From Candidatus Bathycorpusculum sp. (GTDB taxonomy: Archaea; Thermoproteota; Bathyarchaeia; Bathyarchaeales; Bathycorpusculaceae), in NCBI GenBank assembly GCA_009778385.1, contig WRJX01000098.1:1-51597 (forward strand): 51,597 nucleotides of DNA. Reading direction: 5' to 3'. The position numbers were made by a program, and so were the translations under genes. This document shows, one piece after another, positions 1-51,597 of this stretch. Each line of letters opens with the position of its first letter. Position 1 is the stretch's first letter. Under the pieces are notes generated by a model, which was given only the letters and a program-made list of their open reading frames with translations, had not been told where the DNA came from and made no database searches.

Positions 1-183
1 AACACACCTGTTAACGTGCATACGTCAACAAATATGACATTAAAACATGCATAGACCTAGGAGTTAATCGCACATATACGCATTCTGTCCGTTAAGCACT
101 AACCCCACAAATTCAAGCGCCTTTCACCAATAGGCCCTTGTTTTTTAATTATTTTTATAATTAACACCTTTTTAGAGTTATTT

Positions 184-426
184 TATGGTGGAATTACCAC
201 ACGTGATTTATGTGGCATTATTGAGCGCACCTATAAGAAAGAAGAGAATTTATCTCGCAAAGAATGGAAGGTTTCTATGCCTATGTCTCTTAACAAGTTT
301 GAGAAAGCAGTTTCCAAGGGGTTAACAGGTATGGAGAAAGCGCAGGATTTTAAAGATTTAAGGGAGAAAGTTCGCATGATGATACAAACGGTTTTGAGTA
401 TGTATGATAAGCGAGTTAGGTTTTAG
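184..426 (+). pseudogene. Possible gene remnant or 49-residue small protein
   Basis: A reading frame is open from about 103 to the TAG at 424-426 with no ATG, GTG or TTG in its first part. The first usable start is ATG 277, preceded by a good GGAAGGT ribosome binding site five bases upstream, which would give a 49-residue basic, helical peptide. The residues encoded before 277 (from about 184) look protein-like, rich in Lys, Glu and Arg, so the piece may be the tail of a gene whose front is lost. I recognise no family. It is either a short real protein or a decayed 3' end. Confidence 0.3.
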
Positions 427-602
427 TGTGATTATTTTATCTTACGTTTTTGGTTCTGGAATGCTCTGTGCTGAAGAAAACGCCAAATAATGGGGGCATT
501 AGCTGTGCATAGGCATCGTTATCGGTTTTTTCATAAAGAAAAAGGCAAGGAAGAAATAACAAGAGAAACAATAAATAAAATAATACTGAAGGGTTTGTCT
601 AT

Positions 603-1115
603 ATGATTATTAAGGCAATTAAAAACAGAAAATCTATCCGCAACTATGTGTCCGAAGCGAACGTATCTGATGAGCAAATCAAAGAACTCTTAGAAGCCGC
701 AATGTTGGCACCCTCAGCCTGCAACAGCCGTCCATGGGCGTTTATTGTTGTACAAAATCGAGAAACGCTTGATAAAATCACCAAGATTCATCCATATACG
801 CAAATGCTTACAACAGCTAGCTGTGCGATACTGGTGTGTGCTGATTTGAATCTGCAAAGCGGTGTATCAGAGGGCTTTTTTCCACAAGACTGTGGTGCTG
901 CAACACAAAATATACTCTTGCAAGCTGCTGAATTGGGTTTAGGCACTTGTTGGTGCGGCGTATATCCTAAAGAGGACAAGGTGAGGGCATTTCGCAGTTT
1001 GTTTGCATTGTCCGATAATATCGTTCCGTTTTGTGTTATTGCTGTGGGCGTTCCTGATGAGGAAATTGGCAGCCGTGGTTTTTATGAAGAGGGCAAAGTT
1101 AAATGGGTAAAATAA
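603..1115 (+). CDS. Nitroreductase family protein
   Basis: FMN-dependent oxidoreductase of the nitroreductase superfamily, 170 residues, usual length for the compact members. The N-terminal phosphate-binding motif NRKSIRNY is at residues 8-15 and the second FMN-contact motif PSACNSRPW at 37-45. The C-terminal half has the usual GLGTCW segment lining the flavin. Such enzymes use NAD(P)H to reduce nitro groups, quinones or flavins; the real substrate cannot be read from sequence. The cupin gene follows 28 bases downstream on the same strand, so the two are probably co-transcribed. A second, diverged nitroreductase lies at 1843-2397 on the other strand. Confidence 0.9.
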   Translation: MIIKAIKNRKSIRNYVSEANVSDEQIKELLEAAMLAPSACNSRPWAFIVVQNRETLDKITKIHPYTQMLTTASCAILVCADLNLQSGVSEGFFPQDCGAATQNILLQAAELGLGTCWCGVYPKEDKVRAFRSLFALSDNIVPFCVIAVGVPDEEIGSRGFYEEGKVKWVK

Positions 1116-1143
1116 ATAATGATAGTAAAGAGGGAATTTTGTT

Positions 1144-1479
1144 ATGGGGTTGATTAAAAATATTGAGCATGGGGTGGTGCTACCATTAGCGGCTGAGGTG
1201 CCCTATCAGGATGGTCAGGTTGTTAGTAAAACACTTGCGCAAAATAGTCGGCATAGTTTGACTTTGTTTGCTTTCGAAAAAGGTGAGGAAATTAGTTCGC
1301 ATGAATCAGAGGGTGATGCTTTGGTGCTTGTTTTGGATGGTGTTGGGAGAATCACACTAGCTGGAAAAGAGCATTTGCTCCATAAAGGTGAGGCTATTGT
1401 TATGCCCGCTAAAATTCCCCATGCTGTATGTGCAGTTGAGCGTTTTAAGATGCTCTTAACGGTAACATTTCCTGAATAG
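1144..1479 (+). CDS. Small cupin-domain protein
   Basis: A single conserved beta-barrel (cupin) domain fills this 111-residue protein. Metal-ligand motif 1 is recognisable as SSHESEGDALVLVLDG near residues 51-66, and motif 2 near 84-97 includes a Pro-Ala-x-x-Pro-His turn (MPAKIPHAV). Stand-alone cupins of this size bind a metal and act as small dioxygenases, isomerases or ligand sensors. The start at ATG 1144 is supported by GAGGG about ten bases upstream. It sits directly behind the nitroreductase, suggesting a two-gene unit for detoxification or redox chemistry. Function beyond the fold is not known. Confidence 0.85.
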   Translation: MGLIKNIEHGVVLPLAAEVPYQDGQVVSKTLAQNSRHSLTLFAFEKGEEISSHESEGDALVLVLDGVGRITLAGKEHLLHKGEAIVMPAKIPHAVCAVERFKMLLTVTFPE

Positions 1480-1842
1480 GCTGTTTGAAATGAACGCTAC
1501 TGAAAAACGCACAACTACAAAAAATGATGGATGATATAATTGTCGAGTAAAGTTGCCGAAGGTGCAGTCTTGCATAGTCAAGGCAAAGAGAAAAACTGTC
1601 TAAAAAATAATTTGACTGTGTGATTATAGTGTTAAAGTGTAACATAGGAGTTTAGGACGGTTTTGTTTAGTTGAGATGGTAAAGAATTATGGTAAGATCT
1701 CCTCAGTCATCGGAAACGATCTCAAACAAAAAATTGTCTACAACACTATTTTGAAATTTATCACATGAACATCAATTGTCTATTCAAAATCTCCACTGTG
1801 GCTAAACAGCTGACCTTGATTTTGGTGGAATGGGCAAAAGTG
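1480..1842. other. Intergenic stretch, no clear gene
   Basis: Between the cupin gene and the 3' end of the second nitroreductase. The only coding candidate is a 30-codon ORF at 1676-1768 (+), whose Lys-rich peptide matches nothing I recognise and may be a transposase scrap. GAGAT and ATCTC about 20 bases apart near 1673-1702 could form a weak hairpin. No RNA gene or strong promoter is seen. Confidence 0.4.
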
Positions 1843-2397
1843 TTATTTGATCCATTTGTAGATGTTGGGTTTCTGTCTTGTTGCGTTGTTTTGCTTAGTT
1901 TTGGGGTGGCCGATGATGAATGGCACTTGTATGTCATAGTTTTCAGGTATGCCGAGTTTGCGTAGAACTTCTGGGTTGCTGTTTAGGAATTGGACAAATC
2001 CCATGTAGCATGTTCCAAGTCCAGACTCGTAGGCTTTGAGGAACATGTTTTGGGCAGCTAAAGCGCAATCAAGTAGATTTATCTGTGTCCACTGGGGATC
2101 CTTCTCGGTACATATCAAAATTAACATTGGTGCATCATAACATATGATGTCTTGGTTGGTATTGAACTTTGTAACAAGTTGTGGCATGGCTTTTTTAACA
2201 AGTTCTTTAGTTTCGTCTGAGACCAACTTGATGAGCTGTTTATCTTCAATTACTATAAATCTCCATGGCTGACGGTTCATTCCAGTGGGCGCCCATGTAC
2301 CGGCCTCTAAAATGGTTTCTATTTGCTCTTTAACGACTGGTTCTTGAGTGTATTCACGTACACTTCTTCTACCCTTAATACAACTATCAAGTTCCAT
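1843..2397 (-). CDS. Nitroreductase family protein (second copy)
   Basis: FMN-dependent nitroreductase-fold enzyme, 184 residues from the chosen ATG at 2397. This start is preferred over an upstream ATG at 2433 because AGAGGT lies about eight bases before it and because the family motif GRRSVREY then falls at residues 9-16 as usual. A second flavin motif, APTGMNRQPW, is at 36-45, and GLGTCYMG appears in the C-terminal half. It is only distantly similar to the nitroreductase at 603-1115, so the pair is not a recent duplication. Substrate unknown; NAD(P)H-dependent reduction of a quinone, nitro compound or flavin is typical. Confidence 0.88.
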   Translation of the reverse strand: MELDSCIKGRRSVREYTQEPVVKEQIETILEAGTWAPTGMNRQPWRFIVIEDKQLIKLVSDETKELVKKAMPQLVTKFNTNQDIICYDAPMLILICTEKDPQWTQINLLDCALAAQNMFLKAYESGLGTCYMGFVQFLNSNPEVLRKLGIPENYDIQVPFIIGHPKTKQNNATRQKPNIYKWIK

Positions 2398-2573
2398 AAC
2401 AAAACCTCTATTGATAGCAATACATGGCTGCATAATAAAGTGCTTGGTAAGCGATAATGACGAGTCATAACTTGTCAGGTTTGTGGTCCAGAATTATTTG
2501 CTATATTATGGGTTAAAAGAGGTTGTTTGTTCAATCTTATGCTGGAGCGTATCGTAATAAAATTACGTACTTT

Positions 2574-2919
2574 TTAATTTAGAATAGCAGGGTTGTTAGA
2601 GCGGTTTTTGTTTCCGCAATCATTTACCTCTATAGACGGCAAAGGTTCAGAACTTAATCTAGTAAGACCTACCTCCAAATGCGGCTCAAGAAGATCAACT
2701 AGGTCTTTGGGAAAAAGTTGGTCAACTCCAACAAACCCAACATTTTTTGCTTCACACTTCCTTAGGAACAATTCTTTAACTTTAGCTTGATCACATCGCC
2801 TAGTTTTCAAAAGTCGCCAAACATCATAATAATCCTTACAAGACATAGTCTTTCTCAACTAGGTCAAGGGGTAGTTTCTTTTCTCGGGCTATCTTTCGTA
2901 GTTCTTGGGGTGTTATCAT
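2574..2919 (-). pseudogene. AbiEii-type toxin (nucleotidyltransferase), internally deleted
   Basis: The gene starts at ATG 2919 in an ATGA overlap with the antitoxin stop. Its first 27 codons give the family N-terminus, including PLDLVEKDYVL, then hit TAA at 2836-2838. In another frame the sequence continues straight into the AbiEii C-terminal part, beginning CKDYYDVWRLL and running to 2574 (about 90 residues). The intact family is roughly 250-300 residues, so the nucleotidyltransferase core with its catalytic GS and DxD region has been cut out and the ends joined out of frame. The product cannot be an active toxin. The short KDY-like stretches at the join may have mediated the deletion. Confidence 0.75.
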
Positions 2920-3734
2920 GTTAACCACTTTGCAGGATCAATTGGCACATTTATAACTAGTTTCCATTTTTCTACTATAGGGCCTCTTTTTTTCATGGAA
3001 CAATCAAGTAAGGAATAGCCTGCTGAAAGGGGAAGTGTTGAAAGTGTCTTGAGTACTTTTTCCATACCTAACTTTTCTGTGAGATAGCCTAGCCGTTTTA
3101 GGACGGTTTTGTTGCCGATTTTTTGGGCATAGCTAACTAATTTGGTTGGGTCTAGGTCGTTTTTGGCAAAGTATAGAGCTTTGGCTACTTCTTCTATGCC
3201 GCCACAATGCTCAGGGTGATCTAAGCAGTCGATTATGGTTTTTTCTTTTGAGGAGATGTTTATTTTTCTGTTTTCAATTTCAGTTTCTTCTGTTCCAAAT
3301 ATTTTGTGTGGGGGGATGGTGACGAACTTGATTTTGGTGTTTAGTATGGTTTTGGAGTTTCGGGGTTTGGTTGTTGCCACATAGGTTGCTGACGGAGTTT
3401 GATCTGTAAGGCCATGATAGTTAAGGGCGCTTGCGTATGCTATGTAGTATGGTTCGACAAGAACTGATGCTAAGATAAAGCTGTGTACTGTATAGTTGGC
3501 TGCACCTTTTGTGCCTGCTTCTAGTGGTGCTATTAGATATGTGCCTTTTTTTATTTTTTGGATCCATTTTTTGCGTACTAGCCAGTCGAGCAGGTTTTTT
3601 GGTTTGTCGGTGAATTCTTTTAGGTCTTTGGTTGTAAATATTGTTTTGCCTGCATAGCTTAGGCTGGATAATACTTTGGCTTCTCGTTCTGACAACGTAC
3701 GGCTATATGATGTAATCAATTTTCGTGCACACAC
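2916..3734 (-). CDS. AbiEi-family antitoxin with winged-helix domain
   Basis: 272 residues, start GTG 3734 (TTG 3719 is an alternative). Residues 10-70 look like a winged helix for DNA binding; the rest matches the AbiEi antitoxin C-terminal domain (AYASALNYHGLTDQ and ...SSKEKTIIDCLDHPEHCGG segments). In type IV toxin-antitoxin pairs this protein neutralises AbiEii and represses its own operon. Here it is complete, while the downstream toxin is broken, so it is an orphan antitoxin. The 4-base overlap with the toxin start shows the original operon. It could now act only as a repressor, or protect against an AbiEii from elsewhere. Confidence 0.8.
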   Translation of the reverse strand: MCARKLITSYSRTLSEREAKVLSSLSYAGKTIFTTKDLKEFTDKPKNLLDWLVRKKWIQKIKKGTYLIAPLEAGTKGAANYTVHSFILASVLVEPYYIAYASALNYHGLTDQTPSATYVATTKPRNSKTILNTKIKFVTIPPHKIFGTEETEIENRKINISSKEKTIIDCLDHPEHCGGIEEVAKALYFAKNDLDPTKLVSYAQKIGNKTVLKRLGYLTEKLGMEKVLKTLSTLPLSAGYSLLDCSMKKRGPIVEKWKLVINVPIDPAKWLT

Positions 3735-3740
3735 CCGAAT

Positions 3741-3776
3741 ATAATGAAAATATTATAGTTTACGAGGCTTATAAAG
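3741..3776 (-). promoter_or_regulatory. Likely promoter and operator of the AbiEi gene
   Basis: Read on the minus strand, a TATA-like element (CTTTATAAGCC) at about 3766-3776 lies some 25-30 bases before the expected start site just upstream of GTG 3734. Between them is a short inverted repeat, ATAAT-6-ATTAT at 3741-3756, well placed for autorepression by the winged-helix antitoxin. Placement is seen; the regulatory role is inferred. Confidence 0.3.
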
Positions 3777-4315
3777 TTAAACCTAACAACTGCTTTAAAA
3801 ATCCAAGATTCAAACATATCAACATGAGCTAATTAAAACGAATTAACACGAAATAACGTAAAACTGCAACATATCCGTTAGGCCAAGATTATGTGTGGAC
3901 GGTGTTTTTGTTTCTTCTTAAAGGTTCAATTTTTGTATTGGTGCGACTGTCGTGTTTGACTTAGATTAGTGTTGAAAATGTTGTGCAAATATTTGAAAAA
4001 TAGTGTGTTCACAGCAGCACGACTGTATGAATACATGTGATTTATTCTTTAAAAATCCCCATTACACTGTTGATGTCAGTATCTGGCTGAGAAGAGTTGA
4101 TGGGAGATTAGAGGTGTTATTAAAAAGAAGATCTGATAAAAGTAACCTCCAAACGATAATCCGCAAAAAAAGATTTGGAAACGATATGTAGCGTTAGTGT
4201 GATTCATGTGGTATGGTTGTAGATAAACAGCAGCATTATGCAGCCTGAGAAAAGTTTTACTATACCATATTCTGCTATAACATATAATTAACGCCAAAAT
4301 CAGGTTTTATAAGAT
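3777..4315. other. Gene-poor stretch with one gene fragment
   Basis: AT-rich spacer between the antitoxin promoter and the transposase fragment. The only coding signal is the Nudix-like stub listed separately (4003-4191). A TATA-like sequence (CATATAATTAA) near 4280-4290 could drive the 4316 ORF. No RNA gene is visible. Confidence 0.4.
4003..4191 (+). pseudogene. Nudix hydrolase N-terminal stub
   Basis: A 62-codon ORF whose middle part, HYTVDVSIWLRRVDGRLEVL followed by LKRR, resembles the first strands of Nudix (ADP-ribose or NTP pyrophosphohydrolase) proteins, where a TVD-x-V strand leads to a VLLxxR strand. The sequence then leaves the family: there is no LPGG and no Nudix box (GX5EX7REUXEEXGU), and it stops after a Lys-rich tail. 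It therefore looks like the front end of a broken gene. The assignment rests on one short segment and could be chance. Confidence 0.3.
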
Positions 4316-4711
4316 ATGCCAAAGGCAATTACAAATGAAGAAAGAGAAAAAATAGTTAAACTTAGGCAAAACAATGAAAAAGTGGCTGACATTGCGAGGC
4401 AGTTTTTTGTTACTGAGCGTTCGATTATAAATATTTGGAGTCTATTTCGTAAAACGGGTTCTTGGTTACCAAAATATGAAAATTGTGGCAGAAAACCCAA
4501 ATTAAATGACACTCAAATAACTCAACTTAGAGTTGAAATAGAGAAAAACCCCGGTGTTACCATTTCAGAATTAATTGAAAAATTCAACCTGCCTTTAACA
4601 GAGTCTGGACTTAGCCGGGTATTTAAAAAACTTGATTTGACATATAAAACAAGACTCTGCATGCAACAACAGGACAAAATTGTAAAAACGTCCAAGAGAC
4701 GCACAAAATAA
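4316..4711 (+). pseudogene. IS630/Tc1-type transposase, DNA-binding part only
   Basis: 131 residues with two helix-turn-helix units: residues 5-60 (a paired-like HTH beginning TNEEREKIVKLRQNNEKVAD) and about 65-115 (winged HTH with the GRKPKL linker and TISELIEKFN). This is the N-terminal DNA-binding region of IS630-family transposases. The DDE catalytic domain that should follow is missing in every frame before the LSm gene at 4886. Some IS630 elements split the transposase by frameshift, but here no second half exists, so the element is dead. No terminal inverted repeats were recognised. Confidence 0.65.
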
Positions 4712-4825
4712 GTTGTAAGGCCGCTTTGTTTGAGCTAATTCGGTTATGCTTTTTGTTGTTTGCTGTTTGCTTTTTTGGTATATTGGGTTAGCTTTTGTTT
4801 GCTTTAATGGATATTTTTCATAAGC

Positions 4826-4836
4826 CTTTTATATTT
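4826..4836 (+). promoter_or_regulatory. TATA box of the LSm gene
   Basis: CTTTTATATTT is a good archaeal TATA element. Transcription would begin about 25 bases downstream, near 4855-4860, which rules out the upstream ATG at 4835 and supports translation from ATG 4886. Confidence 0.5.
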
Positions 4837-4885
4837 GGTGATGGTGTTTTGGATATTAACTAATGCTGAAAGGAACACGGTAGCT

Positions 4886-5128
4886 ATGATGGAACCAAGT
4901 AAAAAACCGTTGAATGTGCTAATAAAACAGTTACATGGAAACATTGAAGTTGTTCTAAAAAATGGTTGTGACTATAAAGGAAAAATGATCAAATGTGATG
5001 GTCACATGAACATTCTTCTTGAAGGCGCAACAGAATACAAAGATGAGCAGGCCCTCACAAATTATGGTAATGTGTTGTTACGAGGAAACAATATTCTCTA
5101 CATTGTTTTAGATGCAAACAAGCACTAA
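4886..5128 (+). CDS. Sm-like archaeal protein (LSm/SmAP)
   Basis: 80-residue Sm-fold protein expected to form a hexa- or heptameric ring that binds U-rich RNA. The Sm1 motif spans LHGNIEVVLKNGCDYKGKM, with the usual D-x-x-x-N-like region as CDGHMNILL, and Sm2 is seen near the C-terminus as NVLLRGNNILYI. Start ATG 4886 (or the adjacent ATG 4889) is chosen because AAAGGAA lies 11-18 bases upstream and the TATA box at 4826-4836 is too close to an earlier ATG at 4835. The gene ends four bases inside the 3' end of the convergent RIO2 gene. Confidence 0.9.
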   Translation: MMEPSKKPLNVLIKQLHGNIEVVLKNGCDYKGKMIKCDGHMNILLEGATEYKDEQALTNYGNVLLRGNNILYIVLDANKH

Positions 5129-6024
5129 AACGTCATACTTCTTATTTTGCCTGTGACATAATCACAGGCAAGCTGAGTTTCAGTTTTCACATCGAATCTG
5201 CGATTAAAAAATGTTAATACGTTCTGTATGTCTCTCTGGAGAAGGTCCATTGCGTTTGGATGATCCGTTGTAACATATTGGGGCCAGTCAATAATTAACA
5301 CGTGCATATCTGAATTTAGAATAATGTTATATTCACTTAAGTCACCGTGTATGATATGCGCTTTAAGGTACGCTTTTCTAATGTTACGCAGAATTTCTTT
5401 AAGTATACGTTTTGGATTGGTGAGTTTTCGCCATTTTGATAACTCACCGCCTTCAATTATGCCCATTGCAATAACATGCCTGTTGTGACTTATGGGTTTA
5501 GGCACAGACACCCCGTTCTCATAAACCAGCTGAAGCGCTTGAAATTCTTTTTCAGCTGCAAGATGTGACTGAAATAGCCATGTGGAATGCTCTTTTATGT
5601 AACCACGTTTTCTACGGGTTTGCCTAAAACTTATCCGCCCAAGTCTGTGAAATTTAACCGCAATGGTTTCACCGTTAGGCGTTAATGCTGTGTACACGTC
5701 TGCTTCTTTGCCTACACCAATGGTTTGTCCAAACGATGAGATTATTCCCGCTTTTACAAGCGCATTTATGGCTAAACAGTCATATCCTGTATAGTTTAAT
5801 GTGTGTCCAATGTAGGCTCCTCTGTTGTGATAGGTTAAACCAAGTTTGTTTAACTTGTTTAGGGTAAAATCAATTCTGTCCATGGGTACTTTGGCGTATT
5901 TTTGTATTTGCTCTCTTGGTACAAACTCACGTTTACTCATTGCAGCTTCAATAATATTTAAAGTACGAAAGTCTTCACTCTCTAATTGACGAAAAACCCG
6001 CACTGCAAGATCAGCACTTGACAT
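5125..6024 (-). CDS. rio2: RIO2 atypical serine/threonine kinase
   Basis: Ribosome-biogenesis ATPase/kinase that acts in late maturation of the small subunit. The N-terminal winged helix (about residues 1-85) is specific to RIO2. The kinase part shows the flexible P-loop GVGKEADVY at 103-111, the ATP lysine K124, the catalytic loop HGDLSEYN with D228, and the metal-binding IDWPQYV with D246, all intact. Start ATG 6024 gives 299 residues and places the family opening (QLESEDFRTL) near the N-terminus; an upstream TTG at 6072 would add 16 residues. Convergent with LSm, overlapping by four bases. Confidence 0.92.
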   Translation of the reverse strand: MSSADLAVRVFRQLESEDFRTLNIIEAAMSKREFVPREQIQKYAKVPMDRIDFTLNKLNKLGLTYHNRGAYIGHTLNYTGYDCLAINALVKAGIISSFGQTIGVGKEADVYTALTPNGETIAVKFHRLGRISFRQTRRKRGYIKEHSTWLFQSHLAAEKEFQALQLVYENGVSVPKPISHNRHVIAMGIIEGGELSKWRKLTNPKRILKEILRNIRKAYLKAHIIHGDLSEYNIILNSDMHVLIIDWPQYVTTDHPNAMDLLQRDIQNVLTFFNRRFDVKTETQLACDYVTGKIRSMTF

Positions 6025-6191
6025 ACATATGCTAAATTGCTTGCCTTTATTAAGGTGTACTTGTCCCGGCAAAAAACACTTTTTCTACAGTACAGCTTAT
6101 ATGGGTGAAACATTAACTCCTAAAAATATAATGCCAAAACATCCATAAAACTTTGAAAACCGTATGGATTGAAAAAATAGGTTTGTTAAAA

Positions 6192-6905
6192 ATGGCAATA
6201 GAACAAGGGAATGTTTCAAAAATACTATCTGTTCTCTCTCACCCATTGCGCCGAGAAATCCTTCTAGACTTAAGTGAAAAAGGTGAATCATCATTCACAG
6301 ACATGCTAAACCTCCTTAAAGTCGACACAGGCAAACTTAGCTTCCACCTACGTAATTTATCACCATTTATCGAACAAACCCCTAATGGTAAATACAAACT
6401 TAGCCGAGCAGGTGAAAGCGCTGTTAGAGTAATCCACGACGTTGAAAGCTGGGCAGAAGCAGCAGACATTGAACGTGAACAGTCACAGTTGCCATTGGCC
6501 TCTTTTAGCAAAAGACTATCCGCATATCTAATTGACTTTACATTAATCTTAGCAATCACAATGGCCTTAACAATTCTACCTCAAATATTTACTTACTCAA
6601 CAGAAACACTTACATCCTCAATTAACACCATGCTCTTTATAACAGTTGTTTTTCTTTGGCTATACTCCATGTTATTTGAAGGCTTTAGCGGCCAAAGCTT
6701 AGGTAAACGCGTCATAGGACTAAAAGTAGTTCGCACAGACGGCAAAACAATGTCCTATGAACACGCTTCAATACGAAACTTTGGAAAAATCTTACCTCTA
6801 CTACCTTTCGACGTACTGATTGGAATGAGAATGAAAAATGAAATGTTCAAACGATACTTTGACAAACTCGCCGGAACAACAGTTATCGACTTACGTTCAC
6901 AATAA
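6192..6905 (+). CDS. Winged-helix regulator fused to an RDD membrane domain
   Basis: 237 residues in two parts. Residues 5-80 form an ArsR-like winged helix (HPLRREILLDLSEKGESSFT, then LSFHLRNLSPFIEQ and a wing). Residues about 95-237 are an RDD domain with about three membrane segments (LIDFTLILAITMALTIL; TMLFITVVFLWLYSML; a third near PLLPFDVLIGM) and the GQSLGKRVIGLKVV loop typical of RDD proteins. The layout suggests a membrane-tethered DNA-binding sensor. ATG 6192 is favoured over TTG 6153 because it gives the standard domain start. Ligand and target genes are unknown. Confidence 0.75.
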   Translation: MAIEQGNVSKILSVLSHPLRREILLDLSEKGESSFTDMLNLLKVDTGKLSFHLRNLSPFIEQTPNGKYKLSRAGESAVRVIHDVESWAEAADIEREQSQLPLASFSKRLSAYLIDFTLILAITMALTILPQIFTYSTETLTSSINTMLFITVVFLWLYSMLFEGFSGQSLGKRVIGLKVVRTDGKTMSYEHASIRNFGKILPLLPFDVLIGMRMKNEMFKRYFDKLAGTTVIDLRSQ

Positions 6906-6939
6906 ACCAAAACAGTACCTCATACCTTTTGCTTGTTAT

Positions 6940-6954
6940 GGTTTAATGTAAACC
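6940..6954. promoter_or_regulatory. Perfect palindrome upstream of pyrI
   Basis: GGTTTA-ATG-TAAACC is a 6+6 inverted repeat with a 3-base spacer, centred about 50 bases before the pyrI start. Its size and place fit an operator for a dimeric regulator or overlap with the promoter. The arrangement is visible; the role is inference. Confidence 0.35.
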
Positions 6955-6996
6955 TTAATTGCTAATTATGCATATGCTTTATTGCTGGATGACCCT

Positions 6997-7461
6997 ATGA
7001 GCGAAGAGGAACTTCGAGTTTCAAAAATTAAATACGGCACAGTTATCGACCACATAAGCGGCGGATACGCCTTAGATGTCGTAAAAATCTTAGGTATCAC
7101 TGGAAAAGAAAAACGTATCATGACCATCGCTATTAATGTTCCCAGCAAACAACTTGGCACAAAAGACATTGTAAAAATCGAAGGACGCGCTTTAAATTCT
7201 GAAGAAGTTAACAAAATCGCCATTGTTGCCCCACACGCTTCAATAAACATCATCAAAAACTATTCAGTTGTTGAAAAACTCGAAGTAAAACTCCCACAAA
7301 TTATAACTGACATAGTAAAATGCATAAACCCGGTTTGTATAACAAATAGTGATGAACCTGTGGGTTCCAAATTCAGCGTTGAATCCGTAGAACCACTGAT
7401 CTTAAAATGTCACTACTGCGGATATGTTCTCGAAAAAAATGATACACTATCACAAATGTGA
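6997..7461 (+). CDS. pyrI: Aspartate carbamoyltransferase regulatory subunit
   Basis: Regulatory chain of aspartate transcarbamoylase, binding nucleotide effectors and a structural zinc that holds it to the catalytic PyrB chain. 154 residues from ATG 6997 (TTG 6982 would add five). The N-terminal allosteric domain contains the expected IDHISGGYA segment. The zinc domain has C109-x4-C114 and C138-x2-C141, all four ligands kept. Normally pyrI follows pyrB; no pyrB is in this window, so the partner must be elsewhere. GGATGA overlaps the ribosome binding region just before the start. Confidence 0.93.
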   Translation: MSEEELRVSKIKYGTVIDHISGGYALDVVKILGITGKEKRIMTIAINVPSKQLGTKDIVKIEGRALNSEEVNKIAIVAPHASINIIKNYSVVEKLEVKLPQIITDIVKCINPVCITNSDEPVGSKFSVESVEPLILKCHYCGYVLEKNDTLSQM

Positions 7462-7474
7462 TATTATACTTCTT

Positions 7475-7900
7475 TTACAGTAACCTTTTTTCTGCTAACC
7501 AAAACAGCAGTCTAAAATCTGCTTGAGTTAAACGTTTACCCTGATTTAACGCCGGACACTCTGTTGTGACAGTAAACATGTATTTTTGTTGAATCTCATC
7601 AAATCTTAACTCAAACGGATAAAACCTACAAATCATCGGTCTAAAACCATAAATACTACAACCATCCGGCCTAAGAAAAAGACATTTACCATCCTGTATC
7701 TTCTTTATTTCAAACATGTACGGTTGTTTATTTGCAACTTCAAAACAAAACTCATCTCTGCTAAGACCAGTCTGTTCTTGAATTTCCTGCAACTCGCTTT
7801 CAAGCATAATTATATGTCGCGTCTTTTCTTTTGTATCCCCACAACAGATAGCACACCTGTTACATTCAAACCTCAAATTCTTTGGATAAATGAAGTCCAA
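7475..7900 (-). CDS. YkgJ-type cysteine-cluster protein
   Basis: 141-residue protein of the YkgJ/UPF0153 family of putative Zn- or Fe-chelating proteins. The conserved cysteines are present: C-x2-C-x2-CC near residues 13-20 (CNRCAICCG), a C-x7-C pair in KCLFLRPDGCSIYGFRP, then CRFYPFEL and TECPAL. The IYGFRPMICRFYPFE block is the family signature. Biochemical role is not established. Its 3' end faces pyrI, 13 bases apart. Confidence 0.85.
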   Translation of the reverse strand: MDFIYPKNLRFECNRCAICCGDTKEKTRHIIMLESELQEIQEQTGLSRDEFCFEVANKQPYMFEIKKIQDGKCLFLRPDGCSIYGFRPMICRFYPFELRFDEIQQKYMFTVTTECPALNQGKRLTQADFRLLFWLAEKRLL

Positions 7901-7962
7901 TTTGATCCAACATAAAAAATATGGCTTGTTGCCTAAAAACTTCCTGCCTACAACATAATAAT

Positions 7963-8277
7963 TTAAGGTTGCTTAGTACGGTGACCTTCACCATACTGGT
8001 AGGGTCTGCTTAAATTTTTTTCAAGTTTACTTGCAAACACTTTATCCATATTCATATTCGGACAGGCAAAACGGCTAGCATCTAAAAGATAAAAGATTAC
8101 ATCAATTAGCTCCTCAGCAATTTTTTCTTCTGGCAACCCTTTTTTCCATGCATCACTAGCTTCACCTAGCTCAATAAAAGCAAAAAGCAATTTTTTAGGT
8201 ACATCTTCAGGTTTATTGTAAAAACCCTTAGCTATTACTAATGCTTCAATTTCTTTTTTCATTTCTTCAAGATGCAT
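7963..8277 (-). CDS. MazG-like nucleotide pyrophosphohydrolase
   Basis: 104-residue all-alpha NTP pyrophosphohydrolase of the MazG/dUTPase-2 superfamily. The metal-binding EXXE...EXXD pattern is visible: FIELGEASDAW (about 32-42) followed by EELIDVIFYLLD (about 55-66). Small members hydrolyse non-canonical or excess NTPs to NMP and pyrophosphate. Length is typical for single-domain forms. It is followed on the same strand by the YkgJ-type gene 60 bases downstream, so they may share a transcript. Confidence 0.82.
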   Translation of the reverse strand: MHLEEMKKEIEALVIAKGFYNKPEDVPKKLLFAFIELGEASDAWKKGLPEEKIAEELIDVIFYLLDASRFACPNMNMDKVFASKLEKNLSRPYQYGEGHRTKQP

Positions 8278-8407
8278 AAGTTTACTACTCTCGAACAGAA
8301 AAACTACATCCCCTTATTTTAAGACTGTTTTTTTATTGTTGTTAAACATCTCTTGTCTATGATTTTTTTCCGCAAGACATAAGAGGCAAAAAGCATTAAC
8401 CTATAAC

Positions 8408-10180
8408 ATGATCAGTATGAACAAAACGGCAGCTGTACTGATTGTTCTTTTGTTATTATCGTCTGTTCTTATCCTAACCTCAGAAATAGTTAATGCCCAA
8501 AACTCGGATGTTATCCGAATTAAGGCAGACGGTACAGTAACAGGAACTGACAAAATAAAACAGAATGGTTCAGTGTACACTTTAACAGGTGATCTACAGG
8601 CATCTGTTGGTCAAAATGAAGCATTTATCTTTATAGAAAAAAGCAACATTACACTTAACGGCGCAGGTTATACCATTCAAGGGTCCGGTTCAGGTTCAGG
8701 CATTTACATGCTAAGAAGCCAAAACGTCACAATTGAAAATTTTACCATATGCGGCTTTAGTAAAGGTATAGATTTCTGGATAGTTGAAAATTGGCCCTCA
8801 AACTCAAGTTATCTAAATCAGCCATCGGCATTTAACAACCACATACTTAACAACAAAATTGAAGCTATTAGCCACATAAATAGTAACCAAACAAACGAGG
8901 TAGGCTGGTGCATTTATCTTAGTGATGCAATTCAAACGGTAATCTCTGGTAACAGTTTTACTTGTAAAAATCCTCAAGGCGGCGTATACTTTAGCAACTC
9001 AACAAGAAATACAAGTCTAATTAACAACAATTTTACTGGATGTGGTGTCTGCAGTTCAAGTTCTAACCAAACGGTTGCTTACGGAAACATGGTTGATGGA
9101 AAACCCTTAATTTATCTTGACAGCAAATCTAACCAAGTTCTCGAAGAAGCAGGACTTGTTTATCTCTTCAACTGTAGTAGTATTGTCGTAAAAAATGTTA
9201 AACCCCTATACGATTACGCTGTTACAGTACAGCTAGTTGATACAATAACAAGTGAAATATCCCATAGTTGTGGACATGTTAGTTTAATTAATTCAAGCAA
9301 TAACAGCATTCATGATAATTTGTTGAATTCAATAACGCTTTATGCAAGCTCATACAATAAGGTGTTTACTAATAAAATTGCTGACTTTAGCATATGCATA
9401 AAACTATATGGGGATTCAAGTTTCAATACAATTTATGATAACATACTTTTAGACACTGCTTACTCAAGTGATGCTGAAAGAATACATGATTCTGGATTTA
9501 ATACTGCTGCAATTCAATTGGGCGATACTCAATTAGGCGGCGCTTTTAACAATAATATTTATGACAACACAATTATTAATCATGATTGCGCTTTTGAATT
9601 CTTCTTAAGCTCAAATAATACCATAACCGTCAATACAATTAAAGACTGCAAAGTAGGAGTTCAACTTGGTAAGTCACATTTTAACACCTTCACTGAAAAT
9701 AATATAACTTCCTGCAATAGGTACGCCGTAAGCATGTATGCTGAATCAAGCAATAACACCTTTTACTACAATAACTTCATTGACAACAAAGTACAATGCA
9801 TTGAAGCTCATCAACAAACACTACTCTCTGACAGTGAAACATACTCAGTAGGCAATACATGGGACAACGGTAAAACCGGCAACTATTGGGATACTTACAC
9901 AGGCGTAGACATAAACGGTGATGGAATAGGTGATACACCCTATCAAGTTTTCGAGTACATGATTGACAATTACCCCTTAATGAAACCAATTGAAATCTCC
10001 AACTCCCACAACACCATAGACATACCCGCATACGACCCAACACCAATTCACCCAACACCCGGCGGCATTATGCAAGCGTTATCTGACACAAAAACCCTAA
10101 CACTCATAATTGCGGTATGCATAATCCTTGGCGTTATCAGCGGCTTACTGATATATTTCAGACGACTAATTTTCAGATAA
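8408..10180 (+). CDS. Secreted right-handed beta-helix (NosD-like) surface protein
   Basis: 590 residues. An N-terminal signal or membrane segment (about 5-28) is followed by an opening block (VIRIKADGTVTGTDKIKQNG) and then many beta-helix rungs rich in Asn with N-N-x-I and NN-T-I patterns, as in NosD/periplasmic copper-binding or pectate-lyase-like repeats. Near residues 495-520 is the block GNYWDTYTGVDINGDGIGDT, common at the end of such domains. A C-terminal hydrophobic segment (about 562-583) followed by Arg residues anchors it. Many NxS/T sites suit N-glycosylation. Probably an S-layer-associated or polysaccharide-binding protein. The protein at 49790 shares its opening block. Confidence 0.8.
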   Translation: MISMNKTAAVLIVLLLLSSVLILTSEIVNAQNSDVIRIKADGTVTGTDKIKQNGSVYTLTGDLQASVGQNEAFIFIEKSNITLNGAGYTIQGSGSGSGIYMLRSQNVTIENFTICGFSKGIDFWIVENWPSNSSYLNQPSAFNNHILNNKIEAISHINSNQTNEVGWCIYLSDAIQTVISGNSFTCKNPQGGVYFSNSTRNTSLINNNFTGCGVCSSSSNQTVAYGNMVDGKPLIYLDSKSNQVLEEAGLVYLFNCSSIVVKNVKPLYDYAVTVQLVDTITSEISHSCGHVSLINSSNNSIHDNLLNSITLYASSYNKVFTNKIADFSICIKLYGDSSFNTIYDNILLDTAYSSDAERIHDSGFNTAAIQLGDTQLGGAFNNNIYDNTIINHDCAFEFFLSSNNTITVNTIKDCKVGVQLGKSHFNTFTENNITSCNRYAVSMYAESSNNTFYYNNFIDNKVQCIEAHQQTLLSDSETYSVGNTWDNGKTGNYWDTYTGVDINGDGIGDTPYQVFEYMIDNYPLMKPIEISNSHNTIDIPAYDPTPIHPTPGGIMQALSDTKTLTLIIAVCIILGVISGLLIYFRRLIFR

Positions 10181-10279
10181 ACAACATAAAAACCTAAATG
10201 ATTCTTTATATTACCATTTCTTTTTACACGCCCCTTAATAACAATTAACTCTATAGCATTATTATCGTTGTGAAAACCT

Positions 10280-10678
10280 ATGAGTGACCCAGAATTAGCC
10301 GTTTTAAAACAAGTATCCACACTAACAAAAGTTAGCGACATCGAGGATCAAAAAACGCTACGAAAACTGCTAATTGAAGGCAAAGCCTACAGCCCACAAG
10401 AAGGTTATGTAGTCGCAACAACGCCAATAACAAACCAAAACCCTCAACCACTACTACCTTCTAACGAGACTATCATCTGGGAAACACGTACACCAAAACC
10501 TAAACACAAAGGTGACATGCCCACTCCATACGAGTTCTGCGCATACACTAAATATGCAGAGTTACCCTCTGACATTTTACGCATAACACGTGACGTATCA
10601 TTCACTGAATGGATTGAACATGACGGTTACAAATACAAAAGAATCGCCGGTGGCGTTATGCGACGACCAATTAATTAA
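10280..10678 (+). CDS. Conserved-looking hypothetical protein
   Basis: 132 residues, soluble, no signal peptide, no cysteine cluster. The C-terminal third (YAELPSDILRITRDVSFTEW then HDGYKYKRIAGG) reads like a compact folded domain, and codon use resembles neighbouring housekeeping genes, so it is probably a real protein. It starts at ATG 10280 and lies about 100 bases before TrpRS on the same strand. I recognise no family and give no function. Confidence 0.6.
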   Translation: MSDPELAVLKQVSTLTKVSDIEDQKTLRKLLIEGKAYSPQEGYVVATTPITNQNPQPLLPSNETIIWETRTPKPKHKGDMPTPYEFCAYTKYAELPSDILRITRDVSFTEWIEHDGYKYKRIAGGVMRRPIN

Positions 10679-10777
10679 AAGAATAACGGCAAAAACATAT
10701 ATCTCAAAAACCCCTTTCTCACCATTAATTGGTGATACAAGACGGCCTCACCCGATATAACTGATAACAATAACGAA

Positions 10778-11884
10778 ATGGTAGTTACTCCTTGGGAAGT
10801 AAAAGGCAAAGTTGACTATGACAAACTTATAAAAGAATTCGGCACTCAACCCTTAACATCACAACTTCTCAAACGTGTAGAAAACCACACTGACAAATTA
10901 CACCTACAGCTTGAACGCAAAATCTTCTTTAGCCACCGAGATCTGGACACTGTTTTAGACCTTTATGAAAAAGGCACAAAATTCGTCCTCTACACAGGCA
11001 GAGGCCCATCTGGCCCCGTTCACATTGGGCACCTCGTCCCATGGCTCTTCACTTTACACATTCAACAAAAATTCAAAACCCGACTATACTTCCAAATAAC
11101 TGACGATGAAAAATACCTCGTCAACGATGAACGAGACCTTAAAGAAACAAGCAAATGGTCATACGAAAACGCTCTTGACCTAATCGCACTTGGATTCAAA
11201 CCAGAAGACACATTCATAATTTATGACACCAAAGACATCGATTTACTATATGACATAACCCTTGAGGTAGCTAAACGCATAACATACAGCACCGCCCGTA
11301 GCAGCTTTGGCTTCCAAGACAGCACCAACATTGGATGGGTATACTGGCCCGCAATACAAGCCGCCCCCTGCTTCATACACAAAAAACTCACAGGCGAAAA
11401 CGTACCTGCTCTCATTCCCGCAGCAATCGACCAAGACCCATACTGGAGAGTAACTCGCGACGTAGCCCAAAAACTCGGCTACTACAAACCTGCCCAAATC
11501 CACTGCCGCTTTTTACCTGGACTTGGCACAGGAGGAAAAATGAGCGCCTCAATGCCTGAAACTAGCATATTTACCATGGACATGCCAGATGTCGTCAAAA
11601 AGAAAATCTGGGGCGCATTTACAGGCGGCAAACCCACAGCAGCTGAACAACGTACAACTGGCGCAGACCCAACAGTATGTAGCATATTTCAATACTACTA
11701 TTACCTCTTTGAAGCTGACACATCCAAACTAAAAGAAAAAGAACACAGATGCAGAACAGGCGAAATGCTATGCGGCGAATGCAAAAAAGACATAACTGAA
11801 AAACTCAACAATTTCCTCGAAGCCCATCGCGAACGCAGAGAAAAAGCCAAAGACATAATCGAACAATTCAACATCAAACGCTAA
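10778..11884 (+). CDS. trpS: Tryptophanyl-tRNA synthetase
   Basis: Class Ic aminoacyl-tRNA synthetase charging tRNA-Trp, archaeal/eukaryotic type, 368 residues. The ATP-binding HIGH motif is H82-I-G-H85 within GRGPSGPVHIGHL. The second signature KMSAS is at 254-258 (GGKMSAS). The stretch IDQDPYWRVTRDVA is characteristic of archaeal TrpRS. A Cys-rich spot near the end (RCRTGEMLCGECK) may bind a metal. Start ATG 10778. Confidence 0.95.
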   Translation: MVVTPWEVKGKVDYDKLIKEFGTQPLTSQLLKRVENHTDKLHLQLERKIFFSHRDLDTVLDLYEKGTKFVLYTGRGPSGPVHIGHLVPWLFTLHIQQKFKTRLYFQITDDEKYLVNDERDLKETSKWSYENALDLIALGFKPEDTFIIYDTKDIDLLYDITLEVAKRITYSTARSSFGFQDSTNIGWVYWPAIQAAPCFIHKKLTGENVPALIPAAIDQDPYWRVTRDVAQKLGYYKPAQIHCRFLPGLGTGGKMSASMPETSIFTMDMPDVVKKKIWGAFTGGKPTAAEQRTTGADPTVCSIFQYYYYLFEADTSKLKEKEHRCRTGEMLCGECKKDITEKLNNFLEAHRERREKAKDIIEQFNIKR

Positions 11885-12004
11885 CCACAAAAAACTAGTT
11901 ATCTTCCTATTAACTCATCTATTTAGAGTTAATTTTTTAAGCAAAAGACAAACAGAAATAAAAGACATATTACCCCTTCTTTATCTTTAAAGGAAGGAAT
12001 TGTT

Positions 12005-12556
12005 ATGTCATCCAAAGTAACTGTAAACTATGCATCTGCTTATCGCCTTTTACACCCAATGCATACCGTACTTGTATCATGCATGGGAAAAGCTGGCAAA
12101 CCAAACATAACTACTATGGCCTGGGCCATGCCCACAAGCCAAAAACCACCCCTTGTCGCAATCAGCCTTGCACCCGAAAGACACTCACACAGCTTAATTG
12201 AAGAGTCAGGCGAATTCATTATAAACATTCCATCTGTTGAACTTCTACAAGCCATTATTGCTTGCGGTGCATTTAGCGGCAGAAGCTTTGATAAATTCAA
12301 AAAAGCAGGCTTAACCCCAATCCCAGGCAAACGCGTCAAAACCCCTGCAATACTAGAATGCCTCGCACATATAGAATGCACTGTTGAGGACAAATTCCAA
12401 ACTGGCGACCACACAATGTTTGTAGGCAAAATAGTGGAAGCCTACACTGATATGGGTATATTTTCCGATAGTTATGACATCAAACGCGCACACATGGTAT
12501 ATCACGGTGGCGGAAACAACTTTTACACACTCGACGTCAAAAACTATAAACCCTAA
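12005..12556 (+). CDS. Flavin reductase-like protein (FMN-binding split barrel)
   Basis: 183 residues with the flavin reductase-like fold that binds FMN. The family landmarks are the early TTMAWAMPTS segment, the LVAISLAPERHSHSLIEESG core and the conserved EFIINIPS strand. Members reduce flavin or, in anaerobes, act as accessory oxidoreductases such as flavoredoxins. Start ATG 12005 has AAAGGAAGGAATTGTT upstream, a strong ribosome binding site. Stands alone between TrpRS and the convergent CTP synthase gene. Confidence 0.88.
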   Translation: MSSKVTVNYASAYRLLHPMHTVLVSCMGKAGKPNITTMAWAMPTSQKPPLVAISLAPERHSHSLIEESGEFIINIPSVELLQAIIACGAFSGRSFDKFKKAGLTPIPGKRVKTPAILECLAHIECTVEDKFQTGDHTMFVGKIVEAYTDMGIFSDSYDIKRAHMVYHGGGNNFYTLDVKNYKP

Positions 12557-12693
12557 TGAATTTTTACTGGCTAACTCCTTTTTTTATCCCATACTCTACA
12601 GCTTAGCGCATAGTTAATCCTACAAAATGTATACTCAAACAGTTGAATCTGTATGCCTAAAAAATAGTAAGATTAAAAAGAGAAAAGCTAAGT

Positions 12694-14322
12694 TTAGACA
12701 AAAGTTGGATTGGGTTTACCAAGCTTTCGGTCTATGCAGGCTTGAATGAATCCTCTGTATGCAGGTGATGGTCTGCCGGGGCGGCTCTTGAATTCTCCGT
12801 GGAACTGAGTTGCAAAATAGAAGTATTTATCTGGCAACTCTAGGGTTTCCATTCTTCTACCATCTGTACTTTTGCCTGAGAAAACAAGACCATTTTTCTT
12901 TAGAATTTCCACGTAGTCAAGATTAACTTCGAAACGGTGCCTATGGCGTTCCATGAATTCTTCTTGTTTGTACAAGTTGAAGGCGATGCTGTTTGGTTGT
13001 AGGTGAATTTTATGTGTACCCAGTCGCATCGTTGCACCTTTGTATTCTACTCCTCGTTGTTCTGGCATTAGGTCAATTACTGGGTGCGGTGAGTCTGGGT
13101 TAATTTCTGTACTGTTTGCATCTTTTAAATTGCAGACATTGCGTGCAAACTCTATTGTTGCTAATTGGAAACCATAACATATACCTAAGAAGGGGATGTC
13201 ATTTTCTCTGGCGTATTGTACAGCGGAGATTTTACCTTCAGTTCCTCTTGGACCAAAACCGTATGGAACAAAAATGCCGTCAAAATTAGATAGGTCTTTG
13301 ATACATTGTGGGTCTTTTTCGAATTTTTCTGCTTCAAGATATGTGATACAGACCTTGGTTTTGCATGCTGCGCCGCCATGTTTTAAGGCTTCACTCATGC
13401 TTACGTAACTATCTGTTAAACCGGCATATTTACCTACTAGTGCAATTTTTACTTCATGCTCTGGATTGATTATTGCGTTGACAAATGTTTGCCATTCTTC
13501 ATATTCTTTGGTTGTGCAGTTAAAGCCTAAACGTTGACAGACAAAGTCACCCATGCCCTGTTTATCTAAAATTAGTGGGACTTCATAGACAGAATCTGCG
13601 TTATAAGCACTAAATACTGCACTTTCAGGAATAGTGCCAAATAACGCGATTTTACGTAATGTTTCAGCATCAATCATTTGTGCGCTTCTTGCAGCAATGA
13701 TGTCTGGTTGGATGCCTATGCGTCTTAACTCATTTACGCTGTGCTGTAATGGTTTAGTTTTCATTTCTTGGGTTACATCAAGAATTGGCACAAGCGCAAC
13801 ATGGGCATAGAGAGTGTTTTCATAACCTTCCTCCATACGCATTTGACGGATTGCTTCAAGAAATGGCAAGCCTTCTATGTCGCCAACTGTTCCGCCAACT
13901 TCTGTTAAAACAACATCTGCACCTAATGCTTTCCCCGCGTTTTTAATACGACTCTTTATTTCATTGGTAATATGGGGAACTATTTGGACACAGCGACCAA
14001 GATAGTCGCCATGGCGCTCTTTTTCAATTACTGATTTGTAAACGGTTCCTGTAGTTAAATTGTTGCTCTGTTTAAGACTTAAATCTAGGAAACGTTCGTA
14101 CCAACCTAAGTCTAGGTCAGTTTCGCCTCCGTCGTCAGTGACGAAGACTTCTCCGTGCATGTAAGGATTCATTGTTCCCGCGTCAACATTGACATATGGG
14201 TCAATTTTTACTACTGTAGGTTTTAATCCTCTTACTTGAAGCATTTTTCCAATTGAGGAAGTTAAAATACCCTTACCAACGGAGCTTAATACACCACCTG
14301 TAACGAAAATATACTTGACCAT
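12694..14322 (-). CDS. pyrG: CTP synthase
   Basis: Makes CTP from UTP, ATP and glutamine. 542 residues, normal length. The N-terminal synthase domain opens with the P-loop-like GVLSSVGKGILTSSIGKML, and contains the DPYVNVDAGTMNP and EVGGTVGDIE segments. The class I glutamine amidotransferase domain begins near residue 295; the nucleophile is C382 in LGICYGFQLA (most family members have GICLG, so Tyr replaces Leu). The His-x-Glu of the triad is in QFHGEFKSRP, where Gly stands in the usual Pro place. It faces the flavin reductase gene. Confidence 0.96.
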   Translation of the reverse strand: MVKYIFVTGGVLSSVGKGILTSSIGKMLQVRGLKPTVVKIDPYVNVDAGTMNPYMHGEVFVTDDGGETDLDLGWYERFLDLSLKQSNNLTTGTVYKSVIEKERHGDYLGRCVQIVPHITNEIKSRIKNAGKALGADVVLTEVGGTVGDIEGLPFLEAIRQMRMEEGYENTLYAHVALVPILDVTQEMKTKPLQHSVNELRRIGIQPDIIAARSAQMIDAETLRKIALFGTIPESAVFSAYNADSVYEVPLILDKQGMGDFVCQRLGFNCTTKEYEEWQTFVNAIINPEHEVKIALVGKYAGLTDSYVSMSEALKHGGAACKTKVCITYLEAEKFEKDPQCIKDLSNFDGIFVPYGFGPRGTEGKISAVQYARENDIPFLGICYGFQLATIEFARNVCNLKDANSTEINPDSPHPVIDLMPEQRGVEYKGATMRLGTHKIHLQPNSIAFNLYKQEEFMERHRHRFEVNLDYVEILKKNGLVFSGKSTDGRRMETLELPDKYFYFATQFHGEFKSRPGRPSPAYRGFIQACIDRKLGKPNPTFV

Positions 14323-14591
14323 CGCCGCATTTTCCCCGATATAACTTACCCCTTTCTTTGCAACGTAATATAACCTTTTTCATATTCAGGATAATAAGCA
14401 GCAATAAACTCAGAACAAGATAATTACTGCCTCAACAATTTTGCAACAACACACTGCGGCGTTGACTCACACGTTAATCTACATGATTTTATTTGCAGGT
14501 TTAAAGACAAGATTTGGTCCTAAACACTTTTTTATTGCTAAACACAATATTACCTTAGTTGTGTTTTATTTTATTTGAGGCTTTGAATTTT

Positions 14592-14819
14592 ATGTCGAGG
14601 GCTTTTGTTTTAATTAATGTTGAGTCAAGTTCTGAAGGAGCATTAAAAGATCTTAGAGCTATAAGCGGTGTTATTGAATCTTATACTGTTTACGGCGTTT
14701 ATGATATACTTGCTAAAGTTCAAGCAAATAGCTTGGATGAACTAAAAGATCTTGCCATTAGAATTCGAAACCTTAGCAAGGTGCGATCTGCTTTAACGTT
14801 GATTTTAACAGAAAAATAG
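14592..14819 (+). CDS. Stand-alone AsnC/Lrp ligand-binding (RAM) domain protein
   Basis: 75 residues consisting only of the effector-binding RAM domain of Lrp/AsnC regulators (AFVLINVESSSEGALKDL, then SYTVYGVYDILAKV and VRSALTLIL). There is no DNA-binding helix-turn-helix. Such small proteins bind amino acids and may modulate full-length Lrp proteins. ATG 14592 with TGAGG about 11 bases upstream is chosen over ATG 14559, which would add an unrelated hydrophobic leader. It is followed by the AsnRS gene after about 190 bases. Confidence 0.85.
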   Translation: MSRAFVLINVESSSEGALKDLRAISGVIESYTVYGVYDILAKVQANSLDELKDLAIRIRNLSKVRSALTLILTEK

Positions 14820-15012
14820 TTGAGGCTATGTCAGTGGCTTGCTCAATATGTGTCATTACAATAGTTTGACCAATCTTTTTTCTTCTTAATTTGTAACGTA
14901 CCTTTGTTTTTGTGATTTTTCTTTTTGTTCTGTATGGTAATCAGTTTCAAGTTATCTTTGCGATAGGCATTTAGGTTACATGTTATTAAATTAGAAGAAA
15001 CGGTTGGTTGCA

Positions 15013-16296
15013 ATGACTCTAAAGAAGATACATGAAGTCTTAGATGGATGCTGTCCAGATCAAAAAGTCCAAGTTAGAGGATGGATTTACCGTAAACGTG
15101 AGGGAAAAGATCTCATATTCCTTGTGTTACGTGATTCTACTGGTATTATTCAATGTACAGTAAAAAAGACAAGTCCTGCATGGAGTGAGGCTCAGAAATT
15201 AACAATAGAGTCTAGCTTATCTCTTGAAGGTACTGCACGTGAAGATAAACGTGCTCCTGGCGGATATGAAATCAGCGCAGAAAATATTAACATAATCGGT
15301 TTAGCTGAAACCTTCCCCATAGGGAAAGATAAAAGTGAAGAATTTATCCGTGACATGCGTCATCTATGGTTAAGAAGCCGAAAAATGAATCTTGTTATGA
15401 AGGTTCGTGATCAAGTTTTTGAGTCAGCACGGGAATACTTCAAAAGCCAATATTATACTGAGGTTTCACCACCCATGTTCATTTCTGCAGCAGTAGAAGG
15501 TGGCTCAACACTATTTGGCCTAAAATATTTTGATCAACAACTCTATCTAACTCAAAGCAGCCAGCTTTACCTTGAAATTCTCATGTATTCACTTGAAAAA
15601 GTCTACTGTATTGCACCCTCTTTTCGAGCAGAAAAAAGTCGAACAATTCGCCACTTAACTGAATATTGGCACATGGAAGGCGAATGGCCATTTGCAGACA
15701 TGACGGACCTTATGAAATTCGAAGAAGATTTAATGACACACATATGCCAAAGTATCGGCGAGAAATGTGAAAAAGAATTTGCCGAACTAGGTGCTGACAT
15801 AAATAAACTAAAAACCGTTAAAGCGCCTTTTCCAAGAATTACCTATAAAGAAGCTATAGAGCGGCTAAAACCTAAAAATCCCACATTAGACTGGGGCACT
15901 GATCTTGGCTATGAGGATGAAAAAGTGCTTGCTGAAGAATTCGGTAAACCATTTTTCGTATATGACTACCCCACAGAAATCAAAGCATTCTACTGTAAAA
16001 CCTACTCCGACCATCCCGAAATCGCTATGAGCGTAGACATGATGGTTCCAAGAATCGGCGAAATCAGCACCGGCGGCGCAAGAGAAGACAACAAAGACAT
16101 CCTTATTCAACGAATGAAAGCTCAGGGACTAAACCCAGAAGACTACGAATGGTACCTTGACCTACGACGTTACGGAACAGTTCCACACGTCGGCTTTGGC
16201 ATGGGCGTTGAACGACTCATCGTTTGGATGCTAGATCTAGATAACATCATTGACGCAATTTCATTCCCCAGAACCACACGACGATTCTACCCCTAA
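15013..16296 (+). CDS. asnS: Asparaginyl-tRNA synthetase
   Basis: Class IIb synthetase. N-terminal OB fold for the anticodon (VQVRGWIYRKREGKDLIFL) followed by the catalytic core with motif 2 (FRAEKSRTIRHLTEYWHME) and motif 3 (GFGMGVERLIVWMLDL). The ending FPRTTRRFYP and the HLTEYWHMEGE stretch point to AsnRS rather than AspRS, whose C-terminus is usually FPRDxxRLxP. 427 residues from ATG 15013; TTG 15004 is possible. An archaeal AspRS2-like paralog with AsnRS activity is the alternative. Confidence 0.88.
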   Translation: MTLKKIHEVLDGCCPDQKVQVRGWIYRKREGKDLIFLVLRDSTGIIQCTVKKTSPAWSEAQKLTIESSLSLEGTAREDKRAPGGYEISAENINIIGLAETFPIGKDKSEEFIRDMRHLWLRSRKMNLVMKVRDQVFESAREYFKSQYYTEVSPPMFISAAVEGGSTLFGLKYFDQQLYLTQSSQLYLEILMYSLEKVYCIAPSFRAEKSRTIRHLTEYWHMEGEWPFADMTDLMKFEEDLMTHICQSIGEKCEKEFAELGADINKLKTVKAPFPRITYKEAIERLKPKNPTLDWGTDLGYEDEKVLAEEFGKPFFVYDYPTEIKAFYCKTYSDHPEIAMSVDMMVPRIGEISTGGAREDNKDILIQRMKAQGLNPEDYEWYLDLRRYGTVPHVGFGMGVERLIVWMLDLDNIIDAISFPRTTRRFYP

Positions 16297-16503
16297 ACCT
16301 CTTCTCCAACATTTTACCCCTCTTTGTCGTCTATTAACCTCCAAGTGATTTCATTCTAAAAACCTCTAAGAGTAAGTCCATACGACTGTCTTTTTATAAC
16401 AAAATATGTTAAAAAACTCAAATTGGCAGGCAAATCGTAGGGGAAGTGTAACCAAAAAATATAACTGTGCCTCTTAGCTTATCTTTCTGTAGGGTTTTTT
16501 ATT

Positions 16504-16941
16504 TTGGTTTCTTATGATAAAGCTGTTTTGAAAAATCTTATGCTTTACCTTAAAACGAAGTCATTGACTTCTGAAAGTATTTACAAGCAATCCAAAAAAG
16601 AGGTAGATGATATTTTCATGGATTTAATGGGCGTATTTCAACGATACTATGACAGTGCACCAGAAGCCGATAAACAAACACTGCGAAGCATGCTGGATTT
16701 AGTTATTTTGGTTTCACAACAAGTCCATACCTCTCATCGGCAAGCGGAATCTGCAATGAGTGACTTCAAAATTTACATAACAGCTCTTGAGGGGTCATAC
16801 AAAAATCTGGATGCTGATTTTGAAAAAACAATATCTCAACCCGCAGAACGGGAAGCCGATGAGAAAGCAAAAGAAGAAGAAGAACGCACCAAGGCTATAG
16901 AAGAATACAGCAAACGTGCACGCCCAAGATTTTATGAATAA
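16504..16941 (+). CDS. Hypothetical helical protein
   Basis: 145 residues, predicted almost wholly alpha-helical and charged, with a long Glu/Lys-rich segment (about 110-140) that would form a coiled coil, ending in a basic tail. No cofactor motif or signal peptide. The start is TTG 16504, supported by TAGGG 12-16 bases upstream; the nearby ATG is in another frame and closes at once. It is convergent with the RNase H gene, seven bases apart. Family not recognised. Confidence 0.6.
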   Translation: MVSYDKAVLKNLMLYLKTKSLTSESIYKQSKKEVDDIFMDLMGVFQRYYDSAPEADKQTLRSMLDLVILVSQQVHTSHRQAESAMSDFKIYITALEGSYKNLDADFEKTISQPAEREADEKAKEEEERTKAIEEYSKRARPRFYE

Positions 16942-16947
16942 TATTAC

Positions 16948-17358
16948 TCAAGTTTGCTCGTCTAATGTTTTGTTTACAAGGGCGTCAGCTTTCTGTATGA
17001 AACTGTTGCTTCTGGAAACGTTGTAAAATTCAATTTTTTTGAAGCGCACCCGCAAAGCATGGGCTTTAAGATATAACCTGCGCAGTTCAAGATTTTTTAC
17101 GCTGTATTCACCTTTCATTTGTCGCCCGACAAGCTCGCTATCCAAGTAACAGATTACTTCTTCTGCCCCAACAGTAAAGGCGTATTCTAAACCCATGGTT
17201 AAGGCTTCGTATTCAGCTTGATTATTAGTACGTATACCTAAAAAACGCGAATCTGACTTTATGATTTCGGCGTTTTCCATCGCCAAAAAAGCTGCCGCTG
17301 CCGGTCCAGGATTTACTCTTGCACCGCCATCTGAATAAAGCACTAAACGCTTAACCAT
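16948..17358 (-). CDS. Ribonuclease HI family protein
   Basis: Cleaves RNA in RNA-DNA hybrids with two metal ions. 136 residues, the size of the archaeal/Bacillus-like RNase HI forms that lack the basic protrusion. The four acidic residues of the active site are visible: D10 (YSDGGARVNPG), E49 (NNQAEYEA), D73 (CYLDSELV) and D125 (IQKADALVN). ATG 17358. A reverse-transcriptase-linked origin is not indicated; it is a stand-alone gene. Confidence 0.9.
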   Translation of the reverse strand: MVKRLVLYSDGGARVNPGPAAAAFLAMENAEIIKSDSRFLGIRTNNQAEYEALTMGLEYAFTVGAEEVICYLDSELVGRQMKGEYSVKNLELRRLYLKAHALRVRFKKIEFYNVSRSNSFIQKADALVNKTLDEQT

Positions 17359-17495
17359 GATTCACTCTACCAATCATTGAATGAATAGTTATCATTTAAA
17401 AATTATACTCAAATGATATCCGTTTTGTTATTGCCAAAGTGTAGTCACATTAGTTTATGTGCTTTAGAATCTAACTTCGATAAAGGGGAAGCCCA

Positions 17496-17831
17496 GTGAC
17501 CAATAGTTTTAACTCACGATATACACCTCAACGTTTTCCAGCTGGTCGTCTAAGGTCTGACAGAGATTGGCAGAATACCAAAAATACTCGAAGAGGCCGT
17601 TTAGACATTGCAGCAGAAATACTGTGCTTTTGCGAGCAACCCAAAACTAAGACAAGTATCATGTATAACACAAACCTTAACTACACACAACTTAAACGCC
17701 ATATGGGTATGTTAACAACCCAAAAACTGCTAACCAAAAAAACCAACAAATATTGCACAACAGAAAAAGGACACGAATTTCTCAACCTCTTCATACGCCT
17801 AAACAACCTCATAGACAACACAAACCCCTAA
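17496..17831 (+). CDS. Winged-helix transcriptional regulator (HTH_45/ArnR1-like)
   Basis: 111 residues. After a basic, Arg-rich N-terminus, residues 33-105 show the archaeal winged-helix pattern RGRLDIAAEIL...KTSIMYNTNLNYTQLKRHMG...LLTKKTNKYCTTEKGHEFL. This pattern is widespread in archaeal one-domain regulators. The start is GTG 17496 with the ribosome binding site AAAGGGGAAG about five bases before it. No target is evident; it is not clearly linked to a neighbour. Confidence 0.8.
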   Translation: MTNSFNSRYTPQRFPAGRLRSDRDWQNTKNTRRGRLDIAAEILCFCEQPKTKTSIMYNTNLNYTQLKRHMGMLTTQKLLTKKTNKYCTTEKGHEFLNLFIRLNNLIDNTNP

Positions 17832-18251
17832 AAAAGACACTATTTGACTTTCTTACCAATCTCAAGATGCTAACAACTGTTAATTGTTGTGTTAGACACA
17901 TGCTTGCTCACTGTTTTTAGGCGTTTATCACAAACAATTAGAGACATTATCGCTTCAATGTTATAGCCTATCAAACCAGCGGTAACATTGCTACTTTTTT
18001 AAGAGACATCTTCTAACCCGGCATTTGTCTAAAACATTAACTTTGCCTATTAAACTGTTCAACTGCATAATGCTCTTCTTTAAACGCACTGCTTTACACA
18101 ACAACATTAACCCCTTTCATCCATACCACGTAACCCACACATATTTAAAACACATAATTACATAACTTTAGTTGTAACAGGAAAGTAATCATATGTAAAT
18201 ATGGCTGTAGGACATACAAACTCTCCTGTCACACTAGTATAAATTAAAAAA
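17832..18251. other. Long intergenic region before the aldolase gene
   Basis: 420 bases without a gene. A TATA-like ATATTTAAAAC at about 18141-18151 would start a transcript near 18170, leaving a leader of about 80 bases before the aldolase. Within that leader ACAGGA (about 18177) and TCCTGT (about 18224) can pair around an inner CATAT-GTAA-ATATG hairpin near 18190-18205, so the leader may be structured. No known riboswitch consensus is seen. Confidence 0.35.
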
Positions 18252-19205
18252 ATGGTTGTATTAACATCAACTAGGATATTCAATACATTGCTTGTAACAA
18301 ATAAAGAATTGATGGTTGCCGCAAGAAAAGGTGGTTACGCCATTGGCGCCTTTAATGTCCAAAATCTTGAAAGCGTAAAAGCTATCGTTGAAGCAGCGAT
18401 GGAAGAAAAATCTCCTGCTATACTTCAAATTACCCCAAGTGTCATAAAATACGCTGGCATGGGCTACATAACCAGTATCGTAAAGAATGCGGGCAAAGAA
18501 GCAACTATACCTTTAACAATGCATCTTGACCACGGCGAAGATTATGAAACCGCAATCAAATGCGTCGACGCAGGCTTTACATCAGTTATGATTGATGGAT
18601 CCTTCCTAAGCTTTGAAGAAAACATCACAGTAACCAAACGCGTTGTTGACTACGCACATGCTAAAGGTGTTTCAGTTGAGGCTGAACTTGGCAAACTTGC
18701 AGGTGTAGAGGAAAGAAGCGTAGAAGAAAAAGACGCCATACTAACTGACCCAAATAACGCAGTTGAATTCGTAGAAAAAACAGGCCTCGATACTTTAGCA
18801 GTAGCAATAGGCACTTCACATGGCGCCTACAAATTTAAAAGCGCAGCAAAACTTGACCTTGAACGCCTAAAAATTATCAACGAAAAAGTCGGAATCCCCT
18901 TAGTCCTTCACGGAGCATCTAGCGTTCCAGCTTGGATATGTGAAAAAGCAACAAAATACGGTGCAACCCTAGACGGAGCAAAAGGTGTCGCAGAAGACCA
19001 ACTACAACAAGCCATCAAATTAGGTATCGCAAAAATCAACATCGATACAGACCTACGCTTAGCCTTCACTGCAACAATCCGAGAAGTCCTAACTAACTCA
19101 ACAAAAGAATTCGACCCACGTAAAATCCTCGGCCCCGCTAAAGATGCAATGAAAGAAGTTGCCAAAAGCAAAATGCGCTTATTCGGCAGCTCAGGAAAAG
19201 CCTAA
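18252..19205 (+). CDS. fba: Class II fructose-1,6-bisphosphate aldolase
   Basis: Zinc-dependent aldolase joining or splitting fructose 1,6-bisphosphate. 317 residues. Metal and catalytic residues are intact: D93 and H94 in HLDHGED, E145 in VEAELGKLAG, H190 in GTSHGAYKF and H220 in LHGASS; the phosphate-binding INIDTDLR is near 266. The bacterial family usually starts at the LVTNKEL segment, so this protein carries about 12 extra residues from ATG 18252, or may start at a later TTG. Class II aldolase is the bacterial form; many archaea use other aldolases, so acquisition from bacteria is likely. ApgM faces it. Confidence 0.92.
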   Translation: MVVLTSTRIFNTLLVTNKELMVAARKGGYAIGAFNVQNLESVKAIVEAAMEEKSPAILQITPSVIKYAGMGYITSIVKNAGKEATIPLTMHLDHGEDYETAIKCVDAGFTSVMIDGSFLSFEENITVTKRVVDYAHAKGVSVEAELGKLAGVEERSVEEKDAILTDPNNAVEFVEKTGLDTLAVAIGTSHGAYKFKSAAKLDLERLKIINEKVGIPLVLHGASSVPAWICEKATKYGATLDGAKGVAEDQLQQAIKLGIAKINIDTDLRLAFTATIREVLTNSTKEFDPRKILGPAKDAMKEVAKSKMRLFGSSGKA

Positions 19206-19232
19206 CTTTTTCTTTTTTTAAAAATTTTTTAG
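19206..19232 (+). terminator. T-rich terminator after the aldolase gene
   Basis: Directly after the stop codon are two T-rich tracts separated by an A-run (TTTTTCTTTTTTT ... TTTTTT), the usual form of archaeal transcription termination. The A and T runs can also pair as a weak hairpin. Confidence 0.5.
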
Positions 19233-19282
19233 TGTTTAATTTCTGTCGATAAAATCTAGGAAAAACCCAAAAAAAGGGTGTG

Positions 19283-20560
19283 TTATTTTTTGCGTAATTC
19301 CATTAGTTTAGGCATTAAAGAGTAAGCGTGTTCAAGCAAGCCTAGGTCACCTTTAGCGCATTCACGTTCACAAAACTTTACCCCTTCACCGCTGCCTAAA
19401 CTGTTCCCTGAAATCAACAAGGGCACTGGCGTGTCACTGTGCACTTTCAAGTCACATGGTGTCGCATGGTCAGTTGTAACACAGATAAGTGTGTCTTTAA
19501 GCGAAATCTGCTTTAACAATGGACCAAAGAAATACTTGTCAACTGCCGTAATTATTTGGGTTTTTAATTCACAGTTACCATCATGTCCCGGCTCATCAGG
19601 ACCTTTAAGATGAATGTAAAAACAATCATGTTTCGGCAACACATCTAGCAGCGCTTTAACACGCACGTCATAGTCATGTTGAAGGTCACCTGACGGCGGC
19701 GGCAGAAGTGTAGCATCCATACCTGCAAGCTTAGCTATGCCCCGTTCAGTATGCATATCAGCTAAAGCTGCAAAATTCACACCATAATGCTGGTTAATGT
19801 TGAAGAATTTAGGCAACAAACTAGACGCATCTCGCGTTAAAAGCACATTAGCTTTTAGTTTACCTTCAGCAGCACGTTTTATATTGACTGGATAGTTCTC
19901 CCAAAGATCATGCGTTTTGGCAATAAATTCATTTGCAAGAGCTGCAGCATTTTTTGCAGCCTCCGTGTCTTCAAGTGGTTCAACGGTTTTTAGAACCATG
20001 TCCACTTCTTTTTGTGCTACGCCAAGCCCATCTATAATAGCATATGCTGGGTCACTGTTGGAAATTTTACCTGACAAAGGCTTATCTTTGCTTCTAATAA
20101 CAACCACAGCTCGATGCCCAAGGGTGACTTTAAACTCAAACGTTGCTGGGTACAATTCAAGTTTGATTTGCCTGTTTATCACATCTGCTAATTCTGTTGC
20201 TTCAGAAGTAGTAAGGCTCCTTCCAGCTCTGCGATCAAGCAGGTTTCTCCCTTCACCTAAAGTGGCAAAATTACAACGCAATGCCAAGTTGCCATCTTTC
20301 ATGTCAAGTCCAGCACCGACAGCTTCAATAACACCTCGACCCGTACTGTATTTAAATGGATCATACCCTAGAAGTGAAATTACTGCAACATCACTTTCAG
20401 GCGCGATTCCTTTACCAACAGTATACATTAAGCCAGTTTTGCCATTTTGAGCTAATGCGTTCATATTTGGAGTTTCAGCTGCTTCCAAAGGAGTTTTATT
20501 ACCTAACCCTTTAGTCGGAATATCTCCCATGCCGTCTATTGCAACATAAATTAACTTCAA
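19283..20560 (-). CDS. apgM: Cofactor-independent phosphoglycerate mutase, archaeal type (ApgM)
   Basis: Interconverts 3- and 2-phosphoglycerate through a phosphoserine in an alkaline phosphatase-like fold. 425 residues, family length. The metal-binding D9 lies in IDGMGDIP and the phosphorylated serine is S56 in APESDVAVISLLGYDP. C-terminal metal ligands appear in HLKGPDEPGHDGN and CVTTDHATPCDLKVHSD. Start ATG 20560. It faces the aldolase, giving a small glycolysis/gluconeogenesis locus on two transcripts. Confidence 0.94.
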   Translation of the reverse strand: MKLIYVAIDGMGDIPTKGLGNKTPLEAAETPNMNALAQNGKTGLMYTVGKGIAPESDVAVISLLGYDPFKYSTGRGVIEAVGAGLDMKDGNLALRCNFATLGEGRNLLDRRAGRSLTTSEATELADVINRQIKLELYPATFEFKVTLGHRAVVVIRSKDKPLSGKISNSDPAYAIIDGLGVAQKEVDMVLKTVEPLEDTEAAKNAAALANEFIAKTHDLWENYPVNIKRAAEGKLKANVLLTRDASSLLPKFFNINQHYGVNFAALADMHTERGIAKLAGMDATLLPPPSGDLQHDYDVRVKALLDVLPKHDCFYIHLKGPDEPGHDGNCELKTQIITAVDKYFFGPLLKQISLKDTLICVTTDHATPCDLKVHSDTPVPLLISGNSLGSGEGVKFCERECAKGDLGLLEHAYSLMPKLMELRKK

Positions 20561-20925
20561 TTAACTTGCTCCTTCAAATTGCCTGTGGGTTACTTGAATG
20601 CTTACCTATCTTTATTACCTTTATTATTAATTACCTAATGATTCCAACAGCCTTCAACCAAAAATCAAAGTTGATAAAAAAACATGTTAACCACAAAATA
20701 AGTAAAGTTACATGACAATAAAGACCTTTCTAAATTAAACCTCTGAAAATTATCTTTCAATTTCTGTATTGAATTTCGCACTGTTATAATGAGTAGGTGG
20801 CTAAGTTTTCATACAAGCAAAGGGTAGATATACCTTGGTAGGTAAGTCAGTTTTATGTCGGCTTTAGATCAGAATTGTTTCTGCCTTAAAAAAAGTTACA
20901 TTCGTTACGGTAACTACGGTGATGC
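20561..20925. other. Divergent intergenic region
   Basis: 365 bases between the ApgM start and the GTG of the next gene. It must hold promoters in both directions; AT-rich tracts near 20620-20650 and a TATA-like GATATACC near 20827 are candidates. A 12-codon ORF follows ATG 20790. No RNA gene or clear repeat is seen. Confidence 0.35.
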
Positions 20926-21213
20926 GTGCCTGACTATAACTCCAAAACTGACTATTTTGCGAAGGTAAAGCTTGTGCCTAAATCACAGGATTTGGAGGCG
21001 CAGAAGAAGCGTGCGAGGGTACAGGCATATTTTTGGAACATAGTCGGCTCAGTTGAACATATAAACATCCCTAAACTTGAGGATGCGTTAAGAAAAGAGT
21101 TTCATTCAACTGATGATCGATTAATTGAGGCTCAGATTAGGTTGATGCAGACAGAGAAGCGGATTAGGGTGCAGAGTAATGTGAAAGTGTGGATTAAGCA
21201 GCCGTTGGTTTAA
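20926..21213 (+). CDS. Small hypothetical protein, winged-helix-like
   Basis: 95 residues, basic and helical. The second half (IPKLEDALRKEFHSTDDRLI, then EAQIRLMQTEKRIRV) reads like a helix-turn-helix with a short wing, but no family signature is certain. GTG 20926 is the start because the preceding ATG is in another frame and stops at once. Its 3' end overlaps the convergent MscS gene by four bases. Confidence 0.55.
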   Translation: MPDYNSKTDYFAKVKLVPKSQDLEAQKKRARVQAYFWNIVGSVEHINIPKLEDALRKEFHSTDDRLIEAQIRLMQTEKRIRVQSNVKVWIKQPLV

Positions 21214-22256
21214 TTGGGTTTTTGGTTTTCTATGTACTGTGTTATGGTGGGTGGCCGTATTTTTTCTTCCCTTTTTATGACGATGTAGGTGGGTGGGGAG
21301 GTATCGATTCCGGCCTTCTTGAGATCTGTGAGCATGTTACTTATGAGGTTGCTTTTAATTTGGGCAATTTGGTTAGGTTTATCAGTGTACGCGTTGAGTT
21401 CATAAGTTATTGAGTAAGGCCCAAGCTCTCGCAATAGGACAAACGGTGCTTTATTAGATGAAGATATAATTCCATTGGTTTTTTGGGCGGCTTCAATGAG
21501 TGTTCTTTGTGCATGATCTTTATCAACTTCGTATCCGAGGGTTATCTGTACGAAGAGTGCAACTTCTTGTAGTGCGCTAAAGTTTTGGATTTCTTTGCTC
21601 ATAACACCCAAGTTGGGAATGCTTATTATTTCATCTCTTATGGTTCTTATGTGGGTAAAAAAGAAGCCAATATCAGTGATATCGCCGTGGCTGTCACCTA
21701 TTTGTACGCGGTCGCCGACTTTGAATTCGTGGGTTCCGCTAAGGATGGCATAGCCTAAAATGTTGCCTAAGACGCTGGAGGAGAACAAACCCAAAATGAA
21801 GGTTAACATTATAACTAAGCCGCTTCCTAGAAGGTCTGAAAACCATGTTCCTATGAATCTGTAAGCCCAAATGAGAACAATTGACCCTATTGTAATGAAG
21901 TAGATAAGGTAGGTTAAGTATTGGGCTACGGATTTATTGGTTTTTTTCGCTGCTGTTGGGTCACGGACTATTTTTCCAAGTGCAGGGGAAACTGTGAGAA
22001 TGGTGGCAGGTATGATTATTTTTTTGGAGAACGCTAAAAAGAACCATGCCGTAAGAGTTAAAAGTATTTTTTGCATGATGAGATAAGCATAGTCTTGAGT
22101 GTTTGTTGTTCCGAAAATTTCAAAACCGCCAAATCGGTACGCAGTTTCCATCAAGATAAATAATGTGATGAGAGCAATAGCTCGGATTATCATCCAGCTT
22201 AAATATTTACTTATAATGGAAACGCGGATACGCCTTTTTGTTTGTTGTGTTGTCAT
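21210..22256 (-). CDS. MscS-type mechanosensitive channel
   Basis: Small-conductance mechanosensitive channel family, a pressure valve for osmotic downshift. 348 residues from ATG 22256; an earlier ATG at 22325 would add 23. Hydrophobic segments lie at about 20-40, 55-80, 108-130 and 140-170, the last leading into the pore helix. The MscS beta domain follows, marked by FKVGDRVQIGDSHGDITDIG and the IPNLGVMSKEIQNFS strand. The C-terminal alpha/beta domain ends in a short polar tail. All expected parts are present. Confidence 0.9.
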   Translation of the reverse strand: MTTQQTKRRIRVSIISKYLSWMIIRAIALITLFILMETAYRFGGFEIFGTTNTQDYAYLIMQKILLTLTAWFFLAFSKKIIIPATILTVSPALGKIVRDPTAAKKTNKSVAQYLTYLIYFITIGSIVLIWAYRFIGTWFSDLLGSGLVIMLTFILGLFSSSVLGNILGYAILSGTHEFKVGDRVQIGDSHGDITDIGFFFTHIRTIRDEIISIPNLGVMSKEIQNFSALQEVALFVQITLGYEVDKDHAQRTLIEAAQKTNGIISSSNKAPFVLLRELGPYSITYELNAYTDKPNQIAQIKSNLISNMLTDLKKAGIDTSPPTYIVIKREEKIRPPTITQYIENQKPN

Positions 22257-22662
22257 ACCACTCGCGCTAATCCTTTCCTTAAGGTTGCTTTTGTATTTAA
22301 AATTTTTGGAAATAATGAATAGCATTCTATTCGAAAATAGAGTTGCACTTTTTATTAAAATATTTTTTATTATAGGTATTAACGAATCTGTATCAATAAC
22401 AGAATCTACTGAAACAACCTGTTAAGCGTGTTATTCTTATCATGCTTTCTTCAGATTTGTGGATATTTCATGATCTTTGATACACTTAACAAGGCTATAT
22501 TGTTGTGCAATCTGTTAATGTTGCTTGTTAAATCAAAATGCTAACTTCGTTATCGACTATAATGTTTAACAATTATTTAGCTGATTTCTTGACAGATCAT
22601 GTGGCTGTTTTTAAGCTTTGATTTTCTGCTCGACGTCAGCTTTTCTGCAAAGACCCCCTTTG

Positions 22663-24105
22663 TTATAGGCTGGCTATAAAGCCTGAAGTAACATCTCGTA
22701 TAGACCGTAGTAGTGGGTGCTTAATTGTCTCTGGTTCAAGCTGTTCTAACCGGTTAATTCTGAAATAAATCGGTGGATGAGGATCTAAACCAATCCATTC
22801 TTGAATTCTAAACGATGGTGCACGTTCATAAAGCAGGCGTTGGAATCCAATCTTTTCCAATGAAGCCGCGAGCACTCTTGGCTGCCCAATTACAATTGCT
22901 GAAATCAAATCAGCCCGAGCTTCAAAAAACTTGGAAATAAAAAAAATCACCATCATGATTCCCCAGAAATATACAAAAAACAAAAATGTAGAAAATATAA
23001 TTGGCAACAACGGAAAGAGTACATAAAACCTAAACAGAAACTCAGCGGACGTTAACCCATACAAAATTAAAGGATCACGTCCCCGCAAATGTCCAAACTC
23101 ATGCCCAAGTACACTTCTAATTTCAGATTCATCTAATTGCACAAGTAAACCTGTGGTAATCAACACTATCCCTCTTTTAGGACTAGGACCTGAAGCAGCC
23201 GCGTTGGGAACCATGGTGTTTGAAACAACAATTTTAGGCATGGGAAAACTAAAACGATCAGCAATGTCTTTGACAATTTGGTAAATGTTGATTTTTTTTG
23301 CTGATAAATTTTCAAGTTTTACAGATATACCGTGTTTTTCAAAAACGCTTTGAGCAAATAGCCGATCTATTTGACCATGTTTGGCAGTGATGTCTTGATA
23401 AATTTCTTTTTTTATAGCTATTATTTTTTCTCTTGTCATTTTTTCAACGCCCATTTTCTCTTCTATGGGCAAAAAGAATTGAAGTAAGTGAATTGTGGGA
23501 TTATCTGCTGTGATGTGCCAATCAGTGGAGCGACTGATAAATTTGGTAGAGTAAAAAACAAAAACAAACTGTACCGCAATCAAAACTAGAGGGGCTATCC
23601 AGAAGGATTCTGGGTAAATTGTTGCTAATGTGATAAATATTGTTGTACCAAAGACTATGAAAACTACAAAAAAGATAACTTGAGTTTCAAGAAACAATCT
23701 GTTAAACGACTTTTTTGGTTTAGTGTATGCTTCAGGTACAATATCTTGGCCTTCTCGCCAAGCAAAAAACATGGTTGCTTTCCGTACGTTCTCCTCAAAC
23801 ATCTGCAAGGCAATTACTATGTCTTGTTTGGCTTCTTTAAGTTCTGCCGATGTTACATCTGAGTTAAGGGGTGTTATTTTTACTTCGATTAGCTTATCGT
23901 TTTTTGCTTCAACATACAGTTGTTTCCCCTTAACGTTTGAAATGGTATATGATAGCGTATCAACTTCGCTACTGTTTTGTCGGAAAACATTGCTGAAGCG
24001 TTCTTTTTGAGGCAGCAGATATTGACTATGGACAAAATCAAAAAACTGCGCCATGTAACTGTCTGGCACTTCAGTTTTAACAGTATAAATTAAGGGGTCA
24101 ACCAT
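22663..24105 (-). CDS. M48-family membrane zinc metalloprotease (HtpX-like)
   Basis: 480 residues. Catalytic zinc motif HEFGH at 335-339 in SVLGHEFGHLRGRD, with the third ligand in FFEARADL about 65 residues later. A unique N-terminal half (about 1-130, soluble) precedes two membrane segments (about 145-195); two more lie between the HExxH and the EARAD motif. HtpX-type proteases degrade misfolded membrane proteins. The N-terminal domain is longer than in bacterial HtpX and is unrecognised. ATG 24105 is preferred to TTG 24129. Confidence 0.88.
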   Translation of the reverse strand: MVDPLIYTVKTEVPDSYMAQFFDFVHSQYLLPQKERFSNVFRQNSSEVDTLSYTISNVKGKQLYVEAKNDKLIEVKITPLNSDVTSAELKEAKQDIVIALQMFEENVRKATMFFAWREGQDIVPEAYTKPKKSFNRLFLETQVIFFVVFIVFGTTIFITLATIYPESFWIAPLVLIAVQFVFVFYSTKFISRSTDWHITADNPTIHLLQFFLPIEEKMGVEKMTREKIIAIKKEIYQDITAKHGQIDRLFAQSVFEKHGISVKLENLSAKKINIYQIVKDIADRFSFPMPKIVVSNTMVPNAAASGPSPKRGIVLITTGLLVQLDESEIRSVLGHEFGHLRGRDPLILYGLTSAEFLFRFYVLFPLLPIIFSTFLFFVYFWGIMMVIFFISKFFEARADLISAIVIGQPRVLAASLEKIGFQRLLYERAPSFRIQEWIGLDPHPPIYFRINRLEQLEPETIKHPLLRSIRDVTSGFIASL

Positions 24106-24485
24106 AAAATACTTCAAACCAAAAAACAATTATCTTAACTAGAATCCTGCTTTTTATTAACCATATAGGCAACATAGCACTTGAGAAAAACCAATACCTA
24201 ATTGCATAACCATCATGCTTCCAACAGTGCGTAAAAATTAAGAATATTCAAAAATGTACAAAGCAGAATTAGTCTTCTATAACTATAAATACACAAAAAA
24301 ACGTTGATTCGTAACCTTAAACGTACACCAAACTATAATTTGCGTTGTTAATTCCCTTTATTTTAATTAGGTTACACGTTTCTGTTCTCAATTTAACATC
24401 GAATGTTGCCTGTGAAAATCTGGTAAATGCATTAGATTTAAATGTCTGCTTTTTTTATTCTGTAACTTAAACGAGAGCGTTAAAA
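24106..24485. other. Divergent promoter region, protease and ABC exporter
   Basis: 380 AT-rich bases between the protease start (leftwards) and the ABC transporter (rightwards). A TATA-like AGATTTAAATG at about 24434-24444 fits the ABC gene, with a leader of some 20 bases. CTATAAATAC near 24284 is another candidate, orientation unclear. No further gene or RNA is seen. Confidence 0.4.
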
Positions 24486-25256
24486 ATGAACCCGTTAGCA
24501 GTTGAACTAAAAAACGTCACTAAACGCTACAACGAAATCGTTGCAGTAAACAACCTCAATTTAAACATTAAGCAAGGCGAAATCTTTGGTTTGCTCGGTC
24601 CTAACGGTTCAGGAAAATCAACTACCTTAAAAATGATAATGGGTCTAGTCACACCAACTAATGGATCTGTTAACGTTTTAGGACTTGATGTCCAACAAAA
24701 ACCTGTAGACGTAAAAAGCCTCGTAGGATACGTCCCAGAATCTCCAAATATTTACGAATTTCTTACAGGAATAGAATATCTTGATTTTATTGGCGATATC
24801 TACGGTATGCCTGCCGATGAGAAACAGCAGAGAATAACTGAGTACCTAAAAGCCTTACAGCTTGACGGCCGAGAAGGCGATATGATAAACAGTTACTCTG
24901 ATGGTATGAAAAAGAAAATCGCCTTAATCTCCGCTTTTATTCACAAACCAAAACTTTTGATTCTCGATGAGCCACTTAACGCTCTTGACCCTAGAAGTGC
25001 AAGAATTGTTAAAGATATTCTTGCAGGTTTAAAAGCTCAGGGGGTAACTACAATTATGTCTACTCATGTTCTTGAAATTGCCCAAGCCTTGAGTGATCAA
25101 ATAGCAATTATGTACAAAGGTAACCTTTTGGCACTTGGAAATATGGAAGAACTGCAGCAGAAGGCAAGTTTGCCTGGTTCAGGTCTTGAAGACATTTTCC
25201 TTAAGCTTACTGGAACTGAAGACTTGAAAGCTGTTGTTGAGGCACTTGTTAAATGA
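24486..25256 (+). CDS. ABC transporter ATP-binding protein
   Basis: 256-residue nucleotide-binding subunit of an ABC-2-type exporter. Walker A GPNGSGKST is at 38-46, the signature appears as YSDGMKKK (the usual LSGGQ is altered to YSDGM, common in this exporter group), and Walker B as LLILDEPLNALD, followed by the switch histidine in MSTHVLE. The stop codon overlaps the permease start (ATGA, 25253-25256), so the two are translated together. Substrate unknown. Confidence 0.93.
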   Translation: MNPLAVELKNVTKRYNEIVAVNNLNLNIKQGEIFGLLGPNGSGKSTTLKMIMGLVTPTNGSVNVLGLDVQQKPVDVKSLVGYVPESPNIYEFLTGIEYLDFIGDIYGMPADEKQQRITEYLKALQLDGREGDMINSYSDGMKKKIALISAFIHKPKLLILDEPLNALDPRSARIVKDILAGLKAQGVTTIMSTHVLEIAQALSDQIAIMYKGNLLALGNMEELQQKASLPGSGLEDIFLKLTGTEDLKAVVEALVK

Positions 25257-26935
25257 ACTGGAAAAACGTTTACTACATGATGCAGGTTGAACGCAAATCA
25301 GGTCGATTACTAAGAGGAGTAAAGCCTACAAAATATAAAGAAAATCGTTTTCTTGCTAATTGGCCATATTGGCTAGCTATTGGGATAGGTCTTGTAGCAG
25401 GAGTTATTGCAGGGTTTCTGGTTAATGATTTATCCAGTGTTATGGCTACTGATGAACTTCAATCCTCTATTGTTCACGTGTTTGTTACGCTTCCAACAAT
25501 TGTTTTGGTTTTCGGCGCTGTTTTTACCTTGATCCAACAGGTTCAACGTAGTGGCGTTAAAATGCAAGCTGAAGCGCCTTACTGGTTACCCATTACCTGG
25601 CAGGAACACACTTTGGCCTCTGTCCTTGCAAGTTTACTTGGGATTCCCTTAGGGGCAGTACTGATTATTGTTTCGGCAATATTGGTGTTTTCTATATTCA
25701 CTGGTCTAATTGTTTTGGCTCTAATAACATCAATAGCAGTGTTTGCCGCAGCGTTTTTAGCAAGCGTAATTACAGAAATTTTACGCGTACTTCAAGTACG
25801 TTTTATCGGTGCAGTTTACAAGTCAAGCGGTAGAGGCGCCATATGGGTACGTTTTCTTGGCTCTATTGGATTCTTTATTCTCTTTTATATAATATATTTC
25901 TTGGTCGTTTCAGGTGGTCCTGAAATTCTTCTAACTTTAACTGACATCCAGGGGTCATTATTTTATATTCCATTTATTTGGTTAGGCCTTATGCTGTCAA
26001 ACTTTTTCATTTCAGGTGGCAGTGTCCTTTTAGGTATCGTTTACATGTTTTTGTCTGTCGCTTTCATAGGTGCTATGTATGCTTTAGCCGTTTTATTAAA
26101 CAAACGATTTGGTCTTTATGAACCACCTGCAATAACAGTTCAAAAAAGCGGCGTTTATACACCTAAAACAGGCTTTTTAGGAAAACTTGGTTTCTCAACA
26201 CCTGAGGCAGCCATAATCAACAAAGACTTAAAAGCATTCACCCGACGCAGAGAACTCATGCCAACATTCATTGCACCTATTGTGATTGTTATCTTCCCGT
26301 TATTGCAATCTTTGGGTTCCACAGGTGCTAGTCTGGCTTCAGAAGTTTCATTGATCTATATGGGCATGATATACCTGCTTCCAGCGTCATTTATGGTTTG
26401 CCTCCTTGGTGGTTTTATCATTGGCGAAGAAGGACAAGCAATATGGCGAATATATGCTTCACCAATCAGCGCCAAAAACCTTGTTAAAAGCAAATACTTC
26501 TTTACCGCACTCTTTGGCCTAATTATATTAGCTATCACCGGAACAATTGGAACGATAATCTATCACCCAACACCTACCATGATAATTGTAGCCCTCTTGG
26601 AAGGCTTATTCCTAATTATCGCTTTAAGCACTATTTCAGTTAACATTGGCTTTAGAGGCGCTGACTTTACAGAAGTTCCAAGACCTCGCATGATTCGTCA
26701 ATACTGGCAGTTAATCAACTTTGCTGCATGCTTCCTTGCTGGTCTTGCAATCTTAGCACCTCTTGTACCCACATTGGTTTCTTCAATGATAGGCACACTT
26801 GGCTTCAGTTTTCCAAGCATAAACCCGTTCATCGCTACAGCTATAAGTGGTATAATAGCTATGGTCATTGCGACACTCTTTTACAAGTTTACTCTTAACA
26901 GTGCAAAAGAATTCCTACGTAAAGCAGAGGTATAA
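25253..26935 (+). CDS. ABC-2-type transporter permease
   Basis: 560 residues, highly hydrophobic, with about 12 membrane segments; a first helix near 38-60 and clusters at 75-100, 125-180, 205-275 and 345-545. A cytoplasmic loop of about 60 residues (about 283-340) separates the halves. Longer than typical single ABC-2 permeases, so it may be a fused double permease. Co-translated with the ATPase by a four-base overlap. The exported substrate cannot be told. Confidence 0.82.
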   Translation: MNWKNVYYMMQVERKSGRLLRGVKPTKYKENRFLANWPYWLAIGIGLVAGVIAGFLVNDLSSVMATDELQSSIVHVFVTLPTIVLVFGAVFTLIQQVQRSGVKMQAEAPYWLPITWQEHTLASVLASLLGIPLGAVLIIVSAILVFSIFTGLIVLALITSIAVFAAAFLASVITEILRVLQVRFIGAVYKSSGRGAIWVRFLGSIGFFILFYIIYFLVVSGGPEILLTLTDIQGSLFYIPFIWLGLMLSNFFISGGSVLLGIVYMFLSVAFIGAMYALAVLLNKRFGLYEPPAITVQKSGVYTPKTGFLGKLGFSTPEAAIINKDLKAFTRRRELMPTFIAPIVIVIFPLLQSLGSTGASLASEVSLIYMGMIYLLPASFMVCLLGGFIIGEEGQAIWRIYASPISAKNLVKSKYFFTALFGLIILAITGTIGTIIYHPTPTMIIVALLEGLFLIIALSTISVNIGFRGADFTEVPRPRMIRQYWQLINFAACFLAGLAILAPLVPTLVSSMIGTLGFSFPSINPFIATAISGIIAMVIATLFYKFTLNSAKEFLRKAEV

Positions 26936-27141
26936 AAATTCTATACTGATACAAAAAACGAAAATAACCAGCCAAAAAACCCAACCCATTTTATTTCATT
27001 TTTTATTTTAACAATACTTTATTTATTTCAATGTTAAAACGAAAAACCATTATAAACAAAATTTTTGTTGCAATTTACGGTAGTCACAAATTTTTTTATC
27101 CTACGTTAAGCGTAAAAATTGCTTAAGAGGAGTAAAAGTCA

Positions 27142-27255
27142 ATGTTTGAAACATTCAAATGCCCAATATGTAAAGCAGATTTTTCTACCCCTGAAGATTT
27201 GCGTATACATAGAATGGATAAACACAAAGGATCTTTACATGAAGTCCATATTTAA
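27142..27255 (+). CDS. 37-residue C2H2 zinc-finger protein
   Basis: A single classical zinc finger: C7-x2-C10-x12-H23-x4-H28, with Phe at 14 and Leu at 20 in the hydrophobic core positions. The start ATG 27142 is supported by AGAGGAG about ten bases upstream. One-finger proteins of this size occur in archaea and may bind DNA, RNA or partner proteins. A TATA-like ATTATAAAC near 27050 could drive it. It lies before the PEBP-family gene on the same strand, 83 bases apart. Confidence 0.8.
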   Translation: MFETFKCPICKADFSTPEDLRIHRMDKHKGSLHEVHI

Positions 27256-27338
27256 TTCTGCAGATCTTTTGGTACATTTTTCATTAAATATTTACTCCCC
27301 AAATAGTTACCTCAATTATTTTTAGAGAGGAAATTTTG

Positions 27339-27776
27339 ATGGATAAATTAGTCATAAAAAGTCCAGCGTTTGAAGCTAATCAAAAAATCCCCAAAAAATA
27401 CACTTGCGAAGGTGATGGTATAAACCCGCCCTTAACAATTGAAGGTATCCCAAACCAAACAAAAAGTTTAGCCTTAATCTTTGATGATCCTGACGCAGTA
27501 AACGGCGTATTTAACCATTGGATAATGTGGAATATTCCAGCTTCAACTGCTAAAATTGAAGAAAACTCAGCATCTGGGATTGAAGGGGTAAATAGTGGAC
27601 ACAGAAAAGGCTATTATCCTCCTTGTCCTCCATCAGGTAGCCACAGATACATCTTTAAAATTTACGCTTTAAATCAAACTATAAACCTGCCTGAAAGCAC
27701 CAAAAAACCTGCACTACAGAAAGCCATACATGATCATATTCTTGCTGAAGGTGAACTTGTTGGTATATACCGCTAA
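27339..27776 (+). CDS. YbhB/YbcL-type PEBP-family protein
   Basis: 145 residues of the phosphatidylethanolamine-binding/Raf kinase inhibitor-like family. The signature regions are present: the early KYTCEGDGINPPL, the DDPDA motif (LIFDDPDAVNGVFNHWIMWN) and GYYPPCPPSGSHRY which forms the ligand pocket. The biological role in prokaryotes is unclear. ATG 27339 with AGAGAGG about eight bases upstream is preferred over the overlapping TTG 27336. Confidence 0.92.
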   Translation: MDKLVIKSPAFEANQKIPKKYTCEGDGINPPLTIEGIPNQTKSLALIFDDPDAVNGVFNHWIMWNIPASTAKIEENSASGIEGVNSGHRKGYYPPCPPSGSHRYIFKIYALNQTINLPESTKKPALQKAIHDHILAEGELVGIYR

Positions 27777-28052
27777 AAATGGTTCATACCTCTTTTGTGT
27801 ATTGAGTATGTTTAAGCAGATTATAAGGGGTAAAACAGCTTAGCGAGATAACGTGGAAGAGAACGTGACAGTATTAATAGTCTTCGATGCACACATTTTT
27901 CCCTTTTGCAAGTTGTAACAACAAAAAATTAGTCTGAGTTACTATTTTTAATAATTAAAATAACAAGAGTATATTTAATAAGTAATTGTTATTACACCTA
28001 ACTGAACGCATATTTATTGATTATTATGTGTATACTATAAAGTGGGGAGAAT

Positions 28053-31000
28053 ATGAAACAATTACTGGGTAAAATTAGCTTATTGGCCAAAAAACGCAGA
28101 ATAAGCCATTATATGATACATTACATGTCCGTATTACTTATCATTATGTTGATGGGAACAACAGTTTTTATTGTACATGGTGATATTAGCGTAAACGTTG
28201 AGCCCACAGAAGCCGAAGTTTACGACGTGATATACTACGTTTCAGCAAATGGAAACGATAACGCAAATGACGGTTTATCTGAAGAATACCCTTTTGCAAC
28301 ACTTGCCAAAACTGCCGATATAATAAATGGTAAGGGTATGGACGGCAATTATCTTATATTTGTTATGACTGATTTAACCTCAACATATTGTGCTCGTTAC
28401 TACGATAATAGTGTCACCATAACCAGCTTAGATGAGACACCCTGCACAGTTACGCGTGGCTCTGGGTTTGAGGGTTTATCCGATAATGCACGTAGCTGGT
28501 ACAACCCCGCTATGCTAGAAATTGGAAGCACAAACCTAACTGAGGACGCACCTAAAATCACCTTAACACTTAAAAACATCATTTTTGACGATGCCTATCT
28601 TCATGAAGGCACAATATTTAGATACGCACCAACCCCCTATAACCCAGCTGATCCAGGTTTAGACCATGTGCAAGATGCCATAGTTGCCTCATACGCAATA
28701 TCGGCAAGCATAATATTAGATCAAGGCGCCGAGTTACACAACTTTGGCGGTATGACCGCCATTCGCGCAGCAGATCATGCCACAGTAATACTAAAGGACG
28801 GCAGCCTAATTACCGACATCCGACCAAACGCCGAAACCAACAACAGAGCCGTTAGCCCAAGCCAAACTAATTGGGCGGCCAACGGAGAAGCCGCCATAAG
28901 CATTGCAAACTCTTATTTCTACATGTACTCAGGCGCAAAAATCACAAACATCGCAAACGTCCATGCCATAAAATTCACCGGAACGGTTGCATGTTTTATG
29001 GATGGTGAAATCGCCCATATGATAGGCAATAAAGGCATGGACACTGACCCTGACAACGGCGGAAGAGGAGTCAAAGGCGCAATATATTTTGATCAAAGCC
29101 CCACTATTGACCACATAAACCCAATGGCACATATTTCAGGTTCAGCCATAATCGGCCCAAACGCGTACATTCACGACAACGCCATAAAATGTGGTGCGAT
29201 ATGTGTTTCTCGTAACACAAACATTTCTGTGAAAATCTATGGCAAAATCAACAACAACGTAGGCGGAACAGGCTCAACATTAAATATAGCAGCAACCAAC
29301 GGAGGCGGTCTATATATTGTCAACGGCGGTACAGTGTATCTTGAAGACGGCTGTGAAATCATTGGTAACAGACTTACCGGTGCAGGAGGTTATGGTGGTG
29401 CAGCCAGTGTTCAGCAGAGTGGCTCAAGGTTGATTATGAATGGAGGCACCATTTCTGGAAACAGCGGATCAGCAACTAACTCCGGTATAACCGTAAATAA
29501 GGGTGATGCAAGTTTTGAGATGAATGGAGGCATCATTGAAAATGGTGATCAAGCTGTACATCTCTATGAAAGTGGCTCAGATGGCACCGCGGGCAAACTT
29601 ACACTAAACGCAGGTATCGTTTCGGGTGTAACGGTAGACCGTAGCATTCCCTTTGGGTATTCTCTTAATCGTCACCTTTTCATAAACCAAGATAACGTTA
29701 TTATTGAAACGGGATACGTCAGTGTTGCGGGCCGAAACGTATACCCAATAAGCGCAGATTTTAAAATCGGTAACCCAAACACGGCGATCTACACCTCGAT
29801 CAGATCAAATTTGCCCAAAGGCTGGTCTATGCCAACTACTGATAGTAATGTTGTTGGTTTCTGGATCGAAAAAGACGGCACAGCAAAATACTCGGTATTA
29901 AAACCCACTACAGGCACCGGTGGAACTAGCTATAACGCCGCACTTAACCTATATTTTGCCGCAGTCCAAGCAACAACCGCCACAGGCACAATAGACACCC
30001 GTATTCCACTCAAACTCTACCCCACAACAATTGAGAAAATAGGCAGTACTGATCATATTGTTGTATCTGTTCCTATTGATGCGTACCCAAATGGTGCTGT
30101 GGTAGTATTGGTTCAACCTACAACGTTATATGGCGAAATTAACTTTCAAGGACCAACAACAATAGTCTATGACATAAATGCTCAACAATACACTATCCCC
30201 TACACAGCTTCATACACTATGCCCACAGGCCTGCACACTGAGCTAATCGTAGATGGACATAGTAACACGAACACCGCTTTCAATTTTATCATATGTCCTG
30301 ACTCCCGCACAATCCCTGATATTTCAAATCTAACTTTTGATAGCGACCTTTTTGAGATATATGGCAGTCCTGTTTGGAATGCTCTCACCGGAGAGTTTGT
30401 TGTAACCCTTCTGTTAAAAGACGATTGGGATAACACGATAAACATGGAGTCAACTTTTAAATTTAACTGCATTATGGCTGCTGCGAATTTTGAGGAAGCT
30501 GACTTTCTAAGTCTTACAGGGCATCTTGGAATTGTTGGAAATGGAAAAACCTATTTTATCTATGGTAATGAAGCAAAAACCCTTATGGTTGTGCCTAAAG
30601 GCACGCTCTGTGTAAATAAAATACTTACTGGTGATGCGGTAGATGCAACAAGAGATTTTCACTTTACTATAACTTTTAGTAATGATGGTACTTATGATGA
30701 TGTTGCAAGTGGAAGTACAATCGCTTTAAAAGGTGGTAAGTCTAAACTTATTGAGGGTATACCTCAAGGAGTAACCTATGCTATAGTTGAGCTTGAAGCA
30801 AATCAGGACGGCTATACGACTACTTCAACGGGGGCACGTGGGGTTATCTCTGAAATGCCGTCTGAGGCGGTATTTGTTAATAGCAAAAATTATGATTTGT
30901 TTGAGTATGTTGTGACGGTTAGCGGTAGTTTTGCTGGTGCATCTTCTGGTGCGGGTAGTTATTATGAGGATGAAATTGTTACTATTCGTGCAGGTAGTCG

Positions 31001-32597
31001 TGATGGTTATGTTTTTGCCGGATGGACAATTAATTCTGGAGGTATTGTACTTGGGAACGCTATGAATGCTATAACAACTTTTGTTATGCCTGCTAATGAT
31101 GTTTCTGTTACAGCTACCTGGAAGCCTGTGGATCCAGTGGTAACTTCTTTTGTTGTGGTTTATAGCGGTAATGGTGCGTCTAGTGGTGGTGTTCCTGAAG
31201 ATAATAACATCTACAAAGCAGGTGATGCTGTTATGGTTGCAGCTAATCCGGGTGATCTTGTTAAGACTGGTTATGTGTTTCTTGGTTGGGCCTACAGTAA
31301 TGTCTCTACTGTTGCTAATTTTGTAGTAACTGGTAGTTCTGTTACTCCGGATAGATTTACTATTGCATCTAATGTTACTTTATATGCAGTGTGGTCTTTG
31401 GTTGAGGTGGGGCCATATCGTCTAATTTATGATGCTAATTGGCCAAACGGTGCTGCTGGATCTGGAACTGTACCGGTTGATAATCGTACTTATGTTTTCG
31501 GTGCTTCTGTTACTGTTCTGGCTAATCCTAACTCTCTTGCAAAATCTGGTTATGTGTTTCTTGGTTGGGCCTATAGTAATGCTTCTACTGTTGCTAATTT
31601 TGTAGTAACTGGTAATTCTGTTACTCCATCCAGTTTTACTATGGGTTCTTCTGATGTGACGCTATATGCGGTATGGTCTAATGATACTGATGTTTCTAAT
31701 CTATATTCTATAACTTACAGTTACGTCATACCGGTTCCTTATGGCGCTCCTTCTTTGCCTGCTTCTGAGTCTAATGTGGCTGCTGGCACGGTAAAATTTG
31801 TTGCTAATGTTCCAATGTTGGCTGGCTATGCTTTTGAAGGTTGGTCTGCAAATACTGTGATAATAGTGTATCCCAATGGTAGCTTTGTTATGCCTAGTCA
31901 AGATGTTGTTTTTACTGGTAGCTGGGTGGCAAAGTCATATACAGTGCATTATGATGTTAACGGTGCAGATTCGGGTGATGTAGCTTCTATGACTGGTGTT
32001 TTATGGAATGACTCTGGGCTGCTTTCTACTATAGTTCCGAAACGATCTGGCTATGCTTTTGAGGGTTGGTTCTTCAATGGAGTCAATGTTACTATTAGTC
32101 ATAGGTATTCTGATCTGGCGATGGATGATAATATTATGAGTATTACTTTGCAGGCACAATGGTCAGCAGTGTCCAGTGATGTTGTAGCGTGGGCGTTTGT
32201 GAATTTAGTGCTTAGTGTGGTAGGTATTGTGCTGGCGGTTATAGCGACTGTTTATGTATTGTTACAAAGAAAATCAAAGGCTGAGCATAAAGATGCTGAA
32301 GGTTCGTATGTATCTGAGTATAGCAAAAAGCACAGTGGTAAAGAAGATAAGCCACGTAGAAACGTGTGGTTGTTTATAGTGCTTGCCCTGAGTATTGTGG
32401 GTGTCGTTGTATTTTTGCTTACTGAGGATATGAGTCTTCAGATGAAATTGATAGACAAGTGGTCGATTGTTAATGCTGCCATATTCCTAGCGGGAATCAT
32501 AGGCATTATGTTTGCGTTTAAGCACAAAAAAGACTCCACTGATGAAAAGAAGCCGCGATTTGCTTTCCCTGATGGCTCTAAAACCGACCTGCTTTAA
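28053..32597 (+). CDS. Giant surface protein, beta-helix plus InlB-type repeats
   Basis: 1514 residues. A basic N-terminus and membrane segment (about 21-44) export it. Residues about 60-600 are beta-helix-like with GG-rich rungs (IIMNGGTISGNSG-type turns). A domain at about 855-945 (GDAVDATRDFHFTITFSNDG) resembles DUF5979-type modules. Then come about four or five InlB B/Listeria-Bacteroides repeats (about 950-1370), each ending in GY-x-F-x-GW-x(n)-LYAVW-like strands. Three membrane segments lie near 1377-1400, 1437-1457 and 1472-1490, separated by Lys-rich linkers. Such repeats are frequent in gut-associated adhesins. It probably binds host, plant or microbial surfaces. Confidence 0.85.
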   Translation: MKQLLGKISLLAKKRRISHYMIHYMSVLLIIMLMGTTVFIVHGDISVNVEPTEAEVYDVIYYVSANGNDNANDGLSEEYPFATLAKTADIINGKGMDGNYLIFVMTDLTSTYCARYYDNSVTITSLDETPCTVTRGSGFEGLSDNARSWYNPAMLEIGSTNLTEDAPKITLTLKNIIFDDAYLHEGTIFRYAPTPYNPADPGLDHVQDAIVASYAISASIILDQGAELHNFGGMTAIRAADHATVILKDGSLITDIRPNAETNNRAVSPSQTNWAANGEAAISIANSYFYMYSGAKITNIANVHAIKFTGTVACFMDGEIAHMIGNKGMDTDPDNGGRGVKGAIYFDQSPTIDHINPMAHISGSAIIGPNAYIHDNAIKCGAICVSRNTNISVKIYGKINNNVGGTGSTLNIAATNGGGLYIVNGGTVYLEDGCEIIGNRLTGAGGYGGAASVQQSGSRLIMNGGTISGNSGSATNSGITVNKGDASFEMNGGIIENGDQAVHLYESGSDGTAGKLTLNAGIVSGVTVDRSIPFGYSLNRHLFINQDNVIIETGYVSVAGRNVYPISADFKIGNPNTAIYTSIRSNLPKGWSMPTTDSNVVGFWIEKDGTAKYSVLKPTTGTGGTSYNAALNLYFAAVQATTATGTIDTRIPLKLYPTTIEKIGSTDHIVVSVPIDAYPNGAVVVLVQPTTLYGEINFQGPTTIVYDINAQQYTIPYTASYTMPTGLHTELIVDGHSNTNTAFNFIICPDSRTIPDISNLTFDSDLFEIYGSPVWNALTGEFVVTLLLKDDWDNTINMESTFKFNCIMAAANFEEADFLSLTGHLGIVGNGKTYFIYGNEAKTLMVVPKGTLCVNKILTGDAVDATRDFHFTITFSNDGTYDDVASGSTIALKGGKSKLIEGIPQGVTYAIVELEANQDGYTTTSTGARGVISEMPSEAVFVNSKNYDLFEYVVTVSGSFAGASSGAGSYYEDEIVTIRAGSRDGYVFAGWTINSGGIVLGNAMNAITTFVMPANDVSVTATWKPVDPVVTSFVVVYSGNGASSGGVPEDNNIYKAGDAVMVAANPGDLVKTGYVFLGWAYSNVSTVANFVVTGSSVTPDRFTIASNVTLYAVWSLVEVGPYRLIYDANWPNGAAGSGTVPVDNRTYVFGASVTVLANPNSLAKSGYVFLGWAYSNASTVANFVVTGNSVTPSSFTMGSSDVTLYAVWSNDTDVSNLYSITYSYVIPVPYGAPSLPASESNVAAGTVKFVANVPMLAGYAFEGWSANTVIIVYPNGSFVMPSQDVVFTGSWVAKSYTVHYDVNGADSGDVASMTGVLWNDSGLLSTIVPKRSGYAFEGWFFNGVNVTISHRYSDLAMDDNIMSITLQAQWSAVSSDVVAWAFVNLVLSVVGIVLAVIATVYVLLQRKSKAEHKDAEGSYVSEYSKKHSGKEDKPRRNVWLFIVLALSIVGVVVFLLTEDMSLQMKLIDKWSIVNAAIFLAGIIGIMFAFKHKKDSTDEKKPRFAFPDGSKTDLL
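31267..31627 (+). repeat. Near-identical InlB-repeat segments, 279-base period
   Basis: The 82 bases at 31267-31348 recur at 31546-31627 with four mismatches, an offset of 279 bases (93 codons). Both encode the GYVFLGWAYSN-STVANFVVTG core of adjacent surface-protein repeats. Identity at the DNA level, including silent sites, points to recent duplication or gene conversion. Confidence 0.85.
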
Positions 32598-32617
32598 AGG
32601 GCAGACACCCTTTTTTT
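32596..32617 (+). terminator. Hairpin terminator of the giant surface gene
   Basis: AAAGGG (32596-32601), a six-base loop and CCCTTT (32608-32613) form a perfect hairpin that runs into seven T. It starts at the stop codon. The form is that of a bacterial intrinsic terminator, unusual among the plain T-tract terminators in the rest of the window. Confidence 0.65.
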
Positions 32618-33137
32618 GTCTTATTATACCCATTTGTTTAGGTTCTACAATGGTATGGGAAAGTTAAACATCAATAATGTTTGTTGGTTTCCAATCTCCC
32701 TTGTGTGAGTAGTGAAAGTGCCTAAAACTTCCAGCTTGAAACAACTAAGGAATTGTGAACCTTGCTAGTTATCATAGCGTTCAAGTGATCTGTCTGAGAT
32801 CTGTGGGCACGAAATGAAAACAGAACTGCCAACTCCCTGTACCAGCATATTGGGTTAACTGGGAAATAGTTAAAGGAAAATCCTGTAAGTTCTCCCATGC
32901 GGGCAGAGTGCTCTAGACGTCTATGTGAAAGTATAACAGTAATATGTGTATTATTTGGTGTGATTTAATAGCCTGATAGTGGTTTCTAAAAAAAGATGCC
33001 GATTTAAGTCTAAAACTGTGGATTGCATTAACTTGAACAAACCTTTTGCAATTATAAAAAATTGGCGTATTTATTATGAGTAAAAACTCATAATTTGTTA
33101 GCCGTTTGTTGTTGTTTTGTGTAGTCTATTATAATTT
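32618..33137. other. Long non-coding region around the structured RNA
   Basis: 520 bases between the surface-gene terminator and the rubrerythrin stop. Its left half holds the structured element listed at 32657-32940. To its right (32941-33137) the sequence is AT-rich and shows nothing I can support as a gene; no group II intron domain V hairpin was found there. Confidence 0.5.
32657..32940 (+). ncRNA. Strongly structured RNA element, possible group II intron remnant
   Basis: Nested stems seen by eye: 32658-32662 with 32688-32692, enclosing a 6-bp hairpin 32666-32671/32677-32682; 32718-32723 with 32805-32810, enclosing 32735-32740/32780-32785, a hairpin 32743-32750/32760-32770 and 32787-32791/32797-32801; then 32826-32830 with 32902-32906, enclosing 32831-32837/32861-32871. 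The order GUGAAAGUGCC ... GGGCACGAAAUGAAAACAG ... GGGUUAACUGGG resembles the end of domain I through domain III of bacterial-type group II introns, and GUGUG at 32703 resembles an intron 5' end. No reverse transcriptase or domain V follows. If not intron, it is an unknown structured RNA. Confidence 0.4.
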
Positions 33138-33710
33138 TTAGTAGTTTTCTGTCCAGACTTCAAAGTATGCTTTCGCGTGAGCACAAACTGGGCATTTATC
33201 TGGCGCTTCTGGTCCTTCAAGAACATGTCCGCAGTTTCTGCATTTCCACTTAATCTCTGTATCCTTTTTGAACACTTTACCGTTTGCAACGTTTTCCAGT
33301 AGCTTATTGTAACGGCGTTCATGGTAAGCTTCTACTTTAGCAACCATTCTAAACGTAGTAGCTATGTCTTTGAAGCCTTCCTTCTCGGCGGTATCACCAA
33401 AACTTGGATAAAGGCTACCCCATTCAAGTTTTTCGCCTTCAGCTGCAGCTTTCAAGTTCTCAGCTGTTGTGCCAATTACACCGGCTGGATAGGCTGATGT
33501 GATTTCAACCATCCCGCCTTTAAGGTGTTTAAAGAAGAGTTCTGCGTGCTCTTTCTCATTAGCGGATGTTTCTTCAAAAATGGCTGCAATTTGTTCATAA
33601 CCTTCCTTTTTTGCTGCACTTGCAAAGAATGTGTATCTTGTTCTTGCTTGAGATTCACCTGCAAAAGCTGCTAGCAGGTTCTTTTCTGTTTGACTTCCTT
33701 TAAAATCCAT
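33138..33710 (-). CDS. Rubrerythrin
   Basis: Peroxide-reducing diiron protein of anaerobes. 190 residues: a four-helix ferritin-like domain with the diiron ligands in AFAGESQARTRY, EETSANEKEHAELF and the VEAYHERRY segments, followed by a C-terminal rubredoxin domain with two CxxC pairs (CRNCGHVLEG and CPVCAHAKAYF). ATG 33710 is chosen over TTG 33725 because GGAG then sits about ten bases upstream. Takes electrons from rubredoxin or a reductase to turn H2O2 into water. Fits a strict anaerobe meeting oxygen leaks. Confidence 0.95.
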   Translation of the reverse strand: MDFKGSQTEKNLLAAFAGESQARTRYTFFASAAKKEGYEQIAAIFEETSANEKEHAELFFKHLKGGMVEITSAYPAGVIGTTAENLKAAAEGEKLEWGSLYPSFGDTAEKEGFKDIATTFRMVAKVEAYHERRYNKLLENVANGKVFKKDTEIKWKCRNCGHVLEGPEAPDKCPVCAHAKAYFEVWTENY

Positions 33711-33893
33711 AGAAAATGTCTCCAAATTATAAATGTTATAGATGAAGCATAAAAGGGTTGAGGCAACCAGTTAAGCAATTAACTGATAAGTGTTAATAGC
33801 CCTGTTAGGTTGAGTTTTTAGATAGGTTCCATGTGGGCTGAGTTTTTCAAAGTGTTTTTAAAGGTTTGTTGGTTTAATTTATCTGGGATTTTT

Positions 33894-34175
33894 ATGGTTC
33901 AAAATTTTGATTTTGAAGATTTTAACATGATTGATTTTAACGCAAAAAAAGTGCTTGAGGCCTTATCGGGTTTTGATAGGGGCTTATTAGTGAAAGGTGA
34001 ATTATTGCATAAGAATACAGGGTTATTGCCCGCGGAAATCAACGATTCAGTTAGGAGTCTAGTAAAGTCTCTGTTGGTGAATATAGTTGATGTGTTGCAG
34101 AGTTTGCCTCCTTACGAGTTTTATGCTGTGGAAATTACTGATTTTGGGCGACAAGTTTTAGAACAATTTGGATAA
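33894..34175 (+). CDS. Small hypothetical protein, winged-helix-like
   Basis: 93 residues from ATG 33894; an ATG at 33831 would add 21 hydrophobic residues with no clear ribosome binding site. Acidic, with helices around KKVLEALSGFDRGLL and a C-terminal strand-helix ending ITDFGRQVLEQFG, a pattern common at the end of archaeal winged-helix proteins. DNA binding is plausible but not shown. It precedes the ABC exporter by about 230 bases on the same strand. Confidence 0.5.
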   Translation: MVQNFDFEDFNMIDFNAKKVLEALSGFDRGLLVKGELLHKNTGLLPAEINDSVRSLVKSLLVNIVDVLQSLPPYEFYAVEITDFGRQVLEQFG

Positions 34176-34406
34176 GCAAAGCCTGTTAGTAACAGTTTTA
34201 TGGATATGTTTACTGGAAGAAGTTATTGAATGCCAATATCTCTCCTTTAAGTATGTACCATGTTAATTGGTTGGTGTTGTTGCTTGTTTGCTGTATTAAC
34301 TGCAACAATGATCATAGCGGTAGTGGTTTAAGCTTTAAAAGAAACGTGTTTGATGTGGTGTGGTTGGTTCTATTGTTGTTTTATGTTTTGTTAGGGATTA
34401 GTTTTA

Positions 34407-35381
34407 ATGGTTGTTTGTATTTACCTGGTTGTGGAGTGGGTTACTTTTTCTAAAGAATCCCGAGATGTCTTAATAAAAGCAACAAAGTTAACTAAAAAGT
34501 TTGGTAACTTTGTAGCTGTTGATGGGATTGATTTTGAGGTTTACCGCGGGGATTGCGTAGGTTTTCTTGGTCCAAACGGTGCAGGTAAAACGACCACGGT
34601 ACGTATGATGTACTGTTTTCTGCCGCCTACTTCTGGAGAATTGACCATTGCATGTTTAAGTGTTCACAATAAATGCCGGGAAATCAAATGCATCGTAGGT
34701 GTAGCCCCTCAAGAGGATAATCTTGATCTTGACTTTTCAGTTGTAAAAAATCTTGCCGTTTATGCTCGTTACTTTGATATTTCTAAAGATGAAGCTCTGC
34801 GACGGGCTGATGAGCAACTTGCATTTTTTCAGCTTCAAGAAAAACGGGACATGCCTATTATGGCTTTGTCAACGGGTATGAAGCGGAGACTTATTTTTGC
34901 TAGGGCCCTTTTAAATAAACCCCAAGTTTTGCTGCTTGATGAACCTACTACTGGTCTTGACCCCCAGGCGCGACATCTTGTTTGGGATGCAGTACGTCAA
35001 CTCAAAAAACTGCAGGTAACAATTATTTTAACCACTCATTACATGGACGAGGCTGAAGTTCTTTGTGATCGAATTATAATTATTGATCACGGTAAAATAA
35101 TTGAAGACGGTAAACCTAAAGAATTAATCAAAAAACACATCGGCGAAGACGTACTTGAACTTGATTGCGATGAATCATTAATTCCGCTTCTTAAACAGAC
35201 GTTTTCTGATGCACGAATCGAAAAACTTGGCGAACGCATGCAAGTTTTCACCTCTAAACCTCACAGCGTTTTTGAAGGGTTCCTACAGGAGCACAAAATA
35301 CAAAATGTTACAATTCGTAAAGCGAACCTTGAAGATGTATTCTTAAAACTAACTGGAAGGGATCTTAGGGCAAATGACTGA
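34407..35381 (+). CDS. ABC transporter ATP-binding protein (DrrA-like)
   Basis: 324 residues. Walker A GPNGAGKTT at about 55-63, signature LSTGMKRR, Walker B LLLDEPTTGLD and the H-switch in TTHYMDEAEVLCDR. The C-terminal extension of about 80 residues is typical of drug or polysaccharide exporter ATPases of the DrrA/NodI group. ATG 34407 has AGGGA about nine bases upstream, but the family normally begins near the VLIKATKLTKKFG segment, so the first 20 residues may be untranslated. It overlaps the permease by eight bases. Confidence 0.9.
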   Translation: MVVCIYLVVEWVTFSKESRDVLIKATKLTKKFGNFVAVDGIDFEVYRGDCVGFLGPNGAGKTTTVRMMYCFLPPTSGELTIACLSVHNKCREIKCIVGVAPQEDNLDLDFSVVKNLAVYARYFDISKDEALRRADEQLAFFQLQEKRDMPIMALSTGMKRRLIFARALLNKPQVLLLDEPTTGLDPQARHLVWDAVRQLKKLQVTIILTTHYMDEAEVLCDRIIIIDHGKIIEDGKPKELIKKHIGEDVLELDCDESLIPLLKQTFSDARIEKLGERMQVFTSKPHSVFEGFLQEHKIQNVTIRKANLEDVFLKLTGRDLRAND

Positions 35382-36225
35382 AGTAAACATCCGCAAGTCA
35401 CCTGCAAAATTTAGTATTCCAAAAATTTCTTATCGCGTCTGGATAGTTTGGCGCAGAAACGCTGACGTATTCATGAAAACTATCGGCGTTAACTTCCTTC
35501 CTTCCCTACTTGAACCAATTATATACCTTTTTGCCTTCGGCTTTGGTTTAGGTGGATTTATACCCGAAATCAATGGATCACCATACATCAACTTTATCGC
35601 ACCCGCCCTTGTGGCAATTTCATTAATGAACGGTGCCTTTTTTGAATGTACTTACGGTTCATTTGTGCGTATGTATTACCAGAAAACTTTTGACGCTATA
35701 GTAGCCACACCTATTAGCGTTGAAGAAGTCATTGCCGGTGAACTGCTTTGGGGCGCTACACGAGGCACAATAAATGGCACAATTGTACTTACAGTAATTG
35801 GAATCTCGGGCTTTTTTGTTTCCCAACCATTAATCACAAGTCCACTATTCCTACTAATACCCGTAATCGCATTTTTTGGCGGCCTAATGCTATCTGGAAT
35901 TGCTATGTGTTTTACCGCGGTTGCACCAAGTATTGACTTTTTCAACTACCCCTTTTTCCTACTCATTACACCTATGATGTTTTTAAGCGGAACATTCTTC
36001 CCCCTTGCATCACTACCAGAAACCGCACAAGGACTCGCTTTAGCAGTTCTACCCCTAACACATATCGTAAACCTAACACGCGGCACTTTGACAGGTTCAA
36101 CCGAAACCCTCTTCGGACTAAACATACACGCTCTAATACCCTTAAGCCTCATTTGGATTGCTATCGTTACAATAGCCTTCTTTATAATCAGCATTAATCT
36201 AATGAAAAAACGTCTAACACGCTAA
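35374..36225 (+). CDS. ABC-2-type transporter permease (DrrB/NodJ-like)
   Basis: 283 residues with six membrane segments (about 45-70, 75-95, 125-150, 155-190, 200-215 and 250-275). The conserved ABC-2 region is visible in the fourth-to-fifth helix loop, ITPMMFLSGTFFPLASLPE. It pairs with the upstream ATPase through an eight-base gene overlap. Substrate could be a lipid, glycan or drug; not determined. The C-terminus is short and basic. Confidence 0.88.
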   Translation: MTEVNIRKSPAKFSIPKISYRVWIVWRRNADVFMKTIGVNFLPSLLEPIIYLFAFGFGLGGFIPEINGSPYINFIAPALVAISLMNGAFFECTYGSFVRMYYQKTFDAIVATPISVEEVIAGELLWGATRGTINGTIVLTVIGISGFFVSQPLITSPLFLLIPVIAFFGGLMLSGIAMCFTAVAPSIDFFNYPFFLLITPMMFLSGTFFPLASLPETAQGLALAVLPLTHIVNLTRGTLTGSTETLFGLNIHALIPLSLIWIAIVTIAFFIISINLMKKRLTR

Positions 36226-36378
36226 AAACCTAAAACAATGCTTCCATGCTTCAGCAATAATTAAGCAAAAAACAGTCAACTCCTTCCAACTGACTATTTT
36301 TGAGATAATAATGCCTTGCTATTTTAGTAGTAACTGTTTTAATCAAGGCTATCATGTTACAAATAAGAGTTGATACTA

Positions 36379-37056
36379 TTGACGCGTATAGTTGTCCGCA
36401 TCGGAGGTTCAGTTGTAGCTTCACCTGTTAACACTAATTTGATGGGTAAATATGCTGACATAATAAGGCAGATTAAACTGCAGGGACACGAGGTCGCCGT
36501 TATTTTGGGTGGTGGAACTCTTGCCCGAGAATTTATTGAAATTGCAAAAAACTTGAATCTTGAACCAGCTGCACAAGATCGTATTGCCATCTCAGTTTCA
36601 CGACTCTACGCCCAACTGTTCATGGAAAAACTTGGTGATCTTGGATGCGGTAAAGTAATCACTTCACTTGATGAAGCCGCTGAATGTTTCTCACAGGGAA
36701 AAATAGTTGTAATGGGCGGCTTAAAACCTGGACATACTACCGATACTGTGGGCGCTTTGGTTGCTGAACGGTTAGGTGTGGATTTACTGGTTAAGGGAAC
36801 TAATCAAGAAGGTGTTTACACTAAGGATCCATGCAAATTTTCCGATGCTGTAAAGCTGGATAAGATGACATTTGATGACTTATCGCGAGTGCTTGAATAT
36901 AGTGAGCATAAGGTGGGAATTCATCAAGTGATCGATCCTATGGCTATTGATATTTTGAAACGTAAGCACATGAAATTGATTGTTTTTAATGGGTTTAAAC
37001 CCGAAAACCTGATTTTAGCTGTTGACAGTAAAAATGTTGGAACGGTAATAAGCTAA
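36379..37056 (+). CDS. pyrH: Uridylate kinase, archaeal type
   Basis: Makes UDP from UMP with ATP; amino-acid-kinase fold. About 225 residues. The nucleotide-phosphate motifs are RIGGSVVASP at the N-terminus and ILGGGTLAREFIE. UMP-binding residues fall in GGLKPGHTTDTVGALVAERL, and ATP-binding ones in KGTNQEGVYTKDP. The start is a TTG, at 36379 or 36370 in the same frame; no ATG is available. Stand-alone, one of three scattered pyrimidine genes here. Confidence 0.92.
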   Translation: MTRIVVRIGGSVVASPVNTNLMGKYADIIRQIKLQGHEVAVILGGGTLAREFIEIAKNLNLEPAAQDRIAISVSRLYAQLFMEKLGDLGCGKVITSLDEAAECFSQGKIVVMGGLKPGHTTDTVGALVAERLGVDLLVKGTNQEGVYTKDPCKFSDAVKLDKMTFDDLSRVLEYSEHKVGIHQVIDPMAIDILKRKHMKLIVFNGFKPENLILAVDSKNVGTVIS

Positions 37057-37200
37057 ACTTTTTTATTGTTGACATTGTTTTTTTCTTTTGAAAGCTTTAC
37101 GGTGGTTGCACCTTTGGTGTATACCTATTTTGCGGCCTGTTTATATCAACCTAATTCGTACTATGAAAATATCTAAATAACAAATTAAGAGAGATACAAA

Positions 37201-37884
37201 ATGCCAACAATAGTTGAAGCAATTAATATTAAGAAAACTTACATGCTGGGCAAAGTTCCAGTTGAAGCGTTGCGAGGTGTAAACCTTAAAGTGGAGGCTG
37301 GTGATTTCATCTCTATTCTTGGTCCATCTGGTAGTGGCAAGTCTACGATGCTTAACCTTATAGGTGCCCTTGATAAGCCAACCTCTGGTACACTGTTTAT
37401 TGACGGTGTAGATATAAGCAAACTAAACGATAATCATCTTTCTGAGTTACGTCTAAAAATTGGTTTTGTTTTCCAATTTTTTAATTTAATTCCACGTTTA
37501 ACTGCTAAGGCAAATGTTGAGTTGGCAATGTCTATAGCTAACATGGGTAAGGCAGAGCGTAGTAAGCGTGCTGTAGAATTGCTTGAAACAGTTGGTTTAA
37601 AGGAACGTATAAACCATAAACCAGCTGAGCTTAGTGGTGGACAGCAACAGCGTGTCGCAATTGCACGTGCATTGGCAAATAATCCGAAATTTTTGTTGCT
37701 TGATGAACCTACTGGTAATGTTGATTCTAAAACAGCCCATGAAGTAATGGCGTTAATTCATAAACTCAACAGGGAGAGCGGTGTAAGTATTATCATGGTT
37801 ACGCATGATCAGAAGTTGGCTCATGAAGCTACAAGAACCGTGCAAATGTTTGATGGAGAAATACATTCGGATCTGGTGAATTAA
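37201..37884 (+). CDS. MacB/LolD-type ABC transporter ATPase
   Basis: 227 residues. Walker A GPSGSGKST at 41-49, signature LSGGQQQR at 144-151, Walker B LLLDEPTGNVD from 165. The FVFQFFNLIPRLTAKANVELAM Q-loop region is diagnostic for the MacB/LolD group, which powers mechanotransmission exporters (split at 20 residues: FVFQFFNLIP, RLTAKANVEL). GTTGATTCT-type Walker B spacing is normal. Co-transcribed with the permease one base downstream of its stop. Confidence 0.95.
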   Translation: MPTIVEAINIKKTYMLGKVPVEALRGVNLKVEAGDFISILGPSGSGKSTMLNLIGALDKPTSGTLFIDGVDISKLNDNHLSELRLKIGFVFQFFNLIPRLTAKANVELAMSIANMGKAERSKRAVELLETVGLKERINHKPAELSGGQQQRVAIARALANNPKFLLLDEPTGNVDSKTAHEVMALIHKLNRESGVSIIMVTHDQKLAHEATRTVQMFDGEIHSDLVN

Positions 37885-37885
37885 C

Positions 37886-39187
37886 ATGAAGACATATGAT
37901 GTTTTAGGTTACTCATTTAGTGCAATCAAGCTTCGCAAACTCCGTGCAGGCTTAACAACACTAGGTGTAATTATTGGTATAATGGCCATAGTTGCTTTGT
38001 TATCTATAACTCAAGGGTTACAGGCTACAATTACTGATCAGTTAAATCAGGGGTTATCTGCTAACTCGTTAATTGTTGTTGCTGGCGGTGGTGGTACAAA
38101 CCAAAATGGTGGTGGATTTGGTGGTGGAGGTATAGGTGGTGGTGCGGATAGTTCTGGTTTTAGTTTGTATGTTAATTATACGTCTGAAATAGAAAGTTTG
38201 TCTTCAAATATTACGGGGGCACTTGCGATAATTCAGCGGTCTGGTTATGTTGAATCAGAAAACTTGAATCGTAGTGTGACCATTTATGGTGTTGACTACG
38301 ATGCTTATTCGCACGCTTATGGTACTTTTTCTGCTGCAACTGGAACAATTCCGACTAATCCCCAAGATAACGTTGTTGTAATTGGTAGTCGAGTAAGTGA
38401 TCCCAGTCAAAACGGTAGCCAATTTATTGTTCCAGGTAATGGTGTGAGTTTGCTTTGGCTTAATGCTTCAGTGTTACCTCCAGTGAATGAGACTTATACG
38501 GCACAAGTTAGTGGTGTTTTGGAGGCTATCGGTGGTTTTGGTATAGGTGGTCCATCAGATACTGGTGTTTATATTCCAATATCAAAGGCTGAAAGTTTCT
38601 TTGGAACCGATCAATGTGATATGATAATTGTGACTCTGGCAAATAGTGACAAAGACACGATCGCAAACGTTACAAAATTAATTACCGATCATTTTGGTGG
38701 TCAAGTATCTGTAATTTCTGCAGACGCAGTGCAAGCATTGCTAACAAGTGTCTTTAGCACAATACAGCTCTTCTTAGGTGGTATTGCAGCAATTTCTCTG
38801 CTGGTTGCAGGTATCGGTATTATGAACATCATGATAGTTTCTTTGATTGAACGCACACGTGAAATTGGCATCCTTAAAGCGTTAGGTATGAAAAGTAGAA
38901 CAGTGCTAGCGATATTTCTTGGCGAATCAGTAATTATAGGTTTGATCGGTGCAATTGTTGGTATAATCGGTGGTTGGGGTCTAGCTAACCTTACAGCTTC
39001 AGTGCTTGGCTCTGGCTTTTTTGGCGGTGGTGGCGGTGGAGGTAGTTTTGCTATTACACCATTGTTGACTCCTGAGGTGTTGCTTGGTGCTTTGGGTTTT
39101 GGTGTAGGTGTAAGCGTGATCTTTGCGTTGTATCCGGCATGGCGTGCTTCAAAACTTAAACCAGTGGATGCATTAAGGTATGAGTAA
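37886..39187 (+). CDS. MacB-like permease (FtsX fold) with Gly-rich insert
   Basis: 433 residues: helix 1 (about 20-42), a large extracytoplasmic MacB-PCD domain (about 45-290), then three C-terminal helices (about 292-318, 340-370, 393-420) with the FtsX motif (LVAGIGIMNIMIVSLIERTREIGILK region). It exports an unknown substrate with the upstream ATPase. Unusual are two glycine tracts: residues 67-88 at the start of the outer domain and about 377-388 just before the last helix. They should be flexible loops outside the membrane. Confidence 0.88.
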   Translation: MKTYDVLGYSFSAIKLRKLRAGLTTLGVIIGIMAIVALLSITQGLQATITDQLNQGLSANSLIVVAGGGGTNQNGGGFGGGGIGGGADSSGFSLYVNYTSEIESLSSNITGALAIIQRSGYVESENLNRSVTIYGVDYDAYSHAYGTFSAATGTIPTNPQDNVVVIGSRVSDPSQNGSQFIVPGNGVSLLWLNASVLPPVNETYTAQVSGVLEAIGGFGIGGPSDTGVYIPISKAESFFGTDQCDMIIVTLANSDKDTIANVTKLITDHFGGQVSVISADAVQALLTSVFSTIQLFLGGIAAISLLVAGIGIMNIMIVSLIERTREIGILKALGMKSRTVLAIFLGESVIIGLIGAIVGIIGGWGLANLTASVLGSGFFGGGGGGGSFAITPLLTPEVLLGALGFGVGVSVIFALYPAWRASKLKPVDALRYE

Positions 39188-39263
39188 TCATCCACACATT
39201 CTTTTTCCTTTTTTTAACTAATCAAAAAGGTTGATGATGGCATAAAATTTATATTTGAAGCAT

Positions 39264-39500
39264 ATGTATTGCATCCAGTTATATTGTACACAAGTGAAAG
39301 ATATCTTTAGGGAGGAACCAAATATTAGTACACTCTGTTCAAAATGCCCCTTCTTTCAAGTGGCACCGTTCATTAAACGCAAAAACGCTAGGAAACGCTG
39401 TCGTATAGAACCCCAAAGACAACTCCGTATCTACAAATGTCGTGACTATGAATATCATAATCAAACAAAAATTGCAAAGACAAAAACAAACGGGTTTTAA
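39264..39500 (+). CDS. Small Cys-containing hypothetical protein
   Basis: Up to 78 residues, basic. Six cysteines including a C-x2-C pair (STLCSKCPFF) and two more in RKRCRIEPQRQ and YKCRDYEYH could bind a metal. A TATA-like TTTATATTTG at 39247-39256 would place the transcript start near 39275, so GTG 39291 may be the true start. Family not recognised; could be a small metal-binding protein or spurious. Confidence 0.4.
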   Translation: MYCIQLYCTQVKDIFREEPNISTLCSKCPFFQVAPFIKRKNARKRCRIEPQRQLRIYKCRDYEYHNQTKIAKTKTNGF

Positions 39501-39713
39501 GGTTTACCTATTTTTAACCCCTAATTTTTGTTGTTGAAAAGTAGGGTAATTTTATTTTTCATCATGTTATTGATTTCTTGTTTGTTATGTAGTGTTTATT
39601 AAATAGTTGTAGTGGTGATTTGTTTGTATTTTGTCTATTTTCGCGTAATTTACTAAACTTTAATTAAAAAATTTAAATAACCTGTCACTTTACATGTAAA
39701 TGCCCGGGGTAGT
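39501..39713. promoter_or_regulatory. Promoter region of the hydrogenase operon
   Basis: Very T-rich at its left end, which would terminate the preceding gene, then a TATA element ATTTAAATAA at 39671-39680. Transcription should begin near 39700-39705. The leader to the first certain gene (39946) would be about 245 bases and contains the ORF at 39714. Confidence 0.5.
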
Positions 39714-39953
39714 ATGGGAGAATACGAGCTAATAGAGACGTCCATATTTGAGAACTTGGCTATGCAAAGTAGTTTTTTGTCAGCCAAAATGCTAAATGTT
39801 AACTTGCAAAACGCATATTTGCACTGGTTTAGTGCAGATAGGCTTATATGCATTCAAGTCAACGCACGTTATAGCAAGTTTAGTATATCCTATACATATG
39901 AGGCGTCTAGTGTAGAAAATGTTGGACTTGGAGGGCTAACGCAAGTTGCTTAA
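39714..39953 (+). CDS. Possible leader ORF of the hydrogenase operon
   Basis: 79 codons beginning about ten bases after the predicted transcript start and overlapping the A-subunit gene by eight bases. A GGGGT sequence lies just before its ATG. The peptide has no recognised domain and no membrane segment. Position in the operon and the overlap favour translation; lack of any similarity and its ordinary composition leave it doubtful. It may be a regulatory leader rather than a subunit. Confidence 0.3.
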   Translation: MGEYELIETSIFENLAMQSSFLSAKMLNVNLQNAYLHWFSADRLICIQVNARYSKFSISYTYEASSVENVGLGGLTQVA

Positions 39954-40284
39954 TTTGTTTGTTGGTGCCATAATTGCATTTATCTTAATATTCATCTCAA
40001 CATACGCAATTTATGCGATAGGTAGACATTTTGCGCCTAAAACCAAACACGGCGACAATCATGAAATGAGTTATGCTTGCGGAGAAAAAGTTGTTTTCAA
40101 CAATCCCAAAATTAACATCTCCCTCTACAAGTACCTTATTTACTTTATAATCTTCGATTCAGCAATACTTTTGCTTGCATTTGCCTCTATAGCAATTGTA
40201 AGCGTAAACCCGCTTCTGCTTGTTTTATATCTAGGTATAATCCTCGCTTCAGGGTTCATCCTTTTGGAAGGAGGCAACGATTAA
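39946..40284 (+). CDS. Fpo/Nuo A-like membrane subunit of the hydrogenase
   Basis: 112 residues, three membrane helices (about 3-25, 62-82, 88-108). Between the first two is the conserved Cys-containing loop NHEMSYACGEKVV. Subunit A is part of complex I and Fpo but is absent from simple group 4 hydrogenases such as Ech, so its presence shows a complex I-like membrane arm. The start is TTG 39946 with GGAGGG about ten bases upstream. Its stop codon overlaps the next start by one base (TAATG). Confidence 0.9.
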   Translation: MLNLFVGAIIAFILIFISTYAIYAIGRHFAPKTKHGDNHEMSYACGEKVVFNNPKINISLYKYLIYFIIFDSAILLLAFASIAIVSVNPLLLVLYLGIILASGFILLEGGND

Positions 40285-40781
40285 TGGTTGACACAAAAAC
40301 CTGGGCTCGAGTAAAATCTCCTTGGGTTATTCACTTTAACAGTGGCGCATGCAACGGGTGTGACATTGAAATCGTAGCGTTGTTTACCCCAAAATATGAC
40401 GTAGAAAGATTCGGAGTAAAACTTGAACCCTCGCCAAGACACGCTGACATTCTACTAGTAAGTGGCTGCGTCACTCAACAATGTTCTGAACGTCTAAAAC
40501 GAGTTTACGATCAAATGCCTGAACCAAAATTCGTCGTGGCCGTCGGTGCGTGTGCATGTAGCGGAGGAATTTTTGAAGGTAACTATAACGTTCTAGGTGG
40601 CGCAGATAAGGTTGTTCCAGTTGCAGCTTACATACCTGGCTGTCCACCACGACCAGAAGCAATGATTGATGGTCTTGTGAAACTTCTTAATACTTTAAAC
40701 CCGCCACCTAAAGGTGCTAAAAAGCAAATTAAAGGTGCTTCTGCAGGAGTAACGGAGGAGAAACCAGTTGCAAAAGAGTAG
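40284..40781 (+). CDS. [NiFe] hydrogenase small subunit (FpoB/NuoB position)
   Basis: 165 residues, carries the cluster next to the active site. Ligands are C23-x2-C26 in SGACNGCDIEI, C90 in VGACACSGG and C120 in IPGCPPRPEA. True NuoB and FpoB proteins have a tandem CC at the first site; the CxxC seen here is the group 4 [NiFe] hydrogenase form. The C-terminal 25 residues are a Lys-rich tail. ATG 40284 overlaps the A stop; the C-D gene starts 14 bases before this gene ends. Confidence 0.93.
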   Translation: MVDTKTWARVKSPWVIHFNSGACNGCDIEIVALFTPKYDVERFGVKLEPSPRHADILLVSGCVTQQCSERLKRVYDQMPEPKFVVAVGACACSGGIFEGNYNVLGGADKVVPVAAYIPGCPPRPEAMIDGLVKLLNTLNPPPKGAKKQIKGASAGVTEEKPVAKE

Positions 40782-42339
40782 CGAAGAATTTGTTAATGCA
40801 ATTGAAAACAAGCTAAACGGTAAAATCCAAATTCAAATTGGTACTTTGGGAAAGGCCGCAATAACTGCAAACAATGGAATACATCGTGACCTAATCAAGG
40901 TGATGCTTGAAGTAGATGATCAAACATCAATTGTGGCCATTACAGGGTTAGATTTAGGTACAAACCTTGGCGTTTACTATCACTTTAGAAGTCAAAGTGG
41001 TTACTACACAATCAAAGCAGAAGTTCCTAAGGATAACCCTCATATTCAAACAATTACTGATCTTATTCCAGGTGCTCTTTTCGCTGAAATGGAAGGAAAC
41101 GACTTATTTGGCATAGTATTTGATGGACACCCATCTCCTGGTCGTTTAGTGTTGTCAGAAAACTGGCCTGAAGGCGTTTATCCATTAAGGAAAGATGTTA
41201 TAGCAAATCAAGTTAAACTAGTTCCTCCAAAAAACGTTGCAGCTGAACCTGACGATAACAAAACTGTTAAAATCATCATTGGTCCACAACATCCCGCGTT
41301 AATTGAACCTGAAAAATTCTCAGTAAGTGTTGAAGGTGAAATCGTAACCAAGGTTGAACCCCGTTTAGGCTATGTTCACCGAGGTGTAGAGAAAGCTGCT
41401 GAGTTAAGAACTTATATCCAAGACGTTTACCTAGTTGAGCGTGTTTGTGGCATCTGCAATGGTCCACATGCTTGGTCTTTTTCTGGTGCAGTAGAAAAAA
41501 TCCTCAATGTGACTGTTCCAAGACGTGCTCAATTTATACGTGTTATAACTTTAGAACTTAATAGAATTCACAGTCACCTCTTGGTTTTAGGACACGCTGG
41601 CTTAGAAATTGGTTACGAAACCTTGTTTCAGTATTTCTGGCGTGATCGCGAACCTATCATGGATTTAATTGAGTTAACTTGTGGAAATCGCGTTTACGAA
41701 TCTATGATAAGCATGGGTGGCGTAAGGCGTGATTTAAAGGAAACCGATTCTCCAAAAATAAAAGCGGTTCTTGAAGATCTTAGAAAAAAAATTCCTTTCT
41801 ATAAACAGTTGTATGAAAACGAGCCAACAATTAAGGCGCGTATGAAGGATGTTGGTGTTCTTAAGCGTGAAGACGCCATTAGTTTGGGTGTTGTTGGTCC
41901 TGTTGCTAGAGCTTCTGGCTATGCTGTTGATGTCCGCAAGGATGAACCTTATGAAGTTTATGGTGAAATTCCGTTTAAGGAAATCATTTACACTGAAGGC
42001 GATACTTGGGCAAGAATGAATGTTAGAATGGATGAAGTTGAAGAAAGCATAAACATAATTGAATATGCTCTTGATAACATGCCTAAGGGTCCAATTAGGG
42101 TTGATATTCCACGTGAAATATTGGCAGGTGAGGCTGTAAATGCTTGTGAAGCTCCACGAGGCGAGCTTTTCTATTATGTTAAAAGTAATGGTACCGACAT
42201 GCCTGATCGTGTAAAGGTGCGGACGCCAACATTTGCGAATTTGCCATCATTTTTTAAAACTGCTATCGGTGGAAGTATAGCTGATGTGCCTGCGAACTTT
42301 GTAAGCTTAGATCCATGTTTCTCATGCACTGATAGGTGA
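40768..42339 (+). CDS. [NiFe] hydrogenase catalytic subunit, C-D fusion
   Basis: 523 residues. Residues about 1-145 match the 30-kDa NuoC-type domain; after a linker, about 165-523 form the large subunit. Both Ni-Fe motifs are intact: L1 RVCGIC with C227 and C230 and H of CNGPH, and L2 DPCFSC with C517 and C520. In F420H2 and NADH dehydrogenases these cysteines are lost. The protein ends DPCFSCTDR, with nothing after the arginine, so no C-terminal peptide needs cutting. The start is TTG 40768, seven bases after GGAGGAG. It is the key gene for calling this enzyme a hydrogenase. Confidence 0.95.
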   Translation: MQKSSEEFVNAIENKLNGKIQIQIGTLGKAAITANNGIHRDLIKVMLEVDDQTSIVAITGLDLGTNLGVYYHFRSQSGYYTIKAEVPKDNPHIQTITDLIPGALFAEMEGNDLFGIVFDGHPSPGRLVLSENWPEGVYPLRKDVIANQVKLVPPKNVAAEPDDNKTVKIIIGPQHPALIEPEKFSVSVEGEIVTKVEPRLGYVHRGVEKAAELRTYIQDVYLVERVCGICNGPHAWSFSGAVEKILNVTVPRRAQFIRVITLELNRIHSHLLVLGHAGLEIGYETLFQYFWRDREPIMDLIELTCGNRVYESMISMGGVRRDLKETDSPKIKAVLEDLRKKIPFYKQLYENEPTIKARMKDVGVLKREDAISLGVVGPVARASGYAVDVRKDEPYEVYGEIPFKEIIYTEGDTWARMNVRMDEVEESINIIEYALDNMPKGPIRVDIPREILAGEAVNACEAPRGELFYYVKSNGTDMPDRVKVRTPTFANLPSFFKTAIGGSIADVPANFVSLDPCFSCTDR

Positions 42340-42345
42340 TAAAGA

Positions 42346-43338
42346 ATGATTGACTATTTCATTTTAATCTTTAGAATACTTATTTTCCCGGGGTTTACGT
42401 TTATTTTAGCGTTAACTCTGTTCTGTGACTGGATAGAACGAAAAATAGAGGCCCGTATCCAAAACAGAGTTGGTCCATTGGTCGCTGGGCCGGGAGGTAT
42501 TCTGCAGCCTTTGGCTGATTTTATAAAATTGTTAACCAAAGAAGACATTGAACCAACTAGTGTAAAGCGTTTTGTTTTCAAGTTTTCACCTTTGGCAGCT
42601 TTTGCAATGATGATTTTTGCTTTCTGCTTTATTCCTATTGATGGTGCTAGTGTTCTATCAACAACTGGGTTTACTGGCGACTTACTTATCATATTAACTT
42701 TTGCGACAATAGCAAACTTTATTTTGTTTCTTGCGGGGTGGGCATCAAATAACCCCTACGGGATAATTGGTTCAACAAGAGTTTTAACCCAATTTTTAGG
42801 TTATGATATTCCTCTGTACATACTTGCTCTTTCACCGGCGTTTCTAGCGGGAACTCTAAGTATATTTGGTATAGTTCAAAGCCAAACTCTGCCCTATTTC
42901 CTTTTAGTTCCCTGGGCGTTTGTATTGTTTATAATAGTAATGCAGGCAGAACTTGAAAAAGATCCTTTCGATGTGCCTCACTCTGAATCTGAAGTAGTCG
43001 GTGGTTTAGAAACCGAATATACCGGTGCGAAACTTGCCTTTATACACTTAACGCGTGATGTGCAGGTAGTTTTCGGTGCTGCCTTAGTTGTTACTTTGTT
43101 TCTTGGTGGGCCAAACGGGCCAGTTTTCTTTGGGTTGCCCACGTTTTGGCATGCTTTATGGTTCACCCTTAAGGTAATATTAGTAGTAATAATAAGTGAA
43201 TACTTGACAACTATATTTGCAAGGTTACGTATTGACCAAGTGCTTAATCTTAACTGGAAAATAATGCTACCTGGCGCAATACTTTCGCTACTTGCGACTT
43301 TAGCGGTAATAAATTGGGTAATTCCCTTGGTGATGTAA
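42346..43338 (+). CDS. H-like membrane subunit of the hydrogenase (NuoH/FpoH)
   Basis: 330 residues, about eight membrane helices. It links the redox arm to the membrane arm. Conserved loops are present: DWIERKIEARIQNRVGPL near 27-44, the GGILQPLADFIKLLTKED quinone-site-like stretch, and the acidic ELEKDPFDVPHSESEVVGG loop near 203-220, then TEYTGAKLAF. In hydrogenases there is no quinone, yet the loops remain. ATG 42346, abutting the I gene (TAA ATG). Confidence 0.94.
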   Translation: MIDYFILIFRILIFPGFTFILALTLFCDWIERKIEARIQNRVGPLVAGPGGILQPLADFIKLLTKEDIEPTSVKRFVFKFSPLAAFAMMIFAFCFIPIDGASVLSTTGFTGDLLIILTFATIANFILFLAGWASNNPYGIIGSTRVLTQFLGYDIPLYILALSPAFLAGTLSIFGIVQSQTLPYFLLVPWAFVLFIIVMQAELEKDPFDVPHSESEVVGGLETEYTGAKLAFIHLTRDVQVVFGAALVVTLFLGGPNGPVFFGLPTFWHALWFTLKVILVVIISEYLTTIFARLRIDQVLNLNWKIMLPGAILSLLATLAVINWVIPLVM

Positions 43339-43776
43339 ATGGGACGTGTAACAGCAGTAACTACAATCATTAAACGAACGGTATCACACATATTCACTAA
43401 ACCAGCAACGGCTAAGTATCCATTTGCTAAGTCAACACTTTCGGAAAATTTCCGTGGTCAACCACAGTATAATATTGATTACTGTAATGTTATTTCTTTA
43501 GGTAACCCCAATTTTGGTTTTGATGTACAAAAAATTGCTGGTTCCGCCTGCCGCGTTTGTGCTCGTGATTGCCCAGTTGGTGCTATAACCATTGTTGAAG
43601 TTGATGGAAAACGCCGTCCACAATTTGACTTTAACAAATGCATTTTCTGTAATCAATGCGTTGAAAGTTGCCCAAGGAAGGCAATTGTTAACTCAGATGC
43701 TTTCGAGTTAGCAGTAGTAGATAAAAAAGCGTTAGTTAGAAAACCTAAACCAAACAGTGGGAACGAAAAACAATGA
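43339..43776 (+). CDS. I-like iron-sulfur subunit of the hydrogenase (NuoI/FpoI)
   Basis: 145 residues. Expected to pass electrons between ferredoxin and subunit B. The second cluster motif is complete: C101-x2-C104-x2-C107-x3-C111-P. The first is not: C71, C74 and C78-P are there, but the leading cysteine position, 68, is Gly (AGSACRVCARDCP). The first cluster thus lacks a usual ligand and may be [3Fe-4S], use another residue such as C49, or be lost. The stop overlaps the J gene by four bases. Confidence 0.92.
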   Translation: MGRVTAVTTIIKRTVSHIFTKPATAKYPFAKSTLSENFRGQPQYNIDYCNVISLGNPNFGFDVQKIAGSACRVCARDCPVGAITIVEVDGKRRPQFDFNKCIFCNQCVESCPRKAIVNSDAFELAVVDKKALVRKPKPNSGNEKQ

Positions 43777-44234
43777 TTCTTGAAATATTGTCTGTAGGAT
43801 TAATTGTTTCAGCCTGTTTAGCATTGTTTCTAGATGAAGTGCACTATGCGGTAGGTGCATTAGCCGGAACTTTCTTTTTCATATCATTAATCTACGCCCT
43901 CAACGGCTCAGTCTATGGAGCAGTCTTCCAATTTGCAGTCGGTATAGGAACTTTAACTATATTGTTTCTTTCTGGAGAAATGCTCAGTGAAAAAACAAAA
44001 AAGAAAACTTCCCCTAGAAAATTTGCTGCTTTAGTTGGAGGCGGTGTTGCCTTATCTTTACCTGCAGTTTTCCTATCAGTTTCTGGAACCCCCCAGGGGT
44101 ATTCAACTGCTTCTTTTGGAGCAGCCTTATGGGAAATGCGTGGATTAGATGTTGTTTTACAAGCAGTTGTCGTTTTAACGATTGCTTTGGGAATCTTTAT
44201 TGTTTTACATGAGAAAAAGAGAGGTACCATTTAA
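43773..44234 (+). CDS. J-like membrane subunit (NuoJ/FpoJ)
   Basis: 153 residues with five predicted helices (about 1-20, 24-46, 48-68, 85-108, 128-148). The third helix includes the VGIGTLTILFLSGEM segment, the region that forms the pi-bulge in complex I. J, like A, belongs to the complex I-type membrane core. ATGA overlap with I and a one-base TAATG overlap with K tie it into the operon. Confidence 0.85.
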   Translation: MILEILSVGLIVSACLALFLDEVHYAVGALAGTFFFISLIYALNGSVYGAVFQFAVGIGTLTILFLSGEMLSEKTKKKTSPRKFAALVGGGVALSLPAVFLSVSGTPQGYSTASFGAALWEMRGLDVVLQAVVVLTIALGIFIVLHEKKRGTI

Positions 44235-44551
44235 TGAACTTTGTAATTTTATCAATCGTAATGTTGTCGATTGGTATCTACGGCTTGCTAACTAACCGTA
44301 ATCTCATTAAAGTATTTATTTCACTTGAGTTAATCGCAATAGCTGCTACAATGAATTTTGTCCTATTTGCTATGGGTCAAGGGCTTGGTGAGGCCTTACT
44401 GATTGTTGCTTTTTCAACAGACACAGCCGTAAGTGCAGTTATCCTTGCAGTACTGGTAATTTTGTATAAAAAGTATGGAATAAGTGACATTAGCAAAATT
44501 CCCCAGTTAATCCAAAACAAAGACGAAGAAGAAAATGAGGTTGAGGCATAA
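44234..44551 (+). CDS. K-like membrane subunit (NuoK/FpoK)
   Basis: 105 residues, three helices (about 2-20, 27-50, 58-83) and an acidic tail. A glutamate in the second helix (SLELIAIAATMNFVLF) matches the conserved NuoK proton-path residue. Related to MrpC antiporter subunits. Its stop overlaps the L start by one base. Confidence 0.92.
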   Translation: MNFVILSIVMLSIGIYGLLTNRNLIKVFISLELIAIAATMNFVLFAMGQGLGEALLIVAFSTDTAVSAVILAVLVILYKKYGISDISKIPQLIQNKDEEENEVEA

Positions 44552-46473
44552 TGGCAATAGAAGTAATCTCTGCATGGCTAGTTTGGATACTTCCGATTCT
44601 TGCAAGCTTACTTGTTCCCGTAATAGGAAAATATAGCGAAAAAGCACGTAATGGCTTTGTAGTAGTCATTGCAGCCTTAACAGCTGCTCTAGCTGTTTCT
44701 TTAGTACCGGCTATTTGGAATGGTGAAGGAATAGCTATAACAAGCACTCTTCCTTGGATACCTGAAATAAACGCAGGCATTTACATTGACCCCTTAAGTG
44801 TACTCTTTACGTGCCTAATTGCCTTCTTTGCGTTAATAATAACAGTTTATTCAATAGGTTATATGAAAGGCGAAAACGGCCTAACCCGCTACTACTACTT
44901 AATTTTGCTCTTCATTGGATCTATGATTGGTTTAGTCCTAGCAAACAATGTGCTTCAAATGTTCATTTTCTGGGAAATGGTAGGCTTATGCAGTTATACG
45001 TTGATTTCATTTTGGTACAAAAAACCTGAATCCATACGTGCGGGTGTTAAAGTTTTCATAATGACCCGCATAGGTGATGCCTGTCTTCTTGGCGCCATTG
45101 GTCTGCTCTACTACATGTTTGCCACATTTAGTTTTAGAGGCATAATAGCCGGGATTCAAGCGGGTGGTTATGACATAAATTTGATGGTTATAGCGGCATT
45201 TCTTGTTTTAGGTGGTGCAGTAGCAAAGTCCGCCCAGTTTCCATTGTTCACTTGGCTCTATAGCGCCATGGAAGCGCCCACATCAGTTAGTGCGCTCTTA
45301 CACGCTGCCACAATGGTTAAAGCGGGTATTTACCTACTTGCAAGATTTATCTTGATCTTTTCAGTTGCACCTGTACTAATAGAGCAATTAATGCAGTTAT
45401 GGTTTCCAGCAATTGCCTGGATTGGTGTATTAACAGCCCTTATTGGTGCAACTCTTGCTTTAACTACAACGGATATTAAAGGTGTTCTTGCTTATTCAAC
45501 TATTAGTCAAATCGGTTTTATGATGGCCGCTTTAGGCACAGCCGCAGTCCACGGTGGATTACTAGGCGAAGGATGGTTTGCCAGTCTATTCCACATGGTT
45601 AGTCATGCCTTCTTTGAGGGTCTTGGCTTTCTTTTGGCAGGTGGTATCATACATGCTATTGGTACTCGTGATATGAGGCTAATGGGTGGTTTACGTAAAG
45701 CTATGCCGATAAGCTTTGTTTTGATGGCTATAATGATTATAACAACCAGTGGTTTGCCACCTTTTGCTGCCTTCTTTAGTAAAGGATTAATATTAACCAG
45801 CGTTTCCGAAATAGCAACTACTGCGGGCTTAATACAAACAGTCCTGCTTTATGCAACAACTGCTCTCACCTTTGCTTATTGTATTCGTATGTTCACTTTA
45901 GCGTTCATGGGACGTGAATCTGAACACCTACAGAAGCAGCATGTTCATGAAGCACCAAAAATAATGCTAATTCCAGCAGCTATTTTGGCTTTCTTCTGCA
46001 TTGTATGGGGCTTAGCAGGACCCTTAGTTGCAAGCTTTATGCATGTTGAAACAGCAGGTTTACTTGCCGCTTTTACAAGTATAGAGTTTCCAATCTTTAT
46101 AGCATTACTTATTCCAACAGGTTTACTTGCATACTTTAGCTACTACAAAGGTTTTGACGCAATACGAAATGTTGCAAAAACAAACAACCCCTTATCTACG
46201 TTACTAAGACGTGCGTATTTCTTTGATGACTTCTATAATGCAATTGCAAAAGGCTTAACCAAAATCTCTGGAGCGCTTACACGTATAGAGGACACCTTAT
46301 TTGGGCGTTATGTTGATGAGCTTGGTGTAAAAATTAATGATGCTGCAAAACCTGGTAAAGCTTTGAGACTTAAACAAGATCAGTCATCAAACTATCGAAA
46401 CTATATAGCTGCAGCCGTGCTTGGTTTCATACTGATTGTCATATTGATAATATTAACTTTAGGAGTGGCTTAA
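44551..46473 (+). CDS. L-like antiporter subunit (NuoL/FpoL)
   Basis: 640 residues, about 16 helices, largest ion-translocating subunit. The key residues are kept: the TM5 glutamate in IFWEMVGLCSY, the TM7 lysine K226 in AVAKSAQFPLFTW, and the TM8 lysine in HAATMVKAGIY. The C-terminal part holds an amphipathic lateral-helix-like stretch (about 540-615) and a last membrane anchor, as in complex I. Directly followed by M. Confidence 0.95.
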   Translation: MAIEVISAWLVWILPILASLLVPVIGKYSEKARNGFVVVIAALTAALAVSLVPAIWNGEGIAITSTLPWIPEINAGIYIDPLSVLFTCLIAFFALIITVYSIGYMKGENGLTRYYYLILLFIGSMIGLVLANNVLQMFIFWEMVGLCSYTLISFWYKKPESIRAGVKVFIMTRIGDACLLGAIGLLYYMFATFSFRGIIAGIQAGGYDINLMVIAAFLVLGGAVAKSAQFPLFTWLYSAMEAPTSVSALLHAATMVKAGIYLLARFILIFSVAPVLIEQLMQLWFPAIAWIGVLTALIGATLALTTTDIKGVLAYSTISQIGFMMAALGTAAVHGGLLGEGWFASLFHMVSHAFFEGLGFLLAGGIIHAIGTRDMRLMGGLRKAMPISFVLMAIMIITTSGLPPFAAFFSKGLILTSVSEIATTAGLIQTVLLYATTALTFAYCIRMFTLAFMGRESEHLQKQHVHEAPKIMLIPAAILAFFCIVWGLAGPLVASFMHVETAGLLAAFTSIEFPIFIALLIPTGLLAYFSYYKGFDAIRNVAKTNNPLSTLLRRAYFFDDFYNAIAKGLTKISGALTRIEDTLFGRYVDELGVKINDAAKPGKALRLKQDQSSNYRNYIAAAVLGFILIVILIILTLGVA

Positions 46474-46474
46474 A

Positions 46475-48097
46475 ATGGTGTTTCCCGCATTACTGACAAT
46501 ATTTGCATTATCCTCCATAAGTATCCCGTTTGTTTATCTTACCGGAAGAAAGTCTCACAGGGCAGCGGCAATTTTTATAGCGTTAATTGCGCTTGTCAAC
46601 ATGGGATTAGTCGCAAGTACAATTCCAACTGTTCTAGAAAGTAGTAGCCATCAATGGGTTGAAACTTATCAATGGATTCCAAACTTAAGTAATACTCAAT
46701 TTACTTTGTTTGTTGACGGAATGAGTGCTTCCATTGCTCTAATTAGTTTGGTGTTGATTTTTGTTGCGTCAATTTACAGCATAAACTATATGGCTGGCAA
46801 AAAGAACCTCTCTGCGTACTATGCTCTGCTTTGTATGCTTTCCGTAGGTCTAGTAGGGGTATTTCTTACTTCAAATTTGATTCTATTCTACTTCTGCTGG
46901 GAACTTATGCTTGTGCCTGCCTACTTTATTGTCGGTGAATGGGGTTACCGTAATAGTTACAAGTCAGCTCTTAAGCTCTTCATATTTACACATGCTGGAG
47001 CAGTCTTTGTTCTTTTAGGTATAGGTGCAATTTACTGGTTAACTGGCACTACTGAAATGTTTACAGTAAGCGGTATACAAGGTGCCCAGACACTCCTACT
47101 TGGTGTTAATGCACCTGACATTGTCCGATGGATACTTTTGGCTTTAACTGCTGGGTTTGCAGTTAAAATGGCCGTCTTTCCTGTTCACGTGTGGCTGCCA
47201 GATGCTCACTCAGAAGCTCCAGCACCAATGTCTGCATTACTAAGTGGTGTTATCATAAGTGCCGGTGCTTATGCGATTCTAAGAATTGCCTTCGGGGTTG
47301 TCTTTCCAGCGGTAGATGTAACTTTTGCATTGGGCTTTTTGCATACGCTTTCGATTATTGCTATAGTTACTGCATTCTTTGGTTCCTTTTTGGCGCTGTT
47401 TGCCACTGACATTAAGCGTGTTATTGCGTATTCAAGTATTTCACACATGGGCTACATTATGTTTGGTATTTCCCTGTTTCCAATAAGTGTAGCCGGTGGA
47501 ACCGCAGTTGTTCTTGCATCCTCAATAGCGATAACTGGAACTATACTTCACATTGTAACTCATGCAGCAAGCAAAGGTCTCTTCTTCCTTACAGTAGGTG
47601 GAGTAATGCATCAAACTGAAGAGCGTGACATTCATAAACTGGGTGGTTTAGCAAGTAAAATGCCGTTTTCGACCGTTTCAGGAATGATTGCAGCTCTAAG
47701 CATAGCCGGTGCCCCCCCTCTAGCATGTTTTATAAGTGAATTTTTCATATTCATGGGTGCCTTCCAAGTCCTCGCAACCGACTCATTTTATATAATACCC
47801 ACAGCCCTAATGCTAATTGCAACAGTATTTTCACTTGCTTATTCTCTAAGATTCATATCCAAAGTTTTTCTTGGAACTGCTCCTGGAGAATTAGTAGAAG
47901 ACATCCACAGCGGTAATAACACTCATGCCTCTGCAGAGCATGTAGAAGGGCATGCACACAAAATTGTTGATGTTCCTAATTACATGAAAGCAGCATTAGC
48001 CATACTGGTGATTTTGGTTGTCGCTATTGGAGTTTATCCAACGTTTTTCATGAATCTTATTCAAACAGTAACATTTGGAGGCATCATAGTAGCTTAA
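46475..48097 (+). CDS. M-like antiporter subunit (NuoM/FpoM)
   Basis: 540 residues, about 14 helices. TM5 glutamate in YFCWELMLVPAY and TM7 lysine K231 in FAVKMAVFPVHVWLPDAHSE are present. A His-rich cytoplasmic-side loop (GNNTHASAEHVEGHAHK) near 485-502 could bind a metal. It starts one base after the L stop codon. Confidence 0.95.
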   Translation: MVFPALLTIFALSSISIPFVYLTGRKSHRAAAIFIALIALVNMGLVASTIPTVLESSSHQWVETYQWIPNLSNTQFTLFVDGMSASIALISLVLIFVASIYSINYMAGKKNLSAYYALLCMLSVGLVGVFLTSNLILFYFCWELMLVPAYFIVGEWGYRNSYKSALKLFIFTHAGAVFVLLGIGAIYWLTGTTEMFTVSGIQGAQTLLLGVNAPDIVRWILLALTAGFAVKMAVFPVHVWLPDAHSEAPAPMSALLSGVIISAGAYAILRIAFGVVFPAVDVTFALGFLHTLSIIAIVTAFFGSFLALFATDIKRVIAYSSISHMGYIMFGISLFPISVAGGTAVVLASSIAITGTILHIVTHAASKGLFFLTVGGVMHQTEERDIHKLGGLASKMPFSTVSGMIAALSIAGAPPLACFISEFFIFMGAFQVLATDSFYIIPTALMLIATVFSLAYSLRFISKVFLGTAPGELVEDIHSGNNTHASAEHVEGHAHKIVDVPNYMKAALAILVILVVAIGVYPTFFMNLIQTVTFGGIIVA

Positions 48098-48109
48098 AGG
48101 TGAAAACTA

Positions 48110-49627
48110 ATGGTCGAAATCATTGATGTAATATTACCGATATTCACCCTAATTGTTGCCGCAATATTAACTATTCCAGTATTTAGGTTAGCCCATAAAA
48201 GCCGTTACAGCAATGCAATAACAACTGCTTGGTTCATCGCAATCTTTGCAGTTGTAGGCATATGTGTGGCCAACTTGTCTCTAAGCTACTTTAGCATTGC
48301 CAATCCACCCACTTTAAACCTAAACCTTAACGGTATGTCTGCTTCACCCTTCCAAAGTTCCTTATTAATAGATGCCCTCTCACTTTATATGGCAATAATC
48401 ATTGTTGCCGTCAGCATCGTAGTTATAGTCTATAGTGTATTTTTCATAAACTCTGCTGAACGCCTAACAGGCCGTTACTTTGCTGTAATGCTCATGCTAA
48501 CTGCAGCATTGCTTGGCGCCGTATTTGCCGGTGATCTATTAACGCTTTTCATATTTTGGGAAATCGCAACAGCAGCCGTAGCCTTTTTGATGCTGTTTCG
48601 TAAAAACGCGTTTAGCATCAACGCTGCTATGAAATATTTAATCATGGTTATAATTGCATCCGCATTTGTTCTATTAGGTCTCTCGCTTGTTTTTGGCATT
48701 ACAGGTAGCTTAAATTACATAGCCATAAGCAACGCCATAAGCACCGTTAGCTCAGCTAACATGCCTATGCTTATAGTCGCATTTGTCTTCATTGCTGCCG
48801 GTTACGCAATTGAAGCCGCTATTGTACCCTTCCACTTCTGGCTGCCTGACGCATACACCGCTTCACCTGCTCCCTCCGCAGCTTTTCTATCTGCACTTGT
48901 AGACCAAGGTAGCTACTATATCTTAATCAGAATACTACTCTACATTATATTACCGCCTGGACAGGGACCAATTGATTGGACAATAATGCTCTCAATCATG
49001 GCTGCCTTAACAATGATAGTCGGCAACATCTTTGCACTAGTTCAAATTGACATCAAACGCCTAATAGCATACATCTGCGTCGCCGATGTAGGCTACAACT
49101 TGATTGCAATCACCAGCGTAACAGCCCTTGGTATGACAGGAAACTTGTACTTCTTCCTAATAGGCGGTCTAACCACAGCCCTTGCCTTCATGACCATAGG
49201 CGTCCTAAATAACCACGGCATTAAAACCCTAGATGATGCAGCTGGCATAGGCAAAAAAATGCCCTGGGTAAGTATCGCATTAATTGTTGCAGGCCTATCC
49301 TTTGCCGGTGTACCACCCTTTGGTGGGTTTATGGCAAAATACTTTGTATTCACAGCCGCAATTGAGGCAAACTATAGCTGGCTAGCAGTTATCGGTATAC
49401 TAACAAGCATCCTTCAAACAGCCTACATATTCCGACTCATTAACATAATGTACGGTAAGAAAGCAAAAGACGACAAACCAATCGCTTTTAAGATGAACAA
49501 AAAAATCTTCATCCCCATATTCATAATGGTTGCCGCAATCTTTATCCTAGGATTATTCCCCAACATCATACTACAATTGATACAGCCAGTAATCAATCAA
49601 CTACCCTTTTTTACCCTACTAATTTAA
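48110..49627 (+). CDS. N-like antiporter subunit (NuoN/FpoN), altered channel residues
   Basis: 505 residues, 14 helices. TM5 glutamate is kept (IFWEIATAA), but the TM7 position that is lysine in L (K226) and M (K231) is E235 here (AIEAAIVPFHFWLPDAY), and the TM8 lysine area reads ALVDQGSYY with D265-Q266. The ribosome binding site AAAGGTG precedes ATG 48110. Last gene of the operon; a T-rich stretch follows near 49675. Confidence 0.92.
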   Translation: MVEIIDVILPIFTLIVAAILTIPVFRLAHKSRYSNAITTAWFIAIFAVVGICVANLSLSYFSIANPPTLNLNLNGMSASPFQSSLLIDALSLYMAIIIVAVSIVVIVYSVFFINSAERLTGRYFAVMLMLTAALLGAVFAGDLLTLFIFWEIATAAVAFLMLFRKNAFSINAAMKYLIMVIIASAFVLLGLSLVFGITGSLNYIAISNAISTVSSANMPMLIVAFVFIAAGYAIEAAIVPFHFWLPDAYTASPAPSAAFLSALVDQGSYYILIRILLYIILPPGQGPIDWTIMLSIMAALTMIVGNIFALVQIDIKRLIAYICVADVGYNLIAITSVTALGMTGNLYFFLIGGLTTALAFMTIGVLNNHGIKTLDDAAGIGKKMPWVSIALIVAGLSFAGVPPFGGFMAKYFVFTAAIEANYSWLAVIGILTSILQTAYIFRLINIMYGKKAKDDKPIAFKMNKKIFIPIFIMVAAIFILGLFPNIILQLIQPVINQLPFFTLLI

Positions 49628-49789
49628 CCTACAACATGGTATAACTGCAAAATATGAACTTAATTTTCAAAACTATTTTTTAAATCCTGATTTTCTAAAT
49701 TTGTTTGCAAATTGTGTGTTAGAGGTTAGTCAAGGGATCTTTACGGGAATTGATAAATAGCTGCTTTGTTAGGGTATTTTTGAAGACTT

Positions 49790-51377
49790 ATGACCTCTCA
49801 AAACAAGCTGCATATAGCTTCTAAAAAGTTGTTATCAGCACTTATTTTGACATCAATACTTTTGCTTACTCTCTGTTCTACATTAGAGGTAGTTATTGCT
49901 GCACCTCTACCCAGAGGGGTTATAAGGATAATGCAAGATGGCACTGTTGAAGGAACAAATAAAATAAGTCAAAACGGAAACATTTACACCCTAACAGAAG
50001 ACCTAAACAGCGCCGTTCAAGATGGGTCTACTTTTATTAACATAGAGTGTGACGGGATAATTTTTGATGGCGCAGGAAAAACCCTTAAGGGAACAGGCGG
50101 AATAGCCATAGGCGCTAGTGGAAGACATAACATAACAATTAAAAACACTCAGGTAATTGATTTTGGAACAGGAATTGAACTCTGCGACGATATAATATAT
50201 GATTCAAACGGTCAAGCAGGTATCATAACTCCTTCCGGCAATAGAATAGTTGATAATTATTTTGAAACTAAATATTGGGCTATTTCCCTTCGGGGCGTTA
50301 GAGAATTTGTTTCAGGGAACACCTTTATAACCAAAAGCGATAAAGCTATAGAGTTCTGGACTAATGAGACTACTTTTATCGATAACAAGTTCATAGACTG
50401 TGGTCTTTTCTTAATGGATGACCCTTCTAATGGGTTGAATGTGATTTCAGCCAATACAGTTAATGGTAAACCTTTGGTGTTCCTTGAGGGGCAATCAAAT
50501 CAAGTTATTGACAATGCGGACCAAGTAATTCTTATTAACTGTACAAACATGGTAATTCAAAACATCGATAATCTAGGCTTAAGTCAACCTGTACAGCTTT
50601 TAGGAATAATCAATACAACAATTACTAACTGTAAAACTCATATAACGTTGACAAATTCTAATAACAACACTATAACTAATAACAAGATTACTGCTGCTTT
50701 TATAACGTTGACAAATTCCAATAACAACACCATAAGTAACAATGAACTTTCTGCAGTGAAGTATTCTGCCGTTCGTTTATATGATTCATCTAAAAACATG
50801 ATAACTCAAAATTTGATAGAGGGTGAATATGGTGGTGGTATTATTATATGTGGTAATTCGGAATACAACAGGGTAGAAAAGAACACTATTTCTTACCGTA
50901 GCGGTGGTGATACGGGTTCAGGTATAGCTGTGTCTGGTGGTAAGTATAATTATATTTATGAAAACAACATAACTGCTGAGAATACAGGTATTGGCTTAGA
51001 TGGTATTGAGTATAATGTTGTCTTTAACAATAATGTTTACCAAGGTAAAACCAGTTTGTCTCTGTTTGGCTCAAGGTATAATGACGTTTTTGGAAACAAC
51101 TTTGTAGATGCTAGCGGATATGCAGTTCATCTTTTAATGTCAGATTATAATAATTTTTTCTACAACAGTTTTGAAGGTAACACAAAAGTAACTGAAATCC
51201 ATATAGACACATTGCTGAATAGCACTTACTACTCAGAATACAACAAGTGGGATTAACGGTAAAGAGGGAAATTATTGGTCAGACTATACGGGAAAAGATA
51301 ATGGACAAGGCATCGGTGAAACTCCTTACACAGTGTATGATAACTTTATCGATAATTACCCCCACCCAACCATATGA
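49790..51377 (+). pseudogene. NosD-like beta-helix surface protein, frameshifted near the 3' end
   Basis: The ORF from ATG 49790 to TAA 51254-51256 gives 488 residues: signal peptide (about 10-35), opening block VIRIMQDGTVEGTNKISQNG, then Asn-rich beta-helix rungs. At the stop the family sequence carries on one frame over (51255-51377), reading NGKEGNYWSDYTGKDNGQGI then GETPY...IDNYP, the same block seen at the end of the helix domain in the 8408 protein. One extra T near 51254 explains the break. No membrane anchor follows. Either a recent pseudogene, a truncated secreted form, or a sequencing/assembly error. Confidence 0.75.
50641..50760 (+). repeat. 60-base tandem duplication inside the beta-helix gene
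   Basis: 50641-50700 and 50701-50760 are adjacent copies. The first 30 bases differ at one position; divergence grows in the second half. Each copy encodes one 20-residue rung (ITLTNSNNNTI followed by NN). In-frame, so it lengthens the helix by one turn. Confidence 0.9.
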
Positions 51378-51510
51378 TGATAGCAAAATACAGGTTACTT
51401 CTGAAAAATAGGCCGACACATATACCTACTCATAACCCCCATCTACTAAATTTTCCTCAGCAACGTAACGTAATGATAATAAGTCTGAGGGTTGATTACT
51501 GTTAAGCGTT

Positions 51511-51597
51511 GCCGGGATGGCAGAGTGGTTAACGCGCGGGCCTTGAGAGCCCGTGGATCATCCGGTCCGCATGGGTTCGAATCCCATTCCCGGCGCC
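51511..51597 (+). tRNA. tRNA-Ser (anticodon UGA)
   Basis: Complete cloverleaf: acceptor GCCGGGA (51511-51517) with TCCCGGC (51588-51594), anticodon stem CGGGC/GCCCG around loop CTTGAGA with TGA at 51544-51546, a long variable arm, and the T arm ATGGG-TTCGAAT-CCCAT. Long variable arm and discriminator G (51595) agree with serine. The window ends with CC, so an encoded CCA is possible but cut off. Confidence 0.95.

What the first reader, a model, noticed from the sequence alone, without database searches (positions are those of the whole stretch)
32657..32940. Dense nested stems in a non-coding gap: intron relic or new RNA
Seen: at least eight stems of 5-8 bp, several perfect, nested without conflict over 280 bases between two unrelated genes. 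The series GUGAAAGUGCC ... GGGCACGAAAUGAAAACAG ... GUUAACUGGG resembles the domain I end-domain III region of group II introns. No reverse transcriptase, domain V or complete domain I was found. So either a truncated intron or an undescribed structured RNA.
Basis: partly seen in the sequence, partly recalled or inferred. Interest (0 to 1): 0.65.

Follow-up and report, generated by a model that had tools for sequence, protein, structure and literature searches.

The report
Decayed group II intron fragment
This stretch is a broken, decaying 228-base piece of a self-splicing mobile intron (group II, of the Lactococcus Ll.LtrB type) in a termite-gut archaeon; fuller copies survive in sister genomes, so the piece itself is an ordinary fossil, though I found no earlier report of such introns in this archaeal lineage.

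Summary
Window 32686-32913 (+) is homologous to nt ~203-437 of a ~0.7-kb ORF-less group IIA intron: the 3' half of domain I (with the EBS1 hairpin) and the helices up to the edge of domain III. Three sister genomes (genus Ca. Bathycorpusculum, Bathyarchaeia) carry copies running from the GUGCG 5' end into domains V/VI. RT-bearing relatives encode a protein closest to Lactococcus LtrA. A covariance model built without the window finds it at 117 bits (E 3e-34); a profile from RT-type introns plus Ll.LtrB alone gives 6e-17. The helices show compensatory changes in the nine other copies. The window copy is dead: about 200 nt of domain I and domains III-VI are missing, about 12 of 49 helix pairs are broken, its branch is 4-7 times longer than those of its sisters, and its genome has no reverse transcriptase, no domain V and no other piece. 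'Dense stems' alone were not evidence: folding energy equals that of shuffled sequence (z 0.2 and 0.0). The feature itself is ordinary. The mildly new point is the setting: LtrA-type introns, with compact ORF-less copies, in Bathyarchaeia.

The parts
32686..32913 (+). Relic of an ORF-less group IIA (Ll.LtrB-like) intron: 3' half of domain I, domain II region, first bases of domain III (intron nt ~203-437 of ~700)
   Evidence: CM built without the window: 117.4 bits, E 3e-34. nhmmer profile of ORF-less copies: 1e-38 for 32677-32913; profile of RT-type introns plus Ll.LtrB only: 5.7e-17. blastn 72-75% to three sister genomes.
32710..32733 (+). Domain I hairpin (AGAGG...CCUCU in Ll.LtrB, CGAAGG...CCUUCG in relatives), largely broken in the window copy
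   Evidence: Helix 3 has compensatory changes among the nine other copies; three pairs are non-standard in the window.
32734..32786 (+). Domain I stem GCUUGAA/UUCAAGU, retained through compensatory changes, enclosing the EBS1 hairpin
   Evidence: Helix 4: 6 of 7 pairs with double changes; window keeps 6 of 7 in alignment A1.
32744..32769 (+). Position of the EBS1 hairpin (ACUAAGG...CCUUGCUAGU); EBS1 would lie at about UUGUGAA
   Evidence: At the same loop position EBS1 pairs 6/6 with the 5' exon in G027C37, G019C24 and G027C42, and 5/6 in three others. In the window the 5' exon junction is lost, so untestable.
32790..32806 (+). Domain I hairpin (CUGUAGG-AGAA-CCUAUGG in relatives); two of seven pairs broken here
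   Evidence: Helix 6.
32859..32906 (+). Outer helices at the domain I/II junction (CUGGG...; UAAAGGA...UCUCC), partly decayed
   Evidence: Helices 7-9. Shares with the ORF-less copies a ~24-nt deletion relative to RT-type copies.

Best explanation
The feature is a dead internal fragment of a group IIA mobile intron of the Ll.LtrB (mitochondrial-like, LtrA) kind, from a compact ORF-less subfamily of about 0.7 kb. A complete copy would fold into six domains, pick its target by EBS1-IBS1 pairing and splice with its domain V. It would be moved in trans by an LtrA-like reverse transcriptase/maturase encoded by sister introns (inferred; such RTs exist in two of the three genomes with fuller copies). 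In the window genome a copy inserted, or was inherited, in the gap between two unrelated genes, lost its first ~200 nt and everything from domain III on, and is now drifting. It cannot splice or move because it lacks the 5' splice site, most of domains III and IV, catalytic domain V and branch-point domain VI. Shown: homology, extent, missing domains, broken pairs, absence of RT and domain V in the assembly. Inferred: trans-mobilisation of the parent, order of deletions, lack of any present function.
For: Homologs at 72-75% in G027, G019 and G020. They begin with GUGCGCCCAGAUAGGG, the 5' end also found in Ll.LtrB, and continue into a domain V/VI-like 3' part; RF00029 is above gathering for G027C37 (49.5 bits) and at 39.8 of 40 for G019C24. 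Profile and CM hits made without the window. Covariation: 25 of 49 pairs with double changes, 0 of 500 shuffles as high, slid controls collapse. EBS1-IBS1 complementarity 6/6 in three divergent copies at one loop position. Relatives' RT matches LtrA (PDB 5g2x, E 7e-227). Decay: window branch 0.40 against 0.055-0.09 for its sisters, in a 100/100 clade with them; 13 of 80 columns invariant in all other copies are changed; CM score 117 against 201-277 for eight of the fuller copies. No RT, GIIM or RF00029 match in the window genome and only one intron piece.
Against: No gathering-level Rfam match to the window segment and none to a group II model even at E <= 5, though that is expected when domain V is missing. 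The assembly is a 105-contig MAG (97.7% complete), so missing parts could in principle lie in gaps. Several unpaired motifs (UAACUGGG, ACGAAA) are still well kept.
Confidence: 0.95

Rival explanations
1. Exapted intron fragment: the piece has been kept as a host small RNA or as a 3'-UTR element of the surface-protein gene.
For: The stem enclosing EBS1 is kept through compensatory changes and several unpaired motifs are well conserved.
Against: Found as such in a single genome, with no model match downstream of rubrerythrin in sister species. About 12 of 49 pairs broken, fast branch, folding energy as in shuffles. The upstream gene appears to have its own terminator-like repeat at about 32597-32620 (by eye).
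Confidence: 0.03
2. Living trans-splicing (fragmented) group II intron, the other pieces being elsewhere in the genome.
For: Group II introns split into two or three pieces are known in organelles (general knowledge).
Against: No RF00029 match and no other match to the full intron in the own genome. Flanks on both sides show no intron homology, and core pairs are broken.
Confidence: 0.01
3. Undescribed structured RNA family unrelated to introns.
For: No relevant Rfam match.
Against: Collinear homology to introns that end in an RF00029 domain V/VI and to Ll.LtrB.
Confidence: 0.005

Closest known systems
Ll.LtrB group II intron of Lactococcus (copy on pAH82, NC_004966.1; class IIA, LtrA/ML lineage)
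   Same: Same 5' end GUGCGCCCAGAUAGGG as the fuller relatives, same helix order and motifs in the window segment; 57% identity to the window, 59-61% to the three ORF-less copies over it
   Different: The window copy is a fragment without most of domains III-VI and without ORF; it shares a deletion in the domain II region with the ORF-less copies
ORF-less ~0.7-kb group IIA introns of Ca. Bathycorpusculum (G027:C37, G019:C24, G020:C10)
   Same: 72-75% identity by blastn, same deletion, one clade with 100/100 support
   Different: They run from the 5' end into domain V/VI; the window copy is truncated on both sides and evolves faster
Rfam RF00029 Intron_gpII (domains V-VI)
   Same: Matches relatives of the element
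   Different: Absent from the window and from its genome

Membership tests
Group II intron (class IIA / Ll.LtrB type), as a relic | Homology of the RNA to group IIA introns over the segment present | tested here: met
   CM 117.4 bits, E 3e-34; profile of RT-type introns plus Ll.LtrB 5.7e-17
Group II intron (class IIA / Ll.LtrB type), as a relic | Conserved domain I helices with compensatory changes | tested here: met
   25 of 49 pairs with double changes in the nine other copies; window keeps about three quarters of the pairs
Functional group II intron | 5' end GUGYG and complete domain I | tested here: not met
   Nothing homologous upstream of 32686: alignment score 21.0 against 20.8 for shuffles
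Functional group II intron | Domain V with catalytic triad and 2-nt bulge; domain VI with branch A | tested here: not met
   No RF00029 match in window or own genome; no homology downstream of 32913
Functional group II intron | Intron-encoded RT/maturase, in cis or in trans in the genome | tested here: not met
   No RVT_1 or GIIM match in G000
Functional group II intron | EBS1-IBS1 pairing with the 5' exon | not testable with these tools
   5' exon junction lost in the window; met 6/6 in three other copies
RNase P RNA / SRP RNA | Match to the Rfam models | tested here: not met
   No match in the segment at gathering, and none in 32500-33150 at E <= 5

The most novel reading that the evidence does not exclude
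Ca. Bathycorpusculum carries a hitherto unreported expansion of LtrA-lineage group IIA introns in archaea, including compact ORF-less copies moved in trans; the window fragment is one of its fossils.
Probability: 0.55. Interest if true: 0.4.

Novelty: new member of a known kind. Interest (0 to 1): 0.22.

Why it matters
As a feature it is an ordinary mobile-element fossil. It led to group II introns with an LtrA-type maturase in termite-gut Bathyarchaeia, with up to 12 domain V matches in one genome. A 2022 survey of archaeal genomes found group II introns concentrated in Halobacterota, also in Thermoplasmatota and absent from most other phyla, at most 10 per genome, with archaeal RTs in the classes bacterial-C, bacterial-D, CL1A and CL1B (PMC8919778). 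It also shows that Rfam misses relics that lack domain V.

Tried and rejected
Rfam on the window at gathering and on 32500-33150 at E <= 5: nothing relevant, only chance matches to VIS1, ar15 and BTE. Single-sequence folding: no signal. Plasmid collection with the window segment: no match; the sister copy G020:C10 was needed to reach Lactococcus. Extension of homology into both flanks: at shuffle level. A second CM match at 43042-43212 (-), 10.9 bits, E 0.059: taken as chance. Empty-site comparison through the rubrerythrin gene: orthologs exist in many sister genomes but nucleotide homology stops at the end of the gene, so no empty site can be read. RNase P, SRP and transposon-associated guide RNA ideas were dropped once the intron homology was found.

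Full report
The locus. The window is contig C98 of a 2.18-Mb, 105-contig genome (97.7% complete). Named public records show which genus it belongs to: contig C90 of sister genome G027 corresponds to WQYG01000090.1 (same length, 7754, and same RT) of Candidatus Bathycorpusculum sp. Emb289P3bin80, and contig C73 of G003 to WQVG01000073.1 (same length, 9584) of Ca. Bathycorpusculum acetigenerans; both genomes are listed as 'same genus' as the window. The feature lies between the end of an InlB-repeat surface-protein gene (to 32597) and the 3' end of a rubrerythrin gene (33138).

The observation. Rfam finds nothing there at gathering and only chance matches at E <= 5.

Homologs. A DNA search of 101 genomes found the same segment at 72-75% identity in three sister genomes: G027:C37, G019:C24 and G020:C10. 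In all three the homologous region is part of a longer element that starts GUGCGCCCAGAUAGGG and ends with a domain V/VI-like 3' part. Rfam RF00029 recognises that part at 49.5 bits in G027C37 and 39.8 (cut-off 40) in G019C24; G020C10 gives no match. By eye, domain V of G027C37 carries the AGC triad; G019C24 and G020C10 read AGU there, and a lower-stem pair looks broken in G020C10, so those two may also be decaying (sequences, my reading). No reading frame of RT size lies in them, so they are ORF-less introns of about 0.7 kb. G019:C24 carries genes of archaeal type beside the intron (SRP54-like, ribosomal L21e-like and aIF5A-like proteins; my reading), which argues against bacterial contamination.

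More distant copies in G003, G020, G001 and G027 have the same 5' end, most followed by the start of an LtrA-like RT; G027:C42 is a second ORF-less form with its own domain V. The RT of G027:C90 has RVT_1, maturase and HNH domains, and its best solved-structure match is LtrA (5g2x, E 7e-227). Among public genomes its closest relatives are another Ca. Bathycorpusculum and Bacillota, mainly Clostridia. In a tree most of the genus's RTs group together (94/99, just below the tool's threshold) apart from Lactococcus and Clostridia; two rows (L027, L029) are divergent and of unsure place.

Is the window segment really this? A profile made only from the other introns and Ll.LtrB of pAH82, without the three close ORF-less copies, hits 32686-32881 with E 5.7e-17; a profile of those ORF-less copies hits 32677-32913 with 1e-38. 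A covariance model from nine other copies without the window hits exactly 32686-32913, 117.4 bits, E 3e-34, and this is its only match in the window genome. The structure used has 25 of 49 pairs with changes on both sides in these nine sequences, more than any of 500 shuffles, and collapses when slid by one column. The loop of helix 5 holds EBS1: at the same loop position, six bases pair 6/6 with the last six bases of the 5' exon in G027C37 (CTAAAC/GTTTGG), G019C24 (CTGAAT/ATTCAG) and G027C42 (GTTAAG/CTTAAC), and 5/6 in three more. That is functional covariation independent of the alignment.

What is missing and how decayed it is. The flanks show no residual homology: upstream score 21.0 against 20.8 +/- 3.0 in shuffles; downstream 36 against 32.7 +/- 4.6. 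So intron nt 1-202 and everything after about nt 437 are gone, including most of domain III, domain IV, domain V and domain VI. The window shares with the ORF-less copies a ~24-nt deletion in the domain II region and forms one clade with them (100/100). Its end branch is 0.40 against 0.055-0.09 for them. It changes 13 of 80 columns that are invariant in all others. About 12 of 49 helix pairs are non-standard (my count from the NC line), against 7.7% unpaired cells in the nine other copies. One stem is kept by double changes (GCUUGAA/UUCAAGU), which fits a period of function before decay. The genome has no RVT_1, GIIM or RF00029 match.

Conclusion. Novelty lies only in the setting. A 2022 survey reported group II introns in few archaeal phyla, at most 10 per genome, and archaeal RTs in four classes that do not include the LtrA/ML lineage (PMC8919778). 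A full-text search for group II introns with Bathyarchaeota gave one paper, with a single mention of such introns. Here 10 of 32 genomes of the genus have domain V matches above cut-off, with 12 matches at E <= 0.001 in G026. The literature library is incomplete, so 'unreported' is tentative.

Noticed in passing
window 32930-32990: A 61-bp stretch 80% identical to sister genome G031:C56 at the tail of a DUF433-domain reading frame, with a weak second copy at G031:C70; looks like a remnant of another gene or element next to the intron relic.
   Followed up: partly
G026 (several contigs): Twelve matches to Rfam Intron_gpII at E <= 0.001 in one Bathyarchaeia genome, eight of them above the gathering score; some lie at contig ends, so they may be multi-copy introns that broke the assembly.
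   Followed up: no
L049 (G027:C42), minus strand, just downstream of the intron: Right after the 3' end of this ORF-less intron the sequence reads GTGTGCCCAGAAAATCTGACTC, like a second intron 5' end in tandem.
   Followed up: no
L027 (G001:C110) and L029 (G020:C61): Divergent group II RTs (34-38% to the LtrA-like one), so at least one further intron lineage exists in the genus.
   Followed up: partly
window 28053-32597 (+): Very large surface protein (1514 aa) with InlB B-repeat and Listeria-Bacteroides repeat domains, a type often seen in gut bacteria, here in an archaeon.
   Followed up: no
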